A stretch of DNA of 64,000 nucleotides from Steroidobacteraceae bacterium (GTDB lineage: Bacteria; Pseudomonadota; Gammaproteobacteria; Steroidobacterales; Steroidobacteraceae), in assembly GCA_027531255.1 (NCBI GenBank), contig JAPZRU010000002.1, forward strand, positions 496,001 to 560,000. Direction: 5' to 3'. Position numbers and translations under genes: made by a program. The first letter of the stretch is position 1, and every line of letters begins with the position of its first letter. Positions 1 to 64,000 of the stretch are shown here, piece after piece. The notes under the pieces are model-generated. The model was not told the origin of the DNA and ran no database searches. It saw only the letters and a list, made by a program, of their open reading frames with translations.

Positions 1-1458
1 CTCCGGATCCATCGTCGTCTTCTCGTCGAGCAGCGTGCGGATCAGGCGCTTGGCCGGCTGCGCGGCGGAGACGACGTAGCCGCCGGCCGGGAAGCGCGCG
101 CCGCAGGCCTGGAACTCGCCCGGCACGCGCGTGACCTCGATGCCGTTGCGCGCGAGCGTGACCGCGAGCCGCGCGGCCATGTCCGGATCGGGCTCGGCGG
201 AGAGCACGTAGGCCTTCACCGGCTCGCGCCGCCCCTCCTCGATCGCGCTCGCGCGGAACTGCGCGAAGTCCCGAAGGTACCGCTCGCGCGCGTTCGCGAC
301 GACCTCGACGGCGGAGAGCGACGCGACGAACTGGCTCTGCACCGTCTCGGGATAGCGCAGGATCGTGCCGTCGGAGCGGCGCGCGACGAGGCCGCGCGAC
401 GAACCCTGTTCGTAGACCATCGCGCTCGCCCCCTGGTAGTTGGGCCAGCCGCTGCCGTAGCCGGGGAAGAAGCCGTCGAAGATCTCGCGCGTGAAGTAGC
501 GCAGCCCGAAGCGGTCGAACCAGCGCGCGTTGTTGCGGCCGATCTCCTCGACGTTGGCGAGCTGCCGCGCCGTCAGGTTCGGGTTCAGCGGCTTCGCCTC
601 GGGCGGGAAGAAGTAGGTCTGGTCCGTGCCCATCTCGTGCACGTCCGCGACCACCACCGGCATCCAGTCGAGCAGCGCCGCAGACACCGCGCGGATCTCC
701 GGCTGCGTCTTCGTGAACCAGTCGCGGTTCATGTCGAACACGTAGTGGTTCATGCGCCCGCCCGGCCAGGGCTCGTCGCGCTCGGCGGACAGCGGGCTCG
801 GGTCGGGCTCGAGGCCGCGGCCCGCGCGGTTCGAGTCGATGAAGCGCTCGCGGCCGTCCGGGTTGATCAGCGGCACGATCACGATGACGGTCTGGTCGAG
901 CATCCGGGGCACGCGCGGGTCGCCGCGGCTCGCGAGCAGGTGGTGCGCGACCGCGAGCGCGGCGTCGGTCGTGCCGGGCTCGTTGCCGTGCACCGAGTAG
1001 CCGAGCCACACCGGCGCCGGCAGCGAGGCGATCAGCCGCTCGCCCTCGCCCGGCGCGAGGCGCCGCGGATCCGCGAGCTTCGCCATGCCGGCGCGCACCT
1101 CGTCGAGGCGCGCGAGGTTGGCCGGGCTCGAGATCACCGCATAGAACAGCGAGCGGCCCTGCCACGAGCGGCCGATCTCGACGAGGCGCATGCGGTCCGG
1201 CGCGGCGGCGGCGAGCGCGTCGAAGTAGCGGCGGACCTCGGCGTGGCGGGCGAGCTCGGTGCCGACCTCGAAGCCCAGCACCGACTGCACGGTCGGGATC
1301 GCCGGGTCGTGATCGGCGTCCGGCCAGTGCACTCGGGCGTCGGGCGCCGGGGCCGGCAGCGGCGGCCGGGCGACGGCCAGGAATGGCAGCAGGGCGGCGG
1401 CCAGCAGCAGCGCGAGCGCGCCGGCGAGACGGCGCCGGCGGGAGCGGGAGTCGGTCAC
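1..1458 (-). CDS. M14-family zinc carboxypeptidase, exported, 3' end outside window
   Basis: The reading frame is open from a GTG at 1458 to the window edge (486 codons) and lacks its C-terminus. An N-terminal basic stretch followed by a leucine/alanine-rich segment (residues about 11-30) is a signal peptide or anchor. The zinc-binding HxxE motif appears as HGNEPG (His157, Glu160), and DVHEMG further down supplies a likely third zinc-ligand histidine, as in M14 metallopeptidases. The family cleaves C-terminal residues or processes peptides and peptidoglycan stems; the substrate is not evident. The GTG start is chosen because the signal peptide begins right behind it. The next gene upstream, on the same strand, is the CoA-transferase unit, about 125 nt away. 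Family assignment is firm, function is general. Confidence 0.85.
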   Translation of the reverse strand, partial: MTDSRSRRRRLAGALALLLAAALLPFLAVARPPLPAPAPDARVHWPDADHDPAIPTVQSVLGFEVGTELARHAEVRRYFDALAAAAPDRMRLVEIGRSWQGRSLFYAVISSPANLARLDEVRAGMAKLADPRRLAPGEGERLIASLPAPVWLGYSVHGNEPGTTDAALAVAHHLLASRGDPRVPRMLDQTVIVIVPLINPDGRERFIDSNRAGRGLEPDPSPLSAERDEPWPGGRMNHYVFDMNRDWFTKTQPEIRAVSAALLDWMPVVVADVHEMGTDQTYFFPPEAKPLNPNLTARQLANVEEIGRNNARWFDRFGLRYFTREIFDGFFPGYGSGWPNYQGASAMVYEQGSSRGLVARRSDGTILRYPETVQSQFVASLSAVEVVANARERYLRDFAQFRASAIEEGRREPVKAYVLSAEPDPDMAARLAVTLARNGIEVTRVPGEFQACGARFPAGGYVVSAAQPAKRLIRTLLDEKTTMDPE

Positions 1459-1584
1459 GGGAGCCTCGGGGCGGGGCGCGAGTGGCGTGGAGCGCAATTT
1501 CCGCTTCCCGCGCCGTGTCTGGTCAAGTGCGCCGGGTCGCGCCCACGGTGAGCCGTGGCGCCCGGGGGCCCGGCGCTACCGGCG

Positions 1585-2844
1585 TCAGCCCGCGCCGTCC
1601 ACCACCTTGTCGGCCGCGAGCTGCGCCAGTTCCACGTCCGACAGCCCCAGTTCCTTCAGCACCTCGGCCGAGTGCTCGCCGATCTTCGCGAGCTTCCCGC
1701 CGCGCGTGGGCCGCCGCCCGCCCATCTCGATCGGCAGGATCGGCAGCTTCGTCGCGGTGCCGTTCGGGAGGGTCACGTCGCCGAGCCCGCCGCTCGCGAG
1801 CAGGTGCGGGTCGTCGAACATCTCCTCGGGCCGGCCGATCGGCGCGAACGGGATGCCGGTGCGCTCCAGCTTCTCGACCAGCTGCGCCTTCGTGTAGCCC
1901 TTGAACAGCTCGCGCACCTTCGGCAGCAGCGTCTCGCGAGCCAGCACGCGCTGCGAGTTGGTCCTGTACGCCGGGTCCGCGCCGAGCTCGGTGAGCGCGA
2001 AGGCCTCGCAGAACGTGCGCCACAGGCCGTCCGAGACGACGCCGACGAACAGCTGGTCGCCGTCGCCGGTCTCGAACACGTCGTAGATCGCCCACGCGGA
2101 GACGCGCGCCGGCATCGGCGCGGCGGCCTTGCCGGTGACCGCCTTCTGCGCCATGTGCTGGCCGACGAGATAGACGGTGGTCTCGAACAGCGCGGAAGAC
2201 ACCTTCTGTCCGCGGCCGGTGCGGTGGCGCTGCTCGATCGCCGCGAGGATGCCGATCACGCCGAACATGCCGCCGGTCACGTCGATCACCGAACTGCCGG
2301 CGCGCAGCGGACGGCCCGGCGGGCCCGTCATGTACGCGAGGCCGCCCATCATCTGCGTCACTTCGTCGAGCGCGGTGCGATGCTCGTACGGGCCCGCCAG
2401 GAAGCCCTTCTCGGAGCAGTAGATGAGGCGCGGGTTGTCGGCGGCGAGCGCGTCGTAGCCGAGCCCGAGCTTGTCCATGGCGCCGGTGCGGAAGTTCTCG
2501 ACCACCACGTCGGCGCTCGCGCACAGGCGCTTCGCGAGGGCGAGGCCGCGCGGGTCCTTCAGGTTCAGGCTGATCGAGCGCTTGTTCCGGTTGTACATCG
2601 GGAAGTAGCCCGCACCGGAACCGAGCAGCTCGCGCGTGGAGTCGCCGCCGATCGGCTCGACCTTGATCACGTCGGCACCGAGCTCGGCGAGGATCGCGCC
2701 GACCGCCGGACCCATCACCATGTGCGTGAACTCGACGACCTTGATCCCGGCGAGCGGCAGGGCGGGCGCGGCCGCGCCCGCAGTGGCCGTGGCGGTCGTC
2801 GCACCGGCGCCCGTGGCGCCCGCGTCGCGCGTCCCGTCGTTCAT
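1585..2844 (-). CDS. CaiB/BaiF family III CoA-transferase, possible succinyl-CoA:citramalate CoA-transferase
   Basis: A 419-residue protein with the family III CoA-transferase fold: a start LAGIKVVEFTHMVMGP, the segment ELGADVIKVEP, RNKRSISLNL, and Asp160 in TALDEVTQ at the place of the aspartate that carries the acyl intermediate. The length is normal for the family. A low-complexity Ala/Thr/Gly stretch (residues about 8-28) precedes the domain. The ATG overlaps the stop of the preceding lyase gene by ATGA, so the two are translationally coupled. Family III enzymes move CoA between carboxylic acids. With an aconitase-type hydratase and an HMG-CoA-lyase-type lyase in the same unit, citramalate is an attractive acceptor, by analogy with the succinyl-CoA:citramalate transferase and citramalyl-CoA lyase of Chloroflexus. 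The substrate is inference; frc- or carnitine-like activities remain possible. Confidence 0.88.
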   Translation of the reverse strand: MNDGTRDAGATGAGATTATATAGAAAPALPLAGIKVVEFTHMVMGPAVGAILAELGADVIKVEPIGGDSTRELLGSGAGYFPMYNRNKRSISLNLKDPRGLALAKRLCASADVVVENFRTGAMDKLGLGYDALAADNPRLIYCSEKGFLAGPYEHRTALDEVTQMMGGLAYMTGPPGRPLRAGSSVIDVTGGMFGVIGILAAIEQRHRTGRGQKVSSALFETTVYLVGQHMAQKAVTGKAAAPMPARVSAWAIYDVFETGDGDQLFVGVVSDGLWRTFCEAFALTELGADPAYRTNSQRVLARETLLPKVRELFKGYTKAQLVEKLERTGIPFAPIGRPEEMFDDPHLLASGGLGDVTLPNGTATKLPILPIEMGGRRPTRGGKLAKIGEHSAEVLKELGLSDVELAQLAADKVVDGAG

Positions 2845-3827
2845 GCCGCGACTCCCGCCGCCGCGCCGGCCTGCGGACCGGGCGTCGCGCCCGGCGTCGC
2901 CGGCACGAAGCCGAGCGGCAGGCCCGCGTCCGGCGTGAAGCCGTACAGGGATTCGGTCGGCAGCGCGTCGCGCAGGATCCGGCGGACCTCGAGCAGCTTC
3001 GGCAGGTCGATACCGGTCTCGAGCCCCATCGCTTCGAGCATGAAGACGAGGTCCTCGGTGACGACGTTGCCGCTCGCGCCCGGCGCGAACGGGCAGCCGC
3101 CGAGGCCGCCGAGCGAACTGTCGAAGGTGGTGATGCCGACCTCGAGGCCGGCGAGCACGTTCGCGAGACCGAGGCCACGCGTGTTGTGCAGGTGCAGGCC
3201 GGACAGCGCGTGGTCGCCGACCGCGGCCTTCACGCGCTTCACGAGCTCCTTCACCTGCGCGGGGTTCGCGTAGCCCGTCGTATCGGACAGCCCGACCTCG
3301 TCGCAGCCCGCCTCCATCAACTGCTCGGCGAGCCGCACCACCTTGTCGGGCGCGACCACGCCCTCGATCGTGCAGCCGAACGCGGTGGACAGGCCGCCCT
3401 CGAACTTCGGTCGGCGCGCCGCGGGCAGCGAACGCAGCAGCGCGACGATGCCGCGCACCTCGTCGAGCATCTGCGCGTGCGTGCGGCGCACGTTCTTCAG
3501 GCTGTGCGTCTCGGACGCCGACAGCGGGATCGTGAGCTTGTGGGCGCCCGCCTCGACCGCGGCTTCCGCGCCCTTCAGGTTCGGCACCAGCACCGCGACC
3601 GCGAGGCCCGGGATCGTGCGCGCGTACTTCACGACCTCGGCGGTGTCGGCGAGCTGCGGCAGCAGCTTCGCCGGCACGAAGCTGCCGACTTCGATCTCGG
3701 CGACGCCGGCGGCGGCCTCGGCCGCGATCCAGGCTTTCTTGGCCTCGAGCGGCATGACGGGCTGGATGCTCTGCAGGCCGTCGCGCGGGCCCACTTCGCT
3801 GACGAGGATGCGCTGCTTCGTGGTCAT
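2841..3827 (-). CDS. HMG-CoA lyase family protein (hydroxymethylglutaryl-CoA or citramalyl-CoA lyase)
   Basis: A 328-residue TIM-barrel lyase of the HMGL-like family. The N-terminus has EVGPRDGLQ with the catalytic Arg15-Asp16 pair, the metal-binding HxH occurs in GLHLHNTRG, and the cysteine loop GCPFAPGASGN is intact near residue 260. A Pro/Gly/Ala-rich tail extends the C-terminus by about 20 residues. The family splits 3-hydroxy-3-methylglutaryl-CoA into acetyl-CoA and acetoacetate, but close relatives cleave citramalyl-CoA to acetyl-CoA and pyruvate. ATGA overlaps on both sides (with leuD upstream and the CoA-transferase downstream) place it in one polycistron. No acyl-CoA carboxylase or other leucine-degradation gene is nearby, which favours the citramalyl-CoA reading over leucine catabolism. 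Confidence 0.88.
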   Translation of the reverse strand: MTTKQRILVSEVGPRDGLQSIQPVMPLEAKKAWIAAEAAAGVAEIEVGSFVPAKLLPQLADTAEVVKYARTIPGLAVAVLVPNLKGAEAAVEAGAHKLTIPLSASETHSLKNVRRTHAQMLDEVRGIVALLRSLPAARRPKFEGGLSTAFGCTIEGVVAPDKVVRLAEQLMEAGCDEVGLSDTTGYANPAQVKELVKRVKAAVGDHALSGLHLHNTRGLGLANVLAGLEVGITTFDSSLGGLGGCPFAPGASGNVVTEDLVFMLEAMGLETGIDLPKLLEVRRILRDALPTESLYGFTPDAGLPLGFVPATPGATPGPQAGAAAGVAA

Positions 3828-4477
3828 GGGGTCGTCCTCTCGCCCGCGGCACGCGGGGCGACGTAGATCCAGGGGCGTTCCGCGCGGTCGCGGACGACGA
3901 AGGCCTCGATCGCCGGGCGGTACTTGAGCGTCAGGTCGATCGCGTCCCAGCCGTTCAGCAGCATCTCGCGCGCCTCGTCGTCGATCGCGAACGCGTACGG
4001 GCCCGCGCCGGGCGCGCTCACCGTCTTCGCCTCGAGATCGACCGTCACGGCGTTCGCGACCGGGTCGCGCTCCACGGCCGCGGCGAGCTCGCGCACGTGC
4101 TCGAGCGCGACGCGCGCCGGCACGACGCCGTTGCGGATGCAGTTCGACGCGAAGATGGGCGCGAACGTCGGCGCGACCACCGCACGGAAGCCGTACTCGT
4201 GCAGCGCCCACACCGCGTGCTCGCGGCTCGAGCCGCAGCCGAAGTTCTCGCCGCCGAGCAGGATCCTCGCGCCCGCGTAGCCGGGCCGGTTCAGCACGAA
4301 CTCGGGATTCGGGTCGCGGCCGCCGATCTCGGCGTAGCGCCAGCCGGCGAACAGGCCAGCGGAGAGACCCGTCTTCGAGACGGTCTTCATCTCGCGCGAC
4401 GGGATGATCGCGTCGGTGTCGACGTTCGCGCGCACCAGAGGCGCGGCGACGGCGGTCAGCACGGTGAACCTGTCCAC
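3824..4477 (-). CDS. leuD: 3-isopropylmalate dehydratase small subunit (LeuD family)
   Basis: A 217-residue LeuD-type swivelling domain with the substrate loop RANVDTDAIIP near residue 16 and the diagnostic GGENFGCGSSREHA. Length matches bacterial LeuD (about 200-215). It pairs with the large subunit encoded 8 nt upstream and overlaps the lyase gene downstream by ATGA. The LeuCD heterodimer isomerises 2- to 3-isopropylmalate in leucine synthesis; the same fold also hydrates citraconate to citramalate. No leuB or leuA is adjacent, so the enzyme may serve the catabolic unit formed with the lyase and CoA-transferase. The subunit identity is secure, the physiological substrate is not. Confidence 0.9.
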   Translation of the reverse strand: MDRFTVLTAVAAPLVRANVDTDAIIPSREMKTVSKTGLSAGLFAGWRYAEIGGRDPNPEFVLNRPGYAGARILLGGENFGCGSSREHAVWALHEYGFRAVVAPTFAPIFASNCIRNGVVPARVALEHVRELAAAVERDPVANAVTVDLEAKTVSAPGAGPYAFAIDDEAREMLLNGWDAIDLTLKYRPAIEAFVVRDRAERPWIYVAPRAAGERTTP

Positions 4478-4485
4478 GGCGCCTC

Positions 4486-5883
4486 CTACGCGAACTCGCG
4501 CACGTCGGCGAGCCGGCCCGCGATCGCGCTCGCGGCCACGGTCTCGGGGCTCGCGAGGTGCGTGCGCGTCTCCGGGCCCTGCCGACTCTCGAAGTTGCGG
4601 TTCGTGGACGACACCACGCGCTCGCGCTTACCGAAGCTCTCGCCGCCGGCGTAGAAGCACATCGAGCAGCCGCTCTCGCGCCACTCGAAGCCGGCGTCGA
4701 GGAACACGCGGTCGAGGCCCTCGGCCTCCGCGGCGCGCTTCACGCTCATCGAGCCCGGCACGCAGATCGCCTTCACGCCGGGCGCGACGCGCCGGCCCTT
4801 CAGCACCGCGGCCGCGCGCCGCAGGTCCGACAGCCGGCTGTTGGTGCACGAGCCGATGAACGCCGCGTCGATCTTCAGCTCCTGCAGCGCCTGGCCGGGC
4901 TGCACGTCCATGTAGGCGAGCGCGCGGTCGTAGGCCTCGGGCGTGGTGCCGCTCGCCGCCTGCTCCGGCACGCGCGCGCCGACCGGCACCGCGTGCTGCG
5001 GGCTCGTGCCCCAGGTCACCATGGGCGCGAGGTCGCTCACGTCGAGCACGATCTCGCGATCGAAGGTCGCGCCTTCGTCCGTCTTCAGCTCGCGCCAGGC
5101 CGCGACCGCGCGGTCCCACTCGGCACCCTGCGGCGCGAAGCTCCTGCCCTTCAGGTACGCGAAGGTCTTCTCGTCCGGCGCGATCAGCCCGGTGACGGCG
5201 GAGAACTCGGTCGCCATGTTGCAGAGCGTGAGCCGCGCCTCGACGTCGAGCGCGTGCACCGCGCTGCCCGCGTACTCGACCACGTAGCCGTTGCCGCCGA
5301 CCGCACCGTGCGTGCCGATCAGGAGCAGGCTCAGGTCCTTCGCGGTGACGCCGGGGGCGAGCGCGCCCTCGAAGCGCACGCGCATCGTCTTCGGCTTGGC
5401 CAGGCGCAGCGTGCCGGTGGCGAGCGCGTGCTCCGCTTCCGTGGAACCGATGCCCCACGCGAACGCGCCCATCGCGCCCTGCGTGCAGGTGTGGCTGTCC
5501 GGGCAGACGACCGTCGCGCCGGGCAGCACGATGCCGAGCTCCGGCGAGATCACGTGCACGATGCCCTGGTTCGGATCGCGCACGTCGAACAGGTGGATGC
5601 CGGCCTCGAGCGCCGCTTCGCGCGTCTCGGTGATGAACGCGCGGCCGCCGGGCAGCTTCGTGTCGTCGCCGCGGCCCGGGAACGTGTCGACGATGTGGTC
5701 CATCGTACAGAACACGCGGGCGCGGTCGAGCACCGGGCGGCCGCTCTCGCGCAGGCTCTTGAGCGCGATCGAGCCGGTGCGTTCGTGCAGGAAGATGCGG
5801 TCGATCGCGACGAGCGCGGTCCCCCCGGGCAGTTCCTGCACGAGGTGCTGGCGCCAGAGCTTGTCGAAGAGCGTGGACGGCAT
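4486..5883 (-). CDS. leuC: 3-isopropylmalate dehydratase large subunit (LeuC family), divergent cluster loop
   Basis: A 465-residue aconitase-superfamily large subunit starting at MPSTLFDKLWRQHLV, which matches the usual LeuC beginning; an in-frame start 42 nt upstream would add an atypical basic tail. The [4Fe-4S] cysteines are present in FIGSCTNSRL and in CSMCFYAGGESF. Canonical leucine-pathway LeuC has CSMCLAMN at the second site, so the FYAGGES sequence marks a paralogous subgroup. The rest (VCPDSHTCTQGAMGAFAWGIG, NRNFESRQG, THLASPETVAASAI) is typical. It opens a four-gene unit leuC-leuD-lyase-CoA transferase. I infer citraconate/citramalate hydratase activity as likely as isopropylmalate isomerase. 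Confidence 0.9.
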   Translation of the reverse strand: MPSTLFDKLWRQHLVQELPGGTALVAIDRIFLHERTGSIALKSLRESGRPVLDRARVFCTMDHIVDTFPGRGDDTKLPGGRAFITETREAALEAGIHLFDVRDPNQGIVHVISPELGIVLPGATVVCPDSHTCTQGAMGAFAWGIGSTEAEHALATGTLRLAKPKTMRVRFEGALAPGVTAKDLSLLLIGTHGAVGGNGYVVEYAGSAVHALDVEARLTLCNMATEFSAVTGLIAPDEKTFAYLKGRSFAPQGAEWDRAVAAWRELKTDEGATFDREIVLDVSDLAPMVTWGTSPQHAVPVGARVPEQAASGTTPEAYDRALAYMDVQPGQALQELKIDAAFIGSCTNSRLSDLRRAAAVLKGRRVAPGVKAICVPGSMSVKRAAEAEGLDRVFLDAGFEWRESGCSMCFYAGGESFGKRERVVSSTNRNFESRQGPETRTHLASPETVAASAIAGRLADVREFA

Positions 5884-5994
5884 GGCGGGTAGGTGGAACC
5901 GCGCAGGGCGGCGGCGGGGCCGCAAGACTAAAGCAACGGGCGCCGGCTTGGGCAGGTCTGAGTCGACACTGCCCGGGGTCGGACGCGCGGGACG

Positions 5995-6348
5995 TCAGCG
6001 CCGCCTGGCGAGCCGGGCGACCGCCCAGGGGACGAACAGCTGCAGCGCGCGCCCCGCGAGCGGCTGCAGCCACGGGCGCAATACCGGCCACAGCACGACG
6101 GCGCGGCCGGCCAGCCCGAGGATGCGTCGCGGACCGGCCGCCACCACCGCGACCGCGCCCGCCACCAGCAGCGGCCGCGCGAGCCGGGTGCGCGCGAAAC
6201 CCACGCCCCGCTCGAACGAACGCGCCGTGGCGCCGAGCGCGGCGCCGTCGGCGGCCAGCGCGTCGCGCAGCCGGGCGCTGCGCGCCAGCAACCGCGCGCG
6301 CCGGCGCGCGAGGTCGACGAGCGGGTCGGGGGCCGCGGGCTTCTTCAT
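5995..6348 (-). CDS. YqjK-like small basic membrane-associated protein
   Basis: A 117-residue, very arginine-rich protein with an N-terminal helix-forming region (DLARRRARLLARSARLRDAL), a hydrophobic segment near residues 58-70 (LLVAGAVAVVAAG) and a second amphipathic hydrophobic stretch. Composition, size and place after a YqjE-type gene match the YqjK position of the enterobacterial yqjCDEK cluster. Its start codon overlaps the stop of the upstream gene (ATGA), so it is co-translated. The biochemical role of this group is unknown. The assignment rests mainly on context. Confidence 0.6.
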   Translation of the reverse strand: MKKPAAPDPLVDLARRRARLLARSARLRDALAADGAALGATARSFERGVGFARTRLARPLLVAGAVAVVAAGPRRILGLAGRAVVLWPVLRPWLQPLAGRALQLFVPWAVARLARRR

Positions 6349-6803
6349 TCGCCGCCCAGCGCGCGGGCGTCGCGCTGCAGTTCGGCGAGCGTCGCGCCGA
6401 GGAAGCGCGGCCGCTCGGCCAGCCGACGGCGGACCGCGAGCCCCGCGACGATCGCGCCGCCGACGAACGCAGCGGTGACGAGCAGCGCCGCGAGCACGCG
6501 GTGCTCCCAGAACGCGATGATGACGGTGGTGGCGAGCATCACGACGGCGACGCCCGCGCAGAACAGCCCGACCAGCGCGTAGAGCACGACGCGCGTGAGC
6601 CGCTGCACCTCTTCCTCGAGCTCGACGGTGACGAGCTCGAGGCGCGTGTGCGCGAGCGTGACGAGAGTCGCCAGCATCCGGCGCACCCGGTCGAACAGGC
6701 CGAAGCCGGCGCCCGGGCCTGCGGTTCCGCCCGGACGCGCCGTGGAATCCGGGCCTCGGCCCGGCTCCGGACGCGCCCCGGCGGCGGGTCCCGTCGCGGC
6801 CAC
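6345..6803 (-). CDS. yqjE: YqjE/phage-holin-III-like inner-membrane protein
   Basis: A 152-residue protein starting with GTG. After a proline/glycine-rich N-terminal 30 residues come an amphipathic region (RVRRMLATLVTLAHTRLELV), an acidic helix (ELEEEVQRLTR) and two strongly hydrophobic membrane helices at about residues 75-125. This is the Phage_holin_3_6/YqjE pattern. It lies one base downstream of the DUF883 gene and overlaps the following YqjK-like gene by ATGA. In enterobacteria the cluster is stress-induced and YqjD recruits ribosomes to the inner membrane; whether the same holds here is inference. Confidence 0.78.
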   Translation of the reverse strand: MAATGPAAGARPEPGRGPDSTARPGGTAGPGAGFGLFDRVRRMLATLVTLAHTRLELVTVELEEEVQRLTRVVLYALVGLFCAGVAVVMLATTVIIAFWEHRVLAALLVTAAFVGGAIVAGLAVRRRLAERPRFLGATLAELQRDARALGGE

Positions 6804-6804
6804 G

Positions 6805-7110
6805 TCAGCGGCGGCTGAGCAGCAGGCCGATCACGAGGCCGGCGGCGGCCGCGATGCCGACCGACTGCCACGGGTTCTCGCGGACGTAGCGGTCGGTCTC
6901 GTGCGCGGCGGCCCGCGCCCTGGTCTTCAGTTCGTACTCGAGTTCCTGCAGGCGGATCCGCGCCTGCTCCAGCGACTCGGCCACGCGCTGGCGCGCCTCG
7001 TCCGCCCGGCTCCCCGCCTCGCCTGCGGTCGCGGCAAGCAGCGCCTCGGTATCGGCGACGACGTTGCGGAGATCGTCCAACAGCTGCTCGGTTTCGGGTC
7101 TGGCGGCCAT
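6805..7110 (-). CDS. yqjD: DUF883 (ElaB/YqjD/YgaM) family membrane-anchored protein
   Basis: A 101-residue protein with the standard two-part layout: a long charged amphipathic helix (residues about 5-70, with EQLLDDLRNVVADTEALL) followed by the conserved junction YVRENPWQSVGIAAAAG and a C-terminal single membrane helix ending LLLSRR. This tail-anchored arrangement is diagnostic of the ElaB/YqjD family, whose members bind ribosomes at the inner membrane in stationary phase. It is the first gene of a three-gene unit with the YqjE- and YqjK-like genes. Confidence 0.88.
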   Translation of the reverse strand: MAARPETEQLLDDLRNVVADTEALLAATAGEAGSRADEARQRVAESLEQARIRLQELEYELKTRARAAAHETDRYVRENPWQSVGIAAAAGLVIGLLLSRR

Positions 7111-7432
7111 GCCGGGAACTCCTGCGGTGGGTCAAGCTGCGCCGCGGTCGCGGCGCCCCTGCGGGCATGGTAGCGAGACGCGCAGCAGCCGGCATCCGTT
7201 CCGTGCCCGGCACGGGTCCCGCAGGGATCGGCGCGTTCCCCCGCGGCGGAGTGCCCATGGAACGGCGTGGACGTCGGAGAGCACGAACGTCGTCCTGCAG
7301 GGCGCCTCGGACCCCCGGCGCGATGGATCCGGCCGCGCGGAATGGCCCGCGCCAGGAGCACGTGCTGGAGGCCGGCGACCCCGCGACGTGCGACACTTTC
7401 GAGGCCCGCCAGCTCCGAACGGAAGGCCCCGA
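7111..7432. other. Intergenic region between divergent yqjD-like and HIT genes, no gene seen
   Basis: This 322-nt stretch must hold the promoters of two divergent units. I found no coding frame with a family signature, no convincing -35/-10 pair and no rho-independent terminator. The reading frames across it have arginine/proline-rich composition typical of non-coding high-GC DNA. Confidence 0.4.
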
Positions 7433-7849
7433 ATGCCCTATGACCCGAACAACGTCTTCGCGCGGATGGTGCGCGGCGAGATCCCCTGCGTCCGTCTCGC
7501 CGAGGACGAGCACACGCTCGCGTTCATGGACATCATGCCGCAGTCGCCCGGCCACGCCCTCGTGATCCCGAAGGTGGCCGGCGAGAACCTGCTCGATACG
7601 CCGCCGGAGGCCGCGACGGCCGCGATCCGCACGACGCAGCGCGTGGCGCGCGCGGTGCAGAAGGCGCTCGAGGCGCCGGGCGTGATCGTCACGCAGTTCA
7701 ACGGGGCGGCGGCCGGGCAGACCGTGTTCCACCTGCACTTCCACGTGATCCCGGTCTACGCGAACCAGCCGCTCCGCATGCACGCGCGCGAGAAGGCGGA
7801 TCCGCAGCAGCTCGAGGAACTGGCGGCGCGGATCCGCGCCGCGCTCTGA
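7433..7849 (+). CDS. HIT-family nucleotide hydrolase/transferase
   Basis: A 138-residue single-domain HIT protein. It starts MPYDPNNVFARMVRGEIP, a typical HinT-like opening, and carries the histidine triad as HLHFHVIP near residue 102. Length is that of a complete HIT protein. The family hydrolyses nucleoside phosphoramidates or dinucleotides. ATG is used and no other start fits the conserved N-terminus. The gene is monocistronic as far as can be seen, with a degraded gene fragment on the other strand downstream. Confidence 0.92.
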   Translation: MPYDPNNVFARMVRGEIPCVRLAEDEHTLAFMDIMPQSPGHALVIPKVAGENLLDTPPEAATAAIRTTQRVARAVQKALEAPGVIVTQFNGAAAGQTVFHLHFHVIPVYANQPLRMHAREKADPQQLEELAARIRAAL

Positions 7850-7867
7850 AGAAGAACGGGACAGGGT

Positions 7868-7882
7868 GCCGACCCCTTTTAC
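7868..7882. repeat. Half-copy of GGGGTC-type repeat
   Basis: The string gccgaccccttttac follows the HIT gene. It matches the right half of the perfect AAAAGGGGTC-G-GACCCCTTTT element at 21449-21470. Its left half is degraded (acagggtgcc), so it looks like a decayed copy. It sits at the edge of the Ig-domain remnant on the minus strand. Confidence 0.5.
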
Positions 7883-8109
7883 TCACGAGATGGTCTTGCT
7901 GCCGATGTCCGAGGGTTCGCTCTAGCGGGCGTGCCGGACAGCACGCTGTTCGCCGCGTCGAACTGGAGCCACGGCGGCAGGTTCTCGGCGCGCCACGTGA
8001 GCTGCGCGCCGTTCGGATCGGCGGCGACGGGCGCGTAGCGGAACGCCTGACCGACGAGTGCCGCATCCTTCGCGGGCCCCTCGAGTGACGGCGTCGCGGC
8101 TGGCGCGCT
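7883..8109 (-). pseudogene. Remnant of a putative-Ig (He_PIG-type) domain protein
   Basis: On the minus strand, after an in-frame TAG at 8112-8110, about 55 residues read like a cadherin/He_PIG Ig domain: KDAALVGQAFRYAPVAADPN, then LPPWLQFDAANSVLSGTP. The expected continuation, EPSDIGSKTIS, appears in a different frame and ends in TGA at 7885-7883, so a frameshift separates the two pieces. There is no start codon, no signal peptide and nothing upstream of the domain. It is therefore a leftover of a large surface or periplasmic repeat protein. The similarity is read from the consensus pattern by eye only. Confidence 0.55.
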
Positions 8110-8185
8110 CTATCCCGCGACGCGCGCCCATCTCGCGAACGGCCGGTGTGCGCTACGCTCGGGCGCAGCCACCGGAGCCCCTCGC

Positions 8186-9175
8186 ATGCGCCCGTTCGAG
8201 ACTTCCCGCCGCCACGCGATTCGCCGTGCCGCGGTTCGCGCGACCGCCTCGGCCCTCGTCGTCTCGTTAGCACTCGCCGGCTGCACCACCGGCGCGATAC
8301 GGGCGCCGGACGCGGGTGGCGCCGTCGGGACGCGCGCGACGCCCGTGGACGGCGAACTGGTGCGTTACAGCTTCGTCGCTTTCCGCGAGACGCAGCGCAT
8401 CGCGGCGCGGCGCTTCGACTCGCTGCCCGGCACGACCGCACGCGTGCTCGGCGCCGACCCGGAACTGGGCCGCATCGCGGCGGTGGTCGACGTGCCCGCC
8501 GGCTACGCCTCGGCGGACGACGTCGATTTCCGGGAGAGCTTCGAGTTCTACGTGCTGGACGGCGCCGTGCGCTTCGGCGCCGAAGCACTGGTCGCGGGCG
8601 ATTTCGCCTTCGTGCCGCCGGGCGTGCGGATGCCGGTGCTCGCGTCCACCCGGGGCGCTCGCCTGCTCGCCTTCCACGATCCGTCCACGGCGGACTCGGA
8701 AGCCCTGGAGAAGCAGCAGGCCCGCGGCCCCTACGTCACTCGCGGCGCGGAGGCGCGCTGGTCGCCCGGCACGGTCAGCCAGGCGGCGGGCGTGGACGTG
8801 CCGCTCGAGATCAAGCACCTGAAGCAGGACCCCTGGACCGGTGCGCGCACGTGGCTCGTACGCATGAAGGGCGGCGTGCAGGTGCCGTGGGAACGGCACT
8901 CGGTGCCCGAGGAGGGCTACCTGCTCGCCGGCGACTACCGCCTCGTCGAGTGCCTGCGGGACGGCGCGTTCGTCGGCTCGTACCGCCCGGGTGGCTATTT
9001 CTATCGGCCCGGCGGAATCCTCCACAGCGGCCCGGAGTCCGGCACGCGGCGGGGCGCGACGTGGCTGATGCGTTCGCCGGCCACGCTCGACGTGCAGTTC
9101 TACACGGAGTGCCGCGACGGCCGTGGCGAGGGACCGCTCGGCACGCCGTCGACGGACGCGCCTGCGCCGCCCTGA
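8186..9175 (+). CDS. Lipoprotein with two cupin-like domains (DUF4437-like)
   Basis: A 329-residue lipoprotein precursor: basic N-terminus, hydrophobic stretch and lipobox LAGC with Cys33. The mature part contains two cupin-type halves. The first has EFYVLDGAVRFGAEALVAGDFAFVPPG (split here: EFYVLDGAVRFG then GDFAFVPPG); the second has VPWERHSVPEEGYLLAGDYR and YFYRPGGILHSGP, with histidines at the expected metal-binding strands. This duplication and the closing pattern resemble DUF4437 proteins. No ligand or enzymatic role is known. A GGAG lies about 10 nt before the ATG. The gene stands alone, followed by a small membrane protein gene. Confidence 0.72.
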   Translation: MRPFETSRRHAIRRAAVRATASALVVSLALAGCTTGAIRAPDAGGAVGTRATPVDGELVRYSFVAFRETQRIAARRFDSLPGTTARVLGADPELGRIAAVVDVPAGYASADDVDFRESFEFYVLDGAVRFGAEALVAGDFAFVPPGVRMPVLASTRGARLLAFHDPSTADSEALEKQQARGPYVTRGAEARWSPGTVSQAAGVDVPLEIKHLKQDPWTGARTWLVRMKGGVQVPWERHSVPEEGYLLAGDYRLVECLRDGAFVGSYRPGGYFYRPGGILHSGPESGTRRGATWLMRSPATLDVQFYTECRDGRGEGPLGTPSTDAPAPP

Positions 9176-9314
9176 TCGGAGCGGGGACCGCGATCCCCAT
9201 GTACGTTTCGCCGTTCGGGAACCAATCTTCCCGCGCCAAGTCGGACCCGGTGAATCTCCGACCCCTCTGACGGCACTCCCAGCCGCCACGTCGGAGTTCC
9301 ACAGGAGTATCGCG

Positions 9315-9623
9315 GTGAAGAAGATCGTCTGGGGTCTGGGATTGACGGCGCTGGCGCTGTGGTCGCTGCTGACGTGGGGCACCTACGCCCTCGTCACCGG
9401 CGCCGGCGACTTCGTCGCGGCGAACGCCGACCTGGTCGCGGCATGGCCCGAGTGGCAGTACTGGCTGCAGTGGTCGCTGCGCCTCGTCGAGGCCTTCGGC
9501 GTTGCGCTGCTCTGGGCAATCTGGGGCGTCGGCGCCCTCTTCATCGTCGGCGGCACGTGGCTCGTCGGCCGCCTGACCGCGAGCGCGCAGCGCTTCCGCA
9601 CGCTCGCGACGCGGCCCGTCTGA
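9315..9623 (+). CDS. Small two-helix membrane protein of unknown function
   Basis: A 102-residue protein initiated by GTG, with an ACAGGAG ribosome-binding site 7 nt upstream that decides the start. Two hydrophobic helices (residues about 4-28 and 50-78) flank a tryptophan-rich loop (AAWPEWQYWLQW); the C-terminus is basic (RLTASAQRFRTLATRPV). I do not recognise a named family. A strong terminator follows directly, so it is the last or only gene of its unit. Confidence 0.65.
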   Translation: MKKIVWGLGLTALALWSLLTWGTYALVTGAGDFVAANADLVAAWPEWQYWLQWSLRLVEAFGVALLWAIWGVGALFIVGGTWLVGRLTASAQRFRTLATRPV

Positions 9624-9631
9624 GGCCGCGC

Positions 9632-9666
9632 GGCCCGGACGGCGCGAACCGTCCGGGCCTTCTTTC
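9632..9666 (+). terminator. Rho-independent terminator after the small membrane protein gene
   Basis: An 11-bp perfect stem, GGCCCGGACGG (9632-9642) and CCGTCCGGGCC (9649-9659), closes a CGCGAA loop and is followed by TTCTTT. It begins 9 nt after the stop codon. Confidence 0.92.
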
Positions 9667-9764
9667 ATCTCCTGCCGACCCGCGCGGCCCACGCGACCTC
9701 GAAGGTCGCCGGCCGCGAGGGCCTCGTCGTAGCGCCGGCCGCCGCGCAGCCGGCGCCGTCGCGG

Positions 9765-10853
9765 TCACGCGGTCCGCGCGCTGCCGTCGCCCGGTGCACC
9801 CGTGGCCGGACCCTGCGGCGTCGAGCCGCCGCGCGTCTTCCACAGCGAGTACAGCACGCCGCCCGCGAGCAGGCCCGCGGTGACGCCGAGGCTCAGGCTC
9901 GCCGGCACCTTGCCTTCGAACAGCCAGTCGCCGAGGAAGATCTTCAGGCCGATGAAGATCAGCACGATCGACAGCGCGTACTTGAGGTAGTGGAAGCGGT
10001 GCACCACCGCCGCCAGCGCGAAGTACAGCGCGCGCAGGCCGAGGATCGCGAAGATGTTCGACGTGTAGACGATGAACGGGTCCGGCGTGATCGCGAAGAT
10101 CGCCGGCACCGAGTCGATCGCGAACACCAGGTCGGCGATCTCGACCAGCACCAGGCAGAGGAACAGCGGCGTCGCGAACGCGACGATCTTGCCGGTCTTC
10201 GGGTCCGGCTGCTTCACGAAGAAGGCCTGGCCGTGCAGCTCGTCGGTCACGCGCATGCGCTTGCGCAGGAACTTCAGCACCGGGTTGTTCGCGATGTCCG
10301 GCTGCTGGTCCATCATCACGATCATCTTGATGCCGGTGAGGATCAGGATGACGGCGAAGATGTACATCACCCAGTAGAACTCCATCACGAGCGCGGCGCC
10401 GAGGCCGATCATGATGGCGCGCAGCACGATCACGCCGAGGATGCCCCAGAACAGCACGCGGTGCTGGTAGATGGCGGGCACGGCGAAGTACGTGAAGATC
10501 ATCGAGATGATGAACACGTTGTCCATCGCGAGCGTCTTCTCGACGAGATAGCCGGTGAGGTACAGCTGCACGGCCGTCCACGCGCGCTCGCTCGCGGTCG
10601 CGGCGCCGGCGATCGACGGGTCGATCGCGCCCGCGTCGGCGTAGGCCGAGTACACCCACCAGATCGCGCCGGCCCACGCGAGGCCGAGCCCGATGTAGAG
10701 GGCCGACATCCAGAGGCTCTCCTTGACGCCGATCTCGTGCGCGTCGCGGTGGAGCACGCCGAGGTCGAACACCAGGATGGCGAGCACGGCGCCGATGAAC
10801 GCCAGCCATATCCAGACCGGCATGCCGAGCCAGAGCGACAGCAGGAAGTCCAT
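9765..10853 (-). CDS. TerC/Alx family integral membrane protein (probable metal exporter)
   Basis: A 362-residue, nine-helix-type TerC family protein. Conserved landmarks include FDLGVLHRDAHEIGVKESLW, the acidic motif EKTLAMDNVFIISMIF, and LVEIADLVFAIDSVPAIFAI; the aspartates in these membrane motifs are characteristic. The start is set by a GAGGAG about 9 nt before ATG 10853. The C-terminal 25 residues are low complexity. E. coli Alx, of this family, exports manganese, and TerC proteins are tied to metal loading of exported enzymes or tellurite tolerance. A strong sigma-70-like promoter lies about 230 nt upstream, leaving a long leader. Family is certain; the transported ion is inference. 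Confidence 0.92.
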   Translation of the reverse strand: MDFLLSLWLGMPVWIWLAFIGAVLAILVFDLGVLHRDAHEIGVKESLWMSALYIGLGLAWAGAIWWVYSAYADAGAIDPSIAGAATASERAWTAVQLYLTGYLVEKTLAMDNVFIISMIFTYFAVPAIYQHRVLFWGILGVIVLRAIMIGLGAALVMEFYWVMYIFAVILILTGIKMIVMMDQQPDIANNPVLKFLRKRMRVTDELHGQAFFVKQPDPKTGKIVAFATPLFLCLVLVEIADLVFAIDSVPAIFAITPDPFIVYTSNIFAILGLRALYFALAAVVHRFHYLKYALSIVLIFIGLKIFLGDWLFEGKVPASLSLGVTAGLLAGGVLYSLWKTRGGSTPQGPATGAPGDGSARTA

Positions 10854-11081
10854 GGGAATCACTCCTCGAAGGGGAAGGCGGCGACGGCCGCGCGGGCCGG
10901 GTCGGCCGCGCGGCGCGGCACGGACCGGGCGCGGGGCGCGCGGTCGGGGAATCGACGACGGGACGTCGGCCGGCAACCGGCAGACGCGGTACGGGGGAAC
11001 ATCGGGCCTCCGGGCGGAACAGCACAGCCGTTCCGACATGGCGGACGCGGCTGCGTCCGTCAGAGGGGCCCGGAACTGGAT
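10854..11081 (-). promoter_or_regulatory. Long structured 5' leader of the TerC-family gene
   Basis: From the predicted start of transcription to the ATG there are about 230 nt of very GC-rich RNA. Near its 5' end GGACGC-AGCC-GCGTCC forms a hairpin (about 11041-11060). Leaders of TerC/Alx genes in other bacteria often contain the manganese-sensing yybP-ykoY element; I looked for its conserved loops and did not find them, so no riboswitch is claimed. A shorter pH- or metal-responsive leader cannot be excluded. There is no coding gene in it. Confidence 0.35.
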
Positions 11082-11088
11082 AACGCGA

Positions 11089-11116
11089 ATTCTAGATCAC
11101 GTATCGCGATTGTCAA
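11089..11116 (-). promoter_or_regulatory. Sigma-70-type promoter for the TerC-family gene
   Basis: Read on the minus strand, TTGACA (11116-11111) and TAGAAT (11094-11089) are separated by 16 bp inside an AT-rich island that stands out from the GC-rich surroundings. Transcription would start near 11082 and run toward the TerC-family gene. Confidence 0.72.
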
Positions 11117-11222
11117 TGCTTCGTTCAGGTGCAGCTGGACAAGCGGTCCGGCGGGCGGCGACGGCTGTGGCGGGCTGCAGCCGAGAGGGGTTGCGATGTC
11201 CAGGACGGACGGCGGCCCCGCC

Positions 11223-13025
11223 TCAGCCCCGGCGTAGCAGCCGGGCCCGACCGCCGGTCTCCTCGAGCACACCGACCGCGCCGCCACCGAGGCCGGCCGC
11301 ATTGGCCTCGTCCGTGTCGACGTGCATCTCGAGCCGGAAGTTCTCGCCGACGCGCACCAGCACGTCGCCGAACACGAGGTCGCGCCCGTCCGAATCCACG
11401 CGTACGTCCACGCGGTCGCCGCTCGCGACGCCGAGGGCCTCGGCCTCGGCGGGCCGCATGTGGATGTGGCGCAGTGCGCAGATCACGCCTTTCGGGATCG
11501 TGACCGCGCCGGCCGGACCCTCGATGCGGATGCCCGGGGTGTTGTCGAGGTCGCCGGACTCGCGCACGGGCGCGTCCACGCCGAGCGTGAACTCGTCGGT
11601 GCGCGAGATCTCGACCTGGTCGTTCTGCCGCGGCGGTCCAAGCACGCGCACCTGGTCGAGGTGCCCCTTCGGGCCGACCAGCCGCACGGTCTCCCTGGCT
11701 GCGTACTGCCCGGGCTGCGAGATCGGCTTGAGCGGCGCGAGCTCGTAACCCGGGCCGAACAGCGTGGCGATGCTCCGCTCCGTCAGGTGCACGTGGCGCG
11801 CCGACACCGCGATCGGCACCGTCAGCTCGCCCTTCACTTCGTGGCCGCCCGACACGAGGCGGCGCACGCGCGTCGCGATCGCGAGTTCCTCGTCGGTCGC
11901 GACCACGAGCAGCCGGCAGCGCGCGTGCGGCTCCGAGATCTCGCGGACGCGTGTCGAGTGGTCCACGCGCGCGTCGCGGTTCAGGTCCTCGTCGAGCGCG
12001 GCACCGAGGAACTCGAGCCGCTGCGCGACGCGGTGGCGCACGAGCGCGCTGTTCTGCCCGACGCCGCCGGTGAACACGATCGCGTCGAGACCGCCCATCA
12101 CCGCCGCGTAGGCGCCGACGTACTTGCGGATGCGGTGCGTGTAGATCGCGATCGCGAGCCGCGCGACGTCGTCGCCCGCGGACGCGCGCGCTTCGACCTC
12201 GCGGAAGTCCGGCGTGCCGACGAGGCCGACGAGGCCGGAGTGCCGGTTCAGCAGTTCGTCCACCTCGCCCACCGAGCGCCCGTCGCGCAGGAGCGCGAGC
12301 ACGACGCCGGGATCGAGGTCGCCGGGACGTGTCGCCATCACGAGGCCCTCGAGCGGCGTGAGGCCCATGCTGGTGTCGATGCTGCGGCCGAACTCCACCG
12401 CGCAGACGCTCGCACCGCTGCCGAGATGACAGGTGACGAGCCGCAGCCGGTCCGGGTCGGTGCCGAGGAAGCGCGCCGCCTCGCCCGCGACGAACTCGTG
12501 GCTGGTGCCGTGGAAGCCGTAGCGCCGCAGGCCGAGCGGCTGAGCCACCTCGCGCGGCAGCGCGTACTCGCGCGCGCGGCGCGGCAGCGTGGCGTGGAAC
12601 GCGGTGTCGAACACCGCCACGTGCGGCAGCCGCGGCAGGCGCACGCGCGCGGCGCGGATGCCGGCGAGCGCGGCGGGATTGTGCAGCGGCGCGAGCGGCA
12701 CGAGCGACTCGATGCCGACCTCGACCTCGGCGTCCACGACCACCGGCTTCGTGAAGCGCTCGCCGCCGTGCGCGACGCGATGGCCGACCGCGACGAGCCG
12801 CTGCCGCAGCGCCGGGCGCCGGTCGAGCGCGTCGAGGATCGCGGCGACCGCGTGCGCGTGCTCGGGCGCGTGCACTTCGCCCTCCGAGTCGCCCACGCGC
12901 AGGCGCGGCGCGGAGCCGAGCCCCGTGACCGACAGGTCGAGGACGTGCCTGCCGTCGGCGCCGACGAGGGCCGCCTTGACCGACGAGCTGCCGCAATTGA
13001 CGACCAGTACGAGCGTTTCGTCCAT
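11223..13025 (-). CDS. ackA: Bifunctional acetate kinase - PduL-type phosphotransacylase fusion
   Basis: A 600-residue single chain. Residues 1-398 are a full acetate/propionate kinase: VVNCGSSSVKAAL at the N-terminus, GFHGTSHEFV, TCHLGSGASVCAVEFGRSID, MATRPGDLDPG and VFTGGVGQNS. Residues 399-600 are a full PduL-type phosphate acyltransferase: VPIAVSARHVHLTE with the zinc-binding HVH, QPGQYAARETV, LGPPRQNDQVEISRTD, ALRHIHMRPAEAE and LEMHVDTDEANAAGL. Both halves keep their metal and catalytic residues. The pair interconverts acetyl-CoA, acetyl phosphate and acetate with ATP gain, here joined so that acetyl phosphate could pass directly. ATG 13025 matches the normal AckA N-terminus. No shell protein or other microcompartment gene is near. 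Confidence 0.93.
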   Translation of the reverse strand: MDETLVLVVNCGSSSVKAALVGADGRHVLDLSVTGLGSAPRLRVGDSEGEVHAPEHAHAVAAILDALDRRPALRQRLVAVGHRVAHGGERFTKPVVVDAEVEVGIESLVPLAPLHNPAALAGIRAARVRLPRLPHVAVFDTAFHATLPRRAREYALPREVAQPLGLRRYGFHGTSHEFVAGEAARFLGTDPDRLRLVTCHLGSGASVCAVEFGRSIDTSMGLTPLEGLVMATRPGDLDPGVVLALLRDGRSVGEVDELLNRHSGLVGLVGTPDFREVEARASAGDDVARLAIAIYTHRIRKYVGAYAAVMGGLDAIVFTGGVGQNSALVRHRVAQRLEFLGAALDEDLNRDARVDHSTRVREISEPHARCRLLVVATDEELAIATRVRRLVSGGHEVKGELTVPIAVSARHVHLTERSIATLFGPGYELAPLKPISQPGQYAARETVRLVGPKGHLDQVRVLGPPRQNDQVEISRTDEFTLGVDAPVRESGDLDNTPGIRIEGPAGAVTIPKGVICALRHIHMRPAEAEALGVASGDRVDVRVDSDGRDLVFGDVLVRVGENFRLEMHVDTDEANAAGLGGGAVGVLEETGGRARLLRRG

Positions 13026-13122
13026 GAACCGGGAGGTGTGCGCAGCGAGCGCGCGTTCTGCCTGCGTAAACCGTACTGCGCGCCGGCCGACGCGGCGCGG
13101 ACGGGCGGGACGGGGTGCGGCG

Positions 13123-13134
13123 GATGCTAGCATC
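13123..13134. promoter_or_regulatory. Perfect 12-bp palindrome in the ackA-pduL / AI-2E carrier intergenic region
   Basis: GATGCTAGCATC is a perfect palindrome about 40 nt before the plus-strand ATG at 13175, between the divergent kinase fusion and the carrier. It could be an operator; no second copy is seen, so this is weak. Confidence 0.3.
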
Positions 13135-13174
13135 GCGGCCGCGGCACTTACGACCGTGACGGGAGGGCGCAGCA

Positions 13175-14326
13175 ATGGACCAGCCGGGATCGCCCGCAAA
13201 CGAGGCCGCACCTCCGCGCGACGGCCTGCTGCCGGACGGCACGACGCCGGCGGGACCGACGAGCCGGTTCTACCGCCGCGCGTTCGGGCTCGCGGTCGCG
13301 GCGATCATGGCCGTGCTGCTGTACCGGATCGTCCAGCCGTTCCTCGCGCCGATCGCGTGGGCGATCTTCTTCGCCTTCCTGCTGCAGACGCCGCAGGGCC
13401 GCCTCGCCCGCGCGTGGGGCGGGCGCGACTCGCTGGCGGCGTTCGCGATGACGGTCCTGACGCTGGTCGTGCTGGTAGGCCCCCTGTCGCTGCTGGGCGG
13501 CGCGTTCGCCACCCAGGCCCGTGCGCTGATCGCGGGGCTGCAGCGCTGGGTGACCGAACTCCGGATCCACAGCTTCGCCGACCTCACGGAACTGCCGGCC
13601 ACGCGCCGGGCGCTCGCGTGGCTCGAGCGGCACGTCGCGATCTCCGCCGACCAGCTGCGCGAGTGGGCGGTGGCCGGCGCGCAGCGCGTGCTCGAGCCGC
13701 TCGCCTCGATGGGCGGCCAGGTGTTCCTCGGCGCGGTCGGCACGCTCGTCAGCTTCACCGTCATGCTGTTCGTGCTGTTCTTCCTGGTGCGCGACGGCAC
13801 GCCGATCGCGCGCACGACGCTGCGCCTGATCCCGCTGTCGCCGCCGAAGAAGGAACGACTCGCGCACCACATGGAGGCGGTGACGCGCGCGGTCGTGTTC
13901 GGCACGGTGGTGACCGCGATCCTGCAGGGCCTGCTGGTCGGCATCGGCTTCGCGATCGCGGGCCTGCCGTCCGCGGTCGTGTTCGGCGTGATCGCCGCGG
14001 TACTCTCGGTCGTCCCGTTCGGCGGCACCGCGCTCGTCTGGCTGCCCGGTGCGGCCTACCTCTGGTTCCAGGGCGAAGTCGGCTGGGCGATCTTCCTGCT
14101 GGTGTGGGGCGGCGCGATCGTCGGCCTCGCCGACAACTTCGTGCGGCCGATGCTGATCTCGGGCCGCACCGAGGTGCCGACGCTGGCGGTGTTCATCGGC
14201 GTGCTCGGCGGACTTTCGGCGTTCGGGCTGGTGGGGCTGTTCCTGGGGCCGCTGATCGTCGCGCTCGCGCTCGCGCTCGTGCGGTTCGCCGACGAGTCCA
14301 TCGCGGACGGCGAGCGCAGCGACTGA
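13175..14326 (+). CDS. AI-2E family (PerM/TqsA-type) membrane transporter
   Basis: A 383-residue protein with the AI-2E family layout: paired N-terminal helices (LAVAAIMAVLLYRIVQPFLAP), a periplasmic-loop middle region (residues about 110-180), then the conserved block FVLFFLVRDG, LQGLLVGIGFAIAGLP and the late motif DNFVRPMLISGRTEVPTL. Length is normal. A GGGAGGG lies about 8 nt before ATG. Members export AI-2 in E. coli (TqsA) or act as Na+/H+ antiporters in alkaliphiles; the substrate here is unknown. A second, separate member lies at 40011-41108. Confidence 0.9.
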   Translation: MDQPGSPANEAAPPRDGLLPDGTTPAGPTSRFYRRAFGLAVAAIMAVLLYRIVQPFLAPIAWAIFFAFLLQTPQGRLARAWGGRDSLAAFAMTVLTLVVLVGPLSLLGGAFATQARALIAGLQRWVTELRIHSFADLTELPATRRALAWLERHVAISADQLREWAVAGAQRVLEPLASMGGQVFLGAVGTLVSFTVMLFVLFFLVRDGTPIARTTLRLIPLSPPKKERLAHHMEAVTRAVVFGTVVTAILQGLLVGIGFAIAGLPSAVVFGVIAAVLSVVPFGGTALVWLPGAAYLWFQGEVGWAIFLLVWGGAIVGLADNFVRPMLISGRTEVPTLAVFIGVLGGLSAFGLVGLFLGPLIVALALALVRFADESIADGERSD

Positions 14327-14352
14327 CCTCAGAGCCGGTAGCTCGTCGTCGT

Positions 14353-14916
14353 TCAGCGCACCTCGCAGCGCTCGTCGGTGCAGGCCGCGGCGGCCGTGGT
14401 GGCCGCGCCGACCTCGGCGGTCGCGGCGCGCGCGGCGGCCGCCGCGCGTGCCTCGACCAGCAGCTGCCCGATCTCCGCACCGAGGTGCAGGTCGCTGACC
14501 TGGCCGAAGTGCTGCGCGCGGCGACGACCTGCGTGGTCGATCAGCACGAGCGTCGGCGTGCCGGCCATGTCGTAGGCGGCCATCGTCGCCGGGATGCGTC
14601 CGGTCGGGCGGTCGATCGCCACGGGAAAGCCGATCCGGTACTCGTGGAGGAAGGCCTCGAGCGCCTCGCGCCGGCCCTGCACGTCGTGGTGCTCGAACAC
14701 GGCGTGCAGCCCGACGACCTGCACGTCGGCATCGCGGAACGACGCGCTCACGCGCTGCGCCTGCGGCAGACCGTGCTGCACGCAGCCGGGGCACAGCATC
14801 TGGAACGCCTCGATCACGACCACGCGGCCGCGCAGGCGCGCGAGCGAGAGCGGCTCGCGCGCGTTCAGCCAGCCGGCGACGTCGAGTTCGGGGGCGAGAA
14901 GCGGATCGGCGGACAC
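14353..14916 (-). CDS. Thioredoxin-like/redoxin protein with CPGC motif
   Basis: A 187-residue cytoplasmic thioredoxin-fold protein. GRVVVIEAFQMLCPGC puts a CPGC active-site motif near residue 47, followed by HGLPQAQRV; a later AYDMAGTPTLVLIDHAG contains the cis-proline of the fold. The layout is that of TlpA/AhpC-TSA redoxins, but the domain begins directly without signal peptide. The GTG start at 14916 is preceded by GGAG at about 9 nt; longer in-frame extensions lack family character. The C-terminus is alanine-rich with two further cysteines (CTDERCEVR). It is convergent with the AI-2E carrier. Confidence 0.75.
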   Translation of the reverse strand: MSADPLLAPELDVAGWLNAREPLSLARLRGRVVVIEAFQMLCPGCVQHGLPQAQRVSASFRDADVQVVGLHAVFEHHDVQGRREALEAFLHEYRIGFPVAIDRPTGRIPATMAAYDMAGTPTLVLIDHAGRRRAQHFGQVSDLHLGAEIGQLLVEARAAAAARAATAEVGAATTAAAACTDERCEVR

Positions 14917-15005
14917 GACTGGAGCTCCGTGGGGTGCACTCGCGAGTTCGACGGGGGCTGCGCGGCGTGCCGACGACCCCGAGGGGTCGTCGGCGCGCGC
15001 CGGCG

Positions 15006-15677
15006 TCAGAAATCCCCGTCCTTCACGTACGGGTGGCTCCACAGGATCACCTGCAGCAGCACGGACTTCACCCACGCCTGGTGCATCGCCTCGACCTGCT
15101 CGGGCGAGGCGCCGCCCTTCGCCAGGAACGGCTTCAGCGTCGCGGTGACCGGATAGAGCAGCGCCGGCACGTAACGGTACGCGATGTGCGGCACGGACTC
15201 GACGGCGTCGGTGCGGTTCTTGCCGAAGCGGTGGTGACGACGACCGATCTCGAACTGGTAGTCGAGCCAGCGCTGGTCGTACCGCGCGTTCGCGGTGTCG
15301 AGGATCCACTGCCGGAAGCGGTGCCGCACGGCCGCGAGGTACGCGGCATCCGGCGCACCGGTGCGGGCGTTCCCGAAGTACTGCACGAGCTGCGGCTGCG
15401 AGGCGACGAAGCCGTACCAGACGTCGAGGATGGCTTCGGCCTGCGGCTCGAGGATGGGCGCGGAGGCCCGCAGCGCGGCGAGGTCCTCGTCGCCGAGCAG
15501 CAGCGTGCGCTTCAGCAGGTCGAGTTCCTCGAGCGTCATCGGCGCGCGCGCCACCGCGGGCTGGCCGAGGGTGTAGCCGGGGATGGCCGCTGTCCGGGCG
15601 GCGGTCTCGGCGGCGAGGCTGGACTGGGCGGTCATGGCGATCACTCCTGTGGCAACGAGTCGAAGGATGCGGTTCAC
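15006..15677 (-). CDS. Protoglobin with an N-terminal signal peptide (predicted exported)
   Basis: A 223-residue protein. Residues about 1-23 form a signal peptide (basic NRILR, hydrophobic LVATGVIAM, cleavage region SSLAAE). The mature part is a complete protoglobin: IPGYTLGQPAVARAPMTLEE, LDVWYGFVASQP, RFRQWILDTANARYDQRWLD, GRRHHRFGKNRTD with the likely proximal heme histidine, and HQAWVKSVLLQVILWSHPYV. Known bacterial protoglobins are usually cytoplasmic single-domain heme proteins binding O2, CO and NO. The GTG start at 15677 is supported by GGAGAAG 6 nt upstream. It is divergent from a MarR-type regulator and shares with it a region holding two identical-arm palindromes, one just upstream of this gene's ribosome-binding site. 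Confidence 0.85.
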   Translation of the reverse strand: MNRILRLVATGVIAMTAQSSLAAETAARTAAIPGYTLGQPAVARAPMTLEELDLLKRTLLLGDEDLAALRASAPILEPQAEAILDVWYGFVASQPQLVQYFGNARTGAPDAAYLAAVRHRFRQWILDTANARYDQRWLDYQFEIGRRHHRFGKNRTDAVESVPHIAYRYVPALLYPVTATLKPFLAKGGASPEQVEAMHQAWVKSVLLQVILWSHPYVKDGDF

Positions 15678-15692
15678 GGTCTTCTCCAAGTG

Positions 15693-15707
15693 GTATCGTC
15701 GCGATAC
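15693..15707. promoter_or_regulatory. Operator palindrome GTATCG-N3-CGATAC, protoglobin-proximal copy
   Basis: GTATCG TCG CGATAC is a perfect 6-bp inverted repeat with a 3-nt centre, 16 nt upstream of the protoglobin GTG and overlapping its early leader. The arms are identical to those of the copy at 15748-15762. The two centres are 55 bp apart, fitting a homodimeric winged-helix regulator such as the adjacent MarR-family protein. Confidence 0.75.
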
Positions 15708-15736
15708 TATTTTATCGTGACCCGCCCGCCGCGCCG

Positions 15737-15765
15737 TTGTCAATACGGTATCGCTGCGATACTAT
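15737..15765 (+). promoter_or_regulatory. Promoter of the MarR-family gene; probable leaderless transcript
   Basis: TTGTCA (15737-15742) and TACTAT (15760-15765) are spaced by 17 bp. Transcription would start at about 15772, which is the ATG itself, so the mRNA would have little or no leader; no ribosome-binding site precedes the ATG. The operator palindrome occupies the spacer and overlaps the -10 box, an arrangement for repression or autoregulation. Confidence 0.65.
15748..15762. promoter_or_regulatory. Operator palindrome GTATCG-N3-CGATAC, regulator-proximal copy
   Basis: GTATCG CTG CGATAC has the same arms as the site at 15693-15707 and lies between the -35 and -10 boxes of the regulator's own promoter. 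Confidence 0.75.
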
Positions 15766-15771
15766 TGCGCC

Positions 15772-16353
15772 ATGAGCCCCCGTCCGTCCGCCTACGTGCT
15801 GCTGGAGCGCGTCTCGAACCTGCTCCGCGCCGAACTGCGCAGCGCCGGCGCCGCCGACGAGCTCGAGCCCGTGCACCTGCAGGCGCTCGACTACCTCGAT
15901 CGCGCGAACGCCTACAGCAACACGCCGCTCGCCGTCGCCGAGTACCTCGGGCTCACGAAGGGCAACGTCTCGCAGCGGCTGATCGCGCTGGAACGCGCGG
16001 GCTACCTGAAGCGCACCGCGGACGCGCGGGACCGCCGCGTCTCGCACCTCGCGCTCACCGCGAAGGGCCGCAGCCTGCTGCGCGCCGCCGTGCCGCCGCC
16101 GCACTGGCGAGAGGCGCTCGCCGCCCTGCCCGCGGAGAGCGTCGACCGGCTGGAGCGCGGCCTGCTCGACCTGCTGCGCGCGCTGCAGCTCGCGCAGGGC
16201 GGCCGCAGCTTCGGCGAGTGCCGCACCTGCCGGCACTTCGTCGTCGACGGCGGCCGCTACGCGTGCGGCCTGACGCGGGAGCCGCTCGCCGCGGAGCAGA
16301 CCACGAAGATCTGTCGCGAACACGCGGCGCCGGAGCTGCCGAAGACGGCCTGA
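15772..16353 (+). CDS. MarR-family transcriptional regulator with C-terminal four-cysteine motif
   Basis: A 193-residue protein. Residues about 10-130 are a MarR winged helix-turn-helix: LAVAEYLGLTKGNVSQRLIA is the recognition region and LKRTADARDRRVSHLALT the wing. The C-terminal 45 residues carry a C-x2-C-x11-C-x15-C array (FGECRTCRHF, YACGLT, KICREH) that is not part of a standard MarR and looks like an iron-sulfur or zinc site. It begins 95 nt from, and divergent to, the exported protoglobin gene, and palindromes next to both start sites are the probable binding sites. Control of the globin in response to oxygen, NO or redox is inference. Confidence 0.87.
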   Translation: MSPRPSAYVLLERVSNLLRAELRSAGAADELEPVHLQALDYLDRANAYSNTPLAVAEYLGLTKGNVSQRLIALERAGYLKRTADARDRRVSHLALTAKGRSLLRAAVPPPHWREALAALPAESVDRLERGLLDLLRALQLAQGGRSFGECRTCRHFVVDGGRYACGLTREPLAAEQTTKICREHAAPELPKTA

Positions 16354-16420
16354 GCGCCAGCGCGGCCCGCGGCGCATCATCCGCGCCCGCTCCGGCCACC
16401 GCCCCGCTAGAATCGCCGCC

Positions 16421-18826
16421 GTGCACGCCGACGACCTGCTCCACTCGCTGAACGAAGCCCAGCGCGACGCCGTCTCGGCGCCCTCGGCTCCCATCCTCGT
16501 GCTCGCCGGCGCCGGCTCCGGCAAGACGCGCGTGCTCGTGCACCGCGTCGCGTGGCTGATCTCGCAGGAGCGCGTCTCGCCGCACTCGATCCTCGCGGTC
16601 ACGTTCACGAACAAGGCGGCCGGCGAGATGCGCGGCCGCATCGAGGGGCTCCTCGGCGTGCCGGGCGGCGCGCTCTGGATCGGCACCTTCCACGGCCTCT
16701 CCCACCGGCTGCTGCGCCTGCACTGGCGCGAGGCCGGCCTCGTGCAGAACTTCCAGATCCTCGACTCCGAGGACCAGTTGCGCCTGATCAGGAAGGTCGT
16801 GCGCCAGATGGAGCTCGACGAGGCGCGCTGGGTGCCGAAGGAGATCCAGTACTTCGTCAACGCGCAGAAGGACGAGGGCCGCCGCCCGAAGCACCTCGCG
16901 GACGAAGGCGATCCCACGCGCCGGCAGATGATCAAGCTCTACGCCGCGTACGAGGAGCAGTGCCGCCGGCTCGGCGTCGTCGACTTCGCGGAACTCCTCC
17001 TGCGCTGCTTCGAGGTGCTGCGCGACCAGCCGCAGCTGCTCGACCACTACCGCCGTCGCTTCCGGCACGTGCTCGTGGACGAGTTCCAGGACACCAACTC
17101 GATCCAGTATGAGTGGGTGCGCCTGCTGTGCGGGCCCGACACGCTGCCGTTCGTCGTCGGCGACGACGACCAGTCGATCTACGGCTGGCGCGGCGCGAAG
17201 GTCGAGAACATCCGCCGCTACCAGCGCGACTTCCCGGGCACGAAGGTGTTCCGCCTCGAGCAGAACTACCGCTCTACGGCCACGATCCTGAACGCCGCGA
17301 ACGCGCTGATCGCGAACAACACCGGCCGCATGGGCAAGACGCTGTGGACCAGCGGCGACCGCGGCGAGCCGATCCGCCTGTACGCCGCCTTCAACGAGCG
17401 CGACGAGGCGGAGTTCGTCGTCGAGCGCATCCGCGACTGGGTGCGGATGGGCGGCGCCAGGCAGGGCTGCGCGGTGCTCTACCGCTCGAACGCGCAGTCG
17501 CGCGTGATCGAAGAGGCGCTGATCCAGCACCGGATCCCGTACCGCGTCTACGGCGGCCTGCGCTTCTTCGAGCGCGCGGAGATCAAGGACGCTCTCGCGT
17601 ACCTGCGGCTGATCTCGAGCCGCATCGACGATCCGTCGTTCGAACGCGTCGTGAACCTGCCGACGCGCGGCATCGGCGCGAAGAGCCTCGACGCGGTGCG
17701 CGAGCACGCGCGCGCGCACGGCGGCTCGCTGTGGGAAGCCTCGCACGCCGTGATCCGCGGCGGCTCGCTCGGTGCCAAGGGCGCGCAGTCGCTGAACGCG
17801 TTCCTGGCCCTGATCGAGAAGCTCGCGGGCGAGACGAAGGATCTGCCGCTGCACGAGCAGGTGGACGCCGTGATCAACGGCTCGGGACTGGTGGAGCACT
17901 ACCGGAAGGAGAAGGGCGACCGCGGCGAGGCGCGCGTCGAGAACCTCGAGGAACTGGTGTCCGCCGCGCGCGGCTATTCCGTCGAGCAAGGCTCGGACCT
18001 GCCGCCGCTGGAGTCCTTCCTCGCGCACGCGGTGCTCGAGAGCGGCGAGGGCCAGGCCGGCGAGTGGGAAGACAGCGTCCAGATGATGACTCTGCACACC
18101 GCGAAGGGCCTCGAATTCCCGGTGGTGTTCCTCTGCGGGCTCGAGGACGGCCTGTTCCCGCACCAGCGCTCCGTCACCGACATCGGCGGGCTGGAGGAGG
18201 AGCGCCGTCTCGCCTACGTCGGCGTCACGCGCGCGATGCAGCGGCTCTACGTCACGTATGCGGAGCAGCGGCGCCTGCACGGCGTCGACCAGTTCGGCAC
18301 GCCCTCGCGCTTCATCGCGGAACTGCCGCCGGAACTCGTCGAGGAAGTGCGGCCGCGCGTGCAGGTCTCGCGGCCACTGTACGGCGGCGGCGGGAGCGGC
18401 CGCGGCGAGTGGGACGAGTACGGCCGGCCGCGACCCGGGGCGGGCGGGTACGGCGGGGCCTACGGTGGCGGCGGAAACGGTGGCGGCTCGCGCGGCGGTT
18501 ACGGCGGCGGCGAGCGCTACGGCAGCGGCAGCACCAGCGGGCGCGGCGGCGCGGGCGCCGGCACCACGAGCCGTCCGCGTCGCGACGACTACCCGGCCGG
18601 CGGCTACGGCGCGGGCCACCGCGGCGGGCTCGGCGGCGCGACCGCGCTCGAGGAACCCGCCTCGCACGGCTTCCGGCTGGGCCAGCGCGTCCGGCACGGC
18701 AAGTTCGGCGACGGCGTGATCCTGCGGCTCGACGGCACCGGGGCGCAGACCCAGGTCGAGGTCAACTTCGAGCGCGCCGGCCGCAAGGTGCTGATGCTGG
18801 CCTACGCCAACCTGCAGACGCTCTGA
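16421..18826 (+). CDS. uvrD: DNA helicase II (UvrD) with a long glycine-rich linker
   Basis: An 801-residue SF1A helicase. It has the Q motif (LNEAQRDAV), Walker A GAGSGKT (residues 30-36), TFHGLSHRLL, DEFQDTNS near 219, GDDDQSIYGWRGA, LEQNYRS, MTLHTAKGLEFPVVF and the C-terminal VAYVGVTRAMQRL-type box. The last 45 residues (GFRLGQRVRHGKFGDGVI) are the tudor-like UvrD C-terminal domain. Between them, about residues 652-740, is a Gly/Arg/Tyr-rich low-complexity linker much longer than in E. coli UvrD (720 residues). The GTG at 16421 matches the family N-terminus. Its job is strand unwinding in nucleotide excision and mismatch repair. Confidence 0.93.
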   Translation: MHADDLLHSLNEAQRDAVSAPSAPILVLAGAGSGKTRVLVHRVAWLISQERVSPHSILAVTFTNKAAGEMRGRIEGLLGVPGGALWIGTFHGLSHRLLRLHWREAGLVQNFQILDSEDQLRLIRKVVRQMELDEARWVPKEIQYFVNAQKDEGRRPKHLADEGDPTRRQMIKLYAAYEEQCRRLGVVDFAELLLRCFEVLRDQPQLLDHYRRRFRHVLVDEFQDTNSIQYEWVRLLCGPDTLPFVVGDDDQSIYGWRGAKVENIRRYQRDFPGTKVFRLEQNYRSTATILNAANALIANNTGRMGKTLWTSGDRGEPIRLYAAFNERDEAEFVVERIRDWVRMGGARQGCAVLYRSNAQSRVIEEALIQHRIPYRVYGGLRFFERAEIKDALAYLRLISSRIDDPSFERVVNLPTRGIGAKSLDAVREHARAHGGSLWEASHAVIRGGSLGAKGAQSLNAFLALIEKLAGETKDLPLHEQVDAVINGSGLVEHYRKEKGDRGEARVENLEELVSAARGYSVEQGSDLPPLESFLAHAVLESGEGQAGEWEDSVQMMTLHTAKGLEFPVVFLCGLEDGLFPHQRSVTDIGGLEEERRLAYVGVTRAMQRLYVTYAEQRRLHGVDQFGTPSRFIAELPPELVEEVRPRVQVSRPLYGGGGSGRGEWDEYGRPRPGAGGYGGAYGGGGNGGGSRGGYGGGERYGSGSTSGRGGAGAGTTSRPRRDDYPAGGYGAGHRGGLGGATALEEPASHGFRLGQRVRHGKFGDGVILRLDGTGAQTQVEVNFERAGRKVLMLAYANLQTL

Positions 18827-18895
18827 ACCCTTCGGGTTACCGAAACCTGCGGCGACTACGCAGTTCCGGCGCGATCGGCCGTCGCTAGCCTCTGC

Positions 18896-18914
18896 GTGAA
18901 CGAGATTCGTTCAC
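18896..18914. promoter_or_regulatory. Inverted repeat GTGAACGA-GAT-TCGTTCAC before the histidine-rich secreted protein gene
   Basis: Perfect 8-bp arms with a 3-nt centre end 10 nt before the ATG at 18925, adjoining the ribosome-binding GGAG. It could be an operator or a translation-blocking hairpin. Confidence 0.45.
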
Positions 18915-18924
18915 GGAGTGCCGC

Positions 18925-19497
18925 ATGAAGACCTCGGTAATGGCCGCGCTGGGATGCGCGGCGGTCGTCGCCACCATCGCCCTCGCCTTCCCGCCCGAGG
19001 GAGCGAAGCCCGCCGGGTCCGCGGGCGCGACCGCGCAGACGGCGGCCGGTGCCGGGCCCGGTGCCGTCGCGAACCCGCACGGCGGCGCGAACCCGCACGG
19101 CACGGACGACCCGCACGCCGGCGCGCACGGCCTGCCGGCGATGCCGCCTGGCAAGCAGGCGCCCGCCGCGCCGCGCATGCCGATCACCGCGAGCGGCGGC
19201 GATCGCGTCGTCTGGTCGTGCAACGTCGGCAAGCTCGGCTCGACGCCGGTGATGGTCAACTTCAAGGACAGGACCGCGCTCAGCACGCGCGGCTCGAAGA
19301 TCAGCCAGGCCGCGATCGCCGGCGACATGGTGCGCTGGCAGGAGAACGAGAAGGACGGCGTCTACGCGTTCGCGCTGAACAGCCAGACGAAGGCGATCAA
19401 GGTCGCGTTCACCGACCTGAAGGGCAAGGTCAGCACCTACGAGGGGAACTGCGGCGCGCCGGATCCGAACCGCAGGACGGGGAAGGCTCCGCACTAG
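18925..19497 (+). CDS. Secreted protein of unknown function with a His/Pro/Gly-rich region
   Basis: A 190-residue protein with a signal peptide (MKTSVMAALGCAAVVATIALA). Residues about 45-75 repeat NPHG-type units (VANPHGGANPHGTDDPHAG), giving a histidine-rich flexible segment that could hold metal ions. The remaining domain (WSCNVGKLGSTPVMVNFKDR to TYEGNCGAPD) has a pair of cysteines likely to form a disulfide in the periplasm. I do not recognise a family. GGAG precedes the ATG. The gene follows uvrD by 98 nt but has its own inverted repeat upstream. Confidence 0.6.
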   Translation: MKTSVMAALGCAAVVATIALAFPPEGAKPAGSAGATAQTAAGAGPGAVANPHGGANPHGTDDPHAGAHGLPAMPPGKQAPAAPRMPITASGGDRVVWSCNVGKLGSTPVMVNFKDRTALSTRGSKISQAAIAGDMVRWQENEKDGVYAFALNSQTKAIKVAFTDLKGKVSTYEGNCGAPDPNRRTGKAPH

Positions 19498-19607
19498 CAC
19501 CGGCCGAAGCTTCGCGCGCGGGCACGTCGCGGGCGACCGGATTCTCGCGGGAACACCGCCGCGTTCCGCCCTCGAGAATTGCCGTCGGCCGCTCGTGGCC
19601 TGGGTGC

Positions 19608-19774
19608 ATCCCCGAACCCGGCCGCTTCCTCGGCATCGTGATCGCGACGTACTGCGCGACCCCGGTCCGGCGCACGTCCGTGCGATCGACGGGGACCCCG
19701 CAGCGACGCTCGAGGTCGACAGCGGCGCGCTCGCCCCCGAGTTGCTCCACGACGAGCTCAGAGCCGCCGCCTGA
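19608..19774 (+). pseudogene. Frameshifted remnant of a DUF4160-like gene
   Basis: One frame reads IPEPGRFLGIVIATYC, close to the start of DUF4160 proteins (RFxGIVIxMYxxDHxPPHxHV). The next part, DPGPAHVRAIDGDPAATLEV and LAPELLHDELRAAA before a TGA, continues the same family pattern but in another frame. A frameshift near 19656 and the lack of a start codon mark it as broken. It fills most of the 328-nt space between the secreted protein and the NnrU-family gene. Match judged by eye. Confidence 0.42.
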
Positions 19775-19825
19775 CGGCCACGGCAGGCTGCTAAGCTCCG
19801 CGGCGCACCGCCTCCCGGAGCCGCC

Positions 19826-20416
19826 ATGACCACGCTCGTCCTCGGCCTCGTCCTGTTCCTCGGCATCCACTCCATTTCCATCTTCGCGCACGGCGCCCGC
19901 AACGCCGCGGCCGCGAAGCTCGGCGTATGGGGCTGGAAGGCCGTCTATGGCGTGATCGCCCTGGTCGGCTTCTGGCTGATGATCCGCGGCTACGCGCAGG
20001 CGCGGCTCGAGCCGGTGGTGCTGTACGTGCCGCCCACGTGGCTGCGGCACGTCGCGTTCCTGCTGATGCTGCCGGTGTTCGTGCTGCTGCTGGCGACCTA
20101 CCTGCCGGGCCGCATCAAGACCGCGACGAAGCACCCGATGCTGGCGGCGACGAAGGCGTGGGCGCTCGCGCACCTGCTCGCGAACGGCATGCTCCACGAC
20201 GTGCTGCTGTTCGGCGGCTTCCTCGCGTGGGCGGTCGCGGACCGTATCTCGCTGAAGCGCCGGGCGGAGGTGCGCGTGATCACCGTTGCACCGGCCTCGA
20301 AGCTCAACGACGTGATCGCGGTGGTCGGCGGTGTCGTCCTCTACTGGCTGTTCGCGTTCCACCTCCACACCGTCCTGTTCGGCGTCTCGCCGATGGGCGG
20401 CGTGGGCGGCGGCTGA
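19826..20416 (+). CDS. NnrU family integral membrane protein
   Basis: A 196-residue protein with about five hydrophobic helices. The opening [19 protein letters not shown], the [18 protein letters not shown] segment, [13 protein letters not shown] and [29 protein letters not shown] are the NnrU-family signatures. NnrU was found in rhodobacterial denitrification clusters and has a presumed role near nitric-oxide metabolism; its biochemical activity is unknown. No denitrification gene is visible here. A GGAGCCGCC leads into the ATG. Confidence 0.88.
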
Positions 20417-20429
20417 GATCGTCCGCGCC

Positions 20430-21446
20430 ATGAACGCCGCCAGCCCGCTCACGCTGCCCCGCACGATGATCTACGTCGGCCTCGCCGCGCCCGGCCCGGC
20501 CGAGGCGCTGCGGCCGATGCAGGGCCCGGTGCCGGAGTTCCGCGACCACGAGGTGCTGATCCGCGTGCAGGCCGCGGGCGTGAACCGCCCGGACGTCATG
20601 CAGCGGCTCGGCAAGTACCCGCCGCCGCCGGACGCGAGCCCGATCCTCGGGCTCGAGGTCGCGGGCGAGGTGGTCGCGGCCGGCGCGGAGGTCACGACCT
20701 TCACGACCGGCGACCGCGTCTGCGCGCTCGCGAACGGCGGCGGCTACGCGGAGTACTGCGCGGTGCCCGCCACGCAGTGCCTGCCGTGGCCCGCGGGCTA
20801 CGACGCGGTGCGCGCAGCGGCGATCCCCGAGACCTACTTCACCGTGTGGGCGAACCTGTTCCAGCACGGCCGGCTCGCGCGCGGCGAGACGGTGCTGGTG
20901 CACGGCGGCACGAGCGGCATCGGCACCACCGCGATCCAGCTGGCGCGCGAGTTCGGCGCGCGCGCCTACGCGACCGCAGGCACGCCCGAGAAGTGCGAGG
21001 CCTGCGTGAAACTCGGCGCGGAAGCGGCCATCGACTACCGGCGCGAGGACTTCGCGGCGCGCATCGCGGAGCTGACCGGCGGCGCGGGCGTGAACGTGGT
21101 CCTCGACATCGTCGGCGCACCGTACTTCGAGCGGAACCTGCAGTGCCTCGCGATGGACGGCCGTCTCGTGCAGGTGGCGACGATGCTCGGCACGAAGGTC
21201 GAGCGCTTCGACCTCGTGCAGGTGATGCGCAAGCGCCTCGTGATCACCGGCTCGACGATGCGCCCGCGCACCACGGCCGAGAAGGGCACGATCGCGAGCG
21301 CGCTGAAGGAGCAGGTGTGGCCGGTGCTGGCGGCGAATCGCGCCGGCCCGGTGATCCACGCGACCTTCCCGCTCGCCCAGGCGGCGGAGGCGCACCGCCT
21401 GATGGAGAGCAGCGCGCACGTCGGCAAGATCGTGCTGACGCTCTGA
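20430..21446 (+). CDS. NAD(P)H-quinone oxidoreductase-type MDR family protein
   Basis: A 338-residue zinc-free medium-chain dehydrogenase/reductase. The GroES-like half has [18 protein letters not shown] and [11 protein letters not shown]; the Rossmann half has the dinucleotide-binding [16 protein letters not shown] near residue 155, and [14 protein letters not shown] before it. The close is typical of PIG3/QOR-like enzymes ([16 protein letters not shown]). Such enzymes reduce quinones or enones with NADPH. ATG 20430 is 13 nt after the NnrU-family stop, so the two may be cotranscribed. Confidence 0.9.
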
Positions 21447-21448
21447 GG

Positions 21449-21470
21449 AAAAGGGGTCGGACCCCTTTTT
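21449..21470. repeat. Perfect AAAAGGGGTC-G-GACCCCTTTT inverted repeat, likely bidirectional terminator
   Basis: Ten-base arms (21449-21458 and 21460-21469) around one base, with an extra T after. It starts two nt after the oxidoreductase stop. The T and A runs at the ends make it terminator-like on both strands. Degenerate relatives occur at 5975, 7868, 9241, 31057, 31726 and 59641, always between genes. Confidence 0.75.
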
Positions 21471-21636
21471 CGCTCACCGGGTCTTCGCGCCCATCCCCAG
21501 CAGCACGTAGCGCATCGGCTGAATGCGCACGCCGTCGCGTTCCTCCTGGTCGCCGCTCGGGCGCGACGCGGACCTCCACGCTCGCCATGGGCCCTGGACT
21601 CCGGCGGCCGGCCCACGCCGCACGGCCGCTCTCGCG

Positions 21637-22176
21637 TCAGCCCGCCGGCTTCGCGGCGGGCGCAGCAGCCGGCGCGGTCGACATCGGCTGGCCCGCCGCA
21701 GCCCAGGCGCCGATGTCGCCCTCGAGATGGTGCAGGCCCGTGAAGCCGTTCTTCTGCAGCACGTCGAGCGCGAGGCCGGCACGGCGACCGCTGCGGCAGT
21801 AGACGACGACGTCCTTGCCCTTCAGCGCGCCGAGTTCCGCGAGGCGCGCTTCGACCTGGTCGTGCGGCACGTTGATGGCCCCGGGCACGTGCCCCTGCGC
21901 GTACTCGTCGGCGCGGCGCACGTCGAGCACGACGAGCCGCTCGCCCTGCGAGCGCTGCAGTTCCGCGAGGCGGGTGGCATCGACCTTGGGCCAGGCGGCC
22001 GCGGGCTCCGCAGCCGGTGCCGCCGGCGCGGCCGACGCAGCCGGCGCCGCGGAGGTCGAGGCCGGTGCCGCGCGAGGGCCGGCCGTGACCGGGGGCCCCG
22101 TGACCGCGGAGGCCACGCCGGCACCGGCGAGCATCGCGACCAGCAGGAAACCGTGCAGACGGTCGGCGGCGTTCAT
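21637..22176 (-). CDS. Rhodanese-domain protein, exported
   Basis: A 179-residue protein. After an N-terminal signal-like stretch (FLLVAMLAGAGVASAV) there is a long Ala/Pro linker to about residue 70, then a single rhodanese domain: VVLDVRRADEYAQGHVPGAIN and the active-site loop VVYCRSGRRAG with the catalytic cysteine. A Pro/Ala tail follows. Rhodaneses transfer sulfane sulfur to thiophilic acceptors such as cyanide. The ATG is the one directly before the signal peptide. An about 165-nt stretch downstream on the same strand carries nothing I can name. Confidence 0.85.
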   Translation of the reverse strand: MNAADRLHGFLLVAMLAGAGVASAVTGPPVTAGPRAAPASTSAAPAASAAPAAPAAEPAAAWPKVDATRLAELQRSQGERLVVLDVRRADEYAQGHVPGAINVPHDQVEARLAELGALKGKDVVVYCRSGRRAGLALDVLQKNGFTGLHHLEGDIGAWAAAGQPMSTAPAAAPAAKPAG

Positions 22177-22269
22177 CGCGGCTACTCTCGCTTGCGGGGT
22201 CCCGAACCGGGGACCGGGCCCGGGGTCGCGATCATCCCCCGGCCTCGCGCCCGTGCCAAGCGGGCGCAC

Positions 22270-22797
22270 TCACCAGCGCTGCGGCACCTTCCGGAGCTTG
22301 GCCGTGTCGTAGCCCCAGTCCTTCAGTTGCGCGACCAGCCGCTCGTAGTCGGCGTCCGGGATCGTCGGCGTGCGCGCCATGATCCAGACGTAGTCGCGTG
22401 CGTTCCGTGCGATCACGGTCTGCGTGTAGCCGGGGTCGAGGTACGAGATCAGGAACTCGGCCTTGATCGGCCAGACGAACTGCATCCCCCACGTGGAGTT
22501 GTGCACGCGGTCGCGGAGGAAGCCGGTCGGCGTGTACTTCTTCGCCGCGCCGTCGAAGCCGCCGTCGCGGAACGTGAAGGTCGTGGCGATCGTGCCGTCG
22601 GGGCTCAGCGCGTAGCTCTCGATCGCGTTGTACGCGGTGTCCTCGATGAAGGTCGGGATGTGCGCGATCACGTACCAGTCGCCCATGAAGCGCTGGAGGT
22701 CGACGTTCCGGGCGGTCGGCAGCGGTTCGCGGTCGGGCACGGTGGTGCATCCCTGGATAAGCAGCAGGCAGGCGCAGGCGGCGAGCAGGCGTTTCAT
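22270..22797 (-). CDS. blc: Bacterial lipocalin (Blc-like) outer-membrane lipoprotein
   Basis: A 175-residue lipoprotein with lipobox IQGC (Cys17). The lipocalin signature is clear: VDLQRFMGDWYVIAHIPTFIE with the invariant G-x-W, then YALSPDGTIATTFTF, and LDPGYTQTVIARNARDYVWI. Size equals that of E. coli Blc (177). Such proteins bind lysophospholipids or fatty acids at the outer membrane under stress. Confidence 0.9.
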   Translation of the reverse strand: MKRLLAACACLLLIQGCTTVPDREPLPTARNVDLQRFMGDWYVIAHIPTFIEDTAYNAIESYALSPDGTIATTFTFRDGGFDGAAKKYTPTGFLRDRVHNSTWGMQFVWPIKAEFLISYLDPGYTQTVIARNARDYVWIMARTPTIPDADYERLVAQLKDWGYDTAKLRKVPQRW

Positions 22798-22928
22798 CGT
22801 CGTCACCTCGAGACCATGCGCGTCTTTTCGCACGGCTGCGCCGTTCGGATCAACCCTGGCCTCTTGACGCGGTGCGCGCGGCTGCCATAGTCGCAGCCCG
22901 TCGCCGCCGTCGCGGCGCGGAATCCTCG

Positions 22929-23864
22929 ATGAACGGCGCTCGATGCGCGCTCCCTGCACGCCGTCCCACGGTCCGCCCGCGGCTCGCGGCCCTGCTCCTG
23001 CTGGCGACCACCCCGTTCGCGACCGCCGCCGGCGCCGGCGCCGGCGCCGGCGCGATGGTCGGTGGGATTGCCGGCCGGCTCGGCTCTCCCACCGACTACG
23101 TGCCCGCGCTCGTCGTGCACGCGTGGTCCGAGGCCACCGGCCGCCTCGCCAGCGTCGCGACCGCGCCCGGCCAGACCTCCTACCTGCTGGCCGTGCCGCC
23201 GGGACGCTACCTGGTGTTCGCGACGCCCGCCGACCCGGGCGCGCCACCGGTCCATGGCGCGCACACGCGCTTCACGCTCTGCGCCCGCGACGCGCGGCGG
23301 CTCGAGAGCGGCGCCTGTGGCGACCACGGGCTCGTCGAGGTCGAGGTCGGCCGTCGCCGCGTCGACGGCGTGGACATCTCGGACTGGTACCTCGAAGACG
23401 CGGCCGTCGCACGCATCGACCGGGTGCTCGGGCGTCGCAGCGAATCGTGGACGGAAGCAACGCTCGCCGCGCCGAAGTTCTCGGAGTACCCGGCGCCGAC
23501 GGCCGCGACCGGCGCACCGGTCATCGCCGGCGCAAGGGCCGCCAACTTCGCGGGCGGCTGGCTGCTGGAGCGCACGCCGTGTGCGAGCGTCGGCGCGGCG
23601 ACCGGCGGCTGCGAGAACGTGACGCTCACCGAGCTCGCGACCGGCCGCGTGCTGCGGCCCGAGCCGCTGGCCGGGGTGCCGGCGGCGGAGCCCTGCGCCG
23701 GGGTCAAGGTGCTGCAGTACCGCCGCGACAGCCGGCTGCTGACGGTCACGACCGCCCGCGGCGACGAACTCGTGACGCGCTACCTGGTCTGGAACCCCAC
23801 CGAGGCGACGCTGCGCACCGTGGCGACGCTGTCGAGCACCGTGGCCGAACGCTGCGGCGAGTAA
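22929..23864 (+). CDS. Exported protein of unknown function with a beta-sandwich-like N-terminal half
   Basis: A 311-residue protein with a signal peptide (residues about 17-36). Residues 45-165 read like a carboxypeptidase-regulatory/Ig-type sandwich: VPALVVHAWSEATG, YLLAVPPGRYLVFATPADPG, then VEVEVGRRRVDGVDISDWYL. The C-terminal half (GWLLERTPCASVG, NVTLTELATGRVL) has four cysteines that may pair in the periplasm. I recognise no named family. The ATG at 22929 is the one next to the signal peptide. Confidence 0.6.
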   Translation: MNGARCALPARRPTVRPRLAALLLLATTPFATAAGAGAGAGAMVGGIAGRLGSPTDYVPALVVHAWSEATGRLASVATAPGQTSYLLAVPPGRYLVFATPADPGAPPVHGAHTRFTLCARDARRLESGACGDHGLVEVEVGRRRVDGVDISDWYLEDAAVARIDRVLGRRSESWTEATLAAPKFSEYPAPTAATGAPVIAGARAANFAGGWLLERTPCASVGAATGGCENVTLTELATGRVLRPEPLAGVPAAEPCAGVKVLQYRRDSRLLTVTTARGDELVTRYLVWNPTEATLRTVATLSSTVAERCGE

Positions 23865-23882
23865 CCGGGATCGGCCTCGGCC

Positions 23883-24515
23883 TCAGCGCGCCTGCAGTGC
23901 GCTCCACTCGTCCTGCGCCGCGCCGGCCAGCGCCTGCGCATGGCGGCGGATGTCCTCCAGCACGGCCGGGGACAGCTTCTTCTCGCCGTGGTGCTCCCGG
24001 CTGACGCCGCGCACCACCTCGGTGCCCCGGAACTCGGCGACCACCGGCACGCGGCCGGCCATCGCGCCCGGCCCGCCGCCGCTGGCGCCGCCCGCCGGCT
24101 GCTCGCCCGCGTAGTACCAGAGCTCGCCGCCCGCGAAGAAATAGCGGTTCTCGCGCGGACCGCCGGGGCCCTCGACGCGCTCCTCGAGGTAGCGCAGCTC
24201 GCCGTCGTCGAAGCGGGCGACGAACGCGGAGTCGGCGTCGCCATGCCGCCACCGGCCCTCGACCTTCGGCAGCGACTCCGCACGAGTACGCACGGCCGCG
24301 GCACGGGCCGCACCGTCGCCGTCGACCGCCGCCTCTCCGGACGCGACGCCTGCCGCGCCGCCGGTCATGGCACCCGGCGCCAACTCCGCCATTCCGCCCT
24401 TCGCTCCGCCGGCGGCGTCGGCGCCCGGTGCGGTTCCGGCGTCGCGCCCGCAGCCGGCGAGCACGAGCGCGCACGTCACGGCCAGTGCGGGATACGAACG
24501 GCGGGCGGCGGCCAT
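23883..24515 (-). CDS. Lipoprotein of unknown function
   Basis: A 210-residue precursor with lipobox LAGC (Cys22) and a Gly/Ala-rich linker (residues about 25-75). The folded part contains ADSAFVARFDDGELRYLEER and NRYFFAGGELWYYAGEQ, alternating aromatic and acidic residues that suggest a small beta domain, then a helical end (LSPAVLEDIRRHAQALAGAA). Family not recognised. It is divergent from the DUF502 gene. Confidence 0.6.
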   Translation of the reverse strand: MAAARRSYPALAVTCALVLAGCGRDAGTAPGADAAGGAKGGMAELAPGAMTGGAAGVASGEAAVDGDGAARAAAVRTRAESLPKVEGRWRHGDADSAFVARFDDGELRYLEERVEGPGGPRENRYFFAGGELWYYAGEQPAGGASGGGPGAMAGRVPVVAEFRGTEVVRGVSREHHGEKKLSPAVLEDIRRHAQALAGAAQDEWSALQAR

Positions 24516-24572
24516 CGCGGAACTCTCCGGGCGCACGCGGGAGCGACGTGCGCGTGTCAAACTAGCACCGCC

Positions 24573-25226
24573 ATGAAATCCGTGTCGAACGTGCTGATGA
24601 AGGGGCTCGCGGCGGTGCTGCCGATCGGGCTCACGATCTACGTCGTCTGGTGGCTCGCAGCGACCGCCGAGTCGCTGATGCGCCGCTTCCTGACGCTCGT
24701 CATCGCCGAGCAGCACTACTACCCGGGCATGGGCATCCTCGTCGGCCTCGTGCTGCTGCTGATCGTCGGCACGCTCGTGAACGCCTACGTCGTGCGCCGC
24801 GTGCTGGGCTTCTGGGAGGAACAGTTCGCGCGCATCCCGGTCGTGAAGACCATCTACGGCGCGATCCGCGACGTCGCGCGGTTGCTGCCGGCCAGCGGCG
24901 GCAAGAAGCGCGACCTGCAGAGCGTCGTGGTCGTGCAGTGGGGTGACGTGCGGATGATCGGGTTCGTCACGCGCGACGAGCTGCCGGAGCTCGAGCTCCA
25001 GGCCGGCGGCGTCGATCTCGTCGCCGTCTACTTCCCGATGAGCTACATGATCGGCGGCTACACGGTGTTCGTGCCGAAGGCGTCGGCTCAGCCGCTGGAC
25101 ATGCCGGTCGAGGCGGCGATGCGGCTCGTGCTGACGGGCGGCGTCGCGACCACCCCGGGCGGACCCGGGACCGGCTCAGCGGCCTCGGTCGCGCCGGCCT
25201 CGGGGCCGACGCGTCCGGCGTCGTAG
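24573..25226 (+). CDS. DUF502 family inner-membrane protein
   Basis: A 217-residue protein typical of DUF502: an N-terminal helix MKGLAAVLPIGLTIYVVWWL, a second helix GILVGLVLLLIVGTLV, the conserved FARIPVVKTIYGAIRDV segment, and PMSYMIGGYTVFVPK. Function of the family is unknown. The last 46 codons form a Gly/Thr/Pro-rich tail that runs antisense to the end of the converging nuclease gene. Confidence 0.9.
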   Translation: MKSVSNVLMKGLAAVLPIGLTIYVVWWLAATAESLMRRFLTLVIAEQHYYPGMGILVGLVLLLIVGTLVNAYVVRRVLGFWEEQFARIPVVKTIYGAIRDVARLLPASGGKKRDLQSVVVVQWGDVRMIGFVTRDELPELELQAGGVDLVAVYFPMSYMIGGYTVFVPKASAQPLDMPVEAAMRLVLTGGVATTPGGPGTGSAASVAPASGPTRPAS

Positions 25227-26203
25227 TCCGTCGGCGGCGGCGCCGCGTCCGCGAGCCCCGCGACGTCCGGTACCCGCAGCCGCGCCAGCAGCGGGTAGTG
25301 ATCCGAGCCGACGTACGGCCCGACGCCGAACGCGTCCACCCAGATGCCCCGCGAATGCAGGCAGTGGTCGATGGCGAGGTACGCGGGCCACCAGCGTGCG
25401 GGCCAGGTCGCGGCGAGCCCGCGCCCCGCGGCGCAGTCCGCCAGCCTGCCGTCGCGCAGCAGGCGCGCGAACGCCGGGCTGTAGCGCGTGGCGTTGAAGT
25501 CGCCGAGCGCGATCACCGGCAGCGGCGACTGCGCCGTCAGCCGCGCGAGGCCGGCGAGTTCGCGGTCGCGCACGTCCATGTACGACGGGCGCACCGGCCA
25601 CTTGAGGTGCACCGCGAGCAGATCGACCGGGTGACCGAACGGCGCGATCCGCACGCGCGTGCCGGTGGTGCGGTCCCCGCCGAGTTCGAGCGGCCCGGCC
25701 GAGAGCAGCCGCACGCGGCTCAGCACCAGCACGCCGTGGCCGCCGGCCTCGGGTTCGTAGTGCGAATGCGGCCAGCCGTCGGCGAGCATCCCGAGCTCGC
25801 GTCGCCACGCGGGCGTGACCTCGACGAACACGGCGACGTCGGGCCGCGCCTCGCGCATCAGCGCACGCACGCGCTCGTAGTCGGTGTTCCGGTAGCGCAC
25901 GTTCAGCGCGAGCACGCCGATGGGCTGCCCGAGTCCCGGCCCCTGCGGCGGCGCGCGCAGGTAGGGCGCCGCGTACAGCGCATTGGCCGCGGCGAGCGCG
26001 AGACAGCCGAACGCGACCCACTTGTGATTCAGGAGCGCGAGCCCGACCGCGCAGAGCGCGAGGATCGTCGCGTACTGCACCCGGAAGTTGGCGAGGAGGT
26101 CGAACACCCAGCCGAGGTCGGCCGCGGTGCCGGCGAGGCCCGCGGCACCGGTCAGCGTGGCGATCGCGGCGAGCACCAGCTGCAGTCGCGACCGCGAGAT
26201 CAC
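25088..26203 (-). CDS. Endonuclease/exonuclease/phosphatase (EEP) family membrane protein
   Basis: A 371-residue protein started by GTG. Three N-terminal hydrophobic helices (residues about 5-85) are followed by an EEP domain: GVLALNVRYRNTDYERVRAL, VAVFVEVTPAW with the metal-binding glutamate, LLAVHLKWP, VIALGDFNATRYSP and GSDHYPLLA with the catalytic DH pair. This membrane-anchored layout is a common proteobacterial subgroup thought to act on nucleic acids or phosphoesters outside the cytoplasm. The C-terminal 46 residues overlap the DUF502 gene tail-to-tail by 139 nt. Confidence 0.88.
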   Translation of the reverse strand: MISRSRLQLVLAAIATLTGAAGLAGTAADLGWVFDLLANFRVQYATILALCAVGLALLNHKWVAFGCLALAAANALYAAPYLRAPPQGPGLGQPIGVLALNVRYRNTDYERVRALMREARPDVAVFVEVTPAWRRELGMLADGWPHSHYEPEAGGHGVLVLSRVRLLSAGPLELGGDRTTGTRVRIAPFGHPVDLLAVHLKWPVRPSYMDVRDRELAGLARLTAQSPLPVIALGDFNATRYSPAFARLLRDGRLADCAAGRGLAATWPARWWPAYLAIDHCLHSRGIWVDAFGVGPYVGSDHYPLLARLRVPDVAGLADAAPPPTDYDAGRVGPEAGATEAAEPVPGPPGVVATPPVSTSRIAASTGMSSG

Positions 26204-26295
26204 GCGCGAGCTCCCGGCCGCTTGAACGGCGCGCGCGATCGCGGTCTGATGGCGGCCCCCGCGCCCGAACGGGCGTTTGGCGGAGCCGCCCGTCG

Positions 26296-26763
26296 ATGAG
26301 CCAGCAAGCCCCCGCCCGCCGCTACTTCGAGGACCTCGCCGTCGGCGAGGTGCGCGAGTCCTCCGCGCACACGATGACCCGCGACGAGATGATCGACTTC
26401 GCGAGCCGGTACGACCCGCAGTACTTCCACGCCGATGTCGAGGCCGCGAAGGGCTCGACCTTCGGCGAGGTGATCGCCTCGGGCATCCACACGATGGCGA
26501 TCTGGCGCCGGCTCGACCACGAGATCGCGCACGACATCGCGTGGATCTGCGGCGTGGCCTGGAACGACGTGCGCTGGCGCGTCGCCGTGCGCGCGGGCGA
26601 CACGCTCCGGGCCCGCTCGAAGTGCCTCGCCAAGCGCGAGTCCGGAGCCGACCCGCGCCGGGGCGTCGTCGAATACCACTACAGCCTCGTGAACCAGCGC
26701 GGCGAGACCGCGTGGGAATGCGTCAGCGTGAACCTCGTCGAGCGGCGACCGCCCGCGCCGTGA
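26296..26763 (+). CDS. MaoC-like (R)-specific enoyl hydratase/dehydratase
   Basis: A 155-residue hot-dog-fold protein. ASRYDPQYFHADVEAA contains the catalytic Asp and His of (R)-hydratases, and GVIASGIHTMAIWRRL-type and VAVRAGDTLRARSKC segments complete the MaoC pattern. Family members hydrate enoyl-CoA or act on small dicarboxylic intermediates. It converges with the SYLF gene, with 9 nt between stops. Confidence 0.88.
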   Translation: MSQQAPARRYFEDLAVGEVRESSAHTMTRDEMIDFASRYDPQYFHADVEAAKGSTFGEVIASGIHTMAIWRRLDHEIAHDIAWICGVAWNDVRWRVAVRAGDTLRARSKCLAKRESGADPRRGVVEYHYSLVNQRGETAWECVSVNLVERRPPAP

Positions 26764-26772
26764 AGCGCCCGT

Positions 26773-27321
26773 TCACTCCGGGTCGATCTTCGAGATCTTC
26801 GAGCCCTCGAGCGTGAGGTTGTACATCAGCCCCTTGTTCGAGAACACGAAGCCGATGATCGGCCGGCGCGCGGTGTCGGTGTCGAGTTCGCCGCCCGCGC
26901 CGAGCGTCGCGAGCGCCACCGAACCGTCGACGCCCGCCTTCCAGCCCTTGCGCTTGCGGAAGTCCTGGTACGCGTCGTCGGTCATGAACAGGATCACGAC
27001 GCTCTTGGCCTGCACGCCGAGCTGCAGGCCCACGGATGCGGACGCGATGTTGTAGTAGCCGACGGTCTTGCCGCCGGACAGCAGCGCGCCCTCGCCGTAC
27101 TCCGCGCCGATGCCGATGCCGCCCTTGATGACGCGCGGGAACACGAGCATCGCGCGGGACTTCCCCGACAGTTCCGCGCCAGCCTGCGTGGTGCGGCGGA
27201 ACTCGGCGAGCGCCTCGCGGACGCGGGCGTCGATCTCGGCGCGAGAGGACGCGTGCACGGCGGGCGGTGCGAGCAGCAGGCACGCGACGACGCCGGGCAG
27301 CAGGACGCTCAGCAGGCGCAT
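26773..27321 (-). CDS. SYLF-domain (Ysc84/BPSL1445-like) exported lipid-binding protein
   Basis: A 182-residue protein with a signal peptide (MRLLSVLLPGVVACLLLAPP, cleavage near AVHAS). The SYLF domain is complete: KSRAMLVFPRVIKGGIGIG, ASVGLQLGVQAKSVVILFM and the late SNKGLMYNLTLEGSKISKID. Bacterial members are periplasmic and bind lipids. ATG 27321 fits the signal peptide. Confidence 0.9.
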   Translation of the reverse strand: MRLLSVLLPGVVACLLLAPPAVHASSRAEIDARVREALAEFRRTTQAGAELSGKSRAMLVFPRVIKGGIGIGAEYGEGALLSGGKTVGYYNIASASVGLQLGVQAKSVVILFMTDDAYQDFRKRKGWKAGVDGSVALATLGAGGELDTDTARRPIIGFVFSNKGLMYNLTLEGSKISKIDPE

Positions 27322-27468
27322 GGTCGTGGTTCCGGGCCCTGGACGGGGCCGGAGTCTAACCGCGCGGCGCCGCACGGTCAGGTTGCGACTTCGCGCAGGC
27401 GATGTTCGCCGTGACCACCCCTGGGCGAGCGGGCGGGCCGCGGCGGCCCGCCTCGGGCGGCACGACGG

Positions 27469-27924
27469 TCAGGCGGTCGCTTCGCGCAGCCTGGTCCGGG
27501 TATAGGCGAACTCGACGTGCCGGATGCCGGCGGTGCGCCGGGCGACGCGCCGGATTTCCTGCAGCAGCCGCAGCAGCACCCGTTCGTCGCCGTGCCGACC
27601 GCCGACCGCGTAGTCGTCGGCCACGCCGACGTGCACGACGGTGATCCGCTCGAAGGTGTCGCGCACGTAGACGACCGCGCCGACGGGGCGGGCGCGCTCG
27701 CCTTCCTCGTGCACGGCGAACAGCGACTGCACTTCCGCGCGGCCCGCGACGCGGATCCGCAGGTAGCCGTCGCGCTCGACGATCTCGGGCAGGCCGAAGC
27801 GCTCGATCGTCGCCTCGATGCCGTCGCGCACGCGATGCTGGCGCGTGTTGAAGAACAGCATCGCCTCGAGGTCGCCGCGCATCGCGGCGGGCAGCCGCGA
27901 CGTGATCGTTATCCTGTGCGCCAT
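27469..27924 (-). CDS. Protein of unknown function, weakly GNAT-like
   Basis: A 151-residue protein with a clear GGAGG ribosome-binding site before ATG 27924. It contains [20 protein letters not shown], a strand-turn-strand ([16 protein letters not shown]) and a helix with [13 protein letters not shown], reminiscent of an N-acetyltransferase fold, but I see no clear acetyl-CoA loop (Q/R-x-x-G-x-G/A). Family not established. Confidence 0.55.
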
Positions 27925-28392
27925 CCGATCGATCCTCCGAAGGTTCGGAACCCGTTCGAGCGACGCCATCCATTGGCCGGGACACCCGCGCACCGGTGCG
28001 CGGCTGCAGACTCGCACCCGATGCTGCCGGTGCGGCGCGCGCCTGTCGAGCGTCGCCTTGCCCGGCCCGGTAGCCGAAATCCCATGCTGCGACGGGGACT
28101 TAGCTGCAACGTCCGCGCCACAGCCGGGTGCCGCGGCGGCCTGGATGGCGACCGGCACGGGTCGCGCCAAGCGTCGGAACGGACAAGGGAAAGGGCGGTC
28201 TGCCGGCGCGGTTGCGCGGACGGTGCCGCGGGTGTGGAGGCCGGGCAACGACCGGCTCGGCCGTGCCCGGCGGCGCGCCACCATCGAACCGTTCGGTCCT
28301 GGAAATCCGCGCCGGACGCCGCACGCGCCCCGCCCTTGCCAAGTTACGCGGCGTTCCCGATGCTGCCACCTCCCCCGACTCCGGAGCGCGCC
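27925..28392. other. 468-nt intergenic region upstream of the molybdenum hydroxylase genes, no gene seen
   Basis: No reading frame on either strand carries a family signature or a plausible start with ribosome-binding site, and I see no remnant. Promoters for the divergent unknown gene and the hydroxylase operon must lie here, but I could not pick out a -35/-10 pair. Confidence 0.4.
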
Positions 28393-28842
28393 ATGCAGAT
28401 CAACGTGAACGGCCAGGACTACTCGATCGACGCACCCGCGGACATGCCGCTGCTCTGGGCGCTGCGCGATCTCGTCGGGCTCACTGGCACGAAGTACGGC
28501 TGCGGCATGGCGCTGTGCGGCGCCTGCACCGTGCACGTCGACGGGCAGCCGATGCGCTCGTGCGTGATGCCGGTCAGCGCGGTCACGGGGAAGAAGATCA
28601 CCACGATCGAGGGCGTGGGCGCCTCGCCGCTCGGCAAGAAGGTGCAGGACGCCTGGGTGGCGGAAGACGTGCCCCAGTGCGGCTACTGCCAGTCCGGCCA
28701 GATCATGAGCGCGGTCGCGCTGCTGGCCGAAAAGCCGCAGCCGACCGATGGCGACATCGACACCGCGATGAGCGGCAATCTCTGCCGTTGCGGCACCTAC
28801 AACCGCATCCGCAAGGCGATCCATCGCGCGGCGGGCGGCTGA
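28393..28842 (+). CDS. [2Fe-2S] subunit of a molybdenum hydroxylase (IorA-type)
   Basis: A 149-residue protein with two iron-sulfur modules. The plant-ferredoxin-like site is [19 protein letters not shown] with a distal cysteine in SCVMPVS; the helical site is [11 protein letters not shown] and [11 protein letters not shown]. This is the small subunit of xanthine-oxidase-family enzymes. The partner gene starts 2 nt after its stop. No FAD subunit is present, as in isoquinoline 1-oxidoreductase and related dehydrogenases that pass electrons to a cytochrome or quinone. Confidence 0.92.
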
Positions 28843-28843
28843 C

Positions 28844-31054
28844 GTGCCGCGCGTGAACGGTACGGCGCGGCCCGGGAACGCGCTCCCCGATGCGTCGCGC
28901 CGGCGGTTCCTGCAGCAGGGCGGCCTCGCCGCCGGCGGGCTCGTGCTCGGGCTCGCGCTGCCCGTGCGCTCGCGGCCGGCGTTTGCGGCCGGGGCCGGGC
29001 CGGGCGCCGCGGCCGGCGCGCCCGCGGCCATCAACGCCTACGTGAAGGTGGCCGCCGACGGCATCGTCACGCTCGTGGTTCCGAAGTCCGAGATGGGCCA
29101 GGGCGTGTACACCGGCTACGCCCAGGTGCTCGCCGAGGAACTCGAGGTCGAGTGGGAGCGCGTGCGCGTCGAATCCGCGCCGGTCGCGGCGGTCTACAAC
29201 GTGCCGTTCGCGCCGATCCAGTTCACCGGCGGCAGCATGAGCATCTCCACCGGCTTCGATTCGCTGCGCAAGGCCGGCGCCACCGCGCGCGCGATGCTGA
29301 CGAGCGCGGCGGCGGCACGCCTCGGCGTGCCCGAGTCGGAACTCCGCGCCGAGCGCGGCACGCTCGTGCACGCCGCGAGCGGTCGCAGCTTGGGCTACGG
29401 CGAAGTTGCCGCCGCCGCGGCACGGCTCGAGCCGCCCGCCGACGTGGCGCTGAAGCCCGCGTCCGAGTGGCGCCTGATCGGCCGGTCGCTGCCGCGCGTC
29501 GACTCGCGTGCGAAATGCGACGGCACCGCGATCTTCGGGCTGGACGTGCGCGTGCCGGGCCTGCACTACGCGGTGATCGCGCGCGCGCCCACCTTCGGCG
29601 CGAAGCTCCGCCGCTACGACGCGGCCGCGGCGAAGGCGATTCCCGGCGTGGTCGCGGTGGTCGAGGTGCCCCAGGGCGTCGCCGTCGTCGCGGCCAACAC
29701 GTGGGCCGCGCGCCGCGGGCGCGACGCGCTGGTGACCGAGTGGCAGGACGGGGCCGGCGCCCGCGTGTCGTCGAGCGCACTGGCGGAGCGCTACGCCGCA
29801 CTGGCGCGCAAGCCGGGCGTCGTCGTCGCGTCACAGGGGGACGTCGCGGCGGCGCAGGCCGCGGCCGCCCGGCGCCTCGAGGCCGACTACGCGGTACCGT
29901 TCCTGTCGCACGCGGCGATGGAGCCGCTGAACTGCGTCGCGGTGCCGTCGCAGGACGGCCTCGACCTCCACGTCGGCACGCAGTTCCAGACCGCCGACCG
30001 CGATGCGGCGGCCAGGGTGATGGGGCTGCCGCCGGAACGCGTGCGCGTCCACACCACGTTCCTCGGCGGCGGCTTCGGCCGGCGCGCGAATCCGTTCTCC
30101 GACTTCATCGTGGACGCCGTCGCGGTCGCGAAGGCCGTGAACCGGCCGGTGATGACCGTCTGGACGCGCGAGGACGACACGCGCGGCGGCTGGTATCGCC
30201 CGCTCGCGCACGCGCGACTCACCGCGGGGCTCGGTGCGGACGGCCGGCCCGTCGCGTGGAGCTACACCTCGGTCGTGCAGCCGGTGCTGATCGGCACGCC
30301 GTTCGAGGCTTTCGTCGATCCGAAGACCGGCATCGACGGCGCGACCCACGAGGGCGCCTCGCACCTCGCGTACGCGGTGCCGAACACGCGCTGCGACGTG
30401 CACCAGGTCACCGACGTCGGCGTGCCGGTGCAGTGGTGGCGCGCGGTCGGCCACACCTACACCGCGTTCGCGGTCGAGGGCTTCGTGGACGAATGCGCTC
30501 ACGCCGCCGGGCAGGATCCCGTCGCGTACCGGCTCGCGCTGCTCGACGGCAAGCCGCGGCACCTGGCCGCGCTGAAGCTCGCGGCCGAGAAGGCGGGCTG
30601 GGGCCGGCCGCTGCCGCAGGGTCGCGCGCGCGGCGTCGCCGTGCACGAGTCGTTCGGCAGCGTGGTGGCCGAGATCGCGGAAGTCTCGCTCGAGGACGGC
30701 CGCCCGCGCGTGCACCGCGTGGTCGCCGCGATCGACTGCGGCACGGCCGTGAACCCGGCGCTCGTCGCGCACCAGGTCGAGAGCGCCGTCACCTACGGCC
30801 TGTCGGCCGCGCTCGGCGAGGAGATCACGCTCGAGAACGGCCGCGTGCAGCAGTCGAACTTCGGCGACTACCCGGTGCTCAGGCTCGACGCGATGCCGGT
30901 GGTCGAGACGCACATCGTGCCGTCGACGGCGCCGCCGACCGGCGTCGGCGAGCCCGGCACGCCGCCGATCGCGCCGGCCGTCGCGAACGCGCTGTTCGCG
31001 CTGACGGGCGTGCGCGTGCGCCGGCTGCCGCTGAAGCACGCGACGTTCGCGTAA
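28844..31054 (+). CDS. Molybdopterin-binding subunit of a xanthine-oxidase-family dehydrogenase (IorB-type), TAT-exported
   Basis: A 736-residue catalytic subunit started by GTG. A twin-arginine leader ([20 protein letters not shown]) marks TAT export with the bound small subunit. It shows the IorB-type features: [51 protein letters not shown] and the near-C-terminal [19 protein letters not shown] with the catalytic glutamate. Substrates of the group range from N-heterocycles to aldehydes and cannot be deduced. No cytochrome c or MoCo insertion gene (XdhC type) is adjacent, unlike many IorAB operons. Confidence 0.92.
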
Positions 31055-31056
31055 CG

Positions 31057-31078
31057 GGGCAGTGGGGACATTGCCCTT
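31057..31078. repeat. GGGGCAGTGGGGACATTGCCC element between convergent genes
   Basis: A short repeat-like sequence (ggggcagtggggacattgccc) with GGGCA/TGCCC arms fills the 26 nt between the molybdenum enzyme and GST genes. It resembles GGGGACA-type intergenic elements of many proteobacteria and probably separates the two transcripts. Confidence 0.5.
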
Positions 31079-31080
31079 CC

Positions 31081-31686
31081 TCAGCTGCCCTTTTCCGCCG
31101 CGTGCGCCGCCTGCACGGCCGGGCGCGCCGCGACGCGCGCCTGGAACGCCTTGAGGTTCGGGTACGGCGTCAGGTCGAACCCGACGAACCCGGTCCAGCC
31201 GAGCACCGTGTAGAGATAAGCGTCCGCGATCGTGAACGTGCCGCCGGCCAGGAACTCCCTGCCTGCGAGCTGCTGCTCGACGTACGCGAAGCGCCGGCCG
31301 ATCAGCTTCTTTGCGGCTTCCTTCGTCTCGGCCGGGGCCGACGGGTTGAACAGCGGGCCGAACGACTTGTGCAGCTCCGAGTTGATGAACGCGAGCCACT
31401 CCTGCAGGCGGTAGCGCTCCATCGTGCCGGCCGCCGGCGCGAGCTTCGCCTCCGGCCTGCGGTCGGCGAGGTACTGCAGGATCGCCACGCCTTCCGTCAG
31501 CAGGCCGCCCTCGTCGAGGCCGAGTGCCGGCACGTAGCCCTTCGGGTTGATCGCGGTGAAGTCCTCGCCGGACTTCGTGGTCTTCTTCATCAGGTCGACC
31601 TGCACGGCCTCGAACGGCAGGCCGAGCTCGCGCAGCACGATGTGGGAGGCGAGCGAGCAGGCACCGGGCGTGAAATACAGCTTCAT
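31081..31686 (-). CDS. Glutathione S-transferase, beta-class-like (GstA)
   Basis: A 201-residue GST. The thioredoxin-like N-terminal half opens MKLYFTPGACSLASHIVLRE with the beta-class cysteine at residue 10, then INPKGYVPALGLDEGGLLTE for glutathione binding; the helical half has EWLAFINSELHKSFGPLF and FTIADAYLYTVLGW. Complete length. It conjugates or reduces with glutathione. ATG at the canonical place. Confidence 0.92.
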   Translation of the reverse strand: MKLYFTPGACSLASHIVLRELGLPFEAVQVDLMKKTTKSGEDFTAINPKGYVPALGLDEGGLLTEGVAILQYLADRRPEAKLAPAAGTMERYRLQEWLAFINSELHKSFGPLFNPSAPAETKEAAKKLIGRRFAYVEQQLAGREFLAGGTFTIADAYLYTVLGWTGFVGFDLTPYPNLKAFQARVAARPAVQAAHAAEKGS

Positions 31687-31725
31687 GGGAATGCTCCGAA
31701 GGCGGGACGATCAGCGTACGGACCC

Positions 31726-31771
31726 GGGGACGGTCCCCGTTTCCCGGACGATGGGACCGGGGACGGCCCCC
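31726..31771. repeat. Tandem GGGGAC-G-GTCCCC-type inverted repeats
   Basis: GGGGAC-G-GTCCCC (31726-31738) is a perfect inverted repeat; a second, slightly decayed copy GGGGACGGCCCCC (31759-31771) lies inside a longer ATGGGacc...ggCCCCAT-like palindrome that ends one base before the oligopeptidase stop codon. Terminator-like for the oligopeptidase gene. Confidence 0.6.
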
Positions 31772-31772
31772 A

Positions 31773-33947
31773 TCACCTGGCGAGATCCAGCACGAACGCG
31801 AACTCCTCCGCGATCTCGCGGTAGCGCTGGAAGCGGCCGGACTTGCCGCCGTGGCCCGCCTCCATGTTGGTGCGGAACAGCAGCGGGTTCGAGTCGGTCT
31901 TGAGCGTGCGCAGGCGCGCGACCCACTTCGCGGGCTCCCAGTACTGCACCTGGCTGTCCCAGAGTCCGGTGGTCACGAGCATCGCGGGATAGGCCTGCGC
32001 CTTCACGTTGTCGTACGGCGAGTACGCCAGCATGTAGTCGTGCAGCTCGCGGCTCGCGGCGGGGTTGCCCCACTCGTCGAACTCGTTGGTCGTCAGCGGG
32101 ATGCTCTCGTCCAGCATCGTCGTGACGACGTCGACGAACGGCACGTGCGCGACGATGCCGCGGTAGTCCTGCGGCGCGAGGTTGGCGATCGCGCCCATCA
32201 GCAGCCCGCCGGCGCTGCCGCCCATCGCGAACACGCGCTTCGGGTCGGCGTACCGCTCGTTCACCAGGAAGCGCGTGACGTCGACGAAGTCGGTGAAGGT
32301 GTTCTTCTTGTTCAGCAGCTTGCCGTCCTCGTACCACGCGCGGCCCAGCTCCTGGCCGCCGCGGACGTGCGCGATCGCGTAGACGAAGCCGCGGTCCACG
32401 AGCGACAGCACCGACGAGCGGAACGCCGGGTCCATCGAGAGGCCGTACGACCCGTAGGCGTACTGGTACAGCGGCGCCCGGCCGTTGCGCTCGAAGCCCT
32501 TCCGGTACAGCAGCGACACCGGCACCTTCGTGCCGTCGCGCGCCGTCGCCCACAGGAACTCCGTCACGTAGTTCGAGGACTCGAAGCCGCCGAGCACCGG
32601 GTCGCGCTTCATCAGCTTCCGCTCGCCGGTCTTCAGGTCGTAGTCGTAGGTCGTGTTCGGCGTCGTCAGCGACGTGTAGACGTACCGGAGCGTGTCGGTG
32701 TCCACCTCCTCGTTCGCGCCGAGCGCCATCGCGTAGGCGGGCTCGTCCGCGGCCATCGGGAAGTCGCGCTTGCCGTCCCACGACCTCAGCCGCAGCTTCG
32801 CGAGGCCGCCGGAGCGCTCGGACACCACCAGCCAGTCGCGGAACACGTCGAAGCCGCCGACGAAGGCGTCGTCGCGGTGCGGGACCACGTCGCGCCACTG
32901 CGAGCGGTCGCCGACCTGCGCGATCGGCACCTCCACGATGCGGAAGTTCTTCGCCTGCCAGTTCGTGCGGACGACGAACCGGTCGCCGAGGTCCTGCAGC
33001 TGGTACTCGTGGTCGCGGTCGCGCGCGAGCGCCACGCGGAACTCGAGCTTCGGGTCGTCGGCGGACGCGTAGCGGTACTCGGACGACACCGTGCTCTGCG
33101 CGACGATGTAGATGTACCGGTCGGTCTTCGACTTGTAGACGCTCGTGTAGAAGCTCTCGTCGTCCTGCTCGTAGACGAGCACGTCCTGCGCGACCGGCGT
33201 GCCGAGCACGTGCTTCTTCACGCGGTAGCCGAGCAGCGTCTGCGGGTGCTTCTCGACGTACAGCACCGTGCGGTTGTCGTTCGCCCAGGCGATGTCGGCC
33301 TCGGCGTTCTCGATCCGGTCGGAGTACTCCTCGCCGGTCTCGAGATTCCTGAAGCGGATGGTCCACTGCCCCCGGCCGACGCCGTCCTCGGCCCACGCCA
33401 TGATGCGGTTGTCCTGGCTGACCTCGAGCGCGCCGACCTGGAAGAAGTCGCGGCCCTTCGCCAGCTCGTTGACGTCGAGCAGGAGCTCCTCGGGCGCGTC
33501 GAGCGTGCCCTTCTTCCGCGCGTAGATCGGGTACTCCTTGCCGGTCTCGAAGCGCGCGTAGTACCAGTAGCCGTTCTCGCGCGCCGGCACGGTCGAGTCG
33601 TCCTGCTTGATGCGGCCGACGATCTCGTCGTAGAGCTGCTGCTCGAGCGCCTCGGTGTGGCGCGTCATCGCCTTCTTGTAGGCGTTCTCGGCCTCGACGT
33701 AGGCCAGCACCTCCGGGTCCTTCCGCTCGTCGTCGCGCAGCCAGTAGTACGGGTCGACGCGCGTGCCGAACGGGGACTTCACCTCGTGCGGGCGGACCGC
33801 GGCGACCGGCGGCGTCGGGGCGGGAGACTGGACGGCGTTCATGGCTGCTGACGGTTCCTGGGACGCGGGAGGCGGGACGGCGGCGCACGCGCCCAGCACG
33901 AGCGAGGCGAGCACGCCGGCGACGACGGCGCGGAAGCGGTGGTGCAT
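31773..33947 (-). CDS. ptrB: Oligopeptidase B-type S9 serine peptidase, predicted lipoprotein
   Basis: A 724-residue prolyl-oligopeptidase-family enzyme. A lipobox-like LGAC at Cys21 and a Pro/Ala-rich spacer put it in the envelope, unlike cytoplasmic E. coli PtrB (686 residues). The N-terminal part begins DPYYWLRDDERKDPEVLAYV, followed by the propeller; the catalytic domain has MGGSAGGLLMGAI with the nucleophile serine near 540, later an aspartate in LVTTGLWDSQVQY and the histidine in NMEAGHGGKSGR. It cleaves after basic residues in short peptides. ATG 33947 gives the lipoprotein signal. Confidence 0.9.
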   Translation of the reverse strand: MHHRFRAVVAGVLASLVLGACAAVPPPASQEPSAAMNAVQSPAPTPPVAAVRPHEVKSPFGTRVDPYYWLRDDERKDPEVLAYVEAENAYKKAMTRHTEALEQQLYDEIVGRIKQDDSTVPARENGYWYYARFETGKEYPIYARKKGTLDAPEELLLDVNELAKGRDFFQVGALEVSQDNRIMAWAEDGVGRGQWTIRFRNLETGEEYSDRIENAEADIAWANDNRTVLYVEKHPQTLLGYRVKKHVLGTPVAQDVLVYEQDDESFYTSVYKSKTDRYIYIVAQSTVSSEYRYASADDPKLEFRVALARDRDHEYQLQDLGDRFVVRTNWQAKNFRIVEVPIAQVGDRSQWRDVVPHRDDAFVGGFDVFRDWLVVSERSGGLAKLRLRSWDGKRDFPMAADEPAYAMALGANEEVDTDTLRYVYTSLTTPNTTYDYDLKTGERKLMKRDPVLGGFESSNYVTEFLWATARDGTKVPVSLLYRKGFERNGRAPLYQYAYGSYGLSMDPAFRSSVLSLVDRGFVYAIAHVRGGQELGRAWYEDGKLLNKKNTFTDFVDVTRFLVNERYADPKRVFAMGGSAGGLLMGAIANLAPQDYRGIVAHVPFVDVVTTMLDESIPLTTNEFDEWGNPAASRELHDYMLAYSPYDNVKAQAYPAMLVTTGLWDSQVQYWEPAKWVARLRTLKTDSNPLLFRTNMEAGHGGKSGRFQRYREIAEEFAFVLDLAR

Positions 33948-34059
33948 GCGGCTTTGCTCCCGGTGGCGGCCGGCGCGGCAGTTTACTCGACCGGCCGCGC
34001 CGTCGGTCGTCCAGGGCGGCGGTTGCGCGGGAGGGCGGTCCGTCGCGCCGGGCGTGGGC

Positions 34060-35046
34060 TCAGCGGCCCGCCAACGTGCCCGCCATAGCGAGGCCGAGCG
34101 CGCGCCCGCTCAGGAACGCCGCCTCGACGCGCGCGCCGATGCACCAGTCGCCGCAGGCCCCGAGCGCGAGTTCGGGGTGCCAGAGGCAGTCCTCGCCTAG
34201 CGGCGTCTCGACGCGTGCGTAGCGCCAGCGATGCGCCCGAGAGGCGACCAGCGGCGGCAGCTTGGCCGGCACCGCCACGACCTGCGCGAGCCGCTCGGGC
34301 AGCCGCGCGACGAGCGCGGCCGCGACCGCCTCCGGATCGGCCTCGAGGTGGGCCACGCTCCACTCCGTGCCGGCGTGCAGCACCCACGCGTCCGCGCTGC
34401 CGCGCCGCGGCTTCGACGCGTTCCGCGCGAGCCACGGCAGCACCGGGTCCGGCCGCCAGTCGGCGTCCAGTTCGACGGGCAGCGGCTCTTCGAACTCGGC
34501 CATGGCGGCCCAGCACGGCGAGAACGAGACGCCGGCGAGACGGGCCGCGAGCGCCGGGTAACCCGCGAGCAGCGGCACGGCCTGCGGCGCGGGGATCGCC
34601 AGCACGACGGCGGCATGGCGCTGGTTCAGGGAGTCGAGCGAATCGTGCAGGCGCCAGCCGTCCGCGTCGCGCTCGAGGTCGACGATCTCGGTCGAGTGGA
34701 TCACGTCGAGACCGCCGGCGAGAGCGCGGCCTAGCGCGTTCATGCCGGGCACGCCCACGTGCAGCGGCGCCTGCTCGCGCGTGTCCGCCGGCCAGCGCGG
34801 CCGCCACACGCCGACGGCGCCGGTCCGGAGGGGGCCGGCGAGGTACTCCGCGAACGCGGGATCGCGGACCACGAAGTACTGGGCCCCGTGGTCGAAGCCG
34901 GCCGTGTCGGTGCGGCGCGTCGCGGCACGACCACCGGGACCGCCGCCCTTTTCGTACAGGACCACGTCGTGGCCCGCATGCAGCAGTTCCCGCGCGCAGG
35001 CCAGCCCCGCCACGCCCGCCCCGATCACCGCGATCTTCCCGTTCAT
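34060..35046 (-). CDS. FAD-dependent amine-oxidase-type (renalase-like) oxidoreductase
   Basis: A 328-residue flavoprotein. The dinucleotide-binding motif IAVIGAGVAGLACARELLHAG is at the N-terminus, with GGPGGRAATRR and FDHGAQYFVV just after, as in renalase-like NAD(P)/FAD-dependent oxidoreductases. The end ALGACGDWCIGARVEAAFLSG binds FAD. Function in bacteria is thought to be oxidation of dihydropyridine isomers of NAD(P)H or amines; here undetermined. Confidence 0.87.
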   Translation of the reverse strand: MNGKIAVIGAGVAGLACARELLHAGHDVVLYEKGGGPGGRAATRRTDTAGFDHGAQYFVVRDPAFAEYLAGPLRTGAVGVWRPRWPADTREQAPLHVGVPGMNALGRALAGGLDVIHSTEIVDLERDADGWRLHDSLDSLNQRHAAVVLAIPAPQAVPLLAGYPALAARLAGVSFSPCWAAMAEFEEPLPVELDADWRPDPVLPWLARNASKPRRGSADAWVLHAGTEWSVAHLEADPEAVAAALVARLPERLAQVVAVPAKLPPLVASRAHRWRYARVETPLGEDCLWHPELALGACGDWCIGARVEAAFLSGRALGLAMAGTLAGR

Positions 35047-35113
35047 CGTCGTGTCACCGTTTTCCGTACGCCGTGCCGGACCCCGCCCGCGCGTGCCGTG
35101 CTAGCCTGCCGCC

Positions 35114-35830
35114 ATGCGCTCCCTGCGTACTCCGTCGCCGCGCACCGCGGTCACCGTCCGCGCGCTCGCCTCTGCGCTCGCCCTCGCGACGGCGCTCGCG
35201 GGCTCGCTCGCCGCCGACCCGGCCCGCGCCGCGTCGCCCGACGGTCTCGCGTCGCTCGAGCGCGCCGAGCCCTGCTGCCAGGATCCCTCGAGCTTCCGCT
35301 ACGAGAAGCTGGGCGCCGGCGCGACGCTCGACTTCACGATCGACCGCCGCAACCCGGTGTTCGAGTTCCAGGCCGGCCGCAGCCGCTTCCGGGCCTTCGA
35401 ACTGCCGCGCGACGGCGGCGCCTACGTACTGGAACTCCGCAGCTTCCTCGAAGGCCCTGCCGATCCGCGTCGCGCCCGCGTGTTCTATCCCGTGATCGCG
35501 GTGCTGACGGACGACTTCATCGTCTCGCGCTCCACCGATCTCGACCACCTGCGCTTCGAGCTGCCGGTGTTCGAACGTGCCGCCGCGCCGGCCTACCGTC
35601 TCGTCGTGCCGCTCGATGCGGCGAACCCGCGCGAGCGCTACCTCGTGGTCTACACGCCCGCTTCGCTGCTCGCGCCGCGCCCGCTGGCGGTGACGACGCC
35701 CGAGAGCGCCGAGCGAGCCACCCGCGAAGCTTATCTCGGCGCCTCCGCGCACGGGCGGTTCCGCATCACGCTTCGCGCGGCGCGGGCGCCGGCGGAGCCC
35801 GGCGCGGACGCCGAAGCCGCGGCGCGCTGA
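35114..35830 (+). CDS. MalM-family periplasmic protein
   Basis: A 238-residue exported protein with a signal peptide (residues about 15-40). The mature part opens AEPCCQDPSSFRYEKLGAG, followed by LDFTIDRRNPVFEFQAGRS and FRAFELPRDGG: the paired cysteines and this sandwich match the MalM family (C-C near the mature N-terminus, then INPxSPAFxFxxGxS). MalM belongs to maltose operons in enterobacteria but its role is unknown; no maltose gene is nearby. The Ala-rich C-terminus is unusual. Recognition is by pattern. Confidence 0.68.
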   Translation: MRSLRTPSPRTAVTVRALASALALATALAGSLAADPARAASPDGLASLERAEPCCQDPSSFRYEKLGAGATLDFTIDRRNPVFEFQAGRSRFRAFELPRDGGAYVLELRSFLEGPADPRRARVFYPVIAVLTDDFIVSRSTDLDHLRFELPVFERAAAPAYRLVVPLDAANPRERYLVVYTPASLLAPRPLAVTTPESAERATREAYLGASAHGRFRITLRAARAPAEPGADAEAAAR

Positions 35831-35837
35831 GCGTCGC

Positions 35838-36809
35838 TCAGCGCTCGTCCCGCGCGGCTCGCGCCGCCGCGCGTTCGGCCGCGCGGCGGCGCTGTTCCGG
35901 CAGCCGCGACCACGTCTCGTACGCGCCGAACAGCAGCAGCGCGAACGCCAGCGGCGCGACCGACAGCAGCAGCCGGTAGACGAGCGCCGCGCCGAGCAGC
36001 TGCTCCGGCGGCACCTGCGGCAACAGCACGAGCAGCATCGACTCGAAGACGCCGAGGCCCGCCGGCACGCTGCTCGCGAGACCCGCGAGGATCGCCAGCA
36101 CGTAGACGGCGACGAACGCCAGGAACGGCAGCTCCACGCTCGCCGGCAGCAGCACGTAGAGCACGCCCGCCGCGCAGCAGACCTCGGTGATGCCGATCAC
36201 GTACTGCACGGCGGTCAGGTTCGGCGGCGGCAGGCGGAACCAGATTCGTCCGACCTGCACCGGCGCACGCCGGCGCAGCACGAGCACGATATAGGCCGCG
36301 TGGAGCGCGAGCAGCGCGAGGCCCGAGCCGCGCGCGAGGTCGGCCTGCACCCGCAGCAGCTCCGCGGCCTCGTCGGCCCGCAGCACGAGCGCGAGGCCGA
36401 GCAGCAGTCCGAGCGCCGCGGCGTAGGGCATCGCGACGTAGAGCACCATGCGGCCGATGTCGAGGGGCCTCATGTCCACCGCCGCGTACAGCCGGTAGCG
36501 CACGGCACCGCCCGACAGCGCACCCCAGCCGATCGCGTGACCGATCGGCGTCGCGATCAGCGCGGTGAGCGCGGCGCGGCGGCCGCTGACCGGGCCGTCG
36601 ACGAAGCGCGCGACGATCGCCTCGTACGTGGCGAGCGTGAGGTACACGGTCGCGGCGAACAGTGCGGCAAGCACCACGCTTTCGAGCGGAATCGTGCCCA
36701 GGTGCGAGAGCACGTCCCTGAAGTCGATCCGCTGCACCGTGCCGTACAGCACGTGGAGCGCGAACGCGACGATCGCGCCGGAGACGACGAAGGGCAGCCA
36801 GCGTCGCAC
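35838..36809 (-). CDS. UPF0104/LPG-synthase transmembrane-domain protein (flippase-like)
   Basis: A 323-residue membrane protein with about eight helices. The region GHAIGWGALSGGAVRYRLYAAVDM, then SVPAGLGVFESMLLVLLPQVPP, are hallmarks of the lysylphosphatidylglycerol-synthase transmembrane family (MprF N-terminal half) that flips lipids or lipid-linked sugars. No synthase domain is attached. The C-terminal tail is Arg/Ala-rich. It converges with the MalM-family gene. Confidence 0.87.
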   Translation of the reverse strand: MRRWLPFVVSGAIVAFALHVLYGTVQRIDFRDVLSHLGTIPLESVVLAALFAATVYLTLATYEAIVARFVDGPVSGRRAALTALIATPIGHAIGWGALSGGAVRYRLYAAVDMRPLDIGRMVLYVAMPYAAALGLLLGLALVLRADEAAELLRVQADLARGSGLALLALHAAYIVLVLRRRAPVQVGRIWFRLPPPNLTAVQYVIGITEVCCAAGVLYVLLPASVELPFLAFVAVYVLAILAGLASSVPAGLGVFESMLLVLLPQVPPEQLLGAALVYRLLLSVAPLAFALLLFGAYETWSRLPEQRRRAAERAAARAARDER

Positions 36810-36840
36810 GGCGACCGGTGCGGAGCCGCGACCGTGCCGA

Positions 36841-37053
36841 TCAGCGGATGCGGCGCTCGGAGTAGTTCTCCTCGACGTTGTCGCGGAAGAAGCTCCACAT
36901 CGAGGAGGACGTCGAGAGGCGGCGCCAGGTTTCCGACGACACGCCCGAGTACTCGACGAGATTGCCGTTCGTCAGCTCGACGCGCAGCGCGCGATTCGAT
37001 TCGTCGTAGCCGATCGCCCGCAGGTTGCCGGCGTTCACGCGCTTCATTTCCAT
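36841..37053 (-). CDS. KTSC-domain small protein
   Basis: A 70-residue single-domain protein: NLRAIGYDESNRALRVELTN, LVEYSGVSSETWRRL and SSSMWSFFRDNVEENY match the KTSC domain, associated with RNA or nucleic-acid enzymes. A GAGGA about 7 nt upstream supports ATG 37053. Its start overlaps the end of the preceding lipoprotein gene by 10 nt. Confidence 0.82.
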   Translation of the reverse strand: MEMKRVNAGNLRAIGYDESNRALRVELTNGNLVEYSGVSSETWRRLSTSSSMWSFFRDNVEENYSERRIR

Positions 37054-37658
37054 GCCACGGTCCTCGTGTTCGACTGCGCCGGGCCGGCGGGCGCGTGCCG
37101 CACCAGCACCGGCCGTTCCCGCACCGGCGCGGGCACGCGAAAGCGGAAGCGCGCGACCGGGCGATCCTCGACGACCACTTCGAGCACGTACTCGCCCGCG
37201 GGATCGCCCGACGCGAGTGCCCAGTAGAAGCGCGACACCGTGCCGCCGGTCACCGGAGCGACGCCCCGTGCCGTGACGCTGCGACCGTCGGCCGCGATCT
37301 CGACGTCGGGATCCGCAGCCGCATCGCCCCAGTCGGCCGGCGCCTCCGGGAGGCGCAGCGTCTCGCGCCACGCGAGGCGGTCGCGACCGGTCTCCACCTC
37401 GAGCACCCAGCCGAAAGCGGTGCCGTCGACCGCCGGTAGTTCGGTGGCGGGCAAGAAATGCTCGTCGCCGGCGGCGTCCGGCTGCAGCAGGCCGAAGCGC
37501 GCATCGCGGATCACGAGATCGGGCGCCACCTCCAGGGGCAGCGCGGGCGCCGCACCCGAGCGCTCGAAGATGCCGCCGGTACCGGGCCCGGCGGACTCGC
37601 CATCGCCGCAAGCGACGAGCACCAGGGCGAGCGCGATCGCGGCCGGGACGGTCCGCAT
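37044..37658 (-). CDS. Lipoprotein of unknown function
   Basis: A 204-residue lipoprotein: MRTVPAAIALALVLVACGDG gives the signal and Cys17 lipobox. The mature part has DLVIRDARFGLLQPDAAGDE and FGWVLEVETGRDRLAWRETL, an outer beta-rich fold with YWALASGDPAGEYVLEVVVE near the end that resembles an Ig-type domain. No family name is secure. It overlaps and probably is cotranscribed with the KTSC gene. Confidence 0.6.
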   Translation of the reverse strand: MRTVPAAIALALVLVACGDGESAGPGTGGIFERSGAAPALPLEVAPDLVIRDARFGLLQPDAAGDEHFLPATELPAVDGTAFGWVLEVETGRDRLAWRETLRLPEAPADWGDAAADPDVEIAADGRSVTARGVAPVTGGTVSRFYWALASGDPAGEYVLEVVVEDRPVARFRFRVPAPVRERPVLVRHAPAGPAQSNTRTVAWK

Positions 37659-37950
37659 CCGGCTCGCAGCCGCGAGCGGATCGGCAGACGGGAGTCGACG
37701 CGGTCGGACGCGCGAGACGTTGCGCAAGGCGGCGCGCGGCACGGCCGCGCCTCGGTGGGTGGTAGGAACGCGATTATCGCCGAACCGGAGCCGCGTCGCG
37801 TGCGTCGCTGCCGGTCGCGGCGAGAACCCCGCGCGCCGCGGCCTCGCAGCCCGTCGTGGGCGCCGGTCCCGCGCGGCGCGGCGCCGGCGGGCGGCTTCGC
37901 AACCGCGGCGGCGGGCGCGAACGACGGATTCCGCCGCGACGTCACGCCAC
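37659..37950. other. Intergenic, no gene seen
   Basis: About 290 nt between the lipoprotein start and the SnoaL-like stop. No family signature on either strand; composition is that of non-coding high-GC DNA. Confidence 0.4.
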
Positions 37951-38526
37951 TCAGCGCGCGTAGACGGGATCGGAGCGGTCGCGCGTGCCGTAGGTCTTCA
38001 GCACGGCGAACATCCCCTCGTCCCACAGCGACGAGGTCGGCTGGTTCAGGTTCCAGTCCATCACCACGGTGCGCTTCGCGATCCGCCAGACGCCGCCGCG
38101 CTTCTCGAGCCGATCGACGTAGCGGCCGCCGAACACGAAGTCGTGCGGGATGCGGTCGCCGTCGGCGAAGCGCCGCAGATAGGTCGAGCCGAACACGTCG
38201 GCGAGCTTCTGCGCGTCGCCCTTCACGCGGTGGTATGCGATCAGGTACGACTCGGTGTGCGCGACGTCGCCGTCGAGCTCCATGTGCACGTTCGAGATCG
38301 AGTGCATCGTGACCTCGAACCAGCGCTGTATCTCGCGGACGATGAACTCCGCGAACTCCTGGGCGTTGCCTTCGAACACGCCGTGGTCGTCGAAGCCGTC
38401 CTCCCAGTACACCGTCTTCATCAGCTCCACGTCGCAGCGGTCGAGCGCGCGGCAGTAGCGCGTGAGCACGTCGTAGATCTTCTGGCGGTCGATCACTTCG
38501 CGCAGCTCGGGCGGCAGCTCGGTCAT
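37951..38526 (-). CDS. SnoaL-like (NTF2-fold) polyketide-cyclase/dehydratase-type protein
   Basis: A 191-residue NTF2-fold protein. RQKIYDVLTRYCRALDRCDV is the classic first helix of ring-hydroxylating-dioxygenase-small-subunit/SnoaL-like proteins, followed by VYWEDGFDDHGVF, HSISNVHMELDGDVAHTESY, and RYVDRLEKRGGVWRIAKRTV. Family members isomerise, cyclise or dehydrate steroid or aromatic substrates. GAGGAG precedes ATG 38526. Substrate unknown. Confidence 0.87.
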   Translation of the reverse strand: MTELPPELREVIDRQKIYDVLTRYCRALDRCDVELMKTVYWEDGFDDHGVFEGNAQEFAEFIVREIQRWFEVTMHSISNVHMELDGDVAHTESYLIAYHRVKGDAQKLADVFGSTYLRRFADGDRIPHDFVFGGRYVDRLEKRGGVWRIAKRTVVMDWNLNQPTSSLWDEGMFAVLKTYGTRDRSDPVYAR

Positions 38527-38803
38527 GGTCGTTCTCCTCATGGCGATGGGCGGCCGGCGGTGTGCCGGACCGACTGCGGCAAGGGTAACCTGCGGACGGG
38601 CACCGGGAGGCGTGCGGCGCGAGTTCGCCCGGCGGCGGCCCTACCCACAGCGGCCAGGCGCGGTGCGCGACGAGCGCGAACCGGGCCCACACCGGGACTT
38701 GCATGCGGGCGTTCTCCGACGCGCGCGCAGGCGCATGCCGTGCGTGAGTTCACGGGCCCGGGCGGTGTTCCGAGGTCGTGGGCGTTGCGCTAGATTCGCC
38801 CGC

Positions 38804-39319
38804 ATGTCGCTCCTCCCGGAACACAGCCGCCGCGTCGCCGAGCGGCTGCTCGAGGCCTACTGCCAGCGGATCTGCCCGCCGGAGTTCCGCGAGCAGGTCG
38901 TGCTCGGCTGGCGCGAGAGCGGTGTGGGCTTCGTGCTCCACGAAATCCGCCGTATCTGCGGCGTGCCCGGCACGGCGCGGCTCGTCGACGTCGCGCAGCT
39001 GCGCTACGAGTCGCGGCGCGGGCTCTGGCGGCTGTACAGCGCGGAGGAGACGGCCGGCACGGTGTGGTGGCGGCGCTATCCCGGCACGCGTGCGGAACGC
39101 AACCTGGCGGTGCTGATGCGCGCGCTCGACGCGGATACGCACGGCCGCCTGTGGCCGCGCGTGAACGGCGCGTCGCTGCGGTGGTGCTCGTCGCGCGGCC
39201 GCTGCGCCGGCTGCACCGAGCGCTATCGCGCGGCGCTCGGTGCGGTGCCGGCGGCGTCGCCCGCGGCGGGTGCCGTCGCCGGGGTGATCGACCTCGCGCC
39301 GGAGCACCGTACCGGCTGA
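38804..39319 (+). CDS. DUF3024-family protein
   Basis: A 171-residue protein resembling DUF3024: RICPPEFREQVVLGWRESG, then DVAQLRYESRRGLWRLYSAE, and a later RALDADTHGRLWPRV. A C-terminal extension has three cysteines (RWCSSRGRCAGCTERYR), unlike the short typical members, and might bind a metal. Function unknown. The start follows an AT-richer stretch and no strong ribosome-binding site is visible. Confidence 0.65.
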   Translation: MSLLPEHSRRVAERLLEAYCQRICPPEFREQVVLGWRESGVGFVLHEIRRICGVPGTARLVDVAQLRYESRRGLWRLYSAEETAGTVWWRRYPGTRAERNLAVLMRALDADTHGRLWPRVNGASLRWCSSRGRCAGCTERYRAALGAVPAASPAAGAVAGVIDLAPEHRTG

Positions 39320-39379
39320 GCGCGGGCGCCGTCGCCGGGCCCGCGAGCGCCGTCGGCCGGGCACGGACTCGGCCGCGCG

Positions 39380-39973
39380 CTAGGCCGTCCGCCCTCGACC
39401 GACCAGCCGCGCGAATGCCGCGCGCGTGCGCGCGTGCGCGTTGGGGTCGTGCATGAAGCTCGCACTCCAGTGGTGCGCGTACCGGATTCCGAGCAGCTCG
39501 TGCGCGAACTGCGTCGGGTTCGTTTCCGCACGCAGGTGCCCGTGACGGACCGCCGAGGCGACGAGCTGCTCCGCCACCTGCTGGAACTCGCGGAACAGGC
39601 GCACGAGGCGATCCCGCACCGGACCCTGCGCGTCGTCGAGCTCGTGCACGGCGGCGAAGAACGGGCAGCTGCCCGGCAGGCCCGCGGAGCCGGGCCACTG
39701 CAGCCAGCGATCGAACACGCCCTCGATCCGCGGCAAGCCGGCCGGCTCGGTCTTCGCCGGTGCGACCACCGTCTGCTGGAAGAGCTCGGCCGCGCGGCCC
39801 AGGGCGGCTAGCTGCAGCGACTGCTTCGAGCCGAAGTGGGCGTACAGCCCGCTCTTGGTCAGGCCGGCCTTGTCGGCCAGCGGCTGGAGGTTGAGACCCT
39901 CGAAGCCGTCGAGGCAGGCGGTCTCGACGGCGCACTGGAGGATGTGGCTGCGGGTAGTGGCGCCCTTGCCCAT
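39380..39973 (-). CDS. TetR-family transcriptional regulator
   Basis: A 197-residue regulator with a standard N-terminal helix-turn-helix: TTRSHILQCAVETACLDGFE and ADKAGLTKSGLYAHFGSKQ. The C-terminal half (FDRWLQWPGSAGLPGSCPFF) resembles the TetR_C_16/YfiR-like group, with a Cys inside GSCPFF that is common there. No target operator or neighbour under its control is evident; it lies 38 nt from the AI-2E carrier and could regulate it. Confidence 0.9.
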   Translation of the reverse strand: MGKGATTRSHILQCAVETACLDGFEGLNLQPLADKAGLTKSGLYAHFGSKQSLQLAALGRAAELFQQTVVAPAKTEPAGLPRIEGVFDRWLQWPGSAGLPGSCPFFAAVHELDDAQGPVRDRLVRLFREFQQVAEQLVASAVRHGHLRAETNPTQFAHELLGIRYAHHWSASFMHDPNAHARTRAAFARLVGRGRTA

Positions 39974-40010
39974 GACCCCATCCTAGCAGACGAATAGCAC
40001 GACCGGTCGG

Positions 40011-41108
40011 CTACCGGGTGGGCGGGTGCCCCTTCGCCTCCGACACCAATGGGCCGACCTCGTGCTCCTCGAGCCACTCGCGCCACACCGCCATCAGCAC
40101 CGCAAGGATCACCGGGCCGATGAACAGGCCGATCAGGCCGAAGGCGGCGACGCCGCCGAGCACGCCGAACATCACGAGCAGGAACGGGATCCGCGTGGCG
40201 GAGCTGATGACCATCGGGCGCACGAGATTGTCGACCCAGCTGATCACGAGGGCGCCGTAGAGAAACAGGCCGATCGCCGCGCCGGTGCGGTCCATCGCGA
40301 GCAGCCACAGGCTCAGGGTGATCCAGACGAACGGCGTGCCGAACGGTATGAACGCTATCAGCGCGGTGACCGCGCCGAGGAAGATCGGCGCATCGAGCCC
40401 GACGGCCCAGTAGCCGATGCCCGCGAACGCCCCCTGGACGAGTGCCGTCAGCACGATGCCGTAGACCACCGCGCGGGTCGTCGCGCCGACCGCCTCGAGA
40501 TAGCCGTCCACGCGCTCACCGAGGATGCCCCGCAGCACGGTGCGGCTCTGCGCGAGCACGAGTTCGCCGCTGCGGTACAGGAAGAACAGCGACAGCAGCG
40601 CGAGCGCGAGCTTCGCCACGTTGCGCCCGACGCCGCCGATCACGGACGACATCTCGCCGACCGAGCGCTCGAGCAGTCGACCGATCTCGCCGCCGAGCAG
40701 GTCCGGGTTGGCGGCGATGCGCTCGAGGAAGGCGCGGATCTCGGGCCCGACGATCGGCAGGTTCAGGATCGCCGGCGGCAGGTGGATCTGGCCGGCGGCC
40801 CACTTCGCCAGCACGGACTGGTAGCCGCTGACGACCTCGACGCGCAGCGAGAACACGAGCCACACCAGCGGCCCGATGATCAGCACGCCCACCAGCAGCG
40901 TCATGATCAGCGAGGCGAGCGTGACGCTGCGCACTGCGCGATGCAGCCGCTGGAACAGCGGCCACGTGACGAAAGCGAGGATGCCGGCCCACAGCACCGG
41001 CACCAGGAACGGCCGCAGCACCGCCCACGCCAGCAGCAGCAGCCCGCCCAGGAAGAAGACGAGCGTCAGCCGGCGGATCAGCGGTGTGGCGAGACTGTCG
41101 TCGGTCAT
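40011..41108 (-). CDS. AI-2E family membrane transporter, second copy
   Basis: A 365-residue carrier with the family hallmarks: paired N-terminal helices (LVFFLGGLLLLAWAVLRPFL), ALLSLFFLYRSGELV, TALVQGAFAGIGYWAVGLD and SWVDNLVRPMVISSATRIP. It is only distantly similar to the copy at 13175-14326 (different N-terminus and loops). Exported substrate unknown. Confidence 0.9.
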   Translation of the reverse strand: MTDDSLATPLIRRLTLVFFLGGLLLLAWAVLRPFLVPVLWAGILAFVTWPLFQRLHRAVRSVTLASLIMTLLVGVLIIGPLVWLVFSLRVEVVSGYQSVLAKWAAGQIHLPPAILNLPIVGPEIRAFLERIAANPDLLGGEIGRLLERSVGEMSSVIGGVGRNVAKLALALLSLFFLYRSGELVLAQSRTVLRGILGERVDGYLEAVGATTRAVVYGIVLTALVQGAFAGIGYWAVGLDAPIFLGAVTALIAFIPFGTPFVWITLSLWLLAMDRTGAAIGLFLYGALVISWVDNLVRPMVISSATRIPFLLVMFGVLGGVAAFGLIGLFIGPVILAVLMAVWREWLEEHEVGPLVSEAKGHPPTR

Positions 41109-41193
41109 CGTGCGCGGGCACTAAAAAGCCGGTGCGGCGCCGCGGCAGGTCGCACGCGGCACTCGCACCGGCCCGGGTCGGCGGACCGTCGGC

Positions 41194-41637
41194 TCAGGTG
41201 CAGGAGGTATCGCCGTCCTTGAAGTTGATCACGAGGTTGCCGCCAGCCTTGATCTCGCGCTCGCAGCTCGCGATCTCCGACGGCAGCATGACCGTGAACT
41301 TCCAGGTGCCCGGCGCCATCGGGATCGTCATCGCCTCGCCGAGGCAGGTCACGTTGTCCGGCTGCACCGCGAGGTTCACCGAGGTCACGAACTCGTTGCG
41401 GTTCGACATCTTCGGCGGGTCCGGCAGGATGTTGACCGGCTGCACCTTGACGCCGACGCTCTCGCAGCTGCCCTGCTGGGTGATCGACGCGACCTTGATC
41501 TGGCCGTACAGCAGCGGTCCCTCGCCGCCGCCACCGCCGCCACAGGCCGCGAGACCGGCGATTGCCACAGAACCGGCCGCCACGATTACGAACCGCCCGG
41601 CGCGCCGCGCGAGCATCCGCGAGAACTGCATGGTCAT
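41194..41637 (-). CDS. Small lipoprotein of unknown function
   Basis: A 147-residue lipoprotein with lipobox LAAC followed by a run of glycines (CGGGGGG). The mature domain has four further cysteines (GSCESV, VTCLGE, ASCERE, TSCT) that could form two disulfides, and a lysine/glycine-rich end. I do not recognise a family. Confidence 0.6.
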   Translation of the reverse strand: MTMQFSRMLARRAGRFVIVAAGSVAIAGLAACGGGGGGEGPLLYGQIKVASITQQGSCESVGVKVQPVNILPDPPKMSNRNEFVTSVNLAVQPDNVTCLGEAMTIPMAPGTWKFTVMLPSEIASCEREIKAGGNLVINFKDGDTSCT

Positions 41638-41799
41638 CGTCCCCCTGATTGATGGTGTTCGAGCCGCGCCGCCGGACGCCGGGACGCGCGCGCCTCGATT
41701 CTAGCCCGAGCCGCAGGCGGTCCGGAAACGCGCTTCCACGCGCGGGCGTGGCAACGGCGGCCGGCCGGCGGCCGCCAGCGCAGGAGCGCCCCCAGCCGC

Positions 41800-42402
41800 T
41801 CAGCGCCAGGGCTTCTCCAGTTCCCACTCCACGGGCGCCATCTCGCGCGACAGGTGGAGCCCCAAGCCGAGGTGACGGAACCCGCGCCGCAGCCGGCGCC
41901 GGTACCAGTCGCCCGTGCGCAGGTGCACGTCGAAGTCGGACCGGGCGCGGTCCGCGACGTGGCGCGCGTCGTGGCGCGTCAGCGCGCTGAAGTACAGCAC
42001 ACCCCCTGCGAGCCCCGCGAGCCGCGCGAGCGAGCGCGACGCGGTGCGGTCGTCGAGGTACTGCAGCACGTCGTGGCAGACGACGAGGTCGAATCGGCCG
42101 CGCGGCGCGTAGTCGGCCAGCGAGCCATGTACCCAGCCGTGCTTCGCGCAGAGATACTCGCTGATCTCGAGGCCGGTGTAGCGCGCGCCCGGGAAACAGG
42201 CGAGCAGCGGATCCCGCAGCAGGCCGACGCCGCAGCCCGCGTCCAGGATGGTCCGCACGCGCAGGCCGACGTACCGAGTGCCGCCCGCGATCAGGGCCAC
42301 GAGCCGTGCGGCATCGACGTCGTCCGCGACGCGCGTTTCGGGATTGCCGTAGTACTGCTCGAAGAACTCGGCGTCGAAGCGGCGATCGGCGGGGCGCGAC
42401 AT
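41800..42402 (-). CDS. Class I SAM-dependent methyltransferase
   Basis: A 200-residue protein. Motif I is TILDAGCGVGLLRDPLL, motif II GARYTGLEISEYLCAKHGWV, and FDLVVCHDVLQYLDDRTASR lines up with motif IV. The N-terminal stretch RRFDAEFFEQYYGNPETRV is shared with proteobacterial small-molecule methyltransferases. Acceptor unknown. Confidence 0.87.
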   Translation of the reverse strand: MSRPADRRFDAEFFEQYYGNPETRVADDVDAARLVALIAGGTRYVGLRVRTILDAGCGVGLLRDPLLACFPGARYTGLEISEYLCAKHGWVHGSLADYAPRGRFDLVVCHDVLQYLDDRTASRSLARLAGLAGGVLYFSALTRHDARHVADRARSDFDVHLRTGDWYRRRLRRGFRHLGLGLHLSREMAPVEWELEKPWR

Positions 42403-42542
42403 GGAGTTTCCGGGTGCACGGGGCGGCGTCGCATCCTACACGCGTCCCGTGGGCCGATGGCCGCGCTAGGTACAAGCACGGCTGCCTTCCGGCGCGCCAC
42501 GAGTTCACGATGGCGACGGTCCAGCGAACGCGGAACGCTCTC

Positions 42543-42887
42543 ATGGCCGTACCGCTCGAGAACGCCGACCGCGCGACGGCGCCGCCGCCGGCCGACGCCG
42601 CCGCGGCGATGAACCGGGTGCTCGCCACCGAGCGCGCCACCCTCGCCGAGGTCGAATCCGAACGCGCCCGTTGCGAAGCCCGCGTCGCGGCTGCACGACG
42701 CGCCGCGAGCGCACGCGTCGATCGCGCCGAGGCCGTCGCGCGCGCGATCCACGCCCGGACCGAGTCCGTGGCCACTGCGCGTGCCGCGCGGGTCGCCGCC
42801 GCGGCGGCGCGCTCCCATCAGGCCGCGCCGGTCGCGCTCGCCGTCGAACGTGTGCTGCGCTGGCTGCTCGAGCCGGACGATGAATGA
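42543..42887 (+). CDS. V/A-type ATPase peripheral-stalk subunit (G/H type)
   Basis: A 114-residue (or 125 if the ATG at 42510 is used) highly charged helix. Residues about 25-90 (MNRVLATERATLAEVESERA) form a continuous coiled coil rich in Ala, Arg and Glu, as in AhaH/NtpF peripheral-stalk subunits that pair with subunit E. It begins the operon and its stop overlaps the start of the next gene. Sequence alone would not identify it; position does. Confidence 0.75.
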   Translation: MAVPLENADRATAPPPADAAAAMNRVLATERATLAEVESERARCEARVAAARRAASARVDRAEAVARAIHARTESVATARAARVAAAAARSHQAAPVALAVERVLRWLLEPDDE

Positions 42888-43638
42888 CGCGCGCTACGCC
42901 TACGCGAGCGCGCGCCTGGACGCCCGTCGCTCCGTCCGTCCCACCGCGGCGCGCCGAGCGCTGCTCGAATCGAGCCGCGAGCCCGAACACTACCTCGAGA
43001 CGCTGCGCGCGATCGCCGGCGGCCGGCAGGCCGCGTGGCTCGAAGTGCCTGCGACGCTCGGCGCACGCGACGTCGACGCGCACGAGGCGTGGTTGCGCGC
43101 CGAGTGGCGCGAGGGTTGCGCGGAACTCGCATCGTGGTATCCGCCGGAATGGGCGGCCGCGTTCGCATGGTGCGCCGTACTGCCGGATCTCGAGGTGCTG
43201 GAGCGGCTGCGCGCCGCACCGGCGGGCCCTTCGTGGGCGGCCGAGGATCCCGTGCTCGCGCCGGTGGCGCGGGCCGAGTTCGAAGCGCGTGCCGACGCCC
43301 TGCGCGGCACCGCACACGCGCCGCTCGCCGCGGCGTGGAGGGCGGGCACGCCGCTGCGGGATGCGTGGATCGCGCGGTGGCTCGAAGTGCGGCCGCCGGT
43401 GTCCCGCCGGGTGGGACGCCTGTTGCATCTGCTGGGGGCCGAAGTCCTGGCGGCCGCGAGACTGCCCGGCCGGGCGAGTCGCGAGTCGCTCGAGCGGTCC
43501 GCCGCGCGGCTGTACCGAGCCGGCCGCGGTACGCCGGCCGCCGCCTTCGCGCTGCTCGTGCTCCGGGCGCTGGACGCGACCGAGTGGCGCGGTGGGCTGG
43601 CCGCGCGCACGGTGATTCCGGAACGGGGCGGGCCATGA
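42880..43638 (+). CDS. ntpC: V/A-type ATPase subunit C
   Basis: A 252-residue subunit C (d-type). It opens DARYAYASARLDARRS, the usual opening of this subunit, and is all-helical with tryptophan-rich segments (WLRAEWREGCAELASWYPPEW). Subunit C couples the membrane rotor ring to the central stalk. Shorter than Enterococcus NtpC (335 residues) but intact. It overlaps the gene before it by 8 nt and the next by ATGA. Confidence 0.82.
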   Translation: MNDARYAYASARLDARRSVRPTAARRALLESSREPEHYLETLRAIAGGRQAAWLEVPATLGARDVDAHEAWLRAEWREGCAELASWYPPEWAAAFAWCAVLPDLEVLERLRAAPAGPSWAAEDPVLAPVARAEFEARADALRGTAHAPLAAAWRAGTPLRDAWIARWLEVRPPVSRRVGRLLHLLGAEVLAAARLPGRASRESLERSAARLYRAGRGTPAAAFALLVLRALDATEWRGGLAARTVIPERGGP

Positions 43639-45461
43639 CGCTGCGGCCCCGCTGCGCGCGCTGGTTCGAGGTGCTGACCGACCGCGAGCACCTCGGCGCG
43701 GTGCTGCGACAGCTGGGCGCGACCCACGCCGTCGAGCTCGAGGTCCGCAGCGCGATCGACGGCGCCGGCGCGCTGCCGGACTATCGCGAGGTCCTGGCGG
43801 AGTACGCGGAGCTCGCGCGACGCTATGCCGCGTACTGGCCGTCGCCCGCCGTGGACCCCGAAGCGCCGCCGGCCGACTCGCTGGCCGGCGCCCGGGATGC
43901 GCTGGCTCGACTGCGCGCGTGGTGCGAAGCCGCCGACGCGCCGATCGCACGCCTGCAGCGAACCGACGGCGAGCGCGCCGCGCTGGCGGAACTCGCCGGC
44001 GTGCTCCGAACCGCAGGCGCCGCGCTGCCGGACCCGGCGGCGCTGTGCAGCGCCGGCCCCGCGCTCGCCGTTCGATTGCATGCGCTCTCGCCGGAGGCGC
44101 CGCTCGAGTTGCCGGCGGAACTGCTGTGCCAGCCACTGGAGATCGGCGGTCGACGGTACCTGCTCACGGTCGGCCTCGCCGAGCACGCCGCGGAACTCGA
44201 CCGGCGGCTTGCGGCAGCCCGCGCACGCGCGATTCCCCTGCCGTCGAGCCTGCCTTCGACGCCGACGGCTGCGCTGGCGGAAATCGACTCGCGGCTGCAG
44301 CAACTCGACGCGCAGCGCGAGAGCCTGCGCTCGACGCTGGCCGCGCTCGAGCGCGAGCATCGGCTCGCGGGCGTGCTCGCCAGCTTCCGGTTCCTCGACT
44401 GGCTGGTCACGCACGTGCCGCGCCTGCCGGCCACGGAGCACTTCGCCTACGTCACCGGCTGGACCGACGATCTCGACGGCCGGCGACTCGCCGCCGCGCT
44501 CGAGCGCGGCGGCGCGCCGCACCTGCTGCACTTCCCCGATCCGCCGGCGACGCTGGTCGCGCCGCAGGTGCTCGCGAACGCGAAGTGGGCACGGCCGTTC
44601 GAGCCGGTCGTGCGGCTGCTCGGCACGCCGGCCGCCGGCGAGGCCGACCCGACCAGCCTGGTCGCGCTGCTCGCGCCGCTGCTGTTCGGGTTCATGTTCG
44701 GCGACGTCGGGCACGGCCTCGTGCTGCTGGCCGTCGGCCTCGCGGGCCGACGTCGCCATCCCGGGCTCGCGCTGCTGGTGCCGGGCGGCGCGGCGGCGAT
44801 CCTGTTCGGCTTCGCGTTCGGCAGCGTTTTCGCACGCGAGGACGTGCTGCCGGCGCTGTGGCTGCACCCGCTGGAAGCGCCGCTCGCGATCCTGCTGACG
44901 ACCGTCGCGCTCGGCGTCGTCGTGATCACGGCAGGGCTGGGACTAGACTGGCGCCAGCACGCGTGGCGGGGCGAGGGCGCGCGCTGGTGGGTGCGACGCG
45001 GCGGCATCGTGCTCCTGTACGCAGGCCTGCTCGCGACGCCGTTCGGCGCACTCGGCTGGACGCTGATCGCGGGGGGCATCGCCTGGCACGCGGCCGGCGC
45101 CGGTGCGTCGGACCGTCGCCTGCCCGCGATGGGCGCGGCGCTCGGCGAACTCGTCGAGACGGTGCTGCAGCTCGTCGTCAACACGGTCTCGTTCGCGCGC
45201 GTCGGCGCGTTCGCGCTCGCGCACGCCGGTCTCTCCGTCGCGGTCGTCGGTCTCGCGGACGCCGCGGGCGCCGGCGTCGGCTACTGGATCGCACTCGTGC
45301 TCGGCAACGTCCTGATCCTGGTGCTCGAGGGCATGGTCGTCGCGATCCAGGCCACGCGCCTCGTGCTGTTCGAGTTCTTCATCCGCTTCCTGCGCGCCGA
45401 CGGCCGGCCGTTCCGACCGCTCGCGGATCCCGGCGCGGGAACGCTCGCCTCGCGGGAGTGA
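43635..45461 (+). CDS. ntpI: V/A-type ATPase subunit I (membrane a subunit)
   Basis: A 608-residue subunit I. The N-terminal 300 residues are a soluble coiled-coil arm; from about 340 come seven membrane helices with LAPLLFGFMFGDVGHGLV, the family signature. The half-channel arginine lies in NTVSFARVGAFALAHAGL near residue 521. It forms the ion path with the K ring. ATGA overlap with subunit C gene. Confidence 0.9.
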   Translation: MTLRPRCARWFEVLTDREHLGAVLRQLGATHAVELEVRSAIDGAGALPDYREVLAEYAELARRYAAYWPSPAVDPEAPPADSLAGARDALARLRAWCEAADAPIARLQRTDGERAALAELAGVLRTAGAALPDPAALCSAGPALAVRLHALSPEAPLELPAELLCQPLEIGGRRYLLTVGLAEHAAELDRRLAAARARAIPLPSSLPSTPTAALAEIDSRLQQLDAQRESLRSTLAALEREHRLAGVLASFRFLDWLVTHVPRLPATEHFAYVTGWTDDLDGRRLAAALERGGAPHLLHFPDPPATLVAPQVLANAKWARPFEPVVRLLGTPAAGEADPTSLVALLAPLLFGFMFGDVGHGLVLLAVGLAGRRRHPGLALLVPGGAAAILFGFAFGSVFAREDVLPALWLHPLEAPLAILLTTVALGVVVITAGLGLDWRQHAWRGEGARWWVRRGGIVLLYAGLLATPFGALGWTLIAGGIAWHAAGAGASDRRLPAMGAALGELVETVLQLVVNTVSFARVGAFALAHAGLSVAVVGLADAAGAGVGYWIALVLGNVLILVLEGMVVAIQATRLVLFEFFIRFLRADGRPFRPLADPGAGTLASRE

Positions 45462-45466
45462 GCCTC

Positions 45467-45814
45467 ATGAAAGCGTCCACCGTGCTCTCGTTCGCGACCC
45501 TGGCCCTCGCCGGCATGGTCGCCATCGTCGCCACCGTGCTGCTGATCGCCACGCCGGCGGACGCCGCGCAGGCGCCCGCGGCCGTGGATCCGGGCGTCGC
45601 GCGCTGGGCCTTCGCGGCCGCCGCCGCCGCCGCCGCCCTGTCGGCCGCCGCCGCCGGCTACGCGGTCGCGCAGGTAGGCTCCGCGGCGGTCGGTGCGATC
45701 GCGGAGAAACCGGAGCTGTTCGGTCGGCTCCTGATTCTCGTCGGTCTCGCGGAGGGCATCGCGATCTACGGCCTGATCGTCGCGGTGCTGATCTTCAACC
45801 GCATCGGGGGCTGA
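45467..45814 (+). CDS. ntpK: V/A-type ATPase rotor subunit K (c)
   Basis: A 115-residue c-type subunit. An N-terminal hydrophobic stretch precedes two membrane helices; the ion-binding Glu96 is in LAEGIAIYGLIVAVLIF. In the alignment to Na+-type c rings, the helix-1 glutamine is not at the equivalent place, and the residue after Glu96 is Gly rather than Ser/Thr, so proton specificity is more likely; this is inference. Confidence 0.88.
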   Translation: MKASTVLSFATLALAGMVAIVATVLLIATPADAAQAPAAVDPGVARWAFAAAAAAAALSAAAAGYAVAQVGSAAVGAIAEKPELFGRLLILVGLAEGIAIYGLIVAVLIFNRIGG

Positions 45815-45815
45815 C

Positions 45816-46103
45816 GTGCGCACCGCGCCCATCGTGATCGCCGACCGCCACGCCGCGGTGGGCTGGCGGCTCGCCGGCGCGCACGTGCGCACGCCGATGC
45901 CGGGTACGGTCGCGGCCGCGTTCCGTACCGCTTGCGCGGAGACCGAACTGGTACTGATCGCGAGCGCGTGCGCGCGCGAATTGCCGCCGGCGATGCTGGA
46001 CGCCGCGCGCCGCAGCCTGCGGCCGCTGGTACTCGTGCTCGACGACGAGCCTGGTGCCGCCGTCGAGCGCTCGGCGCGGCGCGCGCTCGGAGTACTGCCG
46101 TGA
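45816..46103 (+). CDS. ntpG: V/A-type ATPase subunit F
   Basis: A 95-residue subunit F by position and pattern: PIVIADRHAAVGWRLAG, ETELVLIASACARELPP and PLVLVLDDEPG follow the open alpha/beta fold of this central-stalk subunit. GTG start, 1 nt after the K gene stop. Overlaps the next gene (GTGA). Confidence 0.75.
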   Translation: MRTAPIVIADRHAAVGWRLAGAHVRTPMPGTVAAAFRTACAETELVLIASACARELPPAMLDAARRSLRPLVLVLDDEPGAAVERSARRALGVLP

Positions 46104-46741
46104 ACGCGCGACTCGATCGGCAGGTCGAGGCACTCGTCGCCCGGCTGCGCGACGAAGCGGCGGCACGCCGTCGCGAACTGCAGCGCGCCGCGGAGACGGA
46201 GTGCGAGCGGCTCGCGCGCGAAGCGAGGAGCGAAGCCCATGCCCGCGTGCGGGCCGCAGCGACCGCCAAGCGCCTGAGGGTCGCCGAGCGCTGCAGGACC
46301 GCCGTCGCTCTCGCCGAATCCGCCGCCCGCGCGACGGGGTTCGAGCGTGCGCGCGCCCAGCTCGCGGAGACTCGCGCGGCGCTGCATGCCGGGCTGGTCG
46401 CGCGGTGGCGCGAGCCGCCCGCGCGCGAGCGGTGGTGGCGCGGCGCGGTGGCTACGGCGGGCCGCCGGCTGCGAAGCCGGCGCTGGCGCATCGAACTCGC
46501 CGCCGAGCCGCCGCTCGCGACCGAGGAGCGCGAGCGTCTCGCCGCGGCGGCGAGCACGCACGGCGCGGCGACGGAGTTCGCGCTCGCGGACGGCGCGCCG
46601 GCGGGCCTGCGCATCGTCGCGGAATCTGCGACGGGCGACGCCGTCACGCGCACCGTGCTCGACGCGACGCCCGAGGGCCTGATGCACGACGCGCAGGCCC
46701 TGGACGCGCGCCTGCTCGCAGCGCTGGAGAGCGGCGCGTGA
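46100..46741 (+). CDS. ntpE: V/A-type ATPase subunit E (peripheral stalk)
   Basis: A 213-residue subunit E-type protein: residues 1-90 are a charged helix (LRDEAAARRRELQRAAETEC), the C-terminal half an alpha/beta domain (VATAGRRLRSRRWRIELA). GTG start with a 4-nt overlap (GTGA) on both sides. It forms the stator arm with the G/H subunit. Position plus pattern support it. Confidence 0.78.
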   Translation: MNARLDRQVEALVARLRDEAAARRRELQRAAETECERLAREARSEAHARVRAAATAKRLRVAERCRTAVALAESAARATGFERARAQLAETRAALHAGLVARWREPPARERWWRGAVATAGRRLRSRRWRIELAAEPPLATEERERLAAAASTHGAATEFALADGAPAGLRIVAESATGDAVTRTVLDATPEGLMHDAQALDARLLAALESGA

Positions 46742-48492
46742 GCCGCGCCACCATCGTGTCGGCCGCCGGACCGGTAGTCCGTGCGCGCATGCACGGCGCC
46801 TTCCACGTGCTCGAGGCGCTCGCCGTGGGCGAGCGTGGACTGCTGGGCGAGGTCGTCCAGCTCGACGGCGACCTGCTCGTCGCGCAGGTGTACGAGGACA
46901 CCACCGGCCTAGCGCCGGGTATGCCGGTCGTCGGTCGGGGCGGGCCGCTGTCGATCCGGCTCGGTCCCGGTCTGCTCGGCCGGCTCTATGACGGGCTGCT
47001 GCGGCCGCTCGAGGCCGAGGCCAGTGCGGCTTGGCGTTTCGAAGCCGGCGTGGCGCGCGGCGACCCGGTGTGCGCCGGGGCGGTCTATGGCCGCGTCGAC
47101 GGCGAACCCTGCCTCGTACCGCCGGGAATCGGCGGCGAGGTGATCGACGTCGTGCCCGACGGCCCGCAGCCGCGCGACCGGGTGCTGGCTCGCGTACGCG
47201 ACGCGCGCGGCGCCGAACACGGGCTGCGGGCATGCCACGCGTGGCCCGTTCGCACGCCGCGACCGGTGGCCGAGCGGCTGCCGCCAGAGGGTCCGCTGAT
47301 CACCGGTCAGCGCGTGCTGGACACGCTGTTCCCGGTCGCGCGCGGCGGACGCGCCGCGCTGCCGGGCGGCTTCGGCACCGGCAAGACGATCCTGCAGGAG
47401 TCGATCGCGAAGTGGTGCGACGCCGACGTGATCGTCTACGTCGGCTGCGGCGAGCGCGGCAACGAGATGGCCGAGGTGCTCGACGAGTTCCCGACGCTCG
47501 AGGATCCCCGGACCGGCCGCCCGCTGATGGAACGCGCGATCGTGATCGCGAACACCTCGAACATGCCGGTGGCCGCGCGCGAGGCCAGCATCTACACGGC
47601 CGTGACCGTCGCCGAGTACTTCCGCGATCTCGGCCGGCACGTGGCGCTGATGGCGGACTCGACGAGCCGCTGGGCGGAGGCGCTGCGCGAGGTGTCGGGC
47701 CGGCTCGGCGAACTGCCGGGCGAAGCGGGCTATCCCGCGTACCTGAGCACGCGCCTCGCAGGCTTCTACGAGCGCGCGGCCCGCGTGCGCACGCTCGGCG
47801 GGGCCGAGGGCTCGCTGACGATCGTCGGTGCGGTGAGCCCGCCGGCCGGCGACTTCTCGGAGCCGGTGACGCTGCACACGCGCCGCTACGTGCGCTCGTT
47901 CTGGGCGCTCGACCCGAACCGCGCGCGTGCGCGCTTCTACCCGGCGATCGATCCGCTCGGCTCGTACAGCGAAGACGTCGGCGCGCTCGCCGCGTGGTGG
48001 CAGGCGCACGGCGACAGCGAATGGGAGCGCCACCGCGAGCGGCTGCTCGCGCTCCTGGAACGCCAGGCGCGACTCGAGCGCATGGCGCGGATCGTCGGTC
48101 GCGACGCGCTGCCGGCGGAGCAGCAGCTCGCACTGCTGCTCGCCGACGTCGCCGCGGAGGCCCTGCTGCGACAGTCCGCGTTCTCGCCGGTGGACCGCTA
48201 CTGCTCGCCCGCCCGGCAGGCCGCGATGCTGCGGCTCGTGATCCGGCTGCTGGACGCGGCGGAGCGCGCAGTGGCTGCCGGCACCGAGGTGCGGACGATC
48301 GCGGGCTCGGCCGTGCTGCAGCACGTGCGCCGGCTCGCCGACGAGCACGGCGAGGACGACGTCGCCGGCATCGAGGCGTTGGCCGCCGAGATCGAGACGG
48401 CCTGGCCGTCGGCACCGACGGGTACCGACGCGGCCACCGCGACGCCGCGGCTCGCGACTGCACCCACGGGAGCGACGGGCCATGCGCGCTGA
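46738..48492 (+). CDS. ntpA: V/A-type ATPase catalytic subunit A
   Basis: A 584-residue catalytic subunit. P-loop [14 protein letters not shown] (residues about 210), the catalytic glutamate in [17 protein letters not shown], and [40 protein letters not shown] identify subunit A; the non-homologous region of A-type subunits is present near 115-180. GTG start, overlapping subunit E's stop. The last 11 nt overlap the start of subunit B. Confidence 0.95.
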
Positions 48493-49879
48493 ACTGTACG
48501 CGGACGGCGCGGTGCGGCGGCTCGACGGCCCGCTGCTGTTCCTCGAGCGCACCGTGGACGCCGGTCTCAACACCGCGGTCACGGTCGTCGGCCGCGACCA
48601 CATCGAGCGGCTCGGCCGCGTCGCTGCCGTCGACGAGTCGCGGATCGTGGTCGAGGTACTGGAGTCCACGGCCGGGCTCGGCCTCGCCGACACGCGCGTC
48701 CGCCTCGAGGGGCGACCGCTCTCGTTCGGCGTCGGGCCCGGCCTGCTCGGGCGAGTGTTCGACAGCGTCGGCCGTCCGCTCGACGGCGGCCCGCCGGTCG
48801 CGGCCCGCGAATGGCGCCGCGTGGACGGCGGCGTCGTCAACCCCGCGACGCGCGCGCTGCCGCGCGACTTCATCGAGACGGGCGTGACGACGGTCGACCT
48901 GCTCAACAGCCTGATCCGTGGCCAGAAGCTGCCGGTGTTCTCGGGTGGAGGCCTGCCGCACGACCGCCTCGTCACCGAGATCGCGATGCGCGCGCGCGTG
49001 CGCGGCGACGAGGCGGGCCGCTTCGCGGTGGTTTTCGTCGGCATCGGCGTCTCTCACGACACCGCGCAGGCGTTCCGCCGCGCGCTGACCGAGAGCGGCG
49101 CCGCGTCGCGTACCGCGATGTTCCTGAACCGCGCCGACGATCCCGCCGCGCAGCGGCTGCTGACGCCCCGCTACGCGCTGACGGCGGCCGAGTACCTCGC
49201 GTTCGGCGAGGGTCGCGACGTGCTGGTCGTGCTCACCGACATGACGAACTACTGCGAGGCGCTGCGCGAGGTCTCCGCGAGCCACGGCGAGGTGCCGAGC
49301 CGCAAGGGCTACCCGGGCTACATGTACTCGGACCTCGCGTCGATCTACGAGCGCGCGGGACGCCTGCGCGACCGCCCGGGCACGCTGACGCAGTTGCCGG
49401 TGCTGACGATGCCGGCCGACGACATCGGCCACCCGATTCCCGATCTCACGGGCTACATCACCGAGGGCCAGATCGTGCTCGACCGCGAACTGGATCGACG
49501 CGGCATCTTCCCGCCCGTGAAGGTGCTGCCGAGCCTGTCGCGCCTGATGCCGGCGGGCACGGGCCGCGGCTACACCGACCCGGACCATCCGGCGCTCGCG
49601 AACCAGCTGTTCGCCGCCTACGCCCGCGCGGTGCGGATGCGCGTACTGGCCGCGGTGACGGGCGCGGAGGGGCTCGGCGCCGCCGACCGTCGCTTCCTCG
49701 AGTTCGGCGACCTGTTCGAGACGACCGTGGTCGCGCAGTCCGGCCCGCGCACGCTCGAGCAGAGCATGGCCGCGGGCTGGGAGGCGCTCGCGCGACTGCC
49801 GCGCGAGGAGCTCACCCGGCTGTCGCGCGCGCAGGTCGAGGCACACCTCGGCGCGCGCGCCGGAGTCCACCATGCCTGA
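48482..49879 (+). CDS. ntpB: V/A-type ATPase subunit B
   Basis: A 465-residue non-catalytic subunit B with GQKLPVFSGGGLPHDRL in place of a true P-loop, TDMTNYCEALREVSASHGEVP, KGYPGYMYSDLASIYERAG and DLTGYITEGQIVLDREL. Full length. Overlaps by 11 nt with A and 8 nt with D. Confidence 0.95.
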   Translation: MRAELYADGAVRRLDGPLLFLERTVDAGLNTAVTVVGRDHIERLGRVAAVDESRIVVEVLESTAGLGLADTRVRLEGRPLSFGVGPGLLGRVFDSVGRPLDGGPPVAAREWRRVDGGVVNPATRALPRDFIETGVTTVDLLNSLIRGQKLPVFSGGGLPHDRLVTEIAMRARVRGDEAGRFAVVFVGIGVSHDTAQAFRRALTESGAASRTAMFLNRADDPAAQRLLTPRYALTAAEYLAFGEGRDVLVVLTDMTNYCEALREVSASHGEVPSRKGYPGYMYSDLASIYERAGRLRDRPGTLTQLPVLTMPADDIGHPIPDLTGYITEGQIVLDRELDRRGIFPPVKVLPSLSRLMPAGTGRGYTDPDHPALANQLFAAYARAVRMRVLAAVTGAEGLGAADRRFLEFGDLFETTVVAQSGPRTLEQSMAAGWEALARLPREELTRLSRAQVEAHLGARAGVHHA

Positions 49880-50477
49880 AGGCGACCGGCCGGCCACGCG
49901 CATCGCGCTGCTCGAACTCGACGAGGAGCGCCGCACCGCTCGCGAGGGCCACGCGCTGCTCGACGAGAAGCGGATGCTGCTCGCGGCGCGGATCCTGCAA
50001 CGGCTCGGCGCCCTGCGCCGAGCGTCGGCGGACTGGCGCGAGGCCGAGTCGGCCGCACGCGATGCCCTGCGCGAGTCACTCCGCCGTCATGGTCTGCAGT
50101 CGCTCGAGATCTGGCCGGAACGCCACGCGGTCCTCGACCTGCACCGCGAGGCCGAGCGCGTGCTCGGCATCGAGCTGCCGGCGGTGCGGCCGGAGCTCTC
50201 GATCGCGCCGCCCGCTCGGGAACCCGTCGATCCCTCTCCCGAGGCGGCGAACTGCGCTGATCGCCATTCGGAACTGCTGGTGCGCGCCGCCACGCGCGCC
50301 GCAGCCGAGTGCGCGCTGCAGCGCCTCGCGGACGAGTACGTGCGCACGGAGAGACGGACTTCGGCGATCGAGCAGGTACTCCTGCCGGAGCTGCAGCACG
50401 AGCACGCCGCGATCGCGGACGCGCTCGAGGCGCTGGAGCAGGAGGAGACCGCGCGCGTGCACCGGGCGCGCGGGTAG
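49872..50477 (+). CDS. ntpD: V/A-type ATPase subunit D (central shaft)
   Basis: A 201-residue coiled-coil shaft protein: RIALLELDEERRTAREGHAL and LDEKRMLLAARIL at the N-terminus, YVRTERRTSAIEQVLLPELQ at the C-terminus, as in subunit D. Last gene of the operon; folE converges 54 nt further on. Confidence 0.88.
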   Translation: MPEGDRPATRIALLELDEERRTAREGHALLDEKRMLLAARILQRLGALRRASADWREAESAARDALRESLRRHGLQSLEIWPERHAVLDLHREAERVLGIELPAVRPELSIAPPAREPVDPSPEAANCADRHSELLVRAATRAAAECALQRLADEYVRTERRTSAIEQVLLPELQHEHAAIADALEALEQEETARVHRARG

Positions 50478-50530
50478 CGCGCGGAGCGATCGGCGCGGCT
50501 CTTGCGGTGCGGCGAACGGCCGCGCCCGCC

Positions 50531-51163
50531 TCAGCCGGCAGCCTGGATGTCGATGAAGCGCAGGAACTCGTTGCGCGTGCGCGCGTCGTCGCGGAAACGC
50601 CCGAGCATCTTGCTGGTCACCATCGAGACGCCGGACTTGTGCACGCCACGCGTCGTCATGCAGTGGTGCACCGCCTGCACGATCACCCCGACGCCGCGGG
50701 GCTTCAGCACGTCGTCGATGCAGGCCGCGATCTCCGCGGTCATCTTCTCCTGCACCTGGAAGCGGCGCGCGAACCCGTCGACCACGCGCGCCAGCTTGCT
50801 GATGCCGACCACCTTGTTCGTCGGCAGGTAGCCGACGTGGGCGTGACCGATGATCGGCGCCATGTGGTGCTCGCAGAACGACTCGAACTCGATGTTCCGC
50901 AGCACGATCAGTTCGTCGTAGCCGGCCACTTCCTCGAAGGTGCGGCGCAGGTACTCGCGCGGATCGATCGAGTATCCCGAGAACCAGTCGCGGTAGGCGT
51001 CGACGACCCGCTTCGGCGTGTCGAGCAGACCCTCGCGCGCCGGATTCTCGCCGGCCCAGCGGAGCAGCGTGCGTACCGCACTCTCCGCCTGCTCGCGCGT
51101 CGGCGGGCCCTCGTCCTGGGCGCGACGCGTGCTGCGGGTGGGAACGTTCTTCCTGGCGGCCAT
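50531..51163 (-). CDS. folE: GTP cyclohydrolase I (FolE type)
   Basis: A 210-residue type IA enzyme: [22 protein letters not shown] has the zinc ligands C and H, and [20 protein letters not shown] supplies the second cysteine and more active-site residues. It makes dihydroneopterin triphosphate for folate and pterins. GGAG 5 nt before ATG 51163. No other folate gene is adjacent. Confidence 0.96.
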
Positions 51164-51261
51164 CGGTACTCCTGCGCTCGTCCGGGACCGATCTCGGTCC
51201 GGCCCGCTGCAGTATCGCACCGACGACCGCCCGGCGCCCGGCAAGCGTCCCGGCGACCGTC

Positions 51262-51295
51262 ACGGCCGACCGCGCTTCGCGGCGCAGTCGGCCGT
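51262..51295 (-). terminator. Stem-loop downstream of mtrB, terminator-like without T-run
   Basis: ACGGCCGAC (51262-51270) and GTCGGCCGT (51287-51295) are perfect 9-bp arms 16 nt after the mtrB stop, with a smaller CGCG hairpin in the loop. There is no uridine tract, so it may stabilise the 3' end rather than terminate alone. Confidence 0.45.
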
Positions 51296-51310
51296 TGGCG
51301 CGAGGCGCGA

Positions 51311-53419
51311 CTACTCGCCCGCGTCCGCGGTCGCCTTCACGGTACCGAACCGGTAGGTGAACGTGAAGGTGAGCAGGCTCACGTCGTGACTGTCGCTCGG
51401 CGCGCCGAGCGACAGCAGGTTCAGCACCGCATTCGGGGTCACGAAGTCGCGGGCCCAGTCGTCCTCGTCGAGGCTCTCGTACAGGTAGCGCGCGCCGAAC
51501 GACAGCGCCTCGCTGTACGCGAAGTCGACGCCGACGCGGGCGGAGCCGAGCCGCGTGCGCAGTTGCGGATACGCCTCGGGCACGCCGCCGGTCAGCAGCA
51601 GCACGTCGCCCTGCGACTCCGCGTACAGCAGGTCGGTCGTGAAGCTCCACCGGTCGTTCAGCTTCCACCGCGCGCCCAGACCGCCGTTGCGGAAGTCGTC
51701 CTCGTTCCGCGCCTCCCAGAACGCGCCGGCGGGCCGCGCCTGGCCGAGCTGCTTCGACTTCTGCCGCTGGTAGCCGGCGTCCGCGTACAGCGTCAGCGCT
51801 TCGCTGACCGCCCACGAGACGTTGCCGCCGATCGTGCGGGTGTTGCCGTCGGTCAGGCCGATCGGCGAGCGGCGATAGGCGTCGTCGGTGACCTGCGCGT
51901 TCAGCGAGATCGTCACCGCGTCCGCGACGGTCCAGGACGCGAGCGCGTCGAGGAAGTCGCGATCGCGGTTCGCCAGGTTGTAGCGCCGCAGGAACGGGTT
52001 GTCGTCGTAGGTGCGCGCCGCGAGGTCGAAGTCGTCGGCATCGCGGTGCAGCTGGCCGCCCTTCACGGTGAACGCGAAATTGCCGAACGGCGTCAGCCGC
52101 AGCCGCAGGTAGCTGCCCTGCTCGACCGTCTCGCCGACCTCGGCGAACCGCCGCTCGATCGTGTCGTGGCGCGCGCCGACGCCGACGCGCAGCCAGCGGA
52201 ACGGCGCGTAGTCCGCCAGGCCGTCGATGCGCGTGCGCTCGTAGTCGTAACGAGGCCCGACGTCCGTGCCGCCGGCCACGGTGTCCGTGATGATGTAGGC
52301 GACCGACAGCGGCGCCGTCGTGTCGTCGCGCTCGTCGTAGCGGACCGTGCCACGCAGGCTCAGGCCCTGGATCGGCTGCAGCGACAGCGCGAGGCCGTAG
52401 TGCGCGACGTCCACCTTGCCGTCCAGCGTCGCGCGCGGCGTCGCCGCGTTCGACGCGGTGCTCACGGGCAGCAGCGCGTCGTCCTGCGTGAGCTGGCCCA
52501 CGGAGGCGCTGTACGACAGCACGGCGTTCGCGAGCCCGAAGCGGAAGTTGCCGGAGAGCCCGACCTGCTGCGCGTCGTTGTCCGGCGCGAGCGCGAGCCG
52601 CCCGTTGGCGGCGGTCGGGAACGGCGACGAGTAAGGGTTCTGGAAGTTCAGCGCGACGTTCAGGTTCCGGAAGAACGATCCGCTGTAGGCCAGCCGTGCG
52701 GTGGCGCGTTCGCTCGCCCACTGGGTGCCGACCTCGAACGTGTCCGTCACGTACTCGATCGGCTCCGGCAGCTCGATCGCGGAGACCAGGAACGCACCGT
52801 GGACGATGCCGGTGCCGTCCTTCTCCTGCCGGTCGTAGCTCGCGAACACGGACCACTGCGTGCCCGGCGTCCACTGTGCCGACAGCCCGACGGTCTTGCG
52901 CTCGGTGCCGACGTCGCGGTCGAGCAGCGAGCCGCTCAGGGCGGTCATCGCGCGCGTGGTGCCACCGCGCACCCAGCCGCCGGGCAGCGTCAGGCTCTCG
53001 AAGCCGCGGAACGGCGTGACGGTTGCGTCGTACCGGCGGTACGGCAGACCCTCATAGCGGAGTTCGACGTCGAAGAGACCCTCGCGCCCGAACGCGGCGC
53101 GTCCGGACCGCGAGTCGAGCCCGAGGTCCTCGAACGAATACGAGGCGTTCAGGCCGGCCTCGCTGCGCCACTGGCCGCTCGCCGCGGCGTCGACGTAGGT
53201 CTTCTCGTCGTCGATGCCGGTATGGCGGCCGAAGCTCGCGTTCGCGCCGTCGGCGTAGATCGCGCCGGCGGTGGCCTCCGAGTCGTAGCCCTCGAAGAAG
53301 GGGCAGGACTCGCAGGTCCAGTTGCTGGTGTCGGGGCGCGCGGCGTCCTGGGCGCCCGCCTGGGCCGCCGCGAGGCCGAGCACCGCGGCGACGACGTAGC
53401 GAAGATTCATGCGTGCCAT
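51311..53419 (-). CDS. mtrB: MtrB/PioB-family outer-membrane beta-barrel of an electron conduit
   Basis: A 702-residue barrel, the same size as Shewanella MtrB (697). A signal peptide (to about AGAQ, residue 24) is followed by the diagnostic CESC pair (Cys36/Cys39) in SNWTCESCPFFEGYDSEA. The rest alternates polar and hydrophobic residues in about 26 strands and ends in a tyrosine/phenylalanine-rich strand (LLTFTFTYRFG). MtrB sheathes the MtrA cytochrome across the outer membrane. RBS overlaps mtrA's stop; 10 nt gap, so coupled. Confidence 0.92.
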   Translation of the reverse strand: MARMNLRYVVAAVLGLAAAQAGAQDAARPDTSNWTCESCPFFEGYDSEATAGAIYADGANASFGRHTGIDDEKTYVDAAASGQWRSEAGLNASYSFEDLGLDSRSGRAAFGREGLFDVELRYEGLPYRRYDATVTPFRGFESLTLPGGWVRGGTTRAMTALSGSLLDRDVGTERKTVGLSAQWTPGTQWSVFASYDRQEKDGTGIVHGAFLVSAIELPEPIEYVTDTFEVGTQWASERATARLAYSGSFFRNLNVALNFQNPYSSPFPTAANGRLALAPDNDAQQVGLSGNFRFGLANAVLSYSASVGQLTQDDALLPVSTASNAATPRATLDGKVDVAHYGLALSLQPIQGLSLRGTVRYDERDDTTAPLSVAYIITDTVAGGTDVGPRYDYERTRIDGLADYAPFRWLRVGVGARHDTIERRFAEVGETVEQGSYLRLRLTPFGNFAFTVKGGQLHRDADDFDLAARTYDDNPFLRRYNLANRDRDFLDALASWTVADAVTISLNAQVTDDAYRRSPIGLTDGNTRTIGGNVSWAVSEALTLYADAGYQRQKSKQLGQARPAGAFWEARNEDDFRNGGLGARWKLNDRWSFTTDLLYAESQGDVLLLTGGVPEAYPQLRTRLGSARVGVDFAYSEALSFGARYLYESLDEDDWARDFVTPNAVLNLLSLGAPSDSHDVSLLTFTFTYRFGTVKATADAGE

Positions 53420-53429
53420 GTGCGTGACC

Positions 53430-54410
53430 TCAGCGCATCAGCTTCGAGCCGGACGGGTGGTTCGAGCCGTGCACCTGCGTGTGGCAGTTCAGGCAGTTGC
53501 CGGCGACCACGTAGGCCTGCTGCTGGCCGGCGCGGCCGGGCAGGTTGTTCGGGCCGAAGGAAATCGACGGGTGACCGGAAGCCTGGTGGCACTGCTGGCA
53601 CAGGAACGGGCCGCGCGCCTTCAGCATGCCGGGATTGGTCGAGCCGTGCGGGTTGTGGCAGTTGCCGCAGTCCTCCGCGACGGGCTGGTGCTCCCACGCG
53701 AACGGCCCGCGGAGCTCCGCGTGGCAGGTCGTGCAGGTCTCGGTCGTCGTCGCGCGGATCAGCTGCGCGGGCGCGTTCGAGCCGTGCGGCGCGTGGCACG
53801 AGGTGCAGGCCATCCTGGCCTCCTCGAGCGGATGCCGGAACGGCATCAGGCCCTGCGTGTGCTGCACCTTGTGACAGCTCGTGCAGGTCTCGTTCTGCGT
53901 CGAGGCCCGCTTCATCGGGTCGTGGGCCGCGTGGCTGTCGTGGCAGTCGGCGCACGACACCTCGCTGCCCGCGTGGGCGCTTGCCGCCCAGTGGTTCGCC
54001 GTGCCGTTGTGGCACGTGAGGCACTGCGCGTTCTGCACGGACACCGGCGTGTTCGCGCCGCGTCCGAACTCGATCACGTCCGGCCGGCCCTTGCCCTTGT
54101 GGCGCGCGTGCGCGTCGCCGGGGCCGTGGCAGGCCTCGCACTGCAGCTGGCCCGCGCCGAACGGCGAGCGGGGATCCTTCGGCGCGCCGTGCGGCGTGCG
54201 GAAGACCGCCAGCGACACCTTGTCGTCGTGGCAGGCGATGCAGGTATCCGCACCCTTGCGGCTGTAGGCCGCGGGCTTGGCGGAAGCGGCGGGCGGAGTC
54301 GCCGCGGGTGCGGCGCCGTCCTTCGCTTCGGCCACGTGCCCCGCGAAGGGCAGCGCCGAGAACAGCAGGGCCGCGACGAGCGCGGCCGTTCGACGAAGTG
54401 CGGTGCTCAT
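53430..54410 (-). CDS. mtrA: MtrA/DmsE-family decaheme c-type cytochrome
   Basis: A 326-residue periplasmic protein (Shewanella MtrA 333). After a signal peptide (cleavage near VAEAKD) there are ten CXXCH sites: CIACH, CEACH, CLTCH, CADCH, CTSCH twice, CTTCH, CGNCH, CQQCH and CLNCH, with many extra histidines as axial ligands. The repeated HxPH/HGSN spacing matches MtrA/PioA. Electrons pass through it between periplasm and the MtrB pore. Confidence 0.95.
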   Translation of the reverse strand: MSTALRRTAALVAALLFSALPFAGHVAEAKDGAAPAATPPAASAKPAAYSRKGADTCIACHDDKVSLAVFRTPHGAPKDPRSPFGAGQLQCEACHGPGDAHARHKGKGRPDVIEFGRGANTPVSVQNAQCLTCHNGTANHWAASAHAGSEVSCADCHDSHAAHDPMKRASTQNETCTSCHKVQHTQGLMPFRHPLEEARMACTSCHAPHGSNAPAQLIRATTTETCTTCHAELRGPFAWEHQPVAEDCGNCHNPHGSTNPGMLKARGPFLCQQCHQASGHPSISFGPNNLPGRAGQQQAYVVAGNCLNCHTQVHGSNHPSGSKLMR

Positions 54411-54574
54411 GGTTCGACGCCTTCTGGGTCTCTCAGCGGGACTCGCTCGACTCACCGGAACTTTCTTCTTGCTTCGTGTCGGCGCAGGGGCCGGCGCGGA
54501 CGGTGCCGCGCCGGCGAATCGTCGGAGGTTCGGACCGGCCGGGGTTCTACCCTCCCCGGCCGGCCGTCACCCGG

Positions 54575-57109
54575 TCAGTTGGCGAGCCTGAAGCCCGCGA
54601 TGCCGTGCACCTGCTTGACGTCGGCCGAGCGCCCGGGGCCGTGGCAGACCGCGCAGGTTTCCTGCGACGCGATCGTCGTCGGCCGGCCCATGTTCACGCC
54701 GTCCGCGGCAGGCCGCTTCAGGTTGGGCCTGTTGAACACGCCGCCGTTCTGCTCCATGTGCGTGACCGCCAGCGTCGAGCCGTGGCACGCGTAGCACGTG
54801 GCCGACTGGCCGGTGATCGCGATGTCGTCGCCCGGATCCGCACGGTTGGCGGTACCGACCACGAAGCCCTGCGCGTCCACCGTGCTGCCCGCGTTGACGG
54901 TCACCGGCACGAGCGCGGCGGTCGGGTAGTACGTGTCGGCCAGGTGGCAGCCTTCGCAGTTGTTCAGCCGTCCCACGTAGACGATGTTGCTGAAGTCGTA
55001 GGGCGTCGCACCGTTGCCGCAGACGTCGTAGCCGTCCTTGCCCGCGTGGATGGCGTGGACCATGTACTTGAAGTCGATGGATTCATCGAGCTTCTGGTTG
55101 GTCGTCGCCACGCAGGTGCCACGCGCGAACGGCAGGCGGTCGGTCGTGTTCAGCGCCGCGTTCGAAGCCACCGTGCGCTGGTTGATGTCCGTCGCGTTCG
55201 GGTTGTGGCAGGTCGCGCACAGGTCGGTGTTGTCCGTCCTGTTGCCGCCGTGGATCGTCAGCTGGTTGTGGCAGTCGTTGCACTTCTGGATCGAGACGAG
55301 CTGCTTGCGCGCCGTCGGCGCGCCCGTGCCCGTGATCCGGAAGCCGATGCCCTCGTTCTTCACCGACAGAGACGTGTTCACCGGAGCGGTGCTCGGGTTG
55401 TTGTCGGTATCCACCGGGACCACCGGCCGACCCTCGAGGATCGCGACGCCGCTACCCGTGGCGAACGCCGGGATGGCCGCCGAGGCTGCCTTGCTGAACG
55501 TGCCGTTGCCGTTGTTCGTGACGCCGGCCGCCGAGCCGGCGTTCGTGAACACGATCTGGATCGGCTGGAACGGCGCACCCGTGGTCGGCGTACCGACGTT
55601 CAGGAACTCCGTCTGGTCCGTGTTCCACGCCACGTCGACCACCAGGCGACCGCTGCCCGTCAGGAATGGGTTGCCGGGCGCCGTGATGTCGTACGGCTGG
55701 TTGTTGTTGGTCGGATTCACCACGCGAATCGTCGCCAGCGGCGTCTGGCCCGGGCCGGTGTTCGTGATCGAGACCACCTGGTAGCGGAACTTCTCCGCTT
55801 CCGCGCGCTCCGGGATCACGTGCGCCCGCGCGACGCGCAGCGCCCCGTTCGCGACGTTCGAGGTCGGACCGTGGCAGGTCGCGCACTCGGCGTTCGTGGC
55901 CGGGATGTTGGCGTGCCCCGCGCCCGTCGCGAAGTCGACGGTGTCGTGGCAGGTGCCGCAGGACTCGATGTTGATCACGTTCTGCCAGTTGCTGGCCTGC
56001 GGCGTGTTCGCGTCGCTCTCTTCGTGGCAGGTGCGGCAGTTGCGCTGGTCCTGCGTGAACACGATCGTGTTGTAGTTGTGGAGCGACTGCGCGTTGCCCC
56101 AGATCGTGTAGCCCTTGCCGCTGGCCGGCGCGGTGTTCGGCTGGTTGCCGACGCCGATCGGCGCATTCGGATTCGGCCGTGTGCCGGCCACGGTGGGCAG
56201 GTCGATGCCGGCGTGGATCTTGTGGATCATCACGACCATGTCGAGCGAGTTGTTCGACTGCGCGTCGACGGTGCCCGGGTTGTGGCAGACCACGCACCAC
56301 TCCGCCGTCTGCCGGGAACCGCCGCCGTGGAACGCGAGGCGGTCGTGGCAGCTGTTGCAGGTCTCGGTGTCGACCACGTTGCGCACGGCCGTCGCGGCCG
56401 GCGGGCCGCCCGTCGCGGGCACGTAGTCGAAAGTCGGGTTGGTCGTGAACGGGAAGTTGCGGGACTCGATGCCGACGCGGTGCGTCAGATTCGGCTCGAA
56501 GGCCACCTGCGCGCCCGGGCCCGGGTTGTAGCCCGAGCTGATGCCGGTCGCCACCGGCGAGGCGGTGTAGGCCGTGAGATCGACGCCGAACGTGTACGCG
56601 TACGTGCCGTCGCCGTTGTCGCGGAACGTCGAGCCGTCGAGGTTGGCCGCGCGCACCGTCGCCTGGCGGCGGGACTGCGTGCCCCACCAGTTCGCGCTGG
56701 CGGCCGGCGTCTCATTGCGGTTGATGTAGGACACCCACTGCGCGGAGCCGCCGTTCGCGCCCGGCACGAGCTTCGCCACGCCGACGTTGAACTGGTTGGC
56801 GGCGAGGCCCCTCAGGGGCTGGCCGACCTCGTTCTGCAGGCGGAAGTTGATGGTCGGGCGCGCCGGCGTGCCGGTCACGCTCGTGATCCGCGCGTCGACG
56901 CTCTTGGCCGTCGCGATGTCGAGCGCCGAGATCGGGCCTGCGGGTCCGGTCGGGCCAGAGGGTCCGGTCGGGCCAGCGGGGCCTGCCGGGCCTGCGGCGC
57001 CCGGCGAACCATCGTCGCCGGCACAGCCGGCCACGAACGCACCGAGGCTCATCGCGAGCGCCAGCGCGGTCAGAATCTTCCTGGGCGTTCCACCCCTGGA
57101 TGCGAACAT
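54575..57109 (-). CDS. mtrC: OmcA/MtrC-family decaheme surface lipoprotein with collagen-like stalk
   Basis: An 844-residue lipoprotein (lipobox VAGC, Cys29). Residues 34-59 are eight G-X-Y triplets (GSPGAAGPAGPAGPTGPSG). Then beta domains alternate with heme clusters: CNSCH, CVVCH, CRTCH, CGTCH, CATCH in the first cluster (about 255-420), CNDCH, CATCH, CEGCH, CYACH, CAVCH in the second (about 620-830): ten c hemes. This is the OmcA/MtrC plan, longer than MtrC (671). GGAGGAG 6 nt before ATG 57109. Expected on the outer face, accepting electrons from or donating to MtrA. Confidence 0.93.
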   Translation of the reverse strand: MFASRGGTPRKILTALALAMSLGAFVAGCAGDDGSPGAAGPAGPAGPTGPSGPTGPAGPISALDIATAKSVDARITSVTGTPARPTINFRLQNEVGQPLRGLAANQFNVGVAKLVPGANGGSAQWVSYINRNETPAASANWWGTQSRRQATVRAANLDGSTFRDNGDGTYAYTFGVDLTAYTASPVATGISSGYNPGPGAQVAFEPNLTHRVGIESRNFPFTTNPTFDYVPATGGPPAATAVRNVVDTETCNSCHDRLAFHGGGSRQTAEWCVVCHNPGTVDAQSNNSLDMVVMIHKIHAGIDLPTVAGTRPNPNAPIGVGNQPNTAPASGKGYTIWGNAQSLHNYNTIVFTQDQRNCRTCHEESDANTPQASNWQNVINIESCGTCHDTVDFATGAGHANIPATNAECATCHGPTSNVANGALRVARAHVIPERAEAEKFRYQVVSITNTGPGQTPLATIRVVNPTNNNQPYDITAPGNPFLTGSGRLVVDVAWNTDQTEFLNVGTPTTGAPFQPIQIVFTNAGSAAGVTNNGNGTFSKAASAAIPAFATGSGVAILEGRPVVPVDTDNNPSTAPVNTSLSVKNEGIGFRITGTGAPTARKQLVSIQKCNDCHNQLTIHGGNRTDNTDLCATCHNPNATDINQRTVASNAALNTTDRLPFARGTCVATTNQKLDESIDFKYMVHAIHAGKDGYDVCGNGATPYDFSNIVYVGRLNNCEGCHLADTYYPTAALVPVTVNAGSTVDAQGFVVGTANRADPGDDIAITGQSATCYACHGSTLAVTHMEQNGGVFNRPNLKRPAADGVNMGRPTTIASQETCAVCHGPGRSADVKQVHGIAGFRLAN
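56934..57008 (-). repeat. Tandem 9-nt-type repeats encoding the G-X-Y stalk of the MtrC-like protein
   Basis: The minus strand here repeats GGCCCG/GGTCCG-type units encoding Gly-Pro-Ala/Thr/Ser triplets. Such repeats can change length by slippage, so the stalk may vary between strains. Confidence 0.65.
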
Positions 57110-57408
57110 TTGTCGCTCCTCCGTCTACGGAAATGGCGGTCGTCCCGACCGCGCGGACAATGCAACCGGGCGCTGTTGCGCCGACTGCAACGATGCTCCG
57201 GTCGCGCTTGCCTGCCACTCGCGGAAAACGCCTAGAAGCTTGCGGATGTACGGAAATTAGCCACCGTTCCGCCGCGGACGGGCGGTGCTGCGCGGCGGCC
57301 CGTTACGACACCCGTAACACTCCGCGTCGCGCACGCGCCACGTGCGGCGCGCAAGCGATTCCCCGGAACGGGCATCTGGAGTAGAGCAGCGCCGGCTCCA
57401 TGGCACGC
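57110..57408. promoter_or_regulatory. mtrC upstream region with palindrome GTTACG-N5-CGTAAC
   Basis: This space between the cbcL terminator and mtrC must hold the mtrCAB promoter. It contains GTTACG (57302-57307) and CGTAAC (57313-57318), a perfect inverted repeat about 200 nt before the mtrC start, and an AT-richer stretch with TAATTT at about 57257-57262. No clear -35/-10 pair. No coding gene. Confidence 0.45.
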
Positions 57409-57446
57409 AAAAGCGAAGGCCCACGGCTCGCGCCGCGGGCCTTCGC
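57409..57446 (-). terminator. Rho-independent terminator of the CbcL-like gene
   Basis: On the minus strand GCGAAGGCCCGCGG pairs with CCGTGGGCCTTCGC around CGCGAG with one mismatch, followed by TTTT. It starts about 24 nt past the stop, so the CbcL-like gene and mtrCAB are separate transcripts. Confidence 0.88.
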
Positions 57447-57469
57447 CCGTCTGCGGCATCGCGCCGGGC

Positions 57470-59470
57470 TCAGAGGCCGTAGCCTCCGGCGAGCCCGACG
57501 AAGATGCCGATCGCGAGCGCGATGCCGATCGCGACGGCGGCGAAACCGAACACGTACGACACCGTCATCCGCGCCTTCGTCGGCGGCGGCACGATCAGGC
57601 TCTCGAGCTTCCCGCTCGCCACCAGCCGCTCGTACTCGCGCGGCCGCTCGTCCTTGAGGCGCGCCAGCGGCTGGCTGCCGGTGAACACCACCGGGTCCAT
57701 CGGGAAGCTCTCGGGCCGCAGGTGCGTGTGGAAGAAGTGGAACAGGAAGATGAAGCCGGTCGCCAGCAGCGCCTCGTCGCTGTGGATGATGTACGCGGCG
57801 TTCAGCGCCCAGCCCGGCAGGACTATCGACGCATAGCCGGGGAACCAGAGCAGCAGGCCGGAGATGCCGATCATGGCCACGCCCCAGAACACCGCCAGGT
57901 AGTCGAACTTCTCCCAGTAGGTCCAGCGATCGAAGGCCGGCCGGGGCCCGAGGTACAGGAAGTACTTCAGGTTGGCCCATAGGTCCTTCGCGTCGGAGAG
58001 CTGCGGCGTCAGCGACCGCCAGCCCCAGAAGTAGCCGCGGTCCTTCTTCACGAACCAGCCGAGCATCAGCGACAGGATGTGCCAGCCGAAGTATCCGAAC
58101 GTGATCGCACCCGCGACGCGGTGCCAGAACGCCGCCATCTCGGCGCCGCCCAGCAGGTTCGCGAGCGGTTCCGCCCACGACGCACCCGCGAACTTCAGCG
58201 GCAGGCCGGACGCGGCCAGCAGCAGGAAGCTCAGGATGATCGTGACGTGCATCCAGATCTGGTTGTTCGAGAAGCGCTTGACCCACACGCCTTCGTGCGC
58301 CGCGTGCGAGGGGAACTCGCCGCGCAGCTTGCCGACCAGCGCGCGCTGGAACCACAGCAGCATGTGGATGCCGAAGAAGCCGAACACGCCGAGCAGCAGC
58401 CCGGTCATGAACATGTAGATCACGTAGACGTAGAAGTTGTCGTTCGGATCGCTCGCGTCGATGTGCGGGTTGAACGACAGGAACTTCGCCTGCCTGACCT
58501 CGCTCTCGTGGCAGGTGCCGCAGGTGGTCGCGAGGTTGTCGGGGTGGACGCTCGACTTCGGATCCGAGGCCGCCAGCGCATTGTGGGGCGTGTGGCAGTC
58601 GGAGCAGGTCGCCGAGGCCTCGAAGCCGATCAGCGTGGCCTTGCCGTGGAAGCCGTCGGCGAAGGTCTCGAACTTCTTCTCGTGGCAACCGCCGCAGTCG
58701 TTGGCGATCTGCGCGCGCGTCACGCTGGTGGCCGGCGCCGACACGACGCCGTGATCGCCGTGGCAGCTGACGCAGGTGGGGACCTTCTCGCCCTTCTCCG
58801 CGGCGACGCCGTGCGCGCTGGCCATGAACTCCTTCTTGACGGGACGGTGGCACGTGCCGCAGGTGTCCGTCACGTTCGCGACGTGCACGGCCGAGTCGGG
58901 GTCCTTCGCGGCCTTGATCTCGTGCGGCGCCTCGTGGCAGTTCGAGCAGGCCTCGACGGTGATCGGGCTGCCCTTCCTGTCCTTCGCGTGCACGCTCGAC
59001 TGCAGCTGCGTGATCGCCGCCGCGTGGCAGCTGGCGCAGTCACCGAGCCCGACCTTGCCGAGGTTCTCGCGCGGGTGCTTCCGCGTCAGCGCGTCGGAAT
59101 GGCAGTCCGTGCAGGCGTTGCTGCCGTGGACCGACGCGGCGAACGGCTCACCGTGGAACGTCATCGAGCGCCCGTCGTCGGCGGTCAGCTCCGGATCGGA
59201 GTGACAGTCGATGCAGCGCGCGTTCGCCTCGGCGTTCTTCGCCGCCTGTTCCGCGGTGGGCGGCTTCGCCGGCCCGCCGTCGTGCCCGGCCGCCGGCGCG
59301 GACGCGATCGCCACGCCTGCCCAGCCCAGGGACGCCAGGGCCATCGCCAGCATGGCGAGCCACCCGGCCGGCCGGGCGCGTTGCGCGCTCGCCGGACCGT
59401 TCAACGTGCGGCTCCCGGTCCGCACGAGTCGAACGAAGTCGTTCACGATTGTCCCCGTCGTCGAGCCCAT
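57470..59470 (-). CDS. CbcL-like nonaheme c-type / b-type cytochrome fusion, inner-membrane quinone module
   Basis: A 666-residue protein. After a membrane/signal helix (residues 35-58) nine CXXCH motifs lie at about 86-321 (CIDCH, CTDCH, CASCH, CSNCH, CGTCH, CVSCH, CGGCH, CSDCH, CGTCH). From about 348 six or more membrane helices with histidines (HMLLWFQRAL, WMHVTIILSFLLL, WHRVAGAITFGYFGWHIL, FHFFHTHLRPE) form a cytochrome-b561/HydB-like b domain. The order matches Geobacter CbcL, an inner-membrane menaquinol oxidase feeding extracellular respiration. The GTG at 59446 with GGGGAC upstream may be the real start. Confidence 0.88.
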   Translation of the reverse strand: MGSTTGTIVNDFVRLVRTGSRTLNGPASAQRARPAGWLAMLAMALASLGWAGVAIASAPAAGHDGGPAKPPTAEQAAKNAEANARCIDCHSDPELTADDGRSMTFHGEPFAASVHGSNACTDCHSDALTRKHPRENLGKVGLGDCASCHAAAITQLQSSVHAKDRKGSPITVEACSNCHEAPHEIKAAKDPDSAVHVANVTDTCGTCHRPVKKEFMASAHGVAAEKGEKVPTCVSCHGDHGVVSAPATSVTRAQIANDCGGCHEKKFETFADGFHGKATLIGFEASATCSDCHTPHNALAASDPKSSVHPDNLATTCGTCHESEVRQAKFLSFNPHIDASDPNDNFYVYVIYMFMTGLLLGVFGFFGIHMLLWFQRALVGKLRGEFPSHAAHEGVWVKRFSNNQIWMHVTIILSFLLLAASGLPLKFAGASWAEPLANLLGGAEMAAFWHRVAGAITFGYFGWHILSLMLGWFVKKDRGYFWGWRSLTPQLSDAKDLWANLKYFLYLGPRPAFDRWTYWEKFDYLAVFWGVAMIGISGLLLWFPGYASIVLPGWALNAAYIIHSDEALLATGFIFLFHFFHTHLRPESFPMDPVVFTGSQPLARLKDERPREYERLVASGKLESLIVPPPTKARMTVSYVFGFAAVAIGIALAIGIFVGLAGGYGL

Positions 59471-59640
59471 TCGGGCGGATGGACGCTAACCGAGGGCGCC
59501 ACGCCGGCCACTCGTGGGTTTCCAGTAGCGCGCTGCGTCGTGTAGCGCACCGAGGGCGGCGGCGCCCGAGGCGCCGCAAGACCTGCACGGATGCTGGACG
59601 CCGCGCCGGTTCCCGGTCCGCGACGCCGAAGCCGGGGCCT

Positions 59641-59685
59641 GTCCCCTTTTCGGAACAGAGCGTCCGACCCCTCTCTCGACCCCTC
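59641..59685. repeat. GTCCCCTTTT / GACCCCT repeat cluster
   Basis: gtccccttttcgg followed by gcgtccgacccct and tcgacccct: three partial copies of the GGGGTC-type element seen complete at 21449-21470, between the HemW-like gene and the CbcL-like gene. Confidence 0.5.
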
Positions 59686-59689
59686 CATC

Positions 59690-60994
59690 TCAGGCGCGGT
59701 GGCCGATCGCCCCGAGCGGCACGACCGCGACGGCGTCGTCCTCGTCCTCCTCGAGTTCCGCCGCTATCTGCGCGCGCATCTGCGCGCGAAACTCGTTCAC
59801 CGACTCGAAGAACGCCGACATCATCAGGACCCACAGGAACATGCCGCGGTCGGTCAGGCACCAGGCCGTGTCGTCCTCGACCACCGCGCCGAAGACCTGC
59901 AAGGCGGTCAGTTCGGGCCACAGCGAGCGTTCGAAGCGCGGGCCGTAGCGCGCCCGCACCCACGACTTCTCGAGCCGCAGGCCGAACAGCCGCATCAGCA
60001 GGTCGTAGCGCATCTGCTCGCGCGGGCCGAGGGCGCGCTCGCCGGTGACTCCGGAGAAGCCGCGCTCGATCCGCTCGACGTAGGAGCGCAGCGAGAACGT
60101 CGAGGCGTACACGCGACCGCCGAGGTTGCCGAACGCGCCGCTGCCGAGGCCGACGTACTCCGGCGACTGCACGACGTACTCGTCGATGCCGTGGCCGCCG
60201 CGGTTGAAGCACCACGCGGACGAGGCGGTGAACTCCGGGCGCAGCCGGGCCAGCACGCGGCCGTAGTAGCGGCGCAGCCGGCTGCGGTCCGGCAACCCCA
60301 TGACCTTGCCCATCTTCCGCTCCACCGCCGCCGAGGTCATCAGCGGGTAGAACGACACCTGGTTCGCCGGGCCCGCGAGTACCGCGTCGAGGTCGGCCTC
60401 GAGCATCGCCTCGGTCTGGTGCGGCAGGTTGTAGATCATGTCGACGTTCAGCGTGCGGAAGCGCGACGCGGCGTACGCGAGCCGCTCACGGATCTCCGTG
60501 CTGCTGCCGTACTTCTCGTAGCGGTCCATCTCGCGCAGCAGCCCGTCGTCGAAGCTCTGCACGCCGACCGAGAGGCGCTGCACGCCGACCGCGGCCAGCC
60601 GGTCGAGCACCGCGGGCCGAAGGTCCTTCGGGTTCGTCTCGACCGAGATGTCGTCGATCGGCGAGAACTCCTGCAGCAGCGCCAGCGTCTCGCACAGCTC
60701 GGCGGGATCGACGGTCGGCGTGCCGCCGCCCACGTAGACGCCCGAGAAGCGGAAGCCCCGGTCGTGGTAGTGCCGAATCTCCTTGCGCAGAGCGGCGAAG
60801 TAGCTGCGCGCCTTGTCGTCCCGGTGCTTCACGCGGTGGAACGAACAGAACGGGCACAGCACCTCGCAGAACGGCACGTGCACGTAGAGGAACACCGGCG
60901 CGGCCGGCACGGCCGCGACGCCGGTGCTGGGCACGAGGCGCATCGACCGTGCGGCCTGGTGCCGGAACGCCGACGCGATCAGGGAATGGATCAT
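59690..60994 (-). CDS. HemN/HemW-family radical SAM protein
   Basis: A 434-residue radical-SAM enzyme with the cluster motif CEVLCPFCSFHR (C-x3-C-x2-C), GVYVGGGTPTVDPAEL, ISVETNPKDL and GVQSFDDGLLREMDRYEK, as in coproporphyrinogen III dehydrogenases (HemN) and heme chaperones HemW/HutW. The C-terminal winged region is present. Start at ATG 60994. Heme-related function would fit the neighbouring genes for 29 c hemes and b hemes, but its exact reaction is unknown. Confidence 0.85.
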   Translation of the reverse strand: MIHSLIASAFRHQAARSMRLVPSTGVAAVPAAPVFLYVHVPFCEVLCPFCSFHRVKHRDDKARSYFAALRKEIRHYHDRGFRFSGVYVGGGTPTVDPAELCETLALLQEFSPIDDISVETNPKDLRPAVLDRLAAVGVQRLSVGVQSFDDGLLREMDRYEKYGSSTEIRERLAYAASRFRTLNVDMIYNLPHQTEAMLEADLDAVLAGPANQVSFYPLMTSAAVERKMGKVMGLPDRSRLRRYYGRVLARLRPEFTASSAWCFNRGGHGIDEYVVQSPEYVGLGSGAFGNLGGRVYASTFSLRSYVERIERGFSGVTGERALGPREQMRYDLLMRLFGLRLEKSWVRARYGPRFERSLWPELTALQVFGAVVEDDTAWCLTDRGMFLWVLMMSAFFESVNEFRAQMRAQIAAELEEDEDDAVAVVPLGAIGHRA

Positions 60995-61149
60995 GGCGCG
61001 GACTCTAAACCAGCAATGCCCGCCACGGGATGCGTTACTGCTGCGGATAGTGGCGACGTTGCTAGGGGGATGTGCGGATTCCGTACGAAGGGCCCGGAAG
61101 AGCACCGTGCCGGATGCGCGAGGGACCGCGACTGAGGGGGCTACGCATC

Positions 61150-61677
61150 ATGGGTCTGACTCTCGTGCTCGGCATCGGCAACTCACTGCTCACCGACGAC
61201 GGCGTCGGGATCCACGCGGCGCTGCGATTGCGCGAAGCGCTCGGCGACGCGGACGACGTGCAGGTGCTGGATGCCGGCACGCTCAGCTTCTTCCTGCTGC
61301 CCTGGCTCGAACGCGCCGATGCACTGATTGCCTTTGACGCGGCCGTCGACGGCGGCGTCCCCGGCGACCTCGTCCTCAAGGAAGGCGCGGACTTCGACGC
61401 GTTCGTGCGTCGACCGGGCCGCAGCGTCCACGAGATCGGTCTCGCCGACCTCCTCGACATGGCCCGCCTCGCCGACAAGCTGCCCGCGCGCCGCGTCCTG
61501 ATCGGCGTCGAGCCGGCCAGCACCGACTGGGGCCTCGAGTGCACGCCGGCGGTCGCGGCCACCGTGCCGCGCTGCGTCGAGCTCGCGCGCCGCTACGTCG
61601 AGGACTGGCGCGCGGCGCCGGTTCCGATTCCCGTCACCGCCCACGTCCCGGGCCCGGAGAACGCTCATGCCGTTTGA
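61150..61677 (+). CDS. [NiFe]-hydrogenase maturation protease (HyaD/HupD family)
   Basis: A 175-residue endopeptidase: LVLGIGNSLLTDDGVGIHAA with the metal-binding Asp, DAGTLSFFLLPWLERADALI, and a late GVEPASTDWGLECTPAVAA. It clips the C-terminus of the large subunit after nickel insertion. A GAGGGGG lies about 9 nt before the ATG. First gene of the plus-strand hydrogenase set; its end overlaps the next gene by 11 nt. Confidence 0.9.
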   Translation: MGLTLVLGIGNSLLTDDGVGIHAALRLREALGDADDVQVLDAGTLSFFLLPWLERADALIAFDAAVDGGVPGDLVLKEGADFDAFVRRPGRSVHEIGLADLLDMARLADKLPARRVLIGVEPASTDWGLECTPAVAATVPRCVELARRYVEDWRAAPVPIPVTAHVPGPENAHAV

Positions 61678-62140
61678 GGCGCTCGACCCGCGCGACGCCG
61701 GCCGTCTCGAGGCCCTGACCGCCACCGCCTCAGGGGCGCACGGCCCCGACCCCGAGGCCTGCGAATCCGTCCGCGGCCGCGTCGACAGCGGCAACGTGCC
61801 GCTGCTGCTGAACGAGGTGCGCTACGCCCTCGAGCGCCTCCTCGACGACGGCACCACGCACGCGATCGACGTCCGCGCGATCCCGCTCGGCCCCGGCGAG
61901 GAGGACCGCCTGCTCGACGCGCTCGGCCGCGGCGAATTGCGCGCCGAGTTCGACTCGCTGGGCCGCTCGGAGGTGCAGGAATGCGCCTACCCGGGCGTCT
62001 GGTGCGTCACGCATTACAACGAGGCCGGTCACGTCGCCGGCCGATTCCTCGAGGTCACGTTCACGCCCGCGCTGCTCGCCTCGCCTCCCGAGGACGTGCG
62101 GACGGGCCTCGAGCGGCTGGCCGCGGAGCTGGCCCCCTGA
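61667..62140 (+). CDS. HupH/HyaF C-terminal-domain hydrogenase maturation protein
   Basis: A 157-residue protein equivalent to the C-terminal HupH_C domain: VPLLLNEVRYALERLLDDGT, GELRAEFDSLGRSEVQE and YPGVWCVTHYNEAGHVAGRF. Full-length HupH has an additional N-terminal part that is absent here. It aids small-subunit maturation. Overlaps the protease gene. Confidence 0.82.
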   Translation: MPFEALDPRDAGRLEALTATASGAHGPDPEACESVRGRVDSGNVPLLLNEVRYALERLLDDGTTHAIDVRAIPLGPGEEDRLLDALGRGELRAEFDSLGRSEVQECAYPGVWCVTHYNEAGHVAGRFLEVTFTPALLASPPEDVRTGLERLAAELAP

Positions 62141-62157
62141 GCGGCAAGGAGAAGATC

Positions 62158-63234
62158 ATGCTGGTCGATCCGAGAGCGACGGTCGCGGACATGCTGCGGG
62201 CTCGCGGCATCTCCCGCCGCGGCTTCATGAAGTTCTGCGCGACCACCGCGTCGCTGATGGCGCTCGCGCCGTCGATGACCCCGAAGGTCGCGGAGGCGCT
62301 CCAGAAGGCGCGGCGCACCTCCGTGATCTGGCTGCCGTTCCAGGAATGCACGGGCTGCAAGGAGTCGCTCACGCGCGCCGGCGGCCCGACGCTCGAGAAC
62401 CTGATCTTCGACGCGATCTCGCTCGACTACTCGGAGACGCTGATGGCCGCCGCCGGCCACCAGGCCGAGGAGGCGATGAAGAACGCGATCCGCGAGAACT
62501 GGGGCAACTACCTGCTGCTGGTCGACGGCTCGCTGCCCGTCGATGTCCCCGAGTACTCGGTGATCGGCGGCGTCTCGAACCTCGAGATGCTGAAGGAAGT
62601 CGCGGCGGGCGCGAAGGCGGTGGTCGCGATCGGCACCTGCTCCGCGTTCGGCGGCCTGCCGGCGGCGCGGCCGAACCCGACCGGTGCGCGGCCGATCTCG
62701 GACGTGGTCAAGGACAAGCCGCTGATCAACGTCCCCGGCTGCCCGCCGATGCCGATCGCGATCACGAGCGTGCTGGTGCACTACCTGACGTTCGGCACGC
62801 TGCCCGAGCTCGACCACCTGAACCGCCCGAAGTCGTTCTTCGGCCAGACCATCCACGACCGCTGCTACCGCCGGCCGTTCTACGAGCGCGGCCAGTTCGC
62901 CGAGAGCTTCGACGACGAGGGCGCGAAGGCGGGCTGGTGCCTGTTCAAGGTCGGCTGCAAGGGCCCGACGACCTACAACGGTTGCGCCACCTACAAGTGG
63001 AACCTCGGCGCGAGCTGGCCGGTGGAATCCGGGCACGGCTGCCTCGGCTGCTCCGAGCCGAACTTCTGGGATTGGCAGGGCTTCTACAACCCGCTGTCCA
63101 CGACGCAGTGGGGCGGCTACGCCCAGATCGGCGCCGCGGCTGCCGCTGGAGCCGCCGCCGGCGCGGTGGCGGCGCTTGCCGCGCGCCGCAAGCAGCGGCC
63201 GGTCGGCCAGGACGTCCAGGAGGAAGGCAAATGA
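62158..63234 (+). CDS. [NiFe]-hydrogenase small subunit, TAT-exported and C-terminally anchored
   Basis: A 358-residue small subunit. SRRGFMKFCATTASLMALAP is a TAT signal. Iron-sulfur ligands are in FQECTGCKES, AIGTCSAFGGLPAA, NVPGCPP, HDRCYRRPF, VGCKGPTTYNGC and HGCLGCSEPNFWD. A C-terminal hydrophobic helix (AAAAAGAAAGAVAALAA) anchors it to the membrane, as in uptake group 1 enzymes. AAGGAG 6 nt before the ATG. The large subunit is not in the window. Confidence 0.93.
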   Translation: MLVDPRATVADMLRARGISRRGFMKFCATTASLMALAPSMTPKVAEALQKARRTSVIWLPFQECTGCKESLTRAGGPTLENLIFDAISLDYSETLMAAAGHQAEEAMKNAIRENWGNYLLLVDGSLPVDVPEYSVIGGVSNLEMLKEVAAGAKAVVAIGTCSAFGGLPAARPNPTGARPISDVVKDKPLINVPGCPPMPIAITSVLVHYLTFGTLPELDHLNRPKSFFGQTIHDRCYRRPFYERGQFAESFDDEGAKAGWCLFKVGCKGPTTYNGCATYKWNLGASWPVESGHGCLGCSEPNFWDWQGFYNPLSTTQWGGYAQIGAAAAAGAAAGAVAALAARRKQRPVGQDVQEEGK

Positions 63235-63887
63235 ACCTGCTCGAATTCGCGCGCGGCCCCGCGTTCAACTTCGCCCTGATCGTGTTCGTGTTCGGCGTGG
63301 TCTGGCGCCTCGCCGGGCTGTTTCTGCAGTGGCGGCGGCGTGACCTGTCGAAGCCGCGCCAGCACAACCTGATCGTCGCGGGCACCCGCGCGATGCTGAT
63401 GCGCTCGCTGCCCCCGCACGAGCTCGAGAAGCACATCGTCTTCCAGCACATGTCGGGCTACGCCTGGCACATCGCCTGGTTCATCAGTCTGCTGTTCTTC
63501 GCCCCGCACCTGCCGTTCTTCAAGCAGTTCCTCGGCTTCGCGTGGCCCGCCCTGCCGAACTGGATCTCGCTCGGCGCCGGCGCGGTCGCGCTGGCGCTGC
63601 TCCTGACCCTCGTGATCCGCCGCGCCACCAACCCGGTGCTGAAGCAGATCTCGACCTGGGACGACTACATCAGCGTGGTCCTGACGATCCTGCCGCTGGC
63701 CACGGGCTTCCTCGCCTACGGCCGGCTGCTGCCGATCCGCTACGAGACGCTGCTGGCGCTCCACCTGCTGAGCATCTGCGCGCTCCTGGTCTGGTACCCG
63801 TTCGGGAAGCTGATGCACCTGTTCCTGACGTTCCCGTCCCGTTTCCAGGCCGGCGCGCTGCTCGGCCGCAAGGGAGTCGAAGCATGA
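63231..63887 (+). CDS. NarI/Isp1-like b-type cytochrome of the hydrogenase
   Basis: A 218-residue protein with five membrane helices and histidines spaced for b hemes (HIVFQHMSGYAWHIAWF, LALHLLSICALLVWYPFGKLMHLF), the NarI/nitrate-reductase-gamma pattern rather than the usual HyaC/HupC type. In Hyn-type hydrogenases such a gene (isp1) lies between small and large subunit genes, followed by isp2. ATGA overlap on both sides supports the same operon. Confidence 0.8.
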   Translation: MNLLEFARGPAFNFALIVFVFGVVWRLAGLFLQWRRRDLSKPRQHNLIVAGTRAMLMRSLPPHELEKHIVFQHMSGYAWHIAWFISLLFFAPHLPFFKQFLGFAWPALPNWISLGAGAVALALLLTLVIRRATNPVLKQISTWDDYISVVLTILPLATGFLAYGRLLPIRYETLLALHLLSICALLVWYPFGKLMHLFLTFPSRFQAGALLGRKGVEA

Positions 63888-64000
63888 GCGCGAACATCTA
63901 CGAAGGCGGCACGGCCGGCCTGCCGCAGTTCCGCGGCGGCGCGTCGAAGACCGCCGAGCGCCCCGTGAGCAGGAGGACCGATGCCGAGCGACTCGCGCGC
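63884..64000 (+). CDS. Start of the next hydrogenase operon gene, cut by window end
   Basis: The ATG at 63884 overlaps the NarI-like gene's stop, and 39 codons (MSANIYEGGTAGLPQFRGG...) stay open to the edge. In an isp1-isp2 arrangement this would be isp2, an iron-sulfur HdrD-like protein, but the visible part has no cysteine motif and no identification is possible. Confidence 0.45.
   Translation, partial: MSANIYEGGTAGLPQFRGGASKTAERPVSRRTDAERLAR

Follow-up and report, generated by a model that had tools for sequence, protein, structure and literature searches.

The window analysed here, a 64,000-nucleotide stretch of DNA from a Steroidobacteraceae bacterium, contains a protoglobin gene followed by a redoxin gene on the minus strand, a divergent gene for a MarR-type regulator ending in four cysteines, and two 15-bp palindromes in between. 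We favour, with somewhat more confidence than doubt, the reading that the locus works as a divergent stress switch under autoregulation, in which a repressor would respond to reactive nitrogen or oxygen species and free an interchangeable gas-reactive heme protein. This reading draws on the anatomy of the locus, on the conservation of operators and cysteines in relatives, and on the swapping of partner genes next to the same type of regulator.

The locus and its protoglobin

The features of the locus, with the grounds for each, are the following.

14353–14916, minus strand: redoxin (AhpC/TSA-like, FQMLCPGC motif), GTG start; PF00578
14970–14993: GC hairpin CCGACGACCCC-GA-GGGGTCGTCGG in the gap separating redoxin from protoglobin, without a T run; by eye
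15006–15677, minus strand: protoglobin gene, exported form from the GTG at 15677, cytoplasmic form from the alternative in-frame ATG at 15635; PF11563, identity to 2veb
15612–15677, minus strand: codons of a probable Sec signal peptide, MNRILRLVATGVIAMTAQSSLA; heuristic with random control, Agarilytica homologue; end point set by eye
15693–15707: putative distal operator GTATCG-TCG-CGATAC, 15 nt upstream of the protoglobin GTG; exact-copy count, dyad conserved in relatives
15737–15765, plus strand: MarR gene promoter TTGTCA-17-TACTAT; promoter scan, identical string ahead of 15 of 35 regulators
15738–15743, minus strand: TTGACA overlapping the MarR promoter, which may serve the globin side; by eye, second box not found
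15748–15762: putative proximal operator GTATCG-CTG-CGATAC, between the MarR promoter boxes, overlapping the second by 3 bases
15772–16353, plus strand: MarR-type regulator, 193 aa; PF12802, PF01047, predicted MarR fold, Foldseek matches to MepR, MftR and PecS
16210–16323, plus strand: C-terminal four-Cys domain FGxC-x2-C-x11-C-x15-C-x-EH (residues 147–184); Cys in 35 of 35 regulators, hairpin and short helix predicted

That the globin is a full protoglobin, as an earlier note on this DNA had proposed, is confirmed by its Pfam profile match (PF11563, E=1.9e-34, 119.4 bits against a cut-off of 25) and by its identity to the Methanosarcina acetivorans protoglobin (2veb) at 112 of 191 aligned positions (59%). 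W60, Y61, R92, F93 and H120 of 2veb are retained, position 145 changes from F to L and position 149 from I to V. The protein therefore has both the domain and W60, Y61, F93 and H120, which we take to be the heme-pocket residues; what it has in addition to 2veb is a probable signal peptide and an adjoining regulator and redoxin. Protoglobins are rare in this part of the tree, occurring (own genome counted) in 1 of 274 genomes of the class, 2 of 196 of the order, 3 of 217 of the family and 2 of 398 of the phylum.

The redoxin, which the earlier note had missed together with the other heme proteins that fill the slot in relatives, is probably cotranscribed behind the protoglobin; a terminator scan called no terminator at the GC hairpin between the two. 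Redoxins of the same family are present in five of the relatives' clusters (L050, L047, L025, L065 and L052). On the other side, the gene after the regulator encodes a UvrD/PcrA-type helicase and looks unrelated.

A MarR-type regulator with a four-cysteine tail

The divergent regulator ends, as had been noted, in C-x2-C-x11-C-x15-C (Cys150, Cys153, Cys165 and Cys181) and belongs to the MarR family by virtue of a winged-helix domain above the curated cut-offs (PF12802, E=1.3e-10, 41.7 bits against 27; PF01047, 26.8 bits against 24.6), the Pfam match spanning residues 31–89, while none of the NCBIfam MarR equivalogs reached its cut-off. Foldseek searches with the predicted fold returned MepR as the best match (E 5.7e-08), along with MftR and PecS. 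The window regulator has the MarR fold and Pfam match in common with these repressors and with FabT, which respond to small-molecule ligands, but the alignments (131–147 columns for 193 residues, among the matches listed) cover the MarR body and not the four-Cys tail.

No Pfam family matched this tail at E<=1. AlphaFold, run on eight sequences (mean pLDDT 81.6), predicts a MarR body followed by a beta hairpin and a short helix (pLDDT about 57–82), which would suit a metal knuckle, and the four-Cys domain probably binds a metal or a cluster. Its cysteines were followed in 35 regulators, that is, the one in the window, 16 loci from 15 genomes of the class, 7 named genome contigs, 2 genomes of the family and 9 plasmid records, including two near copies (L027 and L028), two regulators from one genome (L015 and L021) and that of Hymenobacter, which entered by its annotation and Cys motif (tblastn did not find its MarR). 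Left out were L055 (partial family match), L030 and L031 (Actinobacteria, short matches) and weaker plasmid matches. All four cysteines are kept in 35 of 35, with spacings of 2, 11–15 and exactly 15, a count that describes the family and is no test of it, because the relatives were picked by similarity.

Such regulators occur in other bacteria as well. Relatives (own genome counted) are found at E<=1e-20 in 16 of 274 genomes of the class, at E<=1e-15 in 4 of 217 of the family, and at E<=1e-5 on 144 plasmid records, which include many near copies and some short or weak matches. PA0942 of Pseudomonas aeruginosa is presumably this four-Cys regulator. Two papers mention PA0942, in the passages that contain it, only where they list regulators or oxidative response genes. 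In a regulator tree whose deep forks are unsettled and in which Hymenobacter is a long branch, the window regulator groups with L025, paired with a truncated globin (support 93/89, below the level for a star), near regulators paired with cytochrome c'-beta, and those of Agarilytica and G450, the latter from the window's family, group with Rhodobacterales in another clade (100/99). The starred branches force at least two changes of the protoglobin label, as do shuffled labels in 118 of 500 cases.

Conserved putative operators and a probably leaderless promoter

The two GTATCG-N3-CGATAC palindromes reported earlier are both exact; their starts are separated by 55 bp, and no further exact copy exists in the 4.2-Mb genome. 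The sole version with 1 mismatch elsewhere in that genome lies inside an open frame on contig C32, and there are versions with 2 mismatches among the matches listed. When the 35 upstream regions, that of the window among them, were searched for the window motif over as much as 260 bp (only 60 bp for L016), sites at <=1, <=2 and <=3 mismatches turned up for 14, 23 and 27 regulators, against 0.02, 0.36 and 3.37 expected from order-1 Markov shuffles. Two or more sites were found for 4, 12 and 21 (0.0, 0.0 and 0.28 in shuffles), and no site at <=3 mismatches for eight (L008, L015, L019, L026–L029 and Hymenobacter).

Symmetry is conserved beyond the letters themselves. Counted without regard to letters, a perfect 6+6 dyad is found at the distal position in 15 of 35 (0.84 expected) and at the proximal position in 4 (0.29 expected), two of the latter (L012 and L016) being a different dyad that overlaps the site. 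Matched changes on both arms occur as GTTTCG/CGAAAC in L014, L021 and G586 (a genome of the window's family) and as GTAGCG/CGCTAC in Phaeobacter. A chance origin of the palindromes was rejected on their genome-wide uniqueness, the shuffle comparison and the conservation of the dyad in relatives.

The proximal palindrome does lie between the boxes of TTGTCA-17-TACTAT, as the earlier note had it, and in addition extends 3 bases into the second box. This is the only promoter-like match between 14300 and 16460 (shuffle mean 0.0, sd 0.2). Only 6 nt lie between the end of its second box and the MarR ATG, which makes a leaderless MarR mRNA probable. The exact string recurs upstream of 15 of the 35 regulators (0.0 expected), in 11 of which 5–8 nt separate it from the start codon; in the four Pseudomonas and Enterobacteriaceae loci that have it, the start codon follows after 19 nt, with a recognisable Shine-Dalgarno sequence.

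Different heme proteins next to the same regulator

Partners were sought by tblastn with 11 seed families (E<=1e-4) within 5 kb of each of the 35 regulators, a search from which heme families outside the seed set could have escaped. A heme protein was found near 17 of them: c'-beta/P460 in 11, protoglobin in 4, truncated globin in 1 and HTHP alone in 1. The c'-beta/P460 cases comprise ten direct ones, in one of which (L034) the gene is on the regulator's strand and not divergent, and L043, via its probable split contig partner L074, which has operators at its end; PF16694 (P460) was run on the L036 homologue only, and the other c'-beta partners were called by tblastn similarity to it. Besides the window, protoglobin is the partner in G450, in Agarilytica and, by annotation, in Hymenobacter. 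L025 has an exported truncated globin with a redoxin, and HTHP lies in the divergent cluster of Ruegeria pomeroyi, in G450 and in Hymenobacter; tblastn gave no HTHP match beside the window locus. Representatives matched PF16694, PF01152 (truncated globin), PF11534 (HTHP), PF09630 (DUF2024) and PF07073 (ROF).

The search for the pair and the palindrome in other genomes that the earlier note had suggested found the pair in Agarilytica and G450, and sites at <=2 mismatches upstream of 23 of the 35 regulators, a count that includes the window. On an Agarilytica plasmid, an exported protoglobin diverges from a four-Cys MarR regulator, with two sites of 2 mismatches each, and G450 has the fullest set of all (FDI, protoglobin, HTHP, redoxin and MOSC). 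In Hymenobacter, where HTHP adjoins protoglobin as it does in G534, hmpA and an Rrf2 regulator are annotated next to the cluster; in G534, protoglobin and redoxin stand beside a different regulator that looks, by eye, like HxlR.

Eighteen loci have none of the sought heme families within 5 kb by tblastn. Those of Pseudomonas, Enterobacter and Lelliottia have glutaredoxin-like and ROF genes, mostly with DUF2024; L042 and L023 have DUF2024 alone; L045, L047 and Phaeobacter have an exported family without Pfam match that is called FDI here; Leisingera has an ABC transporter on that side; and none of the sought families is near the regulator in L037, L041, L046, L024 and L026–L029. Judged from these comparisons, the effector slot appears interchangeable, with protoglobin, c'-beta, exported truncated globin or HTHP accompanying this type of regulator and often shared operators. 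Among the neighbours seen, HTHP, redoxin and catalase fit peroxide as well as NO.

Proposed mechanism and likely signal

In the mechanism that we propose, a dimer of the four-Cys regulator would occupy both palindromes, and with them its own leaderless promoter and the start of a protoglobin-redoxin operon, repressing both divergent sides. The four-Cys site would be damaged or modified by peroxide or by a reactive nitrogen species such as NO, peroxynitrite or perhaps hydroxylamine, the altered repressor would leave the DNA, and the derepressed cell would make a gas-reactive heme protein and a thiol redoxin, the former being in this case a protoglobin, probably a periplasmic one. The earlier note's picture of a sensor in control of a gas-binding globin is in keeping with the conserved twin operators, the retained cysteines, the recurrence of the pair in Agarilytica and the heme partners at 17 of 35 loci, which include kinds with published links to NO binding; the pairing is however not exclusive, no protoglobin being recognised near 31 of the 35 regulators. 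The note is thus supported in part: the four cysteines may carry the iron-sulfur cluster that it proposed, but may equally hold Zn or act as plain thiols, and its suggested protection of the respiratory chain would be one possible function.

Several observations bear on the signal. Nitrite reduction and peroxynitrite isomerisation are described for M. acetivorans protoglobin in passages of one paper (PMC4020757), and its role is called unknown in passages of another (PMC3680402). For cytochromes c', c'-beta included, passages of a review mention proposed roles in NO defence and trafficking and call the role undetermined (PMC11928373). An excerpted table comparing energy-induced with starved Nitrosococcus oceani cells gives ratios of 8.25 and 4.58 for the protoglobin Noc1089, whose entry adjoins that of nitrosocyanin (PMC3772326). 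In the window's own genome (95.6% complete), the heme-copper oxidase matches are one aa3-type, which lies below the NCBIfam cut-off and on a partial stretch, and one cbb3-type only, so that no NorB was found; a NirK search found neither NirK nor, by that route, a producer of NO; and an NnrU gene lies within the window. Taken together, these make NO or a related species the likeliest signal, with peroxide as a serious rival.

On that rival account, which we regard as possible though doubtful, the regulator would sense peroxide or thiol-oxidising stress (through a Zn-thiolate or disulfide switch) and not NO, and the heme proteins would be peroxidases, as might be expected from redoxin, glutaredoxin-like, AhpD-like, HTHP and catalase neighbours and from the peroxidase-like activity that passages of the review report for one c'-beta, NeCP-beta (PMC11928373). 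The roles proposed for c'-beta and protoglobin in the published passages centre, however, on NO and peroxynitrite (PMC11928373, PMC4020757), and the Hymenobacter cluster is adjoined by hmpA and an Rrf2 regulator.

Probable export of the protoglobin

Protoglobins are usually assumed to be cytoplasmic. From the GTG at 15677, which has GGAG 6 nt upstream, translation would yield MNRILRLVATGVIAMTAQSSLAAET, a start that passes our home-made Sec heuristic, with cleavage after residue 19 by the heuristic and, preferably by eye, after residue 22. When a start codon and 13 codons from anywhere in the window were joined to the tail of the window protoglobin, 33 of 3206 such constructs passed, and 8 of 203 when a Shine-Dalgarno sequence was required, both sets containing the real site and possibly other genuine signal peptides. 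The best 10-residue mean hydropathy by the same heuristic is 2.04, compared with 2.3–3.41 in six exported partners and 3.04 in the Agarilytica protoglobin, which suggests a signal peptide of moderate strength.

The protein could instead be cytoplasmic under the same switch, translated from the in-frame ATG at 15635, the apparent signal peptide being leader sequence. AGGAG stands 8 nt before that ATG, at whose position the homologues of the family genomes G450 (MSAPVIPGYK) and G534 (MAQTTTIAGYT) begin without a signal peptide, and the G735 and Cupriavidus homologues are alike by eye. The upstream GTG is, however, also provided with a ribosome-binding sequence, and the extension has n-, h- and c-regions of a kind that the window rarely gives, at the control frequencies above. 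Moreover, the paired Agarilytica homologue (WP_103654398.1) begins MRKLIRVVCCCFIVLSPFVSAGKD, a clear signal peptide with an annotated ATG start, and by the same heuristic signal peptides are also present on the truncated globin and on three c'-beta partners. We therefore think the cytoplasmic form unlikely and the window protoglobin probably exported to the periplasm, a conclusion weakened by the inner ATG and the cytoplasmic homologues. The earlier note, which had called the signal peptide, had also held that its system would collapse if homologues started downstream of it; this is the case in G450, G534, G735, Cupriavidus and (as annotated) Hymenobacter but not in Agarilytica. A signal peptide is likely from the GTG start, with the inner start a possible alternative.

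Protoglobin or cytochrome c'-beta in the family

The regulator closest by identity in the window's family (54–56%), that of G586, faces a c'-beta with a signal peptide. Among solved structures, this partner is closest to 6hih (E=1.3e-49), deposited as cytochrome c, which we take, partly from a review, to be the c'-beta of Methylococcus capsulatus; entries named P460 reach 7.2e-17 at best. With a Cytochrome_P460 fold, CXXCH and Phe in place of the cross-linking Lys, the protein is a c'-beta by our definition, and it keeps both Phe positions, which differ in 7zs4 and 7zqz. The c'-beta fold, with its c-type heme, is unrelated to that of protoglobin.

Of 20 genomes searched, 14 gave c'-beta/P460 matches at E<=1e-6, and six (G000, G450, G534, G198, G139 and G268) gave none. 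Protoglobin is found in G000, G450 and G534, the three of 217 family genomes that have it, but not in G586; the absences in G534 and G586 are weak, since these are 67% and 84% complete. G249 has a c'-beta away from both of its regulators, with no site at <=2 mismatches in the c'-beta locus, and G735 has a protoglobin and two weak P460 relatives with no four-Cys regulator nearby. The few family genomes examined appear to have protoglobin or c'-beta, never both, and this distribution, small as the sample is, makes the two look like alternative effectors of a single switch.

The same comparison bears on the improbable reading that the module detoxifies hydroxylamine or N-hydroxy compounds. Cytochrome P460 oxidises hydroxylamine according to passages of the review (PMC11928373), MOSC genes are found in L050, L063, L064, L065 and L058, and the Noc1089 ratios (PMC3772326) would fit. 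The G586 partner, however, matches 6hih far above the P460 entries and keeps both Phe, and tblastn found no MOSC within 5 kb of the window regulator. That the regulator and the protoglobin are chance neighbours, with palindromes serving the regulator alone, is very improbable: protoglobin is indeed rare and unrecognised at most regulator loci, but the pair recurs in G450 and Agarilytica, and in 15 of 35 loci a perfect dyad stands on the side of the partner, 45–110 bp ahead of the regulator's start.

Relation to known systems and significance

With NsrR (Rrf2) and further Fe-S regulators involved in NO defence, the proposed switch would share a Cys-ligated site and the derepression of NO-reactive heme proteins, but these regulators presumably differ from it in fold family and Cys spacing, and Rrf2 is absent among the families listed at E<=1 for the window regulator. 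CioR of Chromobacterium violaceum is also a MarR-family repressor of a gas-related respiratory target, and its DNA binding in vitro is abolished by metals; it was rejected as the same regulator since, in the passages available, it is of the GbsR type, its target is cytochrome bd, one Cys (C52) is mentioned and a four-Cys tail is not (PMC11837568). Passages of the c'-beta review name no regulator or operon for these proteins, and the word 'operon' is absent from the review; a published link from MarR to c'-beta was discarded as well, the one seen of two 'marr' matches being the author name Marritt (PMC11928373). Among the literature matches listed, mostly outside subscription journals, there is no account of the four-Cys regulator, of any tie between it and c'-beta, protoglobin or HTHP, or of an exported protoglobin.

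We tentatively suggest, with less confidence than for the switch itself, that an undescribed and widespread MarR family, bearing a metal or a cluster, senses reactive nitrogen species and commands a swappable range of gas-reactive heme proteins, most of them exported and belonging to four unrelated types (protoglobin, truncated globin, cytochrome c'-beta and HTHP), the window and Agarilytica proteins being the first periplasmic protoglobins. Cytochrome c'-beta, which has no described regulator among the literature matches listed, would then gain a candidate in the four-Cys MarR. If this is true, a common regulator and common operators would tie protoglobin, c'-beta, truncated globin and HTHP to one stimulus, which could be tested in a single reporter assay.

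Gene neighbourhoods of the regulator family

The four-Cys MarR regulators do not always face a protoglobin gene. In records of Pseudomonas aeruginosa, Enterobacter and Lelliottia (loci L060, L061 and L066) the regulator gene is divergent from a conserved set made up of a glutaredoxin-like gene, a DUF2024 gene and one for a Rho-binding antiterminator (ROF), and these loci share the window's operators; locus L062 has the regulator with the glutaredoxin-like and ROF genes, without DUF2024. Other repeated neighbours are genes of the FDI family, accompanied in some loci by HTHP (PF11534 heme protein) and protoglobin genes.

FDI proteins (FDI...SHPDFDDTPL...HSHWVVL...; loci L045, L047, L050, L058, L064 and L065) are exported and of ~245 aa; the one member scanned had no Pfam match at E<=0.1.

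At locus L052, in a genome of the window's own family (G534), a cluster of protoglobin, redoxin and HTHP genes is faced by a regulator that looks by eye like HxlR, not a four-Cys MarR.

Between the window's protoglobin and redoxin genes lies a GC hairpin (14970-14993) with a perfect 11-bp stem and a 2-nt loop, and no T run. Two other genes of the window, the first a single open frame, the second ~3.5 kb from the regulator, are:

11226-13130, minus strand: acetate kinase (PF00871) and PduL-type phosphotransacylase (PF06130) fusion
19826-20416, plus strand: NnrU-family protein (PF07298, E=2.5e-53)
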